From positions 1 through 40,223 of IMG/VR virus record IMGVR_UViG_3300044712_000853: a stretch of 40,223 bases of DNA, one strand, 5' to 3'. This DNA comes from a virus. This document shows, piece after piece, positions 1 through 40,223 of the stretch. Made by a program: the position numbers and the translations under genes. The notes below the pieces were generated by a model. The model had not been told where the DNA came from and ran no database searches. It saw only the letters and a program-made list of their open reading frames with translations. How positions within the stretch are numbered: the first letter of the stretch is position 1; each line of letters starts with the position of its first letter.

Positions 1-324
1 GTAGAAGGCCCTCAGGGAGATGTTGGTGCTCAAGGAGCCCAGGGAGACGTTGGTGCTCAAGGTCCCCAAGGTGATTCCGGAGCTGATAGTACTGCGGAAG
101 GTCCTCAGGGTGCTACTGGTGCTCAGGGCGCACAGGGAACCCAAGGCTCAACTGGTCCTCAAGGTTCCGACGGTTCTATAGGAGACGTATGGACTCTAAC
201 AGGTGTTACAGGTACTCCATCAACTCCATCAACTGGTCAGTTCAAAATATACGTGAAGACTGACGGAAAGGTGTATGTATTGAACGATGCTGGTTCGGAG
301 ACACTCATTGGTTCTCAAACTTAA
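1..324 (+). CDS. Collagen-like fibre protein, C-terminal part (5' truncated)
   Basis: The reading frame is open from the first base to a TAA at 322, so only the last 107 residues are present. About the first 58 are Gly-X-Y triplets rich in GPQ, GAQ and GDV, a collagen-like triple-helix-forming region. A roughly 48-residue tail follows (starting GDVWTLTG and ending ETLIGSQT) that looks like a small beta-strand cap. Collagen-like stalks ending in a short globular tip are well known in phage fibres, where the stalk trimerises and the tip contacts the host or folds the trimer. The gene directly precedes three more collagen-like genes and is closed by a strong terminator hairpin. Its N-terminus, and so its docking domain, is outside the window. 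Confidence 0.85.
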   Translation, partial: VEGPQGDVGAQGAQGDVGAQGPQGDSGADSTAEGPQGATGAQGAQGTQGSTGPQGSDGSIGDVWTLTGVTGTPSTPSTGQFKIYVKTDGKVYVLNDAGSETLIGSQT

Positions 325-330
325 GTAACC

Positions 331-363
331 AGAGTGCGGTGAAAAATCTTCACCGCACTCTTT
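331..363 (+). terminator. Intrinsic terminator after first fibre gene
   Basis: A perfect 13-bp stem (331-343 pairs with 349-361, core GTGCGGTGAA) closes a 5-base loop and runs into a short T tract (TCTTT). It sits 7 bases after the stop codon and 30 bases before the next gene, where a terminator is expected. The T tract is short, so termination may be partial. Confidence 0.8.
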
Positions 364-392
364 ACAAATTACAGTAAGAAAGGGATATAAGG

Positions 393-1415
393 ATGGCTAT
401 CACTTACGCATCCAAGCAACCCCTAAAGATTACCGTTGAAGGTATCACAACTGAGTTATATGAGGGAGACGTTGTTTCAGAGCGAGATCTCCCTTTTTTG
501 CAAAAGTATCATAGGGAGAAACTTAACTTTCCAAGGATAAAAAAACCCGCTCCTCCTCGGGTGGATGCTGAACAAGAGGAACCGCTTACCGATGAGGTCT
601 TAGGGAAACTAAGGTCAGAACCTTTCCTCGATGATACTGCTATTAGGGACAGCGGTTCTAAGCGTCCTGAATCTTCCCCAAAAGAGATTTTACTCAAAGT
701 TTTCGAGAGTCTTCAGGGTCCTACAGGCCCGCCAGGACCCCCAGGACCTGTTGGTCTAAGAGGAGAGACTGGTGAGACGGGCATTCAGGGGCCTCAAGGT
801 CCGAGAGGCGTAACCGTTGATCGGTGGTCGTCGCTCGATTTAATTGCAATTCTTTCAGAGTCTCGTTTTTCCTTTAGCCAGGAAAATGAAGACTATCGGA
901 AAGTGAAGGCTGGACGACCCATTCGTTTTAAAAGAGATGAATCTTCTCCTTGGTCGTATGGTCTTGTAACTCTCGTTAACGACGATGAGGCCGATATAAT
1001 AGGAACCGATCTTGGAGATGAGATTTACGAAATTGAGATTGGACATTCCGAGACGGTTAGATGGTTTGATTTTTATTTGCAGGGTCAGATAACAGGTGGG
1101 CAATCTGATCTATTCGAGATGTTATCAGGGAGGCGTTTCACGTGGAGGTCAGGTCCGTCTCATATTATTGGTGTGTATGTTTATTTAACCTCAACAACTG
1201 GAGTAGTCGATCTTGATATCAAAATAAACGATACTAGTATAGCGAAATCTGAACCCTTGCTTCACGTGACAGATATTATGTCCGAAGTTAGCAGTGAGTG
1301 TAATATTTTGACGGGGTGTTCTAGATTAGTTTTTGGGGACCGTCTATTTCTTTCAAGCGGTTATGCTGATGAGTCTGCTGGGTTGGCTCTAACTCTTGTG
1401 ACTTGTGATGAATAA
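393..1415 (+). CDS. Collagen-like fibre protein with shared N-terminal docking domain
   Basis: 340 residues. Residues 1-45 match the N-termini of three other proteins in this window (genes at 1431, 3156 and 6677): an aromatic residue near position 5, PLKITVEGI, LYEGDVV, then a hydrophobic-KYH motif. Residues 46-108 are polar and look disordered. Residues 109-139 are a short collagen block (GPTGPPGPPGPVG and following triplets). Residues 140-340 look like a beta-rich globular head with alternating hydrophobics and a few cysteines near the C-terminus. I infer a trimeric virion appendage: N-terminal anchor, short collagen neck, C-terminal binding head. No enzymatic motif is visible. An AAAGGGA ribosome binding site precedes the ATG. 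The head is not one I recognise. Confidence 0.8.
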   Translation: MAITYASKQPLKITVEGITTELYEGDVVSERDLPFLQKYHREKLNFPRIKKPAPPRVDAEQEEPLTDEVLGKLRSEPFLDDTAIRDSGSKRPESSPKEILLKVFESLQGPTGPPGPPGPVGLRGETGETGIQGPQGPRGVTVDRWSSLDLIAILSESRFSFSQENEDYRKVKAGRPIRFKRDESSPWSYGLVTLVNDDEADIIGTDLGDEIYEIEIGHSETVRWFDFYLQGQITGGQSDLFEMLSGRRFTWRSGPSHIIGVYVYLTSTTGVVDLDIKINDTSIAKSEPLLHVTDIMSEVSSECNILTGCSRLVFGDRLFLSSGYADESAGLALTLVTCDE

Positions 1416-1430
1416 CAAGGAAAGTAACTG

Positions 1431-3152
1431 ATGCTCAGATATATTTACGCTGACAAGAATCCGTTAACTTTAACTGTTGGCGGCATTATCAAGTCTTATG
1501 TCATTAATCAAATTATAGATTATGAAGACCAGGATTACATACTCGCCAGGTATCCAGATAGGATAAGAATTATAGAAGAGGGGCCTAAGGGAAATGTTGG
1601 GCCGACTGGACCTACCGGAGTTATGGGTATTAGAGGAACTACTGGAGCAACTGGGCCTCAGGGACCGTCAGGCGGTCCGCTAGGACCTACGGGACCGCAA
1701 GGTCCTCCGGGCTATGGACTTGATGGAAGTCAGGGTTTTCAAGGCCCGATTGGAAGAGTAGGACCAATAGGCCCCACTGGAGAGACTGGGCCTACCGGCT
1801 TAACAGGACCCCAGGGAGATCGGGGCATAATGGGGTGGGATGGTCCCACCGGCCCACTCGGACCGACTGGATCTACGGGTCCTAGAGGAACAACTGGAAC
1901 CACAGGATATGTAGGTCCGACAGGACCTACGGGTGTTGGACCTACTGGCCCGGCTGGCCCTACGGGGTCTAGAGGATTTTTAGGCCCGTTAGGGCCAACA
2001 GGCCCACTGGGGCCTACTTCTACGGAACTTGGTCCTATGGGAAGAACTGGCCCAACTGGACCTCAAGGAAATCCTGGCGGGCCTGTTGGACCCACTGGAT
2101 CAACCGGACCTCAAGGAGAGGTAGGGCCTCCTGGTCCGAATATTGTCTACTCTCCTGATCACTTGCCTCTTGATTTTACGTGGGTGGATACGACTACCCT
2201 TCGTATTAGACGGGGCAGATACTATCGAGGAGGTCATAAGTGGCGAGGTAAATATCAAGATCTTACTCGAATAGTTAATTACTGGGATATTCCTGCCGAC
2301 TTAACCGTTAACGTATTTGGTACTTATAGTGAGGGGGATACTTCTGGGTTATTAGGCGGGGCGAAGGCGGTCAGTACGTGGTACTCGGTTTTCCTTGTAG
2401 GATCAACTCAAGCTGACGTTCTTGTACTCCCGTTTATCAGAGTCAAGTCAGCATCAGTTAATGCGGGCCGCACTACTGTAGCATTAGGAAAGAATGATAA
2501 CAGCATTACATCAGAAACCTCCCTTCTTCTTTCTAATGGTCTTTGGAACAACTACAGACTACTTAAAGTATCTGATGATGCTGCGGATGGAACCGTTCTT
2601 ATCATAGAAAATTCTATTAACGGGACTCCTGATGATACAATAACAGTCTTTGGAGACCAAGTTACTGCCGGAGCAAATCTAGTCGCCGGTAACTGGTTAC
2701 AGATGTTGCCTAAAACAGGTACTGATTGTTGCTACTTGGGTGTTATAAGAGTCTATGTTGACGGTTCTCTTCATTACTTTGCTAAGTCAGGCGGAGACTA
2801 TGTACTTCCAACAACTTGGATAAGCGGAAACCTATCTGCATCTCCAGGCAATACCTTTATAGGTACGGCGGTGCCTCCAATTGCTGTGGAAGCGTCTCTC
2901 ACCGTTAAGGCATCAATAACTAGCCCAACGTCAGGTCAATATGCTGTGTGTGACCTATTTGCCGGTGTTACCGGCTCTCTACTTTCGGCCCAGCTTTATT
3001 CCCCAAACACTGATGCGACACAGAGCGTGACGTGGAATTTATCGAGTGTTTGTCAAATAAGGAACCGCTTCTCCAAATTTACTCAACCTCTCAATACCTA
3101 TGAGCCAGCGACTACAGGAACTTTCCTTGTAGGTGGTTTCCGGGAGTTGTAA
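1431..3152 (+). CDS. Collagen-like fibre protein with shared N-terminal docking domain
   Basis: 573 residues. Residues 1-48 carry the shared docking domain ([14 protein letters not shown], then [11 protein letters not shown]). Residues 51-237 are a long Gly-X-Y region dominated by GPTGPTG, with a few phase breaks (around GYGLDG, GVGPTG, STELGP) that would act as flexible points in a triple helix. Residues 238-573 form a beta-rich C-terminal domain with threonine- and glycine-rich strands, typical of phage receptor-binding heads, but I cannot assign a family. The gene starts 15 bases after the previous stop, with an AAGGAAAG site, so it is cotranslated with its neighbour. Threonine in the Y position of the triplets is the usual composition in phage and Bacillus exosporium collagens. 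The function as a tail or head fibre is inferred. Confidence 0.82.
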
Positions 3153-3155
3153 AAT

Positions 3156-6100
3156 ATGGCATATAGATACTCAAGCGACACTTCTACGCGGATACAGCGT
3201 GCAGGAAACATCAGAATTTATAGCCGGGGAGATATTATTGATCCAGTTGATGAATCTTATATGCTGGAGCATTATTCTGGCAGGATTCAGCAGATTAGAC
3301 CTGATAACGTTATACCTACAGCAATCTCATCTTCTCCAACCGGTTCTGGTATTACTAGTGCCGCTGACGTATTTTATACTCATTCCGAACTCCCTTCAAT
3401 TACTAATGTTAAGCAATTTTGTGACTATACTCAACAAAATCTATTAAGAGAGGGGCCTACGGGTCCCCAGGGTGCTAGGGGCAATATCGGTTATCAGGGT
3501 CCACAAGGTACTCGAGGTTTTGATGGAAACTACGGAGAAACCGGTCCCGAAGGTGCCACAGGTGTTCAGGGACCGACTGGGGCTCCTGGAGTGGTGGGAC
3601 CAACAGGTCCTAGCGGAGCCCGAGGCGCAACTGGGCCTAGCGGAGGTCCCTTAGGCCCCACAGGGCCTACAGGGGAAGGATTATTAGGTCCGACTGGACC
3701 GACCGGAATCGGGCACACTGGACCAACCGGAAGAGTTGGGCCGACAGGTTTTCCTGGCCCGCAGGGATACGACGGTCCTACAGGAATGCAGGGCTGGATG
3801 GGAGAAACTGGGCCTACCGGGCCTACTGGATACTTTGAGACCACAAATTTTCCGTTCACATCGGGGTTTACCGGTCCGTTGCCGGATGATAAAATTCTTC
3901 GGCCAATGATGGCAATGAGGCTACCCAGGAATGCTATATTTGATGGAATGAACCCGGCTCTTCTGGGTGAATTTAGAGCCACTGCAGACGTTGGAAATGC
4001 TGACGGCGCTGGTGTCGCCGGATACTCAGACGTTAGAAGCGGCGGCAGGTTGTATCAAACATTCGGAGGATATTTTTACACAGTAATCCGAGACGGTGGA
4101 ATCATAGACGGTTTTGAGACACTTGGGAGTAAGTCGAAACTTAAGATGGAGTCTGGCTCCGCGGTCTTAGTAGACCACCCAGAGGCAATAGTTAGTGGTT
4201 TTAAGGCCGAGTTAGAACTCCTCAATGGCTGGAATAATACAGGAAACCAAGTTACTACTGTCATCGAAGCAGCCTCTAATGTAGGGACCCCCAGATCTCT
4301 CTATGGCGGTAGGGGGTTAGCACAGTTTGGGATAGACCTCTCTAGGGCTGAGGTAAGTGAAGTTGTCCGAGGAACGCGATCCTTTGACACCACACCTCTC
4401 TTAAATACCCCGTTTACCAGAATCTCCGATGAGCATAATGTCACGGAAAGATTAACAGCGGGAGAGTTTTCGAGCCTTTATCTTCGGAAACAGTCTGCGA
4501 TAGACCTTACTGATTCTATATTGTCGTGTGCAAATTTTTATACTGAATTACTAGACGGCGGTATTTTTTCCTCCGCTTATGGTTCTAGGTCTTATCTTGT
4601 AGTTCGAGACGGGTCTCAGTCTACACAAGAGATAGCGGGATCATCAAATTCCGTGGTTGTGGAGGGGGGTTCTACAGTTGTAAGCGGTAATGTGGCAGCC
4701 TCAACCTTTGAAGTAGTCCTTCAGACTGATTCTATCTTAACAGGTGCTACAGGAGAGGTTGTTACAGGTCTCAAAATCAACGTTTCAGATGACGGGGCAA
4801 ATAAGGATGATTTTGACGGTAGAGTAACTGCCGTAGAGATAGCGGGAACGTCTTTTGATTCTGTGGAGAAGATTGTCGGGGAGGCGATTAGTTCGATCTA
4901 TGATTTATCTGAAATCAACGCTCCTATTGGTCTTGATTTTAGGGGGTCCACTACGGATGTTCCTTTACAAATGATTGAGGGGTCTGTGCTAGGTTTCGGA
5001 GATTCTATAGCAAGTGATAATTACGGGTTCAGAGAGAACTCCGGTATGGTAGAGGTCAGACATTTCGGAGAAGATTGGCACGAAATTCCTATTAGTGGTC
5101 AGGTTATCCAAACGATATACGTAGATCATAATAGAACAGATATTTATGAGTCATCAGGGAGCGAAGATAAGCCATACACGACTTTAGGAGATGCTTTGGA
5201 TAGCATATTGGATGCTTCATCTTCAAAGATATATCTTGTGAAGATTGTGTCTACGGAAATCTCTACCGAATCTTCTTTAACCGTGCAGCCCTTTGTGATA
5301 TTGCAGGGCAATTCAAAATCCACCATTCTTTCTGGGTGTGATATAGCAATGGCTACCGTTGCAGGGGATAATCTCCAGTCTTTTTGGTTTGAAAATCTAA
5401 CCTTAATAGGAGGGTCGGTTACTCTGAGCAGGGTGGGTCACAATCAGGACACCTACAATTCAGATCACGCCGCGGGCTCCGCTTTCGTAAGCTTCGTTAG
5501 GTGCGATATACAATCGCCTATCACATTTGACGGACAGTACGCTGATTCAGATACTTTAGAGATAAAGAGCAGTGAACTAAGTGAAACATGTAACATTCAG
5601 GGCGGAACTTTGAATTTCATATCTTCTATGCAACATAGTGACACCGTATCATTGACTGATCCGACCGGGTCTGATCCTGAGGCAAAGACGGTAATGAACA
5701 TTTATAGTTCTTCACTCAAAGATACTGTTTCTGTTGGTAGTAATTGCTTCTTGAATTATGATTCAGTATCTGACCCATCGGTGTGGGGCGGTAGTATAAC
5801 TGGGGCAGGAACGGTGAGCCGAAACTTAATTCAACCCAATACGCCTGTTATGCCTGAAGGCTCAGGAAATTACCACGTCGATTTTTCTAACTCGACTGCG
5901 TCTGTAGCCCCTGTGAGGTATAACAGTGATGACGTGACTGATCCAGGATCAGCGTCTGGTTTGGGGTACTATCCTAGAATAAACTATTTGCCGGGATCTG
6001 TTCCTGGAATTTTTAATACAAAGTGGCTAAAGATTGACGTAGGAGGTAGTGCTTATTACGCCCCACTATTCAGTTTGACAGGACCCACTTGTCCAAACAT

Positions 6101-6236
6101 TCTCGGACCTACTGGTCCTACCGGACCACAAGGTGTTACTGGAGCAGAAGGACCTACAGGAGCACAGGGACCCGCTGGATCTAATGGAAACGTTGGGCCT
6201 ACCGGACCTGTGGGACCGACTGGTCCGACTGGTTAA
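3156..6236 (+). CDS. Large collagen-like fibre with beta-helix-like domain and C-terminal collagen tail
   Basis: 1026 residues. Residues 1-48 are the shared docking domain ([16 protein letters not shown], then SGRIQQI). A linker follows, then a collagen block at about 100-225. Residues 226-640 are beta-rich and repetitive in style (alternating GG and V/I strands). From about 648 the sequence [20 protein letters not shown] followed by [11 protein letters not shown] matches the entry strand of pectin-lyase-like right-handed beta helices common in phage tailspikes, continuing to about 900. After about 980 the chain returns to Gly-X-Y and stops on GPTGPTG directly before TAA, so there is no globular tip after the second collagen block. 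The start overlaps the end region of the previous gene (3 bases between them). The role as the longest fibre or spike of the cassette is inferred. Any polysaccharide-binding or lyase activity is speculative. Confidence 0.8.
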
Positions 6237-6268
6237 TAAACTAAGCCTTTTATTTAAGGAGGTAATTT

Positions 6269-6625
6269 ATGATTACATTGCGATTTACGGAACAGCAGTT
6301 CCAATCTCTTCAGAATTTGTTAGGTCCACAGCCCGTAGCATTTGACGAAGTAGAGCGGGTCTCGTTTTTGAGCCGAGCCCTCAAGTCTCCTCGAATTAAT
6401 CCAAATAATTCTATTGAGGTAGACTTGAATAGTGAAGATTTAGAACTCTTGCACGCTCTATTGCAAGAAGGGACTATTCGAATCAAAGAGATTCCAGCAG
6501 CTCTTGATTTATTAAGGGCTCTTACTCCAGCTACGCAGGGAGAAGACGGGCCTTTATATGAACAAGAACAAGATGATACACGAACAGCTACTGTTCACCG
6601 ATTAGAGAATAGGGTTCGAGAATGA
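6269..6625 (+). CDS. Small protein of unknown function
   Basis: 118 residues, acidic, predicted mostly helical with leucine-rich stretches (residues 50-90, for example LELLHALLQEG and IPAALDLLRALT) and a polar, probably disordered C-terminus. It has the best ribosome binding site of the region (AAGGAGG at 6256-6262, 6 bases before the ATG), so it is probably well expressed. I do not recognise the family. It lies between the fibre cassette and a gene that shares the fibre docking domain, which would suit a fibre chaperone or attachment factor, but nothing in the sequence proves that. Confidence 0.65.
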   Translation: MITLRFTEQQFQSLQNLLGPQPVAFDEVERVSFLSRALKSPRINPNNSIEVDLNSEDLELLHALLQEGTIRIKEIPAALDLLRALTPATQGEDGPLYEQEQDDTRTATVHRLENRVRE

Positions 6626-6676
6626 CAAAACGTGGAAAGAATCAGTCTTTCTTCAAATAACAGAAAGGAGTAGATT

Positions 6677-7186
6677 ATGTCTCCCTGGAAGTATGTATTT
6701 GATGAGCCGTTGGACATTATTAATCACGGTATTCCATATCACCTCTATAAGGGAAAGATTGTAAAAGCAGTTCATACACCTTATGTGTTGAAGAAATATC
6801 CTGAACGGATTATGGAATGTGATGAAGCAGGTGAACTTTTTGTAACAAAGAGTATTAAGGCCGAACAGCCTGTTCCTTTTGTGAAGATTGAGCCTGAAAA
6901 AGTGGTGGAAGTTATTGAAGAGGCTAAGGAGCCTGAAATTAAGATAGAGGAACCTGTTCTTGCATTATCTGAGCCGAAATCGCCCTCTGTTCCTAAGGTT
7001 GTTGAGAAGAAACCCAAGAAAGAAACTGCGGTTAAGTCTGTAGTAGAAGGAATCAAAAATTCTTCTCAACTCAAAAGTATGTTCAAGGAAGACCTCGAAG
7101 ATCTATGTAGGAAATTAGGTATCAGTGAGGTCGGAACGAAGGGGGCCTTGATCAAGAAAATCAGTGCCGCTCTTAACATCAAATAG
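6677..7186 (+). CDS. Fibre-type docking domain fused to SAP/HeH-like C-terminal domain
   Basis: 169 residues in three parts. Residues 1-50 are the fourth copy of the docking domain of the collagen fibres (YVFDEPLDIINHGIPYHLY, then PYVLKKYPERI). Residues 51-128 are a K/E/P/V-rich low-complexity linker (PVPFVKIEPEKVVEVIEEAK and similar). Residues about 131-167 form a helix-extension-helix pattern (LKSMFKEDLEDLCRKLGI, then GTKGALIKKISAAL), the layout of SAP/HeH/LEM-like domains, which in other proteins bind nucleic acid or act as small protein adaptors. Replacing the collagen with this domain suggests an adaptor that shares the fibre's virion docking site. The ATG has a GAAAGGAG site. The stop is 7 bases before the next gene. 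Domain assignment is by eye. Confidence 0.7.
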   Translation: MSPWKYVFDEPLDIINHGIPYHLYKGKIVKAVHTPYVLKKYPERIMECDEAGELFVTKSIKAEQPVPFVKIEPEKVVEVIEEAKEPEIKIEEPVLALSEPKSPSVPKVVEKKPKKETAVKSVVEGIKNSSQLKSMFKEDLEDLCRKLGISEVGTKGALIKKISAALNIK

Positions 7187-7193
7187 GTAAGCG

Positions 7194-7784
7194 ATGGCCC
7201 TTATAGAAGAATTACAGCCCTATCTCCTAACTATTTGTGGAGATGTAATAGACGATGAACTGACACGTGAAGAGTTTCAGCATATCGTTTCCAGGGCTTT
7301 ACAGGAATACAATGCCTGGATGGGAGATGAGTATGAGATAACCGTCACAATAAGCGGTACTTTTACGCTCACTGAGAGTAAAAAAGTTGGTTATCAATTC
7401 CCTCAACCCTATCCAGTCATTGCTACCGCTACCCCTGTGTATGCTGGTTTTAACTGGTTTTCAGATATGCAGTTCGCAGCCAGCACGTATGACAGAAAAA
7501 TAGGTCTTCTCTCGGTGCCCTCTACCGGTCTATACATTGTTAAGGCCGTCGGGGAGCTGACTCTGGAGCGAGCAAACCAGACGGATCATCCTTTATTTTA
7601 TGAGTGTCTTGAGGCTTACTATAAGATTATCGTAGGAAGTAGGCGCAAGCGATTCCAAATGGTTGATTTTCAACTACAGAGCGATGGGGCTGATATGTAT
7701 AATGAGGGGCAAACAATGTTGGACGCTTTGAGAGAGCGATTGCAAGATAATGAACCCTTCTGGAACGTCCTCTCGTTGCGATAA
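7194..7784 (+). CDS. Putative neck/connector-type virion protein
   Basis: 196 residues. The N-terminal helix pair (EEFQHIVSRALQEYNAW) has the pattern I..AL.EY that I associate with phage neck or connector proteins. The middle is beta-rich. The C-terminal helices (LFYECLEAYYKIIVGSRRKR, then GQTMLDALRERLQDN) resemble the packing helices of the same class. Its position as the first of six small structural-type genes before the sheath also fits a head-completion or neck role. No catalytic motif or membrane segment is seen. The family is not certain, so the assignment rests on pattern and context. Confidence 0.55.
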   Translation: MALIEELQPYLLTICGDVIDDELTREEFQHIVSRALQEYNAWMGDEYEITVTISGTFTLTESKKVGYQFPQPYPVIATATPVYAGFNWFSDMQFAASTYDRKIGLLSVPSTGLYIVKAVGELTLERANQTDHPLFYECLEAYYKIIVGSRRKRFQMVDFQLQSDGADMYNEGQTMLDALRERLQDNEPFWNVLSLR

Positions 7785-7791
7785 GAGGTGA

Positions 7792-8352
7792 ATGATGATA
7801 AAAGCAACTGATATCCTAGAGTCTTTAGATTCGCTGAGAAAATCCGTAGATGAATCTTACCAAGTTCTTCACGGAACAGACGCCTCCGCGGTTTTGAGAG
7901 GAGATGAAATAATCCTTAGGACTCTGGGTAGGGTCTGGAAAGTTCCGGTCTATATGCAGAATGAGGAAGTCAAGACTCCTGTTGATGGCGTTATCGTTCC
8001 ACTCTATAATCCCATAGCAAACCTGATGGATGAGTTACGAAAGAATCCGGAGGGTATACCTGTAAAGGTTTTGGATTCTAGTATTCTTCACCTCGATCCC
8101 GGTAGGGATAGGGAGGTAGACGTTGCTCGGGGGCTCAATATTGCCAACTTAAGTAAGCGCGGTCAATTCTTTAACATTGGAGACTATCCGCGTTTTACCG
8201 AACCTGATATGCCTGATGGGAGTGGGTTACCGGAACTTTTGAAAGAGAAGGTAAAAATCGGGGGGAATGCATCGAGCGGGGGAAACCCTAACCCATTCTA
8301 TATGCACCGTGACGGTTATCGCGGGACTGACGAAGGGGAAGATGAAGAATGA
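7792..8352 (+). CDS. Virion-associated protein of unknown function with N-terminal A-x-D-I-L motif
   Basis: 186 residues. The start is ATG at 7792 (a second ATG follows at 7795), behind an AGAGGTG site. The N-terminus (IKATDILESLDSLRKSVDE) is an amphipathic helix containing the motif KATDILESL, which recurs in variant form in four other proteins of this window. The rest is mixed alpha/beta with a Gly/Asn-rich C-terminus that looks disordered. The stop overlaps the next start (ATGA), showing tight translational coupling. Neck-region structural role inferred from position only. Family not recognised. Confidence 0.6.
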   Translation: MMIKATDILESLDSLRKSVDESYQVLHGTDASAVLRGDEIILRTLGRVWKVPVYMQNEEVKTPVDGVIVPLYNPIANLMDELRKNPEGIPVKVLDSSILHLDPGRDREVDVARGLNIANLSKRGQFFNIGDYPRFTEPDMPDGSGLPELLKEKVKIGGNASSGGNPNPFYMHRDGYRGTDEGEDEE

Positions 8353-8765
8353 TAAGCCTATCTCCTCAAATAACTGAGTTGGTCGTTAACCGGAAGAAGA
8401 TACGCGGCACAATAAGTATTAAAGCGTACATCGAATCTATGGACGATACCTCTGATTATTTGAAAGAGGTTTCTGGGTGGGCGGATTCGCTGGCTAGTAA
8501 CCTTGGTTTTGTGATAGACCAATCTTCGTTTCAGGAATTAGTAGAGGATATAGGTATAAAAAACTGTGAAGTCTACGTTAGCACTGTAGATACAGGCAGC
8601 AGAGAACTTGTTATTAAGTATTCAACTGATAAAACACTTCAAGGACTGTTGAGCGGAGACCTCGATCAGGAAGTTTACGACCTCGGAGAGTGCTCTTTCA
8701 GATTCGACGTTCTCCAAGCCGGAACCTCTGAGTCGTCCATTCTCACCCTTACAGTACCTTTCTAA
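8349..8765 (+). CDS. Small structural-type protein of unknown function
   Basis: 138 residues, acidic, alternating strands and short helices: an N-terminal beta segment (ITELVVNRKKIRGTISIKAY), a helical middle (residues 30-65), and C-terminal strands (YDLGECSFRFDVLQ, then SSILTLTVPF). The ATG overlaps the preceding TGA (ATGA), so it is coupled to the upstream gene. The size and alpha/beta make-up are compatible with head-tail joining or tail-terminator proteins, but there is no diagnostic motif and I do not assign it. Confidence 0.55.
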   Translation: MISLSPQITELVVNRKKIRGTISIKAYIESMDDTSDYLKEVSGWADSLASNLGFVIDQSSFQELVEDIGIKNCEVYVSTVDTGSRELVIKYSTDKTLQGLLSGDLDQEVYDLGECSFRFDVLQAGTSESSILTLTVPF

Positions 8766-8771
8766 TAGCTG

Positions 8772-9581
8772 ATGCGCGCACCTAAATTAAAGAAATGGTT
8801 ACCGGATCGTTGGTATGAACGGCAACGAAAGTATGCCGATCATCATATTAACTATGCGGGTCAGATTGTTAAGAGGATACGAAGGTCCGACAGGGTCTAT
8901 AATTTTTACAACGACCTAATCTCGGCTGGCGTAGAGGTTCACGATATTAAAACGATGATCGTGAGAGATCCCCTGGGCGATCCCATTATGGGTAAGATTC
9001 TAGGTCAGTTGGAGGATGAGGTTGAACTGTCGGCTTATTTTAAGCGGTCGGACAATGTTTGGAACGGGGATCTTATCGTCATTGAACTCAAATCGGTTGA
9101 GGGAGAACTTGATAGAGATGTTTATGAAGTTGTTTTGATCCGAACCTGGTTATACGAACAGGAAGCGCTAAGAAAATTTCGTCTCGCTCCCATTCGTGAC
9201 GGTGAATTGAAGAAGATTTATGAAAGCGAGTCCCTTGATGACAATCCCCCAACATTTGAGGGCACGGCTCCTCATTCAGTAGAAGCAGAGAAAGCAGATA
9301 TAATGCGACACCCTGGCGGTTTTAGCGAGAGTTATCACGGGGGCTTTGAGAATAAAAAAGATGATAATGCGGTTTATCCATTTCCGTTTAAAGAAGCCGC
9401 AGTATCCGCAGATACCACTGAGGTTCTTAGAGAAGAGGCCGGAATTACTCCGACTCAAGAGGAGCCCGTAGAGAGGAATGAAAAGTTTATCGAGTCTATG
9501 CCGAACCCGGAGAGGGAAATAGTTTATTCAGAAAAGCCAATAAAGAAGCAGAAGGATCCATTTAAAGACCCGATTTATTAA
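8772..9581 (+). CDS. Putative neck or tail-completion protein
   Basis: 269 residues. The first 35 are strongly basic and aromatic (KKWLPDRWYERQRKYADHH). Residues 40-150 are a compact alpha/beta domain (VRDPLGDPIMGKILGQLEDE, then VYEVVLIRTWLYEQEAL). Residues 160-269 are acidic, Pro-rich and probably disordered, ending in KDPFKDPIY. The globular core with a long flexible tail is often seen in neck proteins that reach between head and tail, but I do not recognise the family. It starts 6 bases after the previous stop and ends 8 bases before the next ATG. Confidence 0.55.
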   Translation: MRAPKLKKWLPDRWYERQRKYADHHINYAGQIVKRIRRSDRVYNFYNDLISAGVEVHDIKTMIVRDPLGDPIMGKILGQLEDEVELSAYFKRSDNVWNGDLIVIELKSVEGELDRDVYEVVLIRTWLYEQEALRKFRLAPIRDGELKKIYESESLDDNPPTFEGTAPHSVEAEKADIMRHPGGFSESYHGGFENKKDDNAVYPFPFKEAAVSADTTEVLREEAGITPTQEEPVERNEKFIESMPNPEREIVYSEKPIKKQKDPFKDPIY

Positions 9582-9589
9582 GGTGAAAT

Positions 9590-10264
9590 ATGATAGCTCT
9601 TACAGATCAAGCCGTTAGGACTATGCTGGAGACTAGGTTTGGGATGCCTGCCGTATGGACTACTGAAACGGTTGCCTTGATGATTCAGTCTGATCAGAGG
9701 TATGAACTCCCTAGTAGCGTTAAGCAGTTTTATGATGAACAGGGAGGAGAGGTTAAGTTTCCTTTCTGTGCATTTATTAGGATGACGGGGATGGTGGATG
9801 ATGCTCGTATGAACTTGGGCCTGGCGAAGTACGGTTTAGTCACGGAGCATATTTCTGAAGATAAAACAAAAGTGAATAGGGTTCGAATGATCCCTATGAC
9901 GTATCCGTACGCAGTAAAGTATTATCTATCTAAATACAGTGATTCTATATGGATGGAGAAAAAATATTACGGGCTAAGGATTGACCAGGGTTTAACGTTG
10001 AAGTTTCCTGTCGGGTTTGACAGTAATTTTACGCAATTTTTCGTTTGGATTTCTTCTCTTGACGGATTCGATCCGCCTTTTACTGATGAGAAATATTCGA
10101 AAGGAAACTTTTATACAGGAAACCTCGGCTTCAGTGTCAGTACTTGGATCGCAGAGGATGTAGAGATTCCTTTGATCCAAAAAATAGAGACCAATATGTA
10201 TGAGAAGGATGTGTCCAATTATCTGGGTACTTGGATAACGAGCAAGAAAACGTGGGGTTACTAA
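9590..10264 (+). CDS. Putative tail-completion/terminator-like virion protein
   Basis: 224 residues. The layout is an N-terminal helical segment, a strand entering PFCAFIRM (residues 58-65), a long central region with VRMIPMTYPYAVKYYLSKYS, and strands around LGFSVSTWIAEDVEIPLIQK. This order (PF.A..R, then V..IP..Y.Y.V.Y..K, then a strand-rich end) resembles small tail-completion proteins of myoviruses that cap the tube or sheath, and it lies upstream of the sheath as those genes usually do. The match is by eye and weak. No enzymatic residues are evident. An AGGTGA site precedes the ATG. Confidence 0.5.
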   Translation: MIALTDQAVRTMLETRFGMPAVWTTETVALMIQSDQRYELPSSVKQFYDEQGGEVKFPFCAFIRMTGMVDDARMNLGLAKYGLVTEHISEDKTKVNRVRMIPMTYPYAVKYYLSKYSDSIWMEKKYYGLRIDQGLTLKFPVGFDSNFTQFFVWISSLDGFDPPFTDEKYSKGNFYTGNLGFSVSTWIAEDVEIPLIQKIETNMYEKDVSNYLGTWITSKKTWGY

Positions 10265-10268
10265 GAAC

Positions 10269-10799
10269 ATGAAGGAATCAATTAAAGACTTAGTGGACCG
10301 TCTGTGTTTGGATAAAGAGGAAGACTTACCTCCTCCTGTTTTTACATTTCGGGGAGTCCCGGCTCCGTCTTTTCACGAAGTAGGCTCTGTGACTGCCGTT
10401 GATATCAACGAAAAGAGCGTCAAGAAGAATCGTGTTTCGGAAACTAGGATAGGTGGGCTCTCTGATAGTAGTTCGGTACGAGGAGCTTCTTTTGTCGGAA
10501 ATTTTCTTGGAGATTACTTGGGTCGTGAAAGAGAGAAGGAAGCATCGAGGAATGCTGAGTCGCTATTTTTTGTAACGCTTTCTATGGGCTCATCGGTACA
10601 GGCCAGCGAGGTTTATGCTGACTTGAAACGCAGTAAGGATGAGAGAATCAAAGTTTATGGCTATTTTAGGTCATCTCTTGAGATGGGCGTTGTCGGAATA
10701 ACTCAAGAAGATGCTGTTAGAGCCGCTTCAAGTGCCTTAGAGTCATGTGGATACCAAAGATCGTTGTATTATTTTCATAAAGTGACGAGGATTTCCTGA
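10269..10799 (+). CDS. Virion-associated protein of unknown function
   Basis: 176 residues, with a charged N-terminus (KESIKDLVDRLCLDKEED), a Ser/Gly-rich middle (LSDSSSVRGASFVGNFLGDY) and a C-terminal alpha/beta segment (SLFFVTLSMGSSVQ, then EDAVRAASSALESCGY). It starts 4 bases after the previous stop with only a weak AAGAA site, suggesting translation by coupling. It is the last gene before a 113-base gap, so it probably ends one transcription subunit. I do not recognise it. Confidence 0.55.
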   Translation: MKESIKDLVDRLCLDKEEDLPPPVFTFRGVPAPSFHEVGSVTAVDINEKSVKKNRVSETRIGGLSDSSSVRGASFVGNFLGDYLGREREKEASRNAESLFFVTLSMGSSVQASEVYADLKRSKDERIKVYGYFRSSLEMGVVGITQEDAVRAASSALESCGYQRSLYYFHKVTRIS

Positions 10800-10854
10800 A
10801 CAAGACAGCAAATTCTTTGGGATACTAGAAAATTCTCAACAATCTTGTCTTTCT

Positions 10855-10874
10855 TTAGACTATGAAAAGTCTAA
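10855..10874 (+). other. Hairpin in intergenic gap
   Basis: A 7-bp stem (TTAGACT at 10855-10861 with AGTCTAA at 10868-10874) and 6-base loop in the 113-base gap at 10800-10912. No T tract follows, so it is not a standard terminator. It could be an RNA stability or processing element, or chance. I see nothing else convincing in this gap apart from the ribosome binding site of the next gene. Confidence 0.3.
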
Positions 10875-10912
10875 CCCGACGGGTGTACTAACCCTGTTCT
10901 GGAGGATAGAGG

Positions 10913-11245
10913 ATGGCAAACGCTATTTCTTTACAGGTTAAATGCTGGACCGTTGATGACTTGTCCAGGCAGTCACTTCTCGAGATTAATCCTTCGTTTG
11001 CATCAGAGGAGTATGCTCGTATTGTGGACCTTCTAGGCGCTAATGAGGACAAGACTTACACGTGCGGGAAAAAATTTATCTTCATGTATGCTGAATCACC
11101 TGTTACCTACGCCCTTGATAACGGAACGGATCAGGTGGGGCAATTAGTAATGTTGACCTTTTCTTCCACTGATGTGAACACTCACGTTTTACATCTTACG
11201 TGTAGCCCGACGCCTACAAAGGTGTTTATCATAACGGTTGATTAA
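10913..11245 (+). CDS. Small beta-rich protein of unknown function, upstream of sheath
   Basis: 110 residues, almost entirely alternating hydrophobic strands (ISLQVKCWTV, then KKFIFMYAESPVTYAL, then QLVMLTFSS, then VFIITVD), so probably a small beta sandwich. Such compact beta proteins next to sheath genes may be decoration or accessory tail proteins, but this is only inference from fold and place. The ribosome binding site is strong (GGAGG at 10901-10905), like that of the sheath and first tube genes, which suggests a high-copy structural product. Confidence 0.6.
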   Translation: MANAISLQVKCWTVDDLSRQSLLEINPSFASEEYARIVDLLGANEDKTYTCGKKFIFMYAESPVTYALDNGTDQVGQLVMLTFSSTDVNTHVLHLTCSPTPTKVFIITVD

Positions 11246-11268
11246 TAAAAAGATTCGGAGGAATTACT

Positions 11269-11463
11269 ATGGCCGAAAAAATGGTGAGAGTAATTAACCG
11301 TCTTCCCCAGAGGCTTCCGGTCTCTTTTCTCGATGAGAAGACAAAGCAGCATGTACATGGTTTTTTGCCTTCCAACGGTTCTAAGACCATTAAGAAATCT
11401 GAAGTATCAGAGCACCTTAAGGGTATGGCAAGGCAAGGAAAAATTGAAATTGTTGAGCTTTAA
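11269..11463 (+). CDS. Small conserved-type protein preceding the tail sheath
   Basis: 64 residues, basic. It reads as a small beta barrel followed by a helix: RLPVSFLDEKTKQHVHGFLP, then TIKKSEVSEHL, then GKIEIVEL. Small proteins with a similar pattern (a P-hinged strand pair, a K/S-S-E-V-S-x-x-L helix, then G-K-I-x-I) are often found just before sheath genes in myoviruses, though I know no experimental role. A clear GGAGG site lies 8 bases before the ATG. The 112-base gap that follows separates it from the sheath gene. Confidence 0.6.
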   Translation: MAEKMVRVINRLPQRLPVSFLDEKTKQHVHGFLPSNGSKTIKKSEVSEHLKGMARQGKIEIVEL

Positions 11464-11464
11464 A

Positions 11465-11486
11465 GAGTATTCTTTTTTGAATAGTC
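11465..11486 (+). other. Weak hairpin downstream of small pre-sheath gene
   Basis: GAGTATTC (11465-11472) and GAATAGTC (11479-11486) pair at 7 of 8 positions around a T6 loop, immediately after the TAA. The stem is AT-rich with no following T tract, so a terminator role is doubtful. The rest of the gap to 11575 holds the sheath ribosome binding site (TAGGAGGT) and nothing else I can support. Confidence 0.25.
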
Positions 11487-11575
11487 TTAATACACATCAC
11501 CAAACTAAGCCGAGACGTGTCATTGCTACCTCAGTTATTAGGGGTATGGATCTCTGTCTGGGTAGGAGGTAGACA

Positions 11576-14233
11576 ATGGCAGATCATGTGAGTCCAGGCG
11601 TATACACGTTTGAAATCGACCTTTCGCTGTATATTCCGATCCTGAGTTCTTCTATCTGCGGTGTTGTAGGAGTTGCCGGAAGAGGCCCAATAAACGTGCC
11701 TCGTTTGACAACCACTTGGCCGCAATATGTTAGCATGTTCGGTGACACCAATCCGAACTATATGATGTCTTATTTTGCTCGTGAGTTTTTTGAGTGGGGA
11801 TCACAGTTGTGGGTCACTCGAGTTTGCGAGCTTGACGAACACGGGTTGGTACAAGCCACTTGTGGTTACGTGAATCATTTTTCCAATACTGAGTACGTTG
11901 CAAACGATGAGATCAAGGGCGATACCGTTAGTGGTAGTGTAGGTCCTTACACAGGGACCTTGAACAAGCCCCCCATCGTGTCCACTTCGGTAAGAATCCA
12001 AGATAACCCATCGGAGACTGCTGTTAGTAACGAAAGTTCTGAAGAAGCGGTAGAGGCTACTGTTTCTTCTTATTCTTTTATTATCAACAATACTCCCCTT
12101 GTTCCTGGTAGTGTTATTGTATCTGATGACGGAGGAACCCCGCAGGAAACCTTTACTGATGACGGTAATGGTCATTTTGTAGGTGATGGAACCCCCGCCG
12201 GTAATGGAACAATAGATTATCAAACAGGTATCGCTGTAATTAATTATGGTACCTCCCCAAGTTCAGGGGGTGCAATAATTAGAACCTCTTACAGTTATTT
12301 TGCCTCAGCTACCGAGACCTTTACAGATGAGGCCGAATCTGGAGTTTTGACTGGAACTAACGGCGGAACCGGAACTATCGATTATAGGTCAGGTGCTTTT
12401 AGCATCACTTTTGGAGAAGCCCCTGTTTCAGCTGGGCCGCTTGTAGTAGACTATCGTTACCGAACCCCGACTGATGGAGTGCTTCAGTTCGCTGCTGTCT
12501 GGCCCGGTGAAGGCGGAAACGACCTTTCCGTTTTGGTTATGGATGGTTCGGCCTACTTGGATGAGTATGGGATTACCGTTCTCCCGGTAAGTAGGGGCGG
12601 TACGTCTTTCAGGGTTATTGTATACGATCAAGGACAGAGAACGTCAGTTGAGTTCGACTGTCTCTCAATGGATCCAGCAGCAAGAAACATCCAGGGTATC
12701 TCCCGTTACGTGGAGACTGTTATTGGTAATAAAGTTTTCGGTGAAACTGGATTTGAAGACACACAGACCAACGATTATATTTGTGCCAGAGTTATGAAGG
12801 CCCCCCTTAATGTTGATATGGAAGAAATTCACGTCAACACTGACTCGGGAGTCGATACGTATGAGTTTACTCTTGCACACACCCCCGTTGTTCCTGGAAC
12901 TGTTGAAATATCAGCGGCGGGCGGTGGTTTGGAAGTTTTCTATGATGACATAGATAACCCAGGAGTGCTTGCCGGAACTGCGAATCCTGCCGGTGTTGGA
13001 GAGATTAACTATGAAACCGGCTTCTGTCGTATCACTTACGGTACTGTTCCCACAATAAGTCGCCAGTTGATGGCTAACTATAACTATTCTCGGGCAGAGA
13101 ATCCTTACGTCGGAACCAACGGTTATATGCTCTACGTCGATCCGGATCAGTTTGGCGTTGATCCTATGTATAACTATGTGAGAGTCAAGGGTACTGACGC
13201 TATCGATAATCTGAAGGATAGTGATATAGTGGGTGTTTTCGACTCTGCAACAAACACTCGAACTGGTATCTATTCGTTCAAAGACCCCGAGCAGTTGGAT
13301 GTTAACCTTGTGGCGGCTCCGGGATTCTCCAGTGCTGCTGTTGCGGTAGCTCTTATAGGTACTTCAGAATATCGAGCCGATTCTTTTTCTCTTGTCGATC
13401 CGCCTATGGGTCTTACGGTTCAGGAGGTTGTTGATTGGCACAACGGTAATTTGATGTACGGAGTGAGAGCAGACAACACTCCAGGAGACCACGTGGGGTA
13501 TACTACCGCCGCTCTTAACAGTTCTTATGCGGGTATGTGGTATCCCTGGGGTAAGCTCTATGATGCCAAGAACGCCCAGATGGTGTGGGTCCCGCCTTCA
13601 GTAGGTGCCATTCGTGCTATCACCAAGAATGACCAGGTGGCTGACTTTGGAAAGGCACCGGCTGGTTATAACCGAGGTGATTTGCCTTCCTGGCTTGACA
13701 TTGAGTATTCTCCGAACCTTGGCGAACGAGACTATATGTATGGTAACAACAATGCCATTAACCCGATAGTCAAGGTTCCTAAGATCGGTGTTACAATTCT
13801 CGGAGAACGTACTCTCTATCGAAAGCCTACAAAGTTGGATAGAATCCACGTCCGTCGTATGATGCTTTACATCAGAAAAGTTATCGCAACTGCATCAAGA
13901 TTTCTTCTCTTTGAACCGCACGATCCTATTACTTGGGCGAGGTTTAGGCTCCTAGTTGAGCCTTATCTCCGTTTTGAGGTTCAGAGAAGAAACTTGTATC
14001 GTTACGAGATTATTTGTGATACTTCCACAAATACCCCGTATATGATCGATACGAATACGATGGTAGGAAATATCTACCTCTGGCCTGAGGCAACGGTAGA
14101 AAGACTTATGATTAATTTTGTGGTTACTCCTACTTCCATTAGTTTTGAGGAAGCTTATGAGCTGGTTCAGGGTCAAAATCAGAGTTCCTCTGCCAGCGTT
14201 AACTACCTCCAGAGGCTAGGATCGACTGCTTAA
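11576..14233 (+). CDS. Contractile tail sheath protein
   Basis: 885 residues. The N-terminus is the classic sheath signature: SPGVYTFEIDLS, then SSSICGVVGVAGRGPINVP, then YVSMFGD. The C-terminal domain (from about residue 690) has the conserved RIHVRRMMLYIRKVIATASR followed by FLLFEPHDPITWARFRLLVE and a final strand block (TVERLMINFVVTPT), matching the T4 gp18-type core that polymerises around the tube and contracts. At 885 residues it is longer than usual because beta-rich repeats are inserted at about residues 116-296 and 428-505, probably exposed on the outside of the sheath. A strong TAGGAGGT site precedes the ATG and a strong terminator follows the stop, consistent with a very abundant product. 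Assignment is firm. Confidence 0.95.
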   Translation: MADHVSPGVYTFEIDLSLYIPILSSSICGVVGVAGRGPINVPRLTTTWPQYVSMFGDTNPNYMMSYFAREFFEWGSQLWVTRVCELDEHGLVQATCGYVNHFSNTEYVANDEIKGDTVSGSVGPYTGTLNKPPIVSTSVRIQDNPSETAVSNESSEEAVEATVSSYSFIINNTPLVPGSVIVSDDGGTPQETFTDDGNGHFVGDGTPAGNGTIDYQTGIAVINYGTSPSSGGAIIRTSYSYFASATETFTDEAESGVLTGTNGGTGTIDYRSGAFSITFGEAPVSAGPLVVDYRYRTPTDGVLQFAAVWPGEGGNDLSVLVMDGSAYLDEYGITVLPVSRGGTSFRVIVYDQGQRTSVEFDCLSMDPAARNIQGISRYVETVIGNKVFGETGFEDTQTNDYICARVMKAPLNVDMEEIHVNTDSGVDTYEFTLAHTPVVPGTVEISAAGGGLEVFYDDIDNPGVLAGTANPAGVGEINYETGFCRITYGTVPTISRQLMANYNYSRAENPYVGTNGYMLYVDPDQFGVDPMYNYVRVKGTDAIDNLKDSDIVGVFDSATNTRTGIYSFKDPEQLDVNLVAAPGFSSAAVAVALIGTSEYRADSFSLVDPPMGLTVQEVVDWHNGNLMYGVRADNTPGDHVGYTTAALNSSYAGMWYPWGKLYDAKNAQMVWVPPSVGAIRAITKNDQVADFGKAPAGYNRGDLPSWLDIEYSPNLGERDYMYGNNNAINPIVKVPKIGVTILGERTLYRKPTKLDRIHVRRMMLYIRKVIATASRFLLFEPHDPITWARFRLLVEPYLRFEVQRRNLYRYEIICDTSTNTPYMIDTNTMVGNIYLWPEATVERLMINFVVTPTSISFEEAYELVQGQNQSSSASVNYLQRLGSTA
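12068..12463 (+). repeat. Beta-rich protein repeats inserted in sheath (two units)
   Basis: Sheath residues 165-240 (YSFIINNTPLVPGSVIV ... DDGNGHFVG ... GTIDYQTGIAVINYG) and about 244-296 (ETFTDEAESG ... GTIDYRSGAFSITFG) are units of one repeat type. A related opening (YTGTLNKPPIVSTSVRI) sits at about 125-141. The consensus is NTPxVPGSVxI, then a DDGxGxxxG turn, then GTIDYxTGxxxIxYG. These are protein-level repeats and the DNA copies are diverged. Confidence 0.75.
12857..13090 (+). repeat. Further copy of the sheath beta-rich repeat
   Basis: Sheath residues 428-505 (TYEFTLAHTPVVPGTVEI ... VFYDDIDNPGVLAG ... GEINYETGFCRITYG) repeat the consensus of the units at 165-296 after an intervening sheath segment, so the insertions occupy two different loops of the sheath or two arms of one outer domain. 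Confidence 0.75.
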
Positions 14234-14241
14234 CCGTACAG

Positions 14242-14273
14242 GCAGGGGGTAGAAATTGTTTACCCCCTGCTTT
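14242..14273 (+). terminator. Terminator or stabilising hairpin between sheath and first tube gene
   Basis: A perfect 10-bp stem (GCAGGGGGTA at 14242-14251 with TACCCCCTGC at 14261-14270) with a 9-base loop and a TTTCTC tail. It lies 8 bases after the sheath stop. It can work as a partial terminator and protect the 3' end of sheath mRNA. An AATAAT element at about 14281 could be a -10 box for tube transcription, but no good -35 box supports it. Confidence 0.75.
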
Positions 14274-14321
14274 CTCGCTAATAATTATTCCGAGAATTAG
14301 TAATTAGGAGGAAAGATCACA

Positions 14322-14804
14322 ATGCCAGAAACATCTTCAGCCTTTCTTGGGAAAATGGAGCCTGTCTTTCAATGGGCATTCTTTGTCATCATTGAAAAGA
14401 TAAATCCTTTGTATAGATTTATGGCTACGGCGTCTCTTCCCAGCGTTACCTGGGAAGTGGCAGAGTCCGCTTATTTCTTTACCACTAGAAAATACGCAAG
14501 CCGTTTCACGTTGAATGAGCTGAGTATCTCAATCAAAGACTACGTTGATTCATCAACGGCAGCGCAGGTTTGGAACTGGTGGTTACTCGTCGGCGATGCT
14601 AGGGCAGGACAACTGAATCCGCCTAGTACATATAAAAGCGATGGCGAGCTTTGGTCTACTGATGGACGCGGTAATCCCGTAGATAAGTGGAAACTGGAAG
14701 ATTGCTTCCCCAGCGCGGTGGAGTTCGGAGACTTGGATTATTCAGGAACCGACATGATCATGATGAACGTTACGCTAACGGTTGATATGGTCTACCGCAT
14801 GTAA
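14322..14804 (+). CDS. Tail tube protein, paralogue 1 (T4 gp19 family; probably the major tube protein)
   Basis: 160 residues, the usual length of gp19-type tube proteins. Typical segments are FQWAFFVIIE near residue 15, FMATASLPSVTWEV at 33-46, SIKDYVDSSTAAQVWNWW in the middle, and the C-terminal WKLEDCFPSAVEFGDLDYSG followed by strands. Proteins of this family stack as hexameric rings to make the inner tube. It is one of three tandem copies. It is the best expressed by sequence: AGGAGG site, ATG start, own hairpin before and after. I therefore infer that it makes most of the tube, with the two others in special rings or lower amounts. Confidence 0.9.
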   Translation: MPETSSAFLGKMEPVFQWAFFVIIEKINPLYRFMATASLPSVTWEVAESAYFFTTRKYASRFTLNELSISIKDYVDSSTAAQVWNWWLLVGDARAGQLNPPSTYKSDGELWSTDGRGNPVDKWKLEDCFPSAVEFGDLDYSGTDMIMMNVTLTVDMVYRM

Positions 14805-14809
14805 AAGTG

Positions 14810-14854
14810 TTTGGGGGAGTAAACAACCTGAAATGGCTTATTTACTCCCCCGAA
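14810..14854 (+). terminator. Long hairpin after first tube gene
   Basis: A 14-bp stem with one G-T pair (14810-14823 with 14841-14854, core GGGGGAGTAAA/TTTACTCCCCC) and a 17-base loop that begins 6 bases after the stop. No T tract follows (GAACCCG), so strict intrinsic termination is uncertain. It may be a 3' stability element that raises the level of the first tube mRNA above the downstream paralogues. Confidence 0.6.
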
Positions 14855-14883
14855 CCCGATATCTATAAGAAGCGAGAATATAA

Positions 14884-15363
14884 TTGCCCTCATCAGCGAA
14901 ATTAGGTAAAGAGGAGCCCAGTTTTCAGTGGGCGTTTTATGTGGTTCTTCCGACGCTTGGAGAGGGGGCTCAGTTTTATGTGGCTACGGCATCTCTCCCA
15001 AATGTTACGTGGGAAATAACTGAGGTACCTTACTTTTCTCAGAAGAAGAAATTTGCGAGTCGTTTCAATGTTAACGAAATGACTTGTGTTCTCAAAGATT
15101 ACGTTGATTTTGGGACTGCCTCTAAGGTATGGCAGTGGTGGAATACCGTAGGAAATATTGAAGCAGGAACTGTAGAAGAGCCTGGTAAGTACAAAAAAGA
15201 CGGTATGATGATGAAATGTAATAGTCAAGGCGAACCCGTGACTCAATGGAAACTTCAAGGGTGTTTCCCTAGTGCTGTGGAGTTTGGAGATCTTGATTAT
15301 TCTGGAACAGACATTGTTCTTATAAGTGTAACATTAACAGTAGATAGGGTCATAGCGGAGTAA
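14884..15363 (+). CDS. Tail tube protein, paralogue 2 (T4 gp19 family)
   Basis: 159 residues, clearly homologous to the preceding gene along its whole length (LGKEEPSFQWAFYVVLP, FYVATASLPNVTWEI, LKDYVDFGTASKVWQWW, FPSAVEFGDLDYSGTD). Translation must start at TTG (14884): an in-frame TAA lies directly upstream, and the N-terminus aligns with paralogue 1 from that codon. The TTG and the poor upstream site (AAGCGAG) suggest lower output than paralogue 1. Probably a minor tube component, such as a specialised ring at one end or an interleaved subunit. Inferred, not proven. Confidence 0.88.
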   Translation: MPSSAKLGKEEPSFQWAFYVVLPTLGEGAQFYVATASLPNVTWEITEVPYFSQKKKFASRFNVNEMTCVLKDYVDFGTASKVWQWWNTVGNIEAGTVEEPGKYKKDGMMMKCNSQGEPVTQWKLQGCFPSAVEFGDLDYSGTDIVLISVTLTVDRVIAE

Positions 15364-15367
15364 TCCA

Positions 15368-15847
15368 ATGGTTCAGATGATACTCCCTGACAAGATAGAA
15401 CCAGCATTTCAGTGGTCTTATTATGTGGTTTTTCCCAATATTCTAGGTGAAGATTTGGCTTTTGCGGTGCTTTCTACCAATCTTCCGAAGATAGAATTTG
15501 CCGTTTTGGATATAAATTGTAAGAATAGACAAAAGACAATAGCGGGTCGTCAGAATAAATCTCAGTTCACAGTTATGCTACGCGACTTTGTTACACCTGA
15601 TATAGCGGCTATGTTGTGGACATGGAAGAAGCTAATTTCACCCTCAGTAGGAATCATTAATTCCCCATCGAGATATAAAGTAGATGCTAAATTTAGAGTA
15701 TGTAACGGTAGGGGGGAAGATGTTCAAAAGTGGGCCTTAAAAGGGTGTTGGCCCTCATCGATAGAATTTGGACAGACTGATTATAGTGCCACAGACGTTA
15801 TTCAGATGACTATGACACTGGAGTCAACCGAAGTAGAGATGGAATAG
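15368..15847 (+). CDS. Tail tube-like protein, paralogue 3 (divergent T4 gp19 family)
   Basis: 159 residues. It keeps the family frame (EPAFQWSYYVVFPN, FAVLSTNLPKIEFAV, MLRDFVTPDIAAMLWTW, WALKGCWPSSIEFGQTDYS) but is the most diverged copy and more basic, with KNRQKTIAGRQNKSQ in the first half. The start ATG lies 4 bases after the previous stop with a GGAG site inside the previous gene. A diverged tube-like protein next to the major tube is often a tube initiator or baseplate-proximal ring (the roles of gp48/gp54 in T4 are filled by tube-like proteins), so that role is a reasonable hypothesis. Confidence 0.82.
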   Translation: MVQMILPDKIEPAFQWSYYVVFPNILGEDLAFAVLSTNLPKIEFAVLDINCKNRQKTIAGRQNKSQFTVMLRDFVTPDIAAMLWTWKKLISPSVGIINSPSRYKVDAKFRVCNGRGEDVQKWALKGCWPSSIEFGQTDYSATDVIQMTMTLESTEVEME

Positions 15848-15850
15848 CCG

Positions 15851-15994
15851 ATGCCTAGTTGGGTACAAAATGATGATGTGTGGAAGAAGGCTGAGAAGGT
15901 AGTCTCTGATACGCGTAAGAAAAAGAAAGATGCCTTTTCTGATAAAGATTGGGGTCTTGTGACTCATATTTACAAGAACATGGGGGAAAAGTGA
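15851..15994 (+). CDS. Very small protein, paralogue of the next gene
   Basis: 47 residues starting MPSWVQNDDVWKKAEKVV and ending VTHIYKNMGEK, with a KKKKD basic run. It aligns with residues of the following gene: W..A..KV, then DFDSKDYAAVTAIYKNLGG there against AFSDKDWGLVTHIYKNMG here. Short units of this W-x-x-A ... D-x-x-x-V-x-x-I-Y-K-x-M/L-G type occur in many tailed phages, often fused to structural proteins, with no agreed function. It starts 3 bases after the tube stop and its own stop overlaps a GTG (GTGA), so the two are translationally coupled. Confidence 0.7.
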   Translation: MPSWVQNDDVWKKAEKVVSDTRKKKKDAFSDKDWGLVTHIYKNMGEK

Positions 15995-16263
15995 AAAAGA
16001 AATCTCCAACAAACGAAGCCAAAGAAAAAGTCGTTACCCCAGGTAAGATAAAAAAGCCCCCTGCACACATCGCAGATGAAGAGAAGTGGAATGAGGCTAT
16101 AACGAAGGTTGCGGCTCAGTCTAAGAAGAAACAAAAAGATTTTGATAGTAAGGATTACGCTGCGGTTACGGCGATTTACAAGAATCTAGGCGGGACCTTT
16201 AAGAAAAAGAATGAGAGTCTCATTACCGCGTCCCGCGTTCTTGAGGAATTAAGCCGTATCTGA
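15991..16263 (+). CDS. Small protein with phage IYKN-type domain, GTG start
   Basis: 90 residues if it starts at GTG 15991, which overlaps the previous stop as GTGA and has a GGGGGA site just upstream. An in-frame ATG at 15949 exists but would overlap the previous gene by 46 bases and has no ribosome site, so I prefer the GTG. Residues 1-25 are Lys-rich. Residues about 26-70 are the domain shared with the preceding gene (EKWNEAITKVA, KDYAAVTAIYKNLGG). The C-terminus ends in ITASRVLEELSRI, a variant of the A-x-D-I-L motif seen in four other proteins. Function unknown. Confidence 0.7.
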   Translation: MKKKSPTNEAKEKVVTPGKIKKPPAHIADEEKWNEAITKVAAQSKKKQKDFDSKDYAAVTAIYKNLGGTFKKKNESLITASRVLEELSRI

Positions 16264-16302
16264 TCCTGGTAACATGAACCCTTTTATGAGAGGGAGGTTA
16301 TT

Positions 16303-16617
16303 ATGAGTAAGGCGAGAGATTTGCTTTCATCTCTCAAGATAGACAATAGAGAGATCAAGGAGGGTGCTCCGAGGCGTCCTCAGATACAAAGGGATATAGC
16401 AGAAGTATTGGAAAACAAGTATTTTCAGATCGCAGAGATCGCCGGGACCGTGGGTGCAATTTTAGATGGTGTTGAGTATTTAGAACAGGAAGCCATAATG
16501 CGTTTTTCTGGTACCTATAACGAACGGAAGATGATCGGACTTCTCAACGAAGAGTTTTCTACTGAGTTAGCGTTCCGGTCGTTTAGAGATACTGTGATAG
16601 TAGAAACACAATTCTAA
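16303..16617 (+). CDS. Small protein of unknown function with N-terminal A-x-D-L-L motif
   Basis: 104 residues. It opens with SKARDLLSSLKI, then a charged linker, a helix (RPQIQRDIAEVLENKYFQIA), a hydrophobic stretch (IAGTVGAILDGVEYLEQEA), and a C-terminal segment ending FRSFRDTVIVETQF. Good site (GGGAGG) upstream. Lying between the tube genes and the tape measure, it could be a tail-assembly factor, but I know no homologous family. Confidence 0.6.
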   Translation: MSKARDLLSSLKIDNREIKEGAPRRPQIQRDIAEVLENKYFQIAEIAGTVGAILDGVEYLEQEAIMRFSGTYNERKMIGLLNEEFSTELAFRSFRDTVIVETQF

Positions 16618-16636
16618 AGAAGGAGTGTGAATAACA

Positions 16637-17077
16637 ATGGAATTGACTGCTGCTGCACTTAACAAAAAGATAGATGAGCAAGTTGGCCCTATTAACAGGC
16701 CCTCTTATAAGTTCGGTAACAACTCAGTTACTTTCAAGTTCAACCAGCTTCAACTTATGAAGAGGGTTCGAGATGAAATTAGCAAGATGATTACTGCTGG
16801 GGCGAGGGCTATTGCTTTGGATGCTAAGGATGATCCTGGGGCCTATAGGCGATATGGGCTCGTCATCAACTGGAGTGATGAGGATAATCCTAACCACGTT
16901 ATTGAGAACAATCTTCGCTGGATCATCACGCTTTATCGAATGGTGCCGGATGATGAGAGCGGCGACTATTCCAGGTTTGCTAGTGATGTTGACCCGACTG
17001 GGGCTTCTGCATCTGCGCCTGGTAGCGAAGTAAATGCTGATGAGTTTAAGTGGCTTACCGCTCCTGGTTTGAAATAG
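16637..17077 (+). CDS. Unknown protein between tube and tape-measure genes
   Basis: 146 residues. The first 110 residues look folded: VTFKFNQLQLMKRVRDEISK, then AGARAIALDAKDDPGAYRRY, then NLRWIITLYRMVPDD. The last 35 are Ala/Ser/Asp-rich and probably flexible, ending LTAPGLK. An AAGGAG site lies before the ATG. I do not recognise it. Position suggests a tail component or assembly factor. Confidence 0.55.
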   Translation: MELTAAALNKKIDEQVGPINRPSYKFGNNSVTFKFNQLQLMKRVRDEISKMITAGARAIALDAKDDPGAYRRYGLVINWSDEDNPNHVIENNLRWIITLYRMVPDDESGDYSRFASDVDPTGASASAPGSEVNADEFKWLTAPGLK

Positions 17078-17099
17078 TTCACAGGTACAGGTTAGTTTT

Positions 17100-17516
17100 A
17101 TGATTAGGGCCGCTGACATCTTAGCAGTCATTGAAGGATCAGAGGGTACAAAGCCAAAAAAGATTGTTTCCGATCTAATGGCTTTGTACCCTCATACGGA
17201 CTTCAAAAAAGCGGTATCTCAAACAGCAACTAAATACAAGTCCACACCTCTGACCGTGCTTAACTTGTATATGAAACACACAGGTACAACCTTTAATAAC
17301 CTTCCTGACGGTTACACCATGAAAAGTTTCGGTAAACCAGGTAAAAGTGCACCTGGCGGTGAAAATGGTGACTCTTCCTACAATTCCTCAGACAATTATG
17401 GTGACGAGGGCGATTATGCCGACTACGCCGATGAGACCGGTGATGAAACCGATACTGGCGAGGAACCGGAAGATGATGAAGACAAGGAAGACGTGGATTT
17501 CAGTTTTCTGAAATAA
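17100..17516 (+). CDS. Small protein with A-x-D-I-L N-terminus and long acidic tail
   Basis: 138 residues. It starts IRAADILAVIEGSEG, followed by a helical domain to about residue 70 (PKKIVSDLMALYPHTDFKKA, LTVLNLYMKHTG). Residues about 78-138 are a Gly/Asp/Glu/Tyr-rich disordered tail (EEPEDDEDKEDVDFSF) with a final K. Acidic tails of this kind are seen in chaperones and scaffolding-like proteins that shield interfaces, so a transient assembly factor is possible. It sits directly before the gp26/gp51-like chaperone pair. Family not recognised. Confidence 0.6.
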   Translation: MIRAADILAVIEGSEGTKPKKIVSDLMALYPHTDFKKAVSQTATKYKSTPLTVLNLYMKHTGTTFNNLPDGYTMKSFGKPGKSAPGGENGDSSYNSSDNYGDEGDYADYADETGDETDTGEEPEDDEDKEDVDFSFLK

Positions 17517-17559
17517 GTCTTTGATTATCATAATCCGCCCGTAATTAAAAGACGGGTAT

Positions 17560-17581
17560 TTGAGACGTCTAGACGTCTCAA
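17560..17581. promoter_or_regulatory. Perfect 22-bp palindrome before gp26-like gene
   Basis: Two 11-base half sites, TTGAGACGTCT and AGACGTCTCAA, join with no spacer to give an exact palindrome. It lies in the 98-base gap 17517-17614, next to a weak CCCGT/ACGGG stem (17538-17555). There is no T tract. It could be a dimeric regulator's operator or an RNA hairpin controlling the downstream gene. The function is not shown. Confidence 0.5.
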
Positions 17582-17614
17582 CAAAATAAGACTTCGTACT
17601 AAGGAGTAGATACC

Positions 17615-18406
17615 ATGAGTCTTGATAAAGCCTATCGTACCCTGGAGTTGCCTTCAAGAGGTCTTCTCTATGATGACAAAATCCCTAACGGAGAGATCAA
17701 AGTCAAACTGTGGGATACCTCGATTGAAGAGCTGTTTCTTGGCGGCGGCGAGTCCCCGTCAAGTCTTATAACCGAGGTCCTAAATCGCTCGCTCGTTCAG
17801 TGTCCTATCGACTCTAGCGAGATGTTGAGTGGTGACCGTTACTATGCCTTTTTTATGTTGAGGGCGGAATCCTACGGGGATGAATATGGGTTCCCTCTGA
17901 AGTGTTCGAACTGCGGTTTACAGTTCCGTCACGAGATTAGTCTAGTTAAAGACTTGAGTGTTATAGAACTGCCTGATAGCGCAAAAGAACCCTTTAAGCT
18001 GGAGCTACCTTATTCGGAAGAAACTCTTGAGTTTCGTCTCCTGAGGGGAAGTGACGAAATAGCAGTAGATAAATTCCTTGACAAGATATATCGGTCAAAG
18101 GAAAAGGGCGGAAAGAAATTTAGAGGCGGCGGTATACCTGACATTGCTGTCAAAAAGGGCGTAGACCCCTCTTATAAGTTTCGTCTGGCGAGACAGATCG
18201 TGAGCGTTAACGGAAGGGCTTTGGAGTTTGATGAGGCTCTTGAGTGGGTAAGCGGTCTTATGGCTCGAGACGCTCTTGAGTTTCGTAGGGCAGTTGATAA
18301 GCTGGATCCTCGTCTCGATATGAGGATAGTAGTCGAGTGTCCTCGTTGTGAGTTTAATAACGATACAATGCTCCCTTTCACGCCAGAGCTTCTGTCCCCC
18401 CGATAG
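17615..18406 (+). CDS. T4 gp26-like baseplate hub / tail assembly protein (zinc ribbon)
   Basis: 263 residues. It matches the T4 baseplate gp26 family pattern: N-terminal LPSRGLLYDDKIPNGEIKVK, a helical part (ELFLGGG and following), a CxxC pair at C97/C100 (KCSNCGLQF), and a second CxxC at C242/C245 (VVECPRCEFNND) followed by TMLPFTPELL. The two CxxC pairs make a likely zinc ribbon. In T4, gp26 is a hub-assembly factor. In this position, just before the tape measure, related proteins act as tail assembly chaperones. The gene ends in a C6 run followed by CGA TAG, and the next reading frame is open across this stop in the -1 frame, so a second, longer product is likely. A good AAGGAG site is present. 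Confidence 0.88.
   Translation: MSLDKAYRTLELPSRGLLYDDKIPNGEIKVKLWDTSIEELFLGGGESPSSLITEVLNRSLVQCPIDSSEMLSGDRYYAFFMLRAESYGDEYGFPLKCSNCGLQFRHEISLVKDLSVIELPDSAKEPFKLELPYSEETLEFRLLRGSDEIAVDKFLDKIYRSKEKGGKKFRGGGIPDIAVKKGVDPSYKFRLARQIVSVNGRALEFDEALEWVSGLMARDALEFRRAVDKLDPRLDMRIVVECPRCEFNNDTMLPFTPELLSPR
18395..18406 (+). promoter_or_regulatory. Probable -1 ribosomal frameshift site
   Basis: The last codons of the gp26-like gene read TCC CCC CGA TAG, giving six consecutive C at 18396-18401. A tRNA-Pro on CCC (18398-18400) can re-pair perfectly one base back, and the stop codon lies one codon downstream, which promotes slippage. After a -1 shift, reading continues CCG ATA GAA into the next frame. I did not find a clear downstream pseudoknot by eye. 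Confidence 0.7.
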
Positions 18407-19164
18407 AAAGCGGTGATGATCCTAGAGAGGATATCAGTTTAGCGCTTTTTCCTAAAGGGGATTGGCAAGCTCTTACCAGACAAATCTTTGAACTCGTGCG
18501 ATACGGGCATTTCGGTTACGAAGAAGTAATGGAAATGCCCATCTCCATGAGACGTCGGCAGCATTTTCTTCTCGTGAGATATACCGAACGAGATAATGCT
18601 GTTCGTAACGGTAAAACTGCGCCTCCTATCGAGATGGAAGACCATCTAAGGGAAGTGGGGCAGAATTTACCTCAACTTCCTGCTGATTTGCAAAAACGTA
18701 TGCCAAATGATTTTATAGAGTCATTGAATCAAAAAATACCTCCTCCACAGAGGCCGCCGGAGAAGAAGGTAGCTCGAAGTTTGCTCGACCTAGTTGAGCA
18801 AAAAGCCCCTAAAGTGATAGATAGAGTATCTCAAGGACCTCCAACTAAAGAGGCGTCTAGACCGGAGACTCCTCCATCTTACCCCGGTCAGTTCTCAGTA
18901 AAAAATCTTATTGAGAATCGGGGGGCGGATCCTTCAAAGAGAAAGGAGACTTTACCGGTTTTTGACACGCTAACGGATACTGCGAAGCAAAAGGAAGAGG
19001 CACTACCCCCACAGATAAGGGCAGCGCTCCAAAAAATGAGACAAGAAGAACAGGCTGCGGCGGAGTCGGGTGAGAAAAAACCGGGGCTCAATATGGAACC
19101 TAAGAAACCGCCCAAGAGAGACGTGCCCAAAGCACTTCAGGATCTCTTGAATCAAAAGAAGTAG
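18400..19164 (+). CDS. T4 gp51-like / assembly-chaperone C-terminal frame, reached by frameshift
   Basis: This frame is open from 18361 to TAG 19164. The conserved part begins before any start codon: GDWQALTRQIFELVRYGHFG, then YEEVMEMPISMRRR, the pattern of gp51-type hub-assembly proteins (a helical unit with a V-M-x-M-P-x-x-M-R-R core). No ATG, GTG or TTG occurs before GTG 18496, which lies inside the conserved helix. So the natural product is probably a fusion with the upstream gene: 262 residues plus 254, about 516 residues. Residues after the conserved core are Pro/Lys/Glu-rich and disordered, with short hydrophobic helices (VARSLLDLVEQ, FSVKNLIEN, PKALQDLLNQ). A short product starting at GTG 18496 (222 residues) is the alternative. 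Confidence 0.75.
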   Translation, partial: PIESGDDPREDISLALFPKGDWQALTRQIFELVRYGHFGYEEVMEMPISMRRRQHFLLVRYTERDNAVRNGKTAPPIEMEDHLREVGQNLPQLPADLQKRMPNDFIESLNQKIPPPQRPPEKKVARSLLDLVEQKAPKVIDRVSQGPPTKEASRPETPPSYPGQFSVKNLIENRGADPSKRKETLPVFDTLTDTAKQKEEALPPQIRAALQKMRQEEQAAAESGEKKPGLNMEPKKPPKRDVPKALQDLLNQKK

Positions 19165-19170
19165 AGTCTC

Positions 19171-19224
19171 AGGAGACTTGTTTCGATTTTTTGTTTTTCT
19201 CATTGATAGAACAAGTCTCCTTTT
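19171..19224 (+). terminator. Hairpin before tape measure gene
   Basis: A perfect 12-bp stem (AGGAGACTTGTT at 19171-19182 with AACAAGTCTCCT at 19210-19221), a long T-rich 27-base loop, and a TTTTCTT tail. It lies 6 bases after the gp51-like stop and 24 bases before the tape measure ATG. The T tract supports partial termination, which would lower tape measure expression relative to the chaperones. Confidence 0.55.
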
Positions 19225-19245
19225 CTTAATTAGTAGGATGATCAT

Positions 19246-22200
19246 ATGCCAATTCCTCCAGAGGGCTTCACATCTGATTACGCTAATGCATCGTTCGGGA
19301 ATATGCTTAGGCAGCGCGGTAATATGGGCGGTGTTAGAGGGGGCGGCGCGGCTGACCAAGCAAAAGCAATGACTCAAATGGCTCGGGGTATGAGGCAGTC
19401 AACAAAGGCTACCGAGTCTTTTAACACCGCTCTTGAACAAAGTTCTAAAGCTACTAAGAAATCCAACGAAGCAATGGTAGATTTGAAAGAGTCAATTAAA
19501 AGGGCTCGAAAGGAGATAAGCTTAACCTCAGATCAGATGGAGATTATGACGAAGAAGGGGCTTCGTTTCAATAAGTCGGGACGACTCTACTACGGTAAGG
19601 GGGCTGAGAACGCTGGAAAGTTTGCCAAGGCATTTGAATTATACGGTACTGGTCTTGAGAAGTTCACAAAATCTGTGAAAGAGACTACAAAACAAACAGG
19701 GACACTCGCTTCTCAGACAGGACAAGCCGCAGGAGAGGCGGGTAAGGCGGCTGGTAGTTGGTCAAAACTTAGGGGGGCTCTAGCTTCAATGGGATTGGCA
19801 AAGGTCAAGACGGACGTCGATCAAGTAACGCAATCTACTGCCAACCTAGACAAAACTACAGCAGGTCTGGGAGAGCGATTCAAGAATTTTACTGGTCGCT
19901 TGTTTCAAAGTGTTCTCACTCTACGAGTACTCACCGGAGCCGGTCTTGCTGCCGCGGCTTCTATTGCCGCAATCCATGAACAAGACAGTATAAATAAACT
20001 CAAGCAAATGACAGACCAGTTTGACACCTTAACTACCCAGGTTGATGAATTTGGTCGAAGTCTCTCCGCTATTAATGTTGATAGATTAGAAGCATTTAGG
20101 ATAGAGACTGCTAAATCGGCAATGGCTTTGGGAGTTGAAGTCAGTGAGCTTCGACAAAAAATTGTTGAGACCGGAAAGATGTATGCTGTTCAGGAAATGT
20201 CTAATAAAGGTCTCCAAGAACTTGTTAAAACTCAAATTATGATGGAGAAAGTGACCGGGGTCTCTGCCGAAGAGCTTGGTCATATGATGGGTATCTTGAC
20301 AAAAATAGGAAATATTAAGTGGGAAGATACCACCGATGCTGTCAGGGAGATTGGAAGCGCCCTTTCAGATTTTTCCCGTTCAACTGGCGTAACCAAGGAG
20401 ATGTCACAGACATTACAAAAGCAAATCTCTCAATTAAGTTTAGCTCTAAATCCTAAGAACCCCAATGACTATAAAGATGCTATGGTTAATATGACCAAGG
20501 AAATAGCATCTACCGCTAAGGCTTTTTCTAAACAGGGGTTTGGGAGTGTCTTTATCGCGTTTAACGAGGATCTTACAAAGGCAGCAGAAGGAAACATGGA
20601 CGCTATCCAGCGTATGGTAACTCGTTCGATGGGAAAGATAGGTTTTGAAGATATTATGGATTCTTTAGAGTCCGGAACTGGGATGAAAAAACTATTTGCT
20701 AAGCAAGCTGAGGGTATCCAAGACTATTATAAGACTCTTGACGGTCTCCGAGAGCCGCAGAAAATAGGACTTATTATGGAACAGTTCGGTTTGTCAGCCG
20801 AGCAGGCACGTAAGATGATCAGGCTTAATGTCCAGGAGGCGATGAATGATGCTGAAAGATACGAGAAGAACTTCGCGAAACTTGAAAAGACATTTGAAGA
20901 ATTAATGAGCACTTGGACAGAACAATGGAATAAGATAAGTGCGGCAACAAAAATGTTTATGATGACTATCGGATCACCGATTATAGAATTCTTACAAATA
21001 CCTCTAAAGATGGTTGCTTCTACTCTTGAGTATCTTGTTGGAGCATTTGTTGCTTTGCCAAAGCCAGTTAGGGTATTGACGTCTGCGCTGGCAGTACTCG
21101 GTACTACTTTGATGTTAGTTGGTTTTAATCCAATGGTACTAGGTATTGTAGCCATAATTTCAGCTATCGGGGTTCTGACTCTTACATTTAAGGATCTTTA
21201 TGGGTGGGTGACAGAAAAGTTTCCTGGTGTCGGGACTACTTTTAAGAATATTGGAGATGTATTTAGGGGCGTTTTTGAAAATATTAAGTCTGTTGCTCGA
21301 GGTACTGTTGAGTGGGTTGTCAGTTTTTTCGGCGGAGATCTCGTTGATAAGGTGGCGGGGGATTTAGAGCGAGCAAAGAAGTTTTGGGCTGCTCCGTTTG
21401 AGGGATTAAAGCAGTGGTGGGGTACTCTCAAAACATCTATTATGTCTTCTAATATATGGGAACCGTTAGTAAAAACTTGGAATGCTGCCATCACTGCCAT
21501 TACAGGTTCATCTATTTACAAAAAAGTTTCAGAAATTTGGTCGTCTATATCTAACTACATTAAGACAAATTTTGGCGGTACCGTTGCAGCCATAGAACAG
21601 ATGTGGGCTTCTGCAGTATCACTCTTTTATAAAAGCGTGGACTTCATCAAGGGTATGGGGTCGGCTATCGGTGATTTAGCTTCTGATCTTAAGAAAGTTT
21701 TTACGGGGATTCAGGGAGATCCGGGTAAGGTCCTGGATGGTATGTACAGTGCCGTTATGAAGTTTGGATCTAAGATATCTGAAACGTTTAGGGGGTATTT
21801 GACTTCAATATCTCAGACGGCACAGGGAGTCGGCGGCGCAATTTATTCTTTCTTTTCCGGATTGGCGACTGGTGTAGTTGCATTCTTTGAGCGACTTATT
21901 CCGTCCCTCAAAGACTTTGGTTTATTAGAGCGGCTTACCTGGATGGGCCGTATGATTAGGTCCTTTTTTGAAATTATGCTTGCTGACTTGACTGGGGTTT
22001 GGAGGAGGTTCAAAGAAAGTCCTCTAGAGGCTGTAAAAGAAGTGGCTTCTGCAATAGGAACCTTTTTACAGCGAGCGTTTAATATTATTGTCGAAGGTTT
22101 CTCTAAGAAAAGTCTAGCCACAGGAATCACGGGGGGTATTATCGCGGCGGGTGCAGAGATTACGTCTGCTATCATCTCCCCGTTTAGAAAAGCAGTTGAT

Positions 22201-25200
22201 TGGGTAAAAGAAAAAAGCGGAATCGTAGGAGCCAGCCCCTCGGCGGTAGGTTTAGGTATTGTGTCAGGTATTACTAGTATTGCCGGTAGGCTTTTTTCAG
22301 CGCTTATGAGTCCCTTCAAACTCTTAGCCGGGGCAGTTTCTGGTCCTATCGGATCAGTTCTTAAGATTTTAACTTCAGCCTTTTCTAGGATTGCTACTCC
22401 GCTTGCCTCTCTTATTATGTATCCATTTTCATTGTCTATGCGATTATTGGGCGGGATACTGCCTGGTATGATAGGTTCAACCGTATCGACTGCAGGTGCC
22501 GCTGGAATGAAGATGGCTGCTCCTGGATTGATGACCTCGATCTTATCTCCATTTAAGATGGCGTTTTCTCTTCTCACTGGAGCCCTTTTTCCTGCTGCTA
22601 TGTTATTACTTGGTGTTATTGGTTACAAGTACTTGAAGAAGACAGAGTGGGGTAGGGGAATTGCTGACAGTATTGATAAAGGTCTTGAAGTAGCTAGGGG
22701 TCTTCTTGTCTCTTTCTGGGAGGGGCTGAAAAAATTACCTGTCATAGGGCCTGCCTTGACAAAGATATCCGACTATTTGTGGAAATCATTTGAGCTTCCT
22801 CTTAGTCGCGTTAAACTCTTGTTTGGTTTCCTTAGTGACTATTTGGTAGCTGTTTTCACCAAGTCTGAAAAGGAGGCTGATGGAGCTTTACAGGGGATTA
22901 AGGTAGCTATAAATATGCTCGCAGGCTTTAATGTATTCACGGAGAAGTCCTGGGGTCAACGTCTCAGCCAAGCCTTTTCAGATGCTCTGGCGTGGGCTGC
23001 GAAACAGTTTCTTGCTATTGTAGTTAAGGGCTTTTTATTAATCCCGGCGCTAGTTTATAAAGGTTTACAGGCTGTAATTAGTTATCTCCCTAAATTATTG
23101 TGGAATATGTTAAAGGGACTCATTAGTGGTCTCGCTTCTATTCTTAAAGATATCCCAATTTTAGGAACCATAGTTTCAATTATAGAGGCTGTTGCATCCG
23201 CTTTTACTTATGTGGGAGAAAAAATTGCAGAATTTACTAAGACGAGCGCGGTCCTAGGTTTTGTATGGGACAATATTGCTAAATTTATAGCCGCGGGAGT
23301 TACTGCTCTCATTGCTTGGAAATCAATAAAGTGGTTAAAGGAGCGAGGAAGTTTAACAGGTAAAGAAGAGTGGGAACCTAAGGGGGGAATCGTAAAGGGG
23401 TTGATGTCAAAAATCCCTGGCATTGGAGGATTCTTTAAGGGCGAGCCAATGGCGGTACGCGTTGTTGAGATAAGTCCTAGAGCTGCCGCTGAGATGGGTT
23501 TAGGAAGAGGGGGAAGAGGAGGCGGTCCTGAGCGCCGAGGAATGTTTGCCGACGAACGTGAGTGGTTAGAGAGAAAGAAGGCCGAGGGCGGAAGGGTAGG
23601 TCGAGCAATTACTAGGGGAGAAGAGATATATGCGTCAGGCCGAGAGCAAGTTGTTAGAAGAGGTGGAGAATTATATTCTACTGGAGCAGCGAGGGCAAGA
23701 GAAGGAGTTACTAGGGCTGGGGAACTGTATGCTACTGGTAGAGAGATGGGAGTAGGCGGTGTCATTGATAGAACCAAGCAATTTTTTGGATATGGACCTC
23801 AAACGCCAGCCGATGCTGCTAGGAGGCGGCAAGATCTTATTAACGCTCAGGGCGTGGAGTATGGTGGAAGGTATCAACCATCGCCAAGAACGACTCCCCC
23901 AGTAGATACGAGATCGGAGTTTAGACAGTTAGTAGATAGAGGAGTCGGAGCAGTAAGAGAGCGTGCAGGTGCTGCGGCTACGGGTGTTCAAGACCTATAT
24001 AATAGAGGCGCATTAGAATTTGCTAGGAGAACTATAAGTACTGATACAGCGGCAGGGAGACAGCAAAGGATTGAAGCCGAAGGTGTTGCATATGGCGGTA
24101 GATACGCTCCTGCTCGTCCTGCTCCGGTTGTTGAGCCCGGTGTAATATCGAGAACAGCGGACCAAGTAGGTGAAGTCGGGTCTCGGCTTCTCAGGGGTGT
24201 TCAATCTGTCAGCGGAAGAGTTCAGGCAGCGGTTCAGGAACCTTTTGCTGACGCTCTTAGGAATATAGCGGTTTGGTTGGGGCGGAGTCCCTCTGAAGTA
24301 GGGCTACGGATTCTTCAGGGTATTAAGGCTGTTGGGCCTATGATAACTCAGAGCCTCAAACAGTCTTTTGACGCTGCGAGTGGTTCAGTAGAGTCTGTTA
24401 AAGGTAAAGTATCGGATATTAAGGCGGGAGCTAAATCGCAAGCCAAGGCAGTGTCTACCGCTGCAACAGATATGGCCCGAACCGTTAATGATAAGATGAC
24501 GTCTTTTGCTACTTCTTCTACCCAAGCAGTTAAGGATACATTTGACCCTAATCGTCAGGGGTGGGCAAAGAGGGCGTTATCAGCCGTTTCTAGGGGAATG
24601 ACAACTGTTGGAGGCGGTGTTATGGGAGCAATGGGGCTTCCAGGAATGGGCGGTTTTCCTGATGCTCCAATGATGACGACTGTTGGCGCACCTGGATCGC
24701 CTGGCGCTCCTGGCGGAGGGCGGGTACGTCGTTTTATGGGTAAATACGGAGGAATTGCGGCCAGTGCAGGATTAATGGGCGGGACGTTTTTGCTCCCGAG
24801 GTGGTTAGATAAGAAAAAGGAAGAAGAAAACAAATATAATGAAATGTTCGGACTCCAGCCCCAGCAGGAAAGCTTGTTTAGCGGCGGAAATATGGCTTTA
24901 ATGGGGCTTGAGATGCTTCCTATGTTTATGGGGACTGGGCTGTTTGGCGGCGGGGCGGTTCCCACTCCTGGTGGAATTGCTGAGGGGGTAACCGGAGCGG
25001 CTCCAGGTGTCAGAGGTCCTGGTATGTGGGAGCGTGCGAAAGGTAAAGTCGGCGGTTGGTTTGGGCGAGGAGCAACCGCTTCTGTGCCTGATTTAACCAC
25101 TGCTGCCGGAAGACAAGCCTATATCAATGCTCAGAACATGCAATACAGCACCGGTGCTGCGGCACCTGGTGGCGCTAGACCTGGACTCCTCAGTCGTTTA

Positions 25201-28200
25201 CGGGGAGGAGGGCGTATCGGCGGAATTTTATCAGGCGTTGGGGCCGCTGCCAGTATGTTACCGTTCCTAGGAGGAGGCCGAGAAGCAACTGGAACAGACC
25301 AGGCATTAGCGGCTGCACAGGTAGCGCAAGCTGGGGCAGGGACAGCACAAGCAGGCGGAGGGTTACTTAGTAAGATCGGCGGCTGGTTTGGGAGAGGCAC
25401 AGCCGCAGCGGGAGAAGCTGCTAGCGGTACTCTTGGTAAGGTTGGTGGGTTTCTGGGCCGAGTTGGGGGTAAAGTAGCGGCACCTATTGCCGGTTTGGTT
25501 GAAGGTGTGATGGGCTATAAAGAGGCCAAAGATGAGGGTAGAGATACTGCCGGAGCATTACAGCGGGGGGCCTTAAAAGGCGGAGGGGCTCTGGCTGGAG
25601 GCTTGGCGGGGGCTAAACTGGGGGCGCTATTAGGAAGCGTGGTTCCTGGGTTGGGAAATGTTGTTGGAGGAGTTGTTGGGGCTATCGGAGGTTCCCTTAT
25701 CGGAGCGTTCGGAGGCGGAAAGTTGGATAAGTGGATTCAGGACAACAAAACTTGGCAACGGATCAAAACAGGAGCAGGGGAGATGTGGGATTGGATAAAA
25801 GATAAGGCTGGAAAATCATGGGCCTGGATTTCCGATGCAGCATCCAAGTCTTGGGATTGGATCACGAAAACCGCAGGTGATGCGTGGGATTGGATCGTTG
25901 ATATTGGAAGTTCTGTGTGGGATACGGTCGTAAGTATTTGGACAGATACTATTGGGTCTTTTTGGGCCGGGCTTAAAGAGGGTTTTTGGGATACGTGGAA
26001 ACCGATTTCTGAAGCGTGGGCCGGTTTGAAACAAGCCTTTTCTGATCTTTGGGTGGCGATTAGTGATCTCTTCGGAGGCAGTAACGCTGCTATGGAATTT
26101 CAACAAACTGGTGCAGCGGTACAGGGAGTTGCCAAAGAGTCAATTTCGATTTTTAAGATTCTTGGAGATGCCATAAAGTGGTGGTTAGGTACATTCAAGG
26201 AACTCTTTTCCTATGCGGCCCCGGTAATCAAGACTCTCGCTAAGATAATTGGAACGGTCTTAGGCGCTGCAATCTGGATTATCGTTAAGGCACTCACGTT
26301 TGTTGTTAATCTTGTTAGAAAAGTAGTAGCGGCTTATGATCGGTGGATTGAGATGGTTGGTGAGGTGTGGAAGATTGTTTTTGATTTCTGGGACGGTGTA
26401 AAAAAGTGGGCGTCTGATTGGATGTCCTGGCTTGCTAGTGGAGTCAAGAAGATTTGGGGCTGGTTGACTTGGCCGTTTGTAAAAGCGCGGGAAACTATTA
26501 GCGGTATATGGGGAGATAAGGGGGATATAGCGTCATTTCTCTTTGGGGACATAAAAGATGTCGCGAGTAATGTAGTCGGTTTTCTCTTTGAGCCATATCA
26601 AAAGGCTTGGGACAAGATAAAAGAACTCTGGAATGCCGGTGATCTCTTCTCCTTCCGGGGACTACGTGATGTAGTAGGTGCATTCTTTGGGGTGTGGGTA
26701 GACCGCTTCAAGTCTCTGAGAGACGTTATCGCTAAGTTCGGAGCCTTCATATGGGAGAAGATATCCTATCCATTTAAAGTTGTTTGGGACTGGTTTGTGA
26801 AGGTTAAAAACTACGTGTATGATCTATTTTCTCCGTTGACTTCTGCGGTCGAGGCTATCTCCGATAAGATAATGGAATACGTCAACAAAATAATTGAACT
26901 TTACAACAAGGTTAAAGGAATAAAAGACTCTCTGCCTTGGCCTATGGGGTCTGGAAAAGCACAGCAGAAGCAGATAGACCCGTCAGCATTCACAGGAAAG
27001 AGTCTAGATGAAGTCCGTAACACGCTGATGTTTGATTATAAATATGCCGGTGCAGATATTGATAAAATGATAAGGGATATACGGCGACAGTTTGGAGAGG
27101 GAATATCAGACTCTGACATAGCAGTAAAACTAGCTGAGCAATTACAGAAGGGGGCTATAGACTCAGGTGCCGTGGCTAATTCTCCTTCCCCTATGGCGCT
27201 AAACATCGCAAAAGGTATCCAAGATGCAGATAAACCAATCTCAGAAGCCTTAAGTAATGCTCTTCAACCAAACGGGACATCAGTAGCTACTCTATCCGGT
27301 CCCCTTACTGCGATGGAGCAACAGTTCGGCAAGTACATTGATACAGCGAGAAAAGCCTTCAGGGTCGTAATGGTAGCTGATTTATCCAAGCTTGACATAG
27401 AGTCTGCACTCCAGAATTTGGAGCGAGGAGGAGCAACGGATGAGAATATTGACCGTTCGGTAGAAGCCATCTCGCAAGCAGCAGGCTATTATAACGGACG
27501 ATGGGACGTTACTCCAGAGTTGTCGAAGCAAATTTCGAGACATAATGAAATGTTGGGTAACAATGCCGTAGACCTTTACCGACAGCAAACTCAGAACACA
27601 CTAGAGGGGATTAAGGCCGGTACCGCTATGACAACTGGAGGCGTCACTTTAGACGAAGCTATAAAGACGGCTGGCCCGATGTCTAGTTTTACTGAGGCTG
27701 TTTTGAAAGACCCGACCTTAATAGAACGAGGAGCGCAGGGTCAAAAAGAGGCTTTTATCAATAAGTTTGGTGCAGATGAAGGGCTAAGGCGGTATGCTAA
27801 TAGAGGCATGACAACCATGTCGGATCAGGATGTGACATCTAAAGCATTTTTTAGTCTAACTCCGGAGCAAGCGAAAGAATACACGCGGTGGGCTCAGGCT
27901 GGAGCGACTGGGGCAGTTCCGGAAGCAATGGCGAGGGCAGTAGAGGCTGCTAAGATGCAGGCAGATGCGCAAAATGCTGTGGTTGCAGAAAATAGAGCAG
28001 TCATGGCGTCTGCTTCTCCGACAATGGCTACAGCAGTAGCCTCCGGTGTTGTACCGGCACCTGCAATGACGTCGGTAGCTGGAAGAGACCTCGGAACAAC
28101 TACTTTAGGAGCCGCGCAAGCGGCACCTGCCACTCAAGACGCTGGCTTTAATAGAAGAGAATTTGGTGAAACCAGGGTGGGAGAAGCCGGACCAAAGACT

Positions 28201-28386
28201 GTTAGGGTAGAAAATCAAGAAGAAGTTATAAAGACACTGAAGCTTATCTATAAGGCGCTAGGCATCAAGTTTGATACGGATAGAGATCCTGTTAACCAGT
28301 TTAACCAAGTTGATTCCACTATGGATGAATATCGAAAGTCAGTACTCCAGGATAATCGAGATTTTTCTATCCAAGGTGGAAGATAA
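19246..28386 (+). CDS. Tail tape measure protein (3046 residues)
   Basis: A very long protein that sets tail length and lies inside the tube before ejection. It has the usual features: long helical stretches in the N-terminal third, several hydrophobic segments (about residues 224-246, 609-650 and 1114-1130), Trp-rich repeats at about 2180-2280 (MWDWIKDKAGKSWAWISDAA and following), and a glycine-zipper segment at about 2109-2162 (ALAGGLAGAKLGALLGSVVP, then VVGGVVGAIGGSLIGAFGGG) that could insert in the host membrane. Residues about 1400-2110 are Gly/Arg/Ala-rich with internal repeats. I see no lysozyme or peptidase motif. At 0.15 nm per residue, a rule derived from other phages, the whole chain would span about 457 nm. 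Excluding the Gly-rich part gives about 350 nm. The start at ATG 19246 has an AGGAT site. Confidence 0.93.
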   Translation: MPIPPEGFTSDYANASFGNMLRQRGNMGGVRGGGAADQAKAMTQMARGMRQSTKATESFNTALEQSSKATKKSNEAMVDLKESIKRARKEISLTSDQMEIMTKKGLRFNKSGRLYYGKGAENAGKFAKAFELYGTGLEKFTKSVKETTKQTGTLASQTGQAAGEAGKAAGSWSKLRGALASMGLAKVKTDVDQVTQSTANLDKTTAGLGERFKNFTGRLFQSVLTLRVLTGAGLAAAASIAAIHEQDSINKLKQMTDQFDTLTTQVDEFGRSLSAINVDRLEAFRIETAKSAMALGVEVSELRQKIVETGKMYAVQEMSNKGLQELVKTQIMMEKVTGVSAEELGHMMGILTKIGNIKWEDTTDAVREIGSALSDFSRSTGVTKEMSQTLQKQISQLSLALNPKNPNDYKDAMVNMTKEIASTAKAFSKQGFGSVFIAFNEDLTKAAEGNMDAIQRMVTRSMGKIGFEDIMDSLESGTGMKKLFAKQAEGIQDYYKTLDGLREPQKIGLIMEQFGLSAEQARKMIRLNVQEAMNDAERYEKNFAKLEKTFEELMSTWTEQWNKISAATKMFMMTIGSPIIEFLQIPLKMVASTLEYLVGAFVALPKPVRVLTSALAVLGTTLMLVGFNPMVLGIVAIISAIGVLTLTFKDLYGWVTEKFPGVGTTFKNIGDVFRGVFENIKSVARGTVEWVVSFFGGDLVDKVAGDLERAKKFWAAPFEGLKQWWGTLKTSIMSSNIWEPLVKTWNAAITAITGSSIYKKVSEIWSSISNYIKTNFGGTVAAIEQMWASAVSLFYKSVDFIKGMGSAIGDLASDLKKVFTGIQGDPGKVLDGMYSAVMKFGSKISETFRGYLTSISQTAQGVGGAIYSFFSGLATGVVAFFERLIPSLKDFGLLERLTWMGRMIRSFFEIMLADLTGVWRRFKESPLEAVKEVASAIGTFLQRAFNIIVEGFSKKSLATGITGGIIAAGAEITSAIISPFRKAVDWVKEKSGIVGASPSAVGLGIVSGITSIAGRLFSALMSPFKLLAGAVSGPIGSVLKILTSAFSRIATPLASLIMYPFSLSMRLLGGILPGMIGSTVSTAGAAGMKMAAPGLMTSILSPFKMAFSLLTGALFPAAMLLLGVIGYKYLKKTEWGRGIADSIDKGLEVARGLLVSFWEGLKKLPVIGPALTKISDYLWKSFELPLSRVKLLFGFLSDYLVAVFTKSEKEADGALQGIKVAINMLAGFNVFTEKSWGQRLSQAFSDALAWAAKQFLAIVVKGFLLIPALVYKGLQAVISYLPKLLWNMLKGLISGLASILKDIPILGTIVSIIEAVASAFTYVGEKIAEFTKTSAVLGFVWDNIAKFIAAGVTALIAWKSIKWLKERGSLTGKEEWEPKGGIVKGLMSKIPGIGGFFKGEPMAVRVVEISPRAAAEMGLGRGGRGGGPERRGMFADEREWLERKKAEGGRVGRAITRGEEIYASGREQVVRRGGELYSTGAARAREGVTRAGELYATGREMGVGGVIDRTKQFFGYGPQTPADAARRRQDLINAQGVEYGGRYQPSPRTTPPVDTRSEFRQLVDRGVGAVRERAGAAATGVQDLYNRGALEFARRTISTDTAAGRQQRIEAEGVAYGGRYAPARPAPVVEPGVISRTADQVGEVGSRLLRGVQSVSGRVQAAVQEPFADALRNIAVWLGRSPSEVGLRILQGIKAVGPMITQSLKQSFDAASGSVESVKGKVSDIKAGAKSQAKAVSTAATDMARTVNDKMTSFATSSTQAVKDTFDPNRQGWAKRALSAVSRGMTTVGGGVMGAMGLPGMGGFPDAPMMTTVGAPGSPGAPGGGRVRRFMGKYGGIAASAGLMGGTFLLPRWLDKKKEEENKYNEMFGLQPQQESLFSGGNMALMGLEMLPMFMGTGLFGGGAVPTPGGIAEGVTGAAPGVRGPGMWERAKGKVGGWFGRGATASVPDLTTAAGRQAYINAQNMQYSTGAAAPGGARPGLLSRLRGGGRIGGILSGVGAAASMLPFLGGGREATGTDQALAAAQVAQAGAGTAQAGGGLLSKIGGWFGRGTAAAGEAASGTLGKVGGFLGRVGGKVAAPIAGLVEGVMGYKEAKDEGRDTAGALQRGALKGGGALAGGLAGAKLGALLGSVVPGLGNVVGGVVGAIGGSLIGAFGGGKLDKWIQDNKTWQRIKTGAGEMWDWIKDKAGKSWAWISDAASKSWDWITKTAGDAWDWIVDIGSSVWDTVVSIWTDTIGSFWAGLKEGFWDTWKPISEAWAGLKQAFSDLWVAISDLFGGSNAAMEFQQTGAAVQGVAKESISIFKILGDAIKWWLGTFKELFSYAAPVIKTLAKIIGTVLGAAIWIIVKALTFVVNLVRKVVAAYDRWIEMVGEVWKIVFDFWDGVKKWASDWMSWLASGVKKIWGWLTWPFVKARETISGIWGDKGDIASFLFGDIKDVASNVVGFLFEPYQKAWDKIKELWNAGDLFSFRGLRDVVGAFFGVWVDRFKSLRDVIAKFGAFIWEKISYPFKVVWDWFVKVKNYVYDLFSPLTSAVEAISDKIMEYVNKIIELYNKVKGIKDSLPWPMGSGKAQQKQIDPSAFTGKSLDEVRNTLMFDYKYAGADIDKMIRDIRRQFGEGISDSDIAVKLAEQLQKGAIDSGAVANSPSPMALNIAKGIQDADKPISEALSNALQPNGTSVATLSGPLTAMEQQFGKYIDTARKAFRVVMVADLSKLDIESALQNLERGGATDENIDRSVEAISQAAGYYNGRWDVTPELSKQISRHNEMLGNNAVDLYRQQTQNTLEGIKAGTAMTTGGVTLDEAIKTAGPMSSFTEAVLKDPTLIERGAQGQKEAFINKFGADEGLRRYANRGMTTMSDQDVTSKAFFSLTPEQAKEYTRWAQAGATGAVPEAMARAVEAAKMQADAQNAVVAENRAVMASASPTMATAVASGVVPAPAMTSVAGRDLGTTTLGAAQAAPATQDAGFNRREFGETRVGEAGPKTVRVENQEEVIKTLKLIYKALGIKFDTDRDPVNQFNQVDSTMDEYRKSVLQDNRDFSIQGGR
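23809..25180 (+). repeat. Internal repeats in Gly/Arg-rich region of tape measure
   Basis: Three spaced copies of one unit occur in the tape measure: RRRQDLINAQGVEYGGRYQP (about residue 1526), GRQQRIEAEGVAYGGRYAP (about 1603) and GRQAYINAQNMQYSTG (about 1956). The motif is R-Q-x-x-I-x-A-x-x-x-x-Y. A second unit, K-V/I-GGWFGRG, occurs twice nearby (about residues 1932 and 2044). These look like short binding or structural repeats in a disordered segment. Confidence 0.6.
25780..26080 (+). repeat. Tryptophan-rich repeats in tape measure
   Basis: About 100 residues with Trp recurring at a spacing of roughly 11: MWDWIKDKAGK, SWAWISDAASK, SWDWITKTAGD, AWDWIVDIGSS, then looser copies (VWDTVVSIWTD, FWAGLKEG, TWKPISEAW). 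This matches the 11-residue W/F periodicity known in tape measure proteins, consistent with coiled packing in the tube. Confidence 0.7.
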
Positions 28387-28413
28387 CACCTTTATTTATT
28401 GGAGATTCGGGGG

Positions 28414-28875
28414 ATGTCTATAGCATTAATAACTGACAAGGGATCGTTGGTGTTCACTACGGAGTTTCCAACTGGAATATCCATAAGCAAATCTGCGTCG
28501 TGGCACAGTGCTCAGCCAATAGCTCGATGGGCTCCTATTTTTGGGTACTCTGCTTCTGATGCTCTTCAATTTACCTTGAATATACGCTTGTCTGTTGAGG
28601 AAGGTCCCACTGTTGAGGCTGCTAAGTTTTTACTCGGCTTAGTTTATCCTGATTATGATTCGACAGCGTACAAACCGCCAACGGTTATACTTATCGTTGA
28701 AAAATTGATTGTTCTTGTTGGTCACTGTAATAGTGTAACGCTTAATGTTCCTGATGATACTTCATGGATGGAAACAGGAGAGCCCGCCGTTATCGACTGC
28801 TCGGTTCAAATTATTGAAGACAGCCTTTACCAGCAGAGTTCATTGTTTAGTCACAGTGGTAGCTCAAAGCGGTAA
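28414..28875 (+). CDS. Putative tube-end/baseplate protein downstream of tape measure
   Basis: 153 residues from ATG 28414, chosen over an in-frame TTG at 28399 because a GGAG site lies 9 bases before the ATG and the TTG has none. The protein is beta-rich: SLVFTTEFPTGISISKSASW, then FGYSASDALQFTLNIRLS, then PTVILIVEKLIVLVGHCNSV. Proteins of this place and character in myoviruses form the first baseplate ring at the tube end or carry LysM-like hub domains. The pattern of a short domain with LxFTLNIRL and a VEAAKFLLGL helix suits this, but I cannot name the family. Confidence 0.55.
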   Translation: MSIALITDKGSLVFTTEFPTGISISKSASWHSAQPIARWAPIFGYSASDALQFTLNIRLSVEEGPTVEAAKFLLGLVYPDYDSTAYKPPTVILIVEKLIVLVGHCNSVTLNVPDDTSWMETGEPAVIDCSVQIIEDSLYQQSSLFSHSGSSKR

Positions 28876-28889
28876 GATTGAGGGTCACA

Positions 28890-29255
28890 ATGAAGTACAA
28901 AGATATCACTTATGAATTAATACCCTTTCAAGAAGATACTTCTTTTTTAGGTAATGATAATAGATATTTGAAGTCTCAGGTTTATGAAATGGGCTCGGAA
29001 AAATTTTTCGAGACATGGGATATCGTTGATATTCCATTTTTACCTGGAGATATTTACCACAAAATTGAGGCTGGAGAGGTCGGTAGGTGGGATATTCTTT
29101 CCTATAACCATTATCATACAGTACTTTATTGGTGGGTCATCTGTCTAGCTAATAATATTACGAATCCTTTAGTGATAATTCCCGCGGGGGATACTGTTAG
29201 GATTCCTGATATTGACGGTTTGAGGCATAGAGGAATAATTGCTTCGAGGTATTAA
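28890..29255 (+). CDS. Baseplate wedge protein, T4 gp53-like
   Basis: 121 residues from ATG 28890, preferred over an in-frame TTG at 28878 because GAGGG lies 6 bases upstream of the ATG. The second half carries the gp53/LysM-like signature: AGEVGRWDILSYNHYHTVLY, then WWVICLANNI, then PAGDTVRIPDIDGL, where D-x-x-S-Y, W-W-x-x-x-x-A-N and P-A-G-x-x-x-R-I-P are the recognisable parts. In T4, gp53 is the last wedge protein that joins wedges into the baseplate. The neighbours (tape measure, hub) agree. Function by homology. Confidence 0.8.
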   Translation: MKYKDITYELIPFQEDTSFLGNDNRYLKSQVYEMGSEKFFETWDIVDIPFLPGDIYHKIEAGEVGRWDILSYNHYHTVLYWWVICLANNITNPLVIIPAGDTVRIPDIDGLRHRGIIASRY

Positions 29256-29258
29256 GAA

Positions 29259-30686
29259 ATGGGAGAAATAAACGTTCCGCAACCAGGTGGCGCTTACGCT
29301 TGGATAGAAGTTAACGGTGAATTGTTGAACGACCCTAAAAAGGGTAAGTGTAATTTGATGAGCTTTTCCTATAGTCGGGGTAACATTGGTTCTGCTAACA
29401 AAGCAGAGTTTACCTTAGTAGACCCTGAGTGGGATGTATTAGAGAAGAAATTAGCCTCGGCAGTTCAGATAAAGATTATCTATGGATGGGTCGGAGGTAC
29501 GTTAAGCAATCCCATTTATTTGAAGCTAGGCAAGTACCGATTACAGATGAAACACGATTATGTGACTATCCAAGTTTCAGCAGCTTCTCAAGACCCACTT
29601 ATGACGCAAAGTATGAAACCCGGCGGGAGTAGTCGTTCTGTTGGACATGTTGTTCAACAGTCTGCTTTTTATATGAGCGGACAACAAGGGAAATCCCCAA
29701 GTGACATTATCAGGACTCGATTAAAGGCAGCCGGTTTCGATGTAAGTCAGGTTAAAGACACTGAGCCTTTCGCGGAAAAGCATGTAGATCGAAACGGTAC
29801 TTTAGCTGTGACACCTCCGGTTCGTATTCCTAACCAAAGCCCGTTTAGGTATATCTATGATTATTTGGTACCTAGGTCCGTAATTCCTAGAAAGAATAGA
29901 CCGACTGCTGGAGATGTTAAGGGAGAAGACTATACCGACGGTGGCACATCAGCAGGCGGGTACCAGGTGGCTGTAATCGACAGTGACCCGCCACAGATTA
30001 TTTACAGACCCTACTTTGATGAGTCAAAGATAGTCGAGCGTTTTCAATATCCGGGTAGATTTGGAAAGGGAAAGGAAAACGTTATTAGTTTTGAGCCAAG
30101 CATTGACTTAAGCCTTTTGGCGAGTGCTGTAGGTGTTGAAGGTCAACACGGAAATCTGATAGATTATGTGTCAAGTGAAGTCGGTACTATGGATGCAGTC
30201 CCTGATAGGCGAGAGGTCGATACCCCCAACGGTCGTATGGTATTGGAAAGAAAATATTTTCAGGGGCCAAATGCATCTCCAATGTCAAGCGATTCAGAGC
30301 CAACTAGTAATTTCAAAGAGGCGTCTGATAGGAGGTCCGCTTTTTATGGGATAGCGGAATCTATGTTGTTTACTGCTAAACTAACCATTATAGGGGACCC
30401 GAAGTTTCAATATAATAATCACGTTCTTGTGGATGTTTTTAAGCCTGATGGATCTCTTCATTACACATCAGGCACTTATCAAGTGTATGAGATAATAGAT
30501 ACGATAGATGCTGGGCTTTTTACAACTGTATTGAGCTTAAAAAAGATAGATTCTGAGGACATGAAAAAGAGGAGAGCTGATTCTCAAAAGATGGTTACTC
30601 AGATTAGCGAGAATGTTAAAAAGGCTCAAAAAGAACAGGACAAGGCCAACAGAGCGACCCTTGAAACAGACAAGAAAAAGACGTAA
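29259..30686 (+). CDS. Baseplate hub protein (T4 gp27 / P2 gpD type)
   Basis: 475 residues. The N-terminal domain (YAWIEVNGELL, then NLMSFSYSRGN, then ANKAEFTLVDPEW) is the beta barrel typical of hub proteins. Then comes a tube-attachment style domain with YIYDYLVPRSVIP and ENVISFEPSIDLSLLA; the latter segment is common in gpD/gp27-like hubs. The chain ends with a C-terminal coiled coil (MKKRRADSQKMVTQISENVK ...) rich in K and E. The hub trimer links the tube to the spike. It lies 3 bases after the gp53-like gene and 13 before the spike gene, a normal hub-spike pair. Confidence 0.85.
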   Translation: MGEINVPQPGGAYAWIEVNGELLNDPKKGKCNLMSFSYSRGNIGSANKAEFTLVDPEWDVLEKKLASAVQIKIIYGWVGGTLSNPIYLKLGKYRLQMKHDYVTIQVSAASQDPLMTQSMKPGGSSRSVGHVVQQSAFYMSGQQGKSPSDIIRTRLKAAGFDVSQVKDTEPFAEKHVDRNGTLAVTPPVRIPNQSPFRYIYDYLVPRSVIPRKNRPTAGDVKGEDYTDGGTSAGGYQVAVIDSDPPQIIYRPYFDESKIVERFQYPGRFGKGKENVISFEPSIDLSLLASAVGVEGQHGNLIDYVSSEVGTMDAVPDRREVDTPNGRMVLERKYFQGPNASPMSSDSEPTSNFKEASDRRSAFYGIAESMLFTAKLTIIGDPKFQYNNHVLVDVFKPDGSLHYTSGTYQVYEIIDTIDAGLFTTVLSLKKIDSEDMKKRRADSQKMVTQISENVKKAQKEQDKANRATLETDKKKT

Positions 30687-30699
30687 GAAGGTAATATAA

Positions 30700-31770
30700 G
30701 TGTCAACAAGACGACAGGCAGCGGCTGGGCAACCTTATAGTTTACACCAGGAAACGTATACTCAGACAGGTAAAAAGTATGGGGTTTTCTTGGGTTTTGT
30801 GGAGAATTGTTCTGATCCATTAGTTCTTGGTAGGGTTCAAGTAAGAATCCCGTTCATACACGGGATAACTCTTTCAGGAAAACCCAGTGATACTAAAGAA
30901 TATATCCCGTCTTTCGCTCTTCCCTGGGCTTATGTTGTTGCGCCTGGAAGTGGGAGTTATGACTCGGGAGCAAAGATAACCCCTATTTGTGGAACTATGG
31001 TCGCCGTGATTTTTATGGGAGGTGACCCTGAGCACCCTCTCGTCTTTGGGTCTATTGACAATAGCCCAAACTACGCCTTGCCACTTTTTCACGCGTCAGA
31101 TGATGGGTGGCCTACTTATCCGGTTCCTGTGGGGGTGGGGTCTAAAAATACTGCTGCGCCGTCTGTTCCCACTGAATCTGCGCTTACTTACCGTCATACA
31201 CCGACTCGAGGAGTGATCCATAAGTCTGTTAAGGGGCATACTATTTGGTACGATGACAGGGATGAGGGAGAGTGTTTCGAAGTAATAGATAGAACAGGTC
31301 AGGGGCTACGTATGGAGGGATATTTAGGGGTTAGTGATAATAAGGAGAACAAGTCTCGCCGGGGTTCGTTTACGGTTTTTTCTAATCTGAAGTCACCGGC
31401 AAAGACTATGTCGAGTCGAATAATGCTTGTTGAAGCTTCTAATGATAATGATCTCTTACTTGAAACTTCGGGCGGAGGATCATCTGCGTGTTTAACTAGC
31501 GGGCCGATGAGTTTAGAACTCCAAAAAACCGAGGGGAGGGCTGTGGTAGGAAATCTCGTTTCTGACCAAGTACTAGATATTGACTCAGCAGCTAGTATTA
31601 CGCGGCTACGAAATGATAAGATATTTCTGGACGGTGAAGTGTATTTTACCGGCAAGGTTTATTTTCAAAACAACACTGAATTTTATAAGCTAATATATTC
31701 ACATCTTAGGGCTATTCTAAATGAAGTTAACCTTGATGATCCGCATGATCTTGTTCAAACCGGAGACTAA
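30700..31770 (+). CDS. Central spike protein with gp5/gpV-type OB fold (no lysozyme domain)
   Basis: 356 residues starting at GTG 30700 behind an AAGAAGG site. Residues about 27-122 are the OB fold of gp5, gpV and VgrG spikes: GFVENCSDPLVLGRVQVRIP, then ALPWAYVVAPGSG, then GTMVAVIFMGGDPEHPLVFG. After this come repeat-like strands (SRIMLVEASNDNDLLLETSG, then LDIDSAASITRLRNDKIF, then GEVYFTGKVYFQNNTEFY) that suit a triangular beta prism. No lysozyme domain (as in T4 gp5) is present. Its role is to pierce the outer barrier under the hub. The tip protein is not obvious and may be one of the next two genes. Confidence 0.85.
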   Translation: MSTRRQAAAGQPYSLHQETYTQTGKKYGVFLGFVENCSDPLVLGRVQVRIPFIHGITLSGKPSDTKEYIPSFALPWAYVVAPGSGSYDSGAKITPICGTMVAVIFMGGDPEHPLVFGSIDNSPNYALPLFHASDDGWPTYPVPVGVGSKNTAAPSVPTESALTYRHTPTRGVIHKSVKGHTIWYDDRDEGECFEVIDRTGQGLRMEGYLGVSDNKENKSRRGSFTVFSNLKSPAKTMSSRIMLVEASNDNDLLLETSGGGSSACLTSGPMSLELQKTEGRAVVGNLVSDQVLDIDSAASITRLRNDKIFLDGEVYFTGKVYFQNNTEFYKLIYSHLRAILNEVNLDDPHDLVQTGD

Positions 31771-31787
31771 GAGAGGACAAATTAAAA

Positions 31788-33050
31788 ATGGCAGATGATG
31801 ATACTGGCGATCTTCAATCTCATATAGACCGCCATCAAAAGTTGGAACATAGTTTTGTTCGAAGTATCTATGCGGAGAATAAGTTTGGGAAAGCAAAGCT
31901 CCGTTATGGATGGAACTATAGGTTTGTTAATTGCCAGATCGAGGGACTAGAGGATGATGAGGAGTATAATCAAGGAACCAATGGAGATAACGCGATCCAC
32001 ATCTGGGGAGGATCATTGAGGAATACAGTTAGGTTTACCAGCTCTATTGTAACCATTGATGGGGCTACGATTGAATGTCAAGACAAGGATGATCCTACGG
32101 TTGGTATGATAGCTAAGGGGTGTCGATTAGCATTTAGGTCAATTCCTAAAGACTTAGGAGAAGAAAAGCCGCTTAAGTTCGGAAACAAACCTCCGAAATT
32201 AAGTAGTTGTGAGGTAGATCTTATAGGTGTAATGTTCAAAGGTATGAAAAAAGCAGTCATGCTTGATGGATGTCGAGTTAACTTCTATAATCTAACAATG
32301 AAAGACTGCGAAGAGGGCGGCATAATAAGTAATTGTAATTGTAACATTGTTGGTGGAACACTTAAGCTCGAGAAGGGCATGCTCCATTTTACCAGGTCCA
32401 ATGGAGAAATTTCCAATTTAGGGATCAAAGTAGAATCAGGGCAGGTCATTTCATTTTCTCAATCGAACTACGGTATTCATGGTTGTAAGGGAGAACTGGA
32501 GAAGGGAACCTTTTGGTACTTTGCAAACAGTGCTATTACTATGGACAAGTGTCAGACAGAACTCGAGAAAGGTCTCGCCCTCTCTATGAATGACGGGGGC
32601 TATTTAAGAATGCAGGAGAGTCAATTTAGAGTCTCTGATGAAGGGACCTGCATTTCTCTCAGTAAACCGGGGTGTCGTGCGCTAATGCTCAAGGGGAGCG
32701 CATCTGTTAAGAAGGGCACTTGCGTTTCTCTTGATGAGGGGCCTGGATTAATAGCAAAGGAAGTTAGTGGCATAACTGTCGATGAGGTGGGGACAGCCAT
32801 TAAAAGTAATGGTGGTAATGTATATGCTCATAAAGTCGAAGCGATTACAGTTGGAAAACAAGGTCCTGCTTGCGACGGCAGTGGAGGGGCGATATTTGAA
32901 CTTGTAGATTGTGGGACGATAGCAGGCGTACCTAAAAGTTTGGTAGGCAGTGACGTTACGTACATTATACGTGGCAAAGACACGAAAATTTCGGGGGCCA
33001 TAGAGTTTACAGGATCTATGATTTCGGGCCACGCAGAAGAAAGTACATAA
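31788..33050 (+). CDS. Right-handed beta-helix protein next to the spike
   Basis: 420 residues. An acidic N-terminal 30 residues are followed by rungs of roughly 22 residues: LEKGMLHF at 194, VESGQVISF at 215, LEKGTFWYF at 237, LEKGLALSM at 259, VSDEGTCISL at 282, VKKGTCVSL at 307, VDEVGTAIKS at 331. The pattern of strand, Gly turn and stacked hydrophobic rows (plus stacked Asn/Cys such as NCNCN) is typical of a parallel beta helix. No catalytic residues for a glycosidase or lyase can be identified. It is placed directly after the spike gene, so it may be a spike-tip, spike-sheath or baseplate-edge protein. Not a family I recognise. Confidence 0.65.
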   Translation: MADDDTGDLQSHIDRHQKLEHSFVRSIYAENKFGKAKLRYGWNYRFVNCQIEGLEDDEEYNQGTNGDNAIHIWGGSLRNTVRFTSSIVTIDGATIECQDKDDPTVGMIAKGCRLAFRSIPKDLGEEKPLKFGNKPPKLSSCEVDLIGVMFKGMKKAVMLDGCRVNFYNLTMKDCEEGGIISNCNCNIVGGTLKLEKGMLHFTRSNGEISNLGIKVESGQVISFSQSNYGIHGCKGELEKGTFWYFANSAITMDKCQTELEKGLALSMNDGGYLRMQESQFRVSDEGTCISLSKPGCRALMLKGSASVKKGTCVSLDEGPGLIAKEVSGITVDEVGTAIKSNGGNVYAHKVEAITVGKQGPACDGSGGAIFELVDCGTIAGVPKSLVGSDVTYIIRGKDTKISGAIEFTGSMISGHAEEST

Positions 33051-33059
33051 GAGGTTTCA

Positions 33060-34436
33060 ATGGCTGTTACTTATACTGTACCAATAAACGTAACTGGTAG
33101 TTTCAGTGCTTTGGACGGTACTGTTTTTAATGCTGGACTTACTGTTACTGGAGATACACAAAACGGGGGAGTTCTTAACTATTACCGAGCGGGCGGGGTA
33201 GTGCTTCAGGGTGTAAAGTCTATCAAGGGTGGTCTTACGCTAACTGATGTGAATTTTAGGTGTGAGAACATAGGGGAAATCTCTAATAAAAGCACTGCGG
33301 TAATGATAGCCGCGAGTCAGGGCGGTAGTCGAGGATTTTTCAAGAACTGTAATAAAATTGAGTCAGAGGAAGGAGATGTCGTTGTCTTTGCAGGCAGTGA
33401 AGACAAACCAGACTTTGATGTTAGAGTTAAGGTAGCGTACTGTAAAGCAAAGTCGATACAAAAGAAAAAGATTGCCTTTGTATTTTCTGGTTGTTGGGCG
33501 GAAGTAGACCGTATCGAAGTTGAAGACTGTGGTGACGTCGGTGTTTCCGTAGCAAAAAGCTCGGCTCAAATGTCACACATTAATACTAAGAAAGGGTTTT
33601 TTGCTGCTTCCGAGTCTCTTCTCCATCTTAAAGAAGTTCAGGCTAAAGGCGTAACCTTCAGTAAAAGTGTAGCAGCTACTTGGGGTATTTTTACGGAATC
33701 GAAGAAGGAGGATGATAATGCCCCTCTTTTAGTCTACGAGAGATCAAACCTAGGTATAAAAGATTCTAATATTAAGGGTGATATTGAGGTACAGGCAAAT
33801 TGCTACGTAAGAATGTGGACGTTGGATCAGACGAAGTCCGCAGTTACTCTTGACCAGGGAACTATCGTAGCTTCATATTCGACATTCGGTCAGAGTGGTG
33901 CGGTTCCAATGGTAATCGAGGGAGTTTTTCACGGCTACGAGTGTAGGGGAAAGTTTAACATACCAGGGCTTCCTAGCAAGGGCGGAGATAGAGTTAGATC
34001 CTTGGCTAGACCTGAAGATTTGGCAGCAAAGAGGGCTAAAGACTCTGTAGTATCCTCGAAGAGAATCTTGGAACAAAGCGACGACTCTGTTATCACACGG
34101 AACGGTACCTCTGGGGTTGAGCCGAGACACGATATAATCTCGAGAGCGGGTATTTCTGGTAGCGATGGGTATCCGCTTGTCGGAGGTATAGACGCGCTGT
34201 CCTCTCACACAATCAACAATCAATCCGGAGGACTCTATATCATTAAGTGTCTCAAGCCCTTATTGATGAGAACTTATGATTCTGGACTCTTCCAATCATC
34301 GAAGAATATTGACATTGCGGCGCGTAAAAACAATATCATTATAGCAGGCGGATTGAATTTTGCGGTTTCTAGTGGGAACTTGGCATCTCCTCCTTGGGGT
34401 ATTGGTGCTACGTCTCAGTCAACAGTTATGACATAG
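33060..34436 (+). CDS. Second beta-helix-like protein with prism-like C-terminus
   Basis: 458 residues. N-terminal 300 residues contain repeated short strands (AGLTVTGDTQNGGVLNYYRA, then VAYCKAKSIQKKKIAFVFSG, then IEVEDCGDVGVSVAKSSA), similar in style to the preceding gene: Cys and Asn in turns, one strand per 20-25 residues. The linker (about residues 310-360) is charged. The C-terminal 80 residues (SGGLYIIKCLKPLLMRTYDS, then NIDIAARKNNIIIAGGLNFA) look like a triangular spike segment. I infer a second member of a spike-associated beta-helix pair. The start is 9 bases after the previous stop. The role is unproven. Confidence 0.6.
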   Translation: MAVTYTVPINVTGSFSALDGTVFNAGLTVTGDTQNGGVLNYYRAGGVVLQGVKSIKGGLTLTDVNFRCENIGEISNKSTAVMIAASQGGSRGFFKNCNKIESEEGDVVVFAGSEDKPDFDVRVKVAYCKAKSIQKKKIAFVFSGCWAEVDRIEVEDCGDVGVSVAKSSAQMSHINTKKGFFAASESLLHLKEVQAKGVTFSKSVAATWGIFTESKKEDDNAPLLVYERSNLGIKDSNIKGDIEVQANCYVRMWTLDQTKSAVTLDQGTIVASYSTFGQSGAVPMVIEGVFHGYECRGKFNIPGLPSKGGDRVRSLARPEDLAAKRAKDSVVSSKRILEQSDDSVITRNGTSGVEPRHDIISRAGISGSDGYPLVGGIDALSSHTINNQSGGLYIIKCLKPLLMRTYDSGLFQSSKNIDIAARKNNIIIAGGLNFAVSSGNLASPPWGIGATSQSTVMT

Positions 34437-34444
34437 GAGGTAAA

Positions 34445-34876
34445 ATGGAACTATTAGAGAGAGGTAAGGTGGGGTTTCGTATCGAGGCAAACAGTAAGCC
34501 GAGTGACCTGTATGTTGCTAGGGCCGATCACGATAAATACGGCCTTGCATTGTCAGTGGATCACGGAGCCCTTTACGGAAAAGTTTATTACCTCTTAACT
34601 GAGGGCATGTTTACTAAAGACTATGATACGTTAGATGAGGCTAAGTCAGCTCTCATGTCTCTTATTAATGTGCGCGGGAAGGCATTTAACTCTCAGATGT
34701 CGGAAGAGCTAAAGAACAAGAAGGTCAACCTTACCATCTCAGAAGATTGGAGGATAACTCAGGCAAGGCCCATTCCGGTTCTCTGTTTTTCTGATGAAGA
34801 TGAGTATGAATTTGTTGAGTGGAGAGAAAGGGAGAGCCGAACTTTATTGAAGCGTATTTCCTCGATTACTGACTAG
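34445..34876 (+). CDS. Unknown protein at start of wedge block
   Basis: 143 residues from ATG 34445, which has a textbook AGGAGG site (34435-34440). An upstream in-frame ATG (34394) lies inside the previous gene and is less likely. Residues 1-60 are beta-rich (KVGFRIEANSKPSDLYVARA, then YGLALSVDHGALYGKVYYLL), then a helix (TLDEAKSALMSLINVRG), then a C-terminal strand and helix (WRITQARPIPVLCF). I do not recognise it. It precedes the gp25-like wedge gene by 8 bases, suggesting a baseplate role. Confidence 0.6.
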   Translation: MELLERGKVGFRIEANSKPSDLYVARADHDKYGLALSVDHGALYGKVYYLLTEGMFTKDYDTLDEAKSALMSLINVRGKAFNSQMSEELKNKKVNLTISEDWRITQARPIPVLCFSDEDEYEFVEWRERESRTLLKRISSITD

Positions 34877-34884
34877 GACGTGCT

Positions 34885-35421
34885 ATGAGTGATAACACTG
34901 TTGAGATGCCCTTCCAGGGGCGGATAAAAGACTTGTATGAGGCCGTCAGCCAGAAGTACTTGTATCTTAATGTCTTTGATGAAGGATACAAGCTGCCTGA
35001 TTCCATGAACGATCTGATTGGGTATGGATCGTACGCACCAATGAGAAGAAAGGTTAACATAAACAATGAAGAGGACATAGCGAGGGCTCGAGGTTTTGCC
35101 AAGATTAATTCGGACATATATCTGAGTCTTACGATTCCTCTCGGGACTCGATTTATGAATCCTGATTTTGGCTCGAAGCTCTACTCACTTTTGTTTGAGC
35201 CATACGATGATTTCCTTCTTGACAGAATCAGAATGTACACGGAAGATGCGGTTAAGAAGGACGTTCGTAAGATAACAGTAACCAATATTCTTATCGATAC
35301 GTCTGAAAGAGACTACAACGTACTCAAAATTCACATCGAATACGTGATTATTAATACTACGTTATCGACTAATTTTGTCTATCCTTTTGTGTACACGGGA
35401 CCTGAGCCGATTCGGTTCTAG
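34885..35421 (+). CDS. Baseplate wedge protein, gp25/GPW family
   Basis: 178 residues. The second half has the GPW/gp25 hallmark: ADIYLSLTIPLGTRF is not exact here, but SLTIPLGTRFMNPDFGSKLY at 81-100 with FEPYDD after it fits the family (I-P-x-G-x-R-x-x-P-x-F-G-S-x-L). DVRKITVTNILIDTS and LKIHIEYVII supply the closing strands. gp25-like proteins line the inner baseplate and nucleate sheath assembly. The first 60 residues form a polar extension. The neighbours (baseplate-J gene, gpI-like gene) confirm a standard wedge cluster. Confidence 0.88.
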   Translation: MSDNTVEMPFQGRIKDLYEAVSQKYLYLNVFDEGYKLPDSMNDLIGYGSYAPMRRKVNINNEEDIARARGFAKINSDIYLSLTIPLGTRFMNPDFGSKLYSLLFEPYDDFLLDRIRMYTEDAVKKDVRKITVTNILIDTSERDYNVLKIHIEYVIINTTLSTNFVYPFVYTGPEPIRF

Positions 35422-35422
35422 C

Positions 35423-35469
35423 AGGTTAATATTTTAACTCAAACTTTTCGGCTGTTTTTCTCTTAACCT
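35423..35469 (+). other. Inverted repeat in the gap after gp25-like gene
   Basis: AGGTTAA (35423-35429) and TTAACCT (35463-35469) form a 7-bp inverted repeat with a 33-base spacer in the 66-base gap. The spacer is T-rich. It may be a weak RNA stem or nothing. No promoter consensus stands out. Confidence 0.25.
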
Positions 35470-35487
35470 ATCTTAGAGGGGACAACG

Positions 35488-35736
35488 ATGAGAAAAGGCA
35501 AGTCTAAGGCGAGACGATTTTTTGAAGACGCTGAAACTATCGGTCTTATGGGCACTGATGCTTCAACAATGTCAATTCCTGAGATCCTCGAAGTGTTTGT
35601 AAGAGGAGCCGATGGCGATAAGAAGGTAGCCCTCGATCGGATTCAGGAATATCTTGATAAGCTCTCTGTGTACTCTGATCCTGAGTACGTTTCTAGGATC
35701 AGGCGGGTTAAGTTAAGACTTGAAGAGTCCATGTAA
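35488..35736 (+). CDS. Small basic protein of unknown function
   Basis: 82 residues, helical and charged: RKGKSKARRFFEDAETIGL, then IPEILEVFVRGADGDKK, then YVSRIRRVKLRLEES. Its ATG has a GAGGGG site 7 bases upstream. There is no transmembrane segment or known motif. It lies between the gp25-like and baseplate-J genes, where several phages carry small unknown baseplate-associated proteins. Confidence 0.6.
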   Translation: MRKGKSKARRFFEDAETIGLMGTDASTMSIPEILEVFVRGADGDKKVALDRIQEYLDKLSVYSDPEYVSRIRRVKLRLEESM

Positions 35737-35750
35737 AGGAGTAGCATAAA

Positions 35751-36185
35751 ATGTCTAAAAATAAGGCATTGAGACGAGAAAAACTGAAACAGCGGGAGGC
35801 GGATCGAAAAGAAACTCTTAAATATTATCAGTGTATTATCTATGCGCTGGCAAAGTTGTCTGGCGGAGAAGTGAAACTAGACATTTCTCAAGTCTGTTAT
35901 CCAGACGGTGATCTTGGTATTACTTATGATAAAGATTCAGGGCTCGTATTTATTCGTGCTCAAAAGTTAGTAAACAGAAATATCCCTTACCCAAAAGAAT
36001 CTGAAACGCGGTCGTACAGTTCACATCGTTTGAGACGAAAAGTATCATTAGATATAGGAAATGGAGAGTATATGTGCGGAGAGCCAGGAGATTGGCTCGT
36101 ATTTTCTGATGATGGAGAAGAATTTATTTTGAGCCCTGAAGATTATGCAAAGACGTTTCCTGGTCTAGGGAGATCCAATGGCTGA
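35751..36185 (+). CDS. Unknown protein with PGDWLV-type C-terminal segment
   Basis: 144 residues with a highly basic helical N-terminus (KALRREKLKQREADRKETLK), then beta-rich middle parts. The end reads GEYMCGEPGDWLVFSDDGEE followed by FILSPEDYAKTFPGL. Segments of the form PGDWL-x-(5-10)-G-E-x-F-x-x-x-P-E-x-F recur at the C-termini of small phage proteins of unknown function. The stop overlaps the next gene by 8 bases. Function not known. Confidence 0.6.
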   Translation: MSKNKALRREKLKQREADRKETLKYYQCIIYALAKLSGGEVKLDISQVCYPDGDLGITYDKDSGLVFIRAQKLVNRNIPYPKESETRSYSSHRLRRKVSLDIGNGEYMCGEPGDWLVFSDDGEEFILSPEDYAKTFPGLGRSNG

Positions 36186-37683
36186 AAAACCGCCCGCTAA
36201 AATTTCATACCTCGATAAAAGTTACGCGGAAGCAAGGAATGAATTACTAGCAAAGGCCCCTATCGTAAGTAAGGGTGTTTGGACAGATCTTAATTCGGCT
36301 GAGTTGATGGTCGCGCTTATGGAGTTATTCCTGGGCGCTTTTGATATGCAGATGTTCTATCAAGACCATCAATCGAATGAAGCATTTCTTTCTACGGCTA
36401 GGGAACGGAAAAACATAATTAGACATTGTAACCAGATAGGGTACAGACTCCGTTCGTGGTCTCCGGCAGTGGGGAATATTACGGTGCGTCTCACGAATGA
36501 AGTATCTAGTTATGTAGCAATCCCCAAATATACGAAGATGTATTCCAGCGGAAACCTTCCGTATTTTGTTTTAGAAGGTACTTATCTTACCAACTCAAAT
36601 CCCGTTGCTGTTCTCAAGGTTGCCCAGGGGGATGTCTCCTCTATATCTTATACTAGTTCCGGACTTCCCGACCAGTCATTTGTGGTTCCGTCAACAACAG
36701 CTGCTGAGGGCTCAGTGTCTGTCTACGTTAATGGTGAGATTTGGTTAGAGGTTGATGATGATTTCGCGAAGTCGGGGCCTTATAGTCCTCATTATGTTTT
36801 GAGGCTCGATGCACAGAATCAATTCTCTATTGTTTTTGGAGATGGTAAGAACCGTCTCGGAAGTGGAATGATCCCCGCGGAGTCTGCCACTATTACAGTT
36901 TGGTGGGCCGATACATTGGGGCCAACTGGGAATGTTGGAGCCAATCAGGTAGCAACCTTTGATGATTCTATTCCAAATGTTTACGTTGTGTCTTCCACAA
37001 ATTTCTCTGGCGGTGCTGAGCCGGAAAAAATTGAAGAGGCTAAGAAGTTAGCACCGATGCTTTTGAGGTCATTGTGGCGTGGGACTACAAGAGATGATGT
37101 TATAGCTCTTTCGGAGCATTTTCCAGGGGTTAGACAGGCTTCTGTTCTTGATATTAATGATTTTCCTCTCTATGATTTTATGATCTCCTACTATGAAGTG
37201 TGGGTCGTCGTGATTCCTGAAGAGGGGGAGTATCTATCAAGTGAGATGAAGCAGGAAGTATTGAACTATCTGGAAGAGAGGAAGTATGTTACGTGTGATC
37301 TGAAGATTCTTGATCCTGAATATAAGAAGATAGACATAGAAGCTGTGGTTTACAAATATAAGGACGGGGATGAAAGAGCCATAATGGCTCAGATAGAGGA
37401 TAGTCTTGGAGAGATGTTTAAGGTTGCTAAATCTCCTGTGGCTAGTTTTCGTATGAACGGTTATGTTGACGGTTTGATGCTTGGGGACGATCTTAGATTT
37501 TCTGTCATAGTCTCCGCAATTCAGTCAATAGAGGGAGTGTCTCACGTTAATATGATTTATCCCACAGGCGATATCCCAATGAACTATAAACAGATAGCAA
37601 CGCTTGGAGAATTAAGGATAAATATTCAAGACATTACTGAACAGCTGGGGCAAGAATACGCCTTGCTAAGGAGTATTAAGTAG
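36178..37683 (+). CDS. Baseplate wedge protein, baseplate-J / T4 gp6-like
   Basis: 501 residues. The order and motifs are those of baseplate-J family proteins: an N-terminal helical part (WTDLNSAELMVALMELFLGA), the FGDGKNRLGSGMIPA turn, NFSGGAEPEKIEEAKKLAP, then RGTTRDDVIALSEHFPGVRQ, a strand-rich middle, and C-terminal ALSIQ-type helices (IVSAIQSIEGVSHVNMI). In T4 and P2, this protein forms the wedge core that rearranges on contraction. The preceding gene overlaps by 8 bases and the membrane-protein gene starts 8 bases later, so all are cotranscribed. Confidence 0.9.
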   Translation: MAEKPPAKISYLDKSYAEARNELLAKAPIVSKGVWTDLNSAELMVALMELFLGAFDMQMFYQDHQSNEAFLSTARERKNIIRHCNQIGYRLRSWSPAVGNITVRLTNEVSSYVAIPKYTKMYSSGNLPYFVLEGTYLTNSNPVAVLKVAQGDVSSISYTSSGLPDQSFVVPSTTAAEGSVSVYVNGEIWLEVDDDFAKSGPYSPHYVLRLDAQNQFSIVFGDGKNRLGSGMIPAESATITVWWADTLGPTGNVGANQVATFDDSIPNVYVVSSTNFSGGAEPEKIEEAKKLAPMLLRSLWRGTTRDDVIALSEHFPGVRQASVLDINDFPLYDFMISYYEVWVVVIPEEGEYLSSEMKQEVLNYLEERKYVTCDLKILDPEYKKIDIEAVVYKYKDGDERAIMAQIEDSLGEMFKVAKSPVASFRMNGYVDGLMLGDDLRFSVIVSAIQSIEGVSHVNMIYPTGDIPMNYKQIATLGELRINIQDITEQLGQEYALLRSIK

Positions 37684-37691
37684 GAACGTCT

Positions 37692-38165
37692 ATGATAACT
37701 GCCTCAGAAATGATATTTAGGCTGGACTCCGTTTCCTTGGGTGTTTATGACGGTTTTGAGTCCGTCGTATCTAAGACGGTTGGTAGTTCTGACCCCCTGG
37801 TAGTCTCGGGGTCTATTAAGGAAATCATAGTCTCTTCTTCGGATAAGATATACGAATACTTACTAAAGACTTATCCGTCACTGCCTATAAATTCTACAAG
37901 ATTTAAGCGAATGATACGTGACGGTGTGAGAGGTTTAGACCCCCGGGTAATTTATAAGGAAACTCTGGAAGCGTCACGGAAATACGGTTGGCAGCTTGGT
38001 ACTATATTTGCTATTAAAAATATCTTGACCACGTTTGTGTTGCCTCCTCTCTTTCTAGCACTTGGACTTAAGGGAGTAGCCGCATTTATAGCATTTTTCC
38101 CTTCAAATATAATATTTGTTCCAATGCTCGTGAAGTATTTTAACTCAAAGTCCTCTCCTCGATAG
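37692..38165 (+). CDS. Putative membrane protein inside the baseplate wedge cluster
   Basis: 157 residues. Residues 1-100 are soluble-looking. The N-terminus (ITASEMIFRLDSVSLGVYD) carries a variant of the A-x-D-I-L motif. Residues about 102-148 hold two strongly hydrophobic segments separated by a Gly-Leu-Lys-Gly turn (TIFAIKNILTTFVLPPLFLA, then GVAAFIAFFPSNIIFVPMLV), with a short basic tail. No signal peptide. It is translated with the wedge genes (8 bases after the gp6-like stop). Possibilities are a virion protein whose hydrophobic hairpin enters the host membrane, or a holin-like or assembly membrane protein. The sequence alone does not decide. Confidence 0.6.
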   Translation: MITASEMIFRLDSVSLGVYDGFESVVSKTVGSSDPLVVSGSIKEIIVSSSDKIYEYLLKTYPSLPINSTRFKRMIRDGVRGLDPRVIYKETLEASRKYGWQLGTIFAIKNILTTFVLPPLFLALGLKGVAAFIAFFPSNIIFVPMLVKYFNSKSSPR

Positions 38166-38204
38166 AGTGTGAAGCCCTAAAGAGATAGATACCGGAGATT
38201 ACTA

Positions 38205-38855
38205 ATGTTGGTGAAGATTTATCGTTCGTACCTTAACGACGCGGTGATAGAAGAGGTGGGAAAAGTTTCCCTGACCGACGTCACGGTCTCCAGCGTGAGC
38301 GGGGTTGCTCAAGAGTTTACCTTAAAGTATAAAGACGTTGAACCCAGAATGATTCTCCAGCTCTTAGATAATGGAGAGACACCTCTAGATTTAACATCTC
38401 CTCCGCAGGGAAGAGACTTTGACCTTTCCTGTGCTATGGCTTTCAAGTCCACGCTTCAGAATCAGATTAATTCAAACATAAGTTCCCTTGCCAGCTCGTA
38501 TGATCCTCGTTTTGATACAAATTGCTTACTTTCTATTGATAGTGAAGTTTTTTATGTCACAGGCGTAACCCACGATCATCCAAGTAATTTAAGCTACTTA
38601 AAAGTAGAGAGAAAGGGAAATACTGCTCCTCACTACGTAGGAGCTACCATAAGAGTCGTCAGGTCTACCCCCTCCATTAGTATATTCGATTACAAGACAG
38701 GTAAAATAAAAATCACTTGGCAGCAAACTGATACCAATATGCCAGGAACCTACGACCTTGAGATTACGCTGAGTCGTGTCGAAGGTGCAAGTCTAGTGAG
38801 ATGGAGTATCTATCCAATTTCAGTAACAGTCCAAGAGGACTATGATCTTAGATAG
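38205..38855 (+). CDS. Beta-rich baseplate-associated protein, unknown family
   Basis: 216 residues, mostly strands. The last third (YKTGKIKITWQQTDTNMPGT, then YDLEITLSRVEGASLVRW, then YPISVTVQED) has a D-x-G-x-Y-x-L-E-I pattern also found in the N-terminal domain of phage baseplate upper proteins (BppU-like), which attach receptor-binding devices. That resemblance is local and weak. The middle (CLLSIDSEVFYVTGVT) resembles small structural domains. A CCGGAG site precedes the ATG. It sits between the membrane-protein gene and the gpI-like gene. Confidence 0.55.
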   Translation: MLVKIYRSYLNDAVIEEVGKVSLTDVTVSSVSGVAQEFTLKYKDVEPRMILQLLDNGETPLDLTSPPQGRDFDLSCAMAFKSTLQNQINSNISSLASSYDPRFDTNCLLSIDSEVFYVTGVTHDHPSNLSYLKVERKGNTAPHYVGATIRVVRSTPSISIFDYKTGKIKITWQQTDTNMPGTYDLEITLSRVEGASLVRWSIYPISVTVQEDYDLR

Positions 38856-38866
38856 CATTAGGTGTA

Positions 38867-40223
38867 ATGTTTCCTACCTTATCAAAAGAACAGTTCGCTG
38901 ATCTCATCAAGAATAAGATTATGTGGGCCGATTGGAATTTCCAGTTGGCTGACACAGTCGATGGTCTTATTAATGCTACAAACAGGGAGATGGAGGGGGC
39001 GATAGAGATCATTATTGACGCCCTCTATCAAAAGTATCTTGAGATTGAGCGATGGATTGAAATAATAGACGTAGGATCTACCGACGGTACTTCTGAAGGC
39101 GTTATTTTTCACGCGCCTGGTCATAATGTAAAGAAAGGAGATACGATACGCATCTACAGCTCCCTGAATTATGACGGGGAGTGGGAGGTGATGGAGGTCA
39201 CACCGAATACTATTGTCTTGGGGTCAGCCTTTCGAGCCGAACGTATCAATGACCAGACAAGGTATACAGTCGTTTCGTCCGATGGTTATAAGGAAAGTGA
39301 TTACCGATATTTTATCAGAGGCTCAGAAGTAGAGCCTTATTATAGCTCTATTGTTCCGAAATATCTCCCTCTTATCGGCCAAAAGATAGGCTATAAATAT
39401 GATCCCCGCCTCACTGTGGCTCAGAACAGAAAATTTATTCAGTCAGCCATCGAAGTTTACAGAATAAAGGGAACCATTCTCTCGATTAAGAGGATGATGA
39501 GACTGTTAGGTTATGAGTGTCAGGTCTATGAACCCTATAAGAATATGTATCGTTATGGAAAGTCTTCTTATAGCGGTGTAGACCACTTTACGGATTGGAA
39601 TTATTATCATCACGGAGTCTTTGAGATTATTACCGAGGGGATTCCGCTTTCTCTATATAAGGACATTATTGCAGGCACGGTGCAGCCGGTAGGGACCCGG
39701 CTCTCAGGTCTCTGCAAAAATACGATGTCCATTGTTCCTATCATAGCAAATCACGAGATTCAAACTAATAAATTCAACTCTATTTATCAAGAAATAGCGG
39801 TTCAGTTTATCCTCTCGGGGGCTATTTATGATGTATCTTCCACTGAGAGGTCTAGATCAGCCAATCGACAGGTCACAGGTTTTTATTCAGATCGCGGCGT
39901 CGAGATTCTAGCAGCGGCGTATCGGCGAGTTTTTGATTCCAATATTTTTACGTTTGAAGACCTAGTAGAAGAAGACTGGGACGTTAACCCGGCTGGTACC
40001 TACTCGGTGTCGCGCGGTGCTTACTCAAGTCTTGACCGCAAAAAGGTATTTTTGCCTTGTCCATACACAGAGAACACTCCATTTGACCTTCAGCTTCCAT
40101 TTCAGCTCGATTTGTGGTCAGCCCGCCTCCCAGGACGTTCGGATCACGGAAGTCGTTCAGGACGCTTTAGGATGTCTGGAACGCCTGGGACTGGATGGAA
40201 TTGGAGTCGTTTCTGGATTTATC
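38867..40223 (+). CDS. Baseplate wedge protein, P2 gpI-like (3' truncated by window)
   Basis: Open from ATG 38867 to the window end, 452 complete codons, no stop. Residues about 189-216 (RKFIQSAIEVYRIKGTILSI, then KRMMRLLG) match the core of P2 gpI and related wedge proteins, where a helix pair with R-x-K-G-T and L-G precedes a strand-rich part. The N-terminal 60 residues form helices, and residues 60-130 form a small beta domain (HAPGHNVKKGDTIRIYSS, then TIVLGSAFRAERI). A second half with KNTMSIVPIIANHEIQ and DLQLPFQLDLWSARLPG suggests a larger gp7-like wedge. In P2-like phages gpI lies next to gpJ. Here three genes separate it from the gp6-like start. The ribosome site (AGGTG) is modest. 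Confidence 0.75.
   Translation, partial: MFPTLSKEQFADLIKNKIMWADWNFQLADTVDGLINATNREMEGAIEIIIDALYQKYLEIERWIEIIDVGSTDGTSEGVIFHAPGHNVKKGDTIRIYSSLNYDGEWEVMEVTPNTIVLGSAFRAERINDQTRYTVVSSDGYKESDYRYFIRGSEVEPYYSSIVPKYLPLIGQKIGYKYDPRLTVAQNRKFIQSAIEVYRIKGTILSIKRMMRLLGYECQVYEPYKNMYRYGKSSYSGVDHFTDWNYYHHGVFEIITEGIPLSLYKDIIAGTVQPVGTRLSGLCKNTMSIVPIIANHEIQTNKFNSIYQEIAVQFILSGAIYDVSSTERSRSANRQVTGFYSDRGVEILAAAYRRVFDSNIFTFEDLVEEDWDVNPAGTYSVSRGAYSSLDRKKVFLPCPYTENTPFDLQLPFQLDLWSARLPGRSDHGSRSGRFRMSGTPGTGWNWSRFWIY

Follow-up and report, generated by a model that had tools for sequence, protein, structure and literature searches.

The gp26-like gene of the window (the whole stretch of DNA analysed, 40,223 nucleotides long, a 40-kb virus record with a contractile-tail module) very probably encodes a frameshifted T4-type tail assembly chaperone (TAC), from which a short form (TAC-N) and a long form (TAC-NC) would be made. 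Judged by its sequence, it is a divergent member of the T4-type TAC-N/TAC-NC kind that has already been published. The features that enter into this reading are the following.

14322-15847, + strand: three tail-tube-like genes in tandem, about 160 aa each, upstream of the gp26-like gene (phrog_4542/phrog_45)
17601-17606, + strand: strong Shine-Dalgarno sequence AAGGAG, upstream of the gp26-like gene
17615-18406, + strand: gp26-like gene (TAC-N), 263 aa, a member of the T4_baseplate family; two CxxC pairs
18361-19164, + strand: open stretch of the -1 frame, C-terminal extension (TAC-C), predicted to be reached by frameshifting
18373-18379, + strand: C CCT TTC, canonical X XXY YYZ -1 slippery heptamer, read as CCT TTC in frame 0; preferred candidate site
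18385-18475, + strand: RNA structure predicted by folding (-34 kcal/mol, about 5 nt past the heptamer), suggestive only
18396-18401, + strand: C6 run, P-site CCC to CCC; second-choice candidate site
18404-18406, + strand: TAG stop of the gp26-like frame
18478-18606, + strand: conserved gp51-type domain, RQIFELVRYGHFGYEEVMEMPISMRRRQHFLLVRYTERDNAVR
18607-19161, + strand: Pro/Lys-rich tail of the extension, probably disordered and absent from most relatives
19246-28386, + strand: tape measure gene, 3046 aa, immediately downstream of the second frame (phrog_1272 and phrog_58, E about 1e-39)

The gp26-like protein matched PF12322 (T4_baseplate; E = 1.3e-9, 38.5 bits, cut-off 24.5) and the 'baseplate hub' family phrog_150 (E = 3.9e-10). 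Its AF2 model had a pLDDT of 85.9, and a fold search with this model in the PDB retrieved no solved fold resembling it. The gene order was found to be sheath (PF17482 match), three tube-like genes, four small genes, gp26-like gene and tape measure, and the placement of tube, TAC and tape measure genes is as in SP-15, LIS04, immuto and Mel-JY01. This synteny and the architecture of T4 gp51 (see below) support the tail assembly chaperone role that the initial annotation had suggested from the position just ahead of the tape measure gene. With 3046 aa, the tape measure protein is very long, which suggests a very long tail. Matches to collagen-like tail fibre families were also observed in two adjoining genes (1431-6236).

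The gp26-like ORF terminates in CTG TCC CCC CGA TAG. A TAA at 18358-18360 bounds the -1 frame upstream and a TAG ending at 19164 closes it, while 17 and 19 stops were counted downstream of the junction in the other two frames. When the bases were shuffled, the -1 stretch stayed open in none of 20,000 trials. The first ATG, GTG or TTG of the -1 frame is GTG 18496, located inside the helix, and none precedes the conserved domain; no Shine-Dalgarno-like sequence was detected before GTG 18496. The near-starts upstream of it in this frame are ATA 18403, ATC 18433 and ATC 18484. The end of the gp26-like gene, the extent of the -1 frame and the position of the GTG within the helix had all been described previously, and each was confirmed from the sequence. 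In order to assess the second domain, a profile was constructed from 228 homologous segments, with the window left out, and run against the six frames of the window. The -1 ORF was matched with E = 3.3e-8, the next best match having E = 1.1. A match to a profile free of the window indicates that the second frame is protein-coding and homologous to a domain that other phages have in this position, in agreement with the conserved gp51-type helix originally annotated there. The extension comprises 254 aa in the window, that of most relatives being much shorter.

The same family was recognized in T4 itself. PF12322 matched two RB43 genes, T4 gp26 (E = 8e-65) and T4 gp51 (E = 2e-53), the last as far as residue 201 of 249; the C-terminal surplus of T4 gp51 aligned with the shifted domain. 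A first, narrower helix profile gave no match to T4 gp51; a broad domain profile scored 13.8-15.1 bits on the C-terminus of T4 and RB43 gp51, compared with 7.3-11.0 for the best of 1000 shuffles. By these alignments, T4 and RB43 possess two paralogous genes, 26 for the short form and 51 for the long form, with the domain as an in-frame tail. The apparent exception of T4 is resolved by the paralogy of genes 26 and 51, which had been published before. The TAC genes of T4-like phages were reportedly identified by Vladimirov, Gautam and Davidson in 2022 (Virology 566:9-15), in a study whose abstract is said to name genes 26 and 51. According to passages in later articles, short and long TAC genes are separate in some T4-like phages (PMC10885494, citing Vladimirov et al. 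2022), and poly-T -1 sites are present in TAC-N genes of T4-like phages (PMC12846349, citing Vladimirov et al. 2022). A frameshift joining gp26-type and gp51-type frames had been regarded as unfamiliar in the initial annotation, but T4-type TACs made by frameshift or from separate genes have, by these passages, been published. The window gene resembles them in its PF12322 short form, its C-terminal domain, its place and its logic. The T4-type systems have a -1 poly-T shift in several T4-like groups and separate genes 26 and 51 in T4, whereas the window has no poly-T and carries C CCT TTC or C6 instead, together with the 254-aa extension and about 25-32% identity to relatives. Outside the cyanophage-like group, these relatives mostly shift in +1.

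T4 gp26 and gp51 are listed as hub assembly chaperones, gp51 being absent from the particle (PMC3004832). Cyanophage gp51 has been described as a shortened stand-alone gene without the first ~200 residues of T4 gp51 (Sullivan et al. 2010, PMC3037559), and it is similar only to the C-terminus of that protein. By the sequence pattern found here, it is instead the same second frame and would be a -1 extension of gp26, which explains the missing residues. In S-PM2, the -1 frame (L280 2220-2393) is annotated as a free-standing gp51 starting past the gp26 stop, and similar small stand-alone calls after gp26 were seen in other T4-like records.

Homologues were collected by tblastn and pattern scans from phage isolates, two viral contig sets, some bacterial MAG contigs and a T4-like set. 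In the surveys apart from the T4-like set, the domain was out of frame at the gp26 end in 155 distinct loci, and the +1 frame held it in 145 of these. Inside the open overlap, every one of the +1 loci (145/145) has TTT in frame 0 with T or C as the next base, against a background of 227 in 35,947 codons of the gene body (0.6%). The commonest +1 site was TTT TTT TGG CC (119 loci), and the variants TTT CTT TGG, TTC TTT TGG, TTC TTT CGT and TTT CTA retain +1 re-pairing. No ATG, GTG or TTG lies ahead of the domain in 51 of the +1 loci, in 7 of which the +1 frame opens just 2 nt ahead of the T run. As stop-start overlaps of the ATGA or TAATG type cannot place a gene in +1, frameshifting is the natural reading of these loci. 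Two other routes were rejected for this class: a -2 shift, since TTT CTT TGG, TTC TTT TGG and TTT CTA re-pair for +1 only, and transcriptional slippage, since the site variants interrupt the T run. No earlier report of a +1 class in gp26-type chaperones was retrieved by a literature search that had most subscription papers outside its reach; the large +1 class and the direction flips within one chaperone family appear to be new.

In the cyanophage-like loci of the T4-like set, the domain was in -1 in 82/82 distinct loci, with the slip sequence T TTT TTC in 81 and T TTT TTT in one. T TTT TTC was also found in the isolates S-PM2, BUCT608, S13, CC2 and Vibrio D482. A further clade, named here after L062 (L062, L092, L093, L094, L096, L097, L099 and L100), holds the domain in -1 with A AAT TTC in 8/8. 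A perfect X XXY YYZ heptamer is present in all 90 of the other -1 shift-type members of the two surveys (82 cyanophage-like, 8 of the L062 clade), its second codon being UUY throughout and UUC in 89. Comparison with the shift sites of relatives supports the -1 programmed shift that had been suggested to join the gp26-type protein to the gp51-type domain. The base before TTT at the FF codons was T in 82/82 cyanophage-like loci, over six codons for five residues, and in only 3/144 of the +1 class, versus about 35% T at comparable codons. Selection on this base seems to run in opposite directions in the -1 and the +1 class, related sequences not being independent.

Other arrangements were observed among the homologues. 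Twelve T4-like loci have no ATG, GTG or TTG start for the domain. In many T4-like homologues, an ATG follows the stop within a few bases, so that reinitiation may contribute to their expression. TAATG overlaps stand in place of T TTT TTC in Cygsa01 and Dickeya phiDP10.3. In LR756511 (L007 4780-4800) and Dickeya phiDP10.3 (L288 2305-2310), the same domain is seemingly expressed from TAATG, a third solution. Separate genes, which the initial annotation had set against a fusion, were seen among the homologues as TAATG-coupled ORFs and as the paralogous genes 26 (short form) and 51 (long form) of T4 and RB43; T4 gp51 is an in-frame fusion. The homologue comparison that it had proposed upheld a domain out of frame accompanied by a slip sequence, but the frame was mostly +1.

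Within the -1-open overlap of the window, C CCT TTC is the only in-frame X XXY YYZ heptamer (Y = A/U). Some heptamer of this form is expected by chance in about 6% of stretches of 15 codons, so C CCT TTC alone is not proof of a slip site. Its counterparts in relatives, A AAT TTC and T TTT TTC, likewise lie close to the end of this gene, and 16 nt lie between C CCT TTC and the C run downstream of it. Eleven six-base runs of C or G were counted in the window, which makes the C6 run itself unremarkable. The RNA fold of 18384-18487 gave a z value of -2.9, not an outlier along the gene, and an alternative small hairpin (18388-18411) holds the C run in its loop; the larger structure that starts 5 nt past the heptamer also encloses the C run, and folding gave no choice between C CCT TTC and C6. 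No TTT followed by Y was found after 18358, and the domain is in -1, which places the window outside the UUU-Y +1 class. Scans of viral contigs with gp26 and tape measure peptides yielded no close relatives of the window junction. The closest relatives found, L181 and L182, were retrieved with the sheath as query (94% and 76% identity), and both contigs end before gp26. As no close relative of the junction was found, neither C CCT TTC nor C6 is backed by local conservation. Given frameshifting, a slip at C CCU UUC (18373-18379) is the most likely event and is considered probable; a slip at the C6 run comes second and is only a modest possibility, the remainder falling to other sites. C CCT TTC is favoured over C6 since all the other -1 shift-type members use perfect heptamers with UUY as second codon.

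The slip on the C run, as initially annotated, is doubtful and was probably misplaced. It would yield the same chaperone by the same -1 shift, through a single P-site tRNA-Pro slip on C6 (CCC, with CGA in the A site, before UAG). Perfect re-pairing of CCC one base back would be possible, the site lies just ahead of the stop as the shift sites do in relatives, and six-base runs count as a -1 motif in PRFect. Pro-Arg-stop is moreover found at the same place in GXN1 (CCC CGA) and in parts of the L062 clade (TCC CGR TAR); in this clade, however, that place has only CCC, whereas A AAT TTC is invariant. The A-site CGA would not re-pair on CCG, hence C6 is no X XXY YYZ site, six-base C/G runs are common in the window, and the heptamer is perfect in 90/90 of the other -1 members; this route is judged unlikely.

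Alternatively, a separate second protein could be produced by termination-reinitiation at AUA 18403, which is in the -1 frame and overlaps the UAG. Stop-start overlaps are used by the homologues LR756511 (TAATG), Cygsa01 and Dickeya phiDP10.3, but AUA is a very weak start and has no Shine-Dalgarno sequence here, most relatives are in +1, where a stop-start overlap is impossible, and T4 gp51 fuses both parts in frame; reinitiation is thus highly improbable. Misassembly of the C run is given just as little weight. With one base fewer, the window would show the +1 arrangement of its relatives (CTT-C at FF), as its neighbours on the gp26 tree do, and with one base more it would show a plain fusion. 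Short-read sequencing, however, rarely miscounts six-base runs, gp26 as read ends in PR like its relatives, and -1 members exist elsewhere in the family.

In the preferred reading, a frameshifted chaperone, most ribosomes would stop at the TAG, and their product would be the gp26-like short form of 263 aa (TAC-N). A minority would move back by one base close to the 3' end of the gene, leading to a fusion of ~517 aa (TAC-NC) with the gp51-type domain as its last part. If the two forms act like lambda gpG and gpGT, TAC-N would cover the tape measure protein and TAC-NC would bring in subunits of the tail tube. The -1 shift of lambda gpG/gpGT is conserved in long-tailed phages (Xu, Hendrix and Duda 2004; reviewed in PMC5009743). 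As predicted for the window, a short form and a shifted long form are made from a gene that lies just before the one for the tape measure protein, whereas family searches revealed no sequence homology between gpG/gpGT and the window family. A +1 shift is predicted in a tail gene of the archaeal myovirus HSTV-2, and +1 shifts are known in Listeria phage PSA (PMC5009743). Their direction is shared with most of the gp26 homologues found here; in PSA, the shift takes place on CCC, in genes for the capsid and the tail shaft, whereas the gp26-type +1 sites are UUU-U/C.

A gp26 tree was built from the gene minus its final ten codons. In it, the L062 clade, itself supported at 99, was nested inside +1 rows, and the window was located on a long branch between two +1 sets, its position being uncertain. 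By the gp26 gene, the nearest relatives of the window shift in +1, against -1 in the window. The tree needs three direction changes, versus 21.4 with shuffled +1 labels. Two separate flips from +1 to -1, one in the window and one in the L062 clade, are likely on this basis, with the placement of the window uncertain.

The second frame is overlooked by annotation pipelines or entered as a truncated 'gp51' or a small hypothetical gene. Many myophage annotations would be corrected by two simple rules, T TTT TTC (-1) and V TTT TTT TGG (+1; V = not T). With the window, the T4-type chaperones gain a strongly divergent member; a large class of +1 shifts and evidence for a changed shift direction are added by the survey of relatives. 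The comparison of the gp26 family represents a natural experiment in which ribosomal slippage changes direction and the product is kept. It appears reasonably probable that, from a +1 majority, the window and the L062 clade switched independently to -1 with new heptamers and the same fused product, the bases of the FF codons being selected oppositely, and that the direction of the shift can thus evolve in an essential assembly protein.
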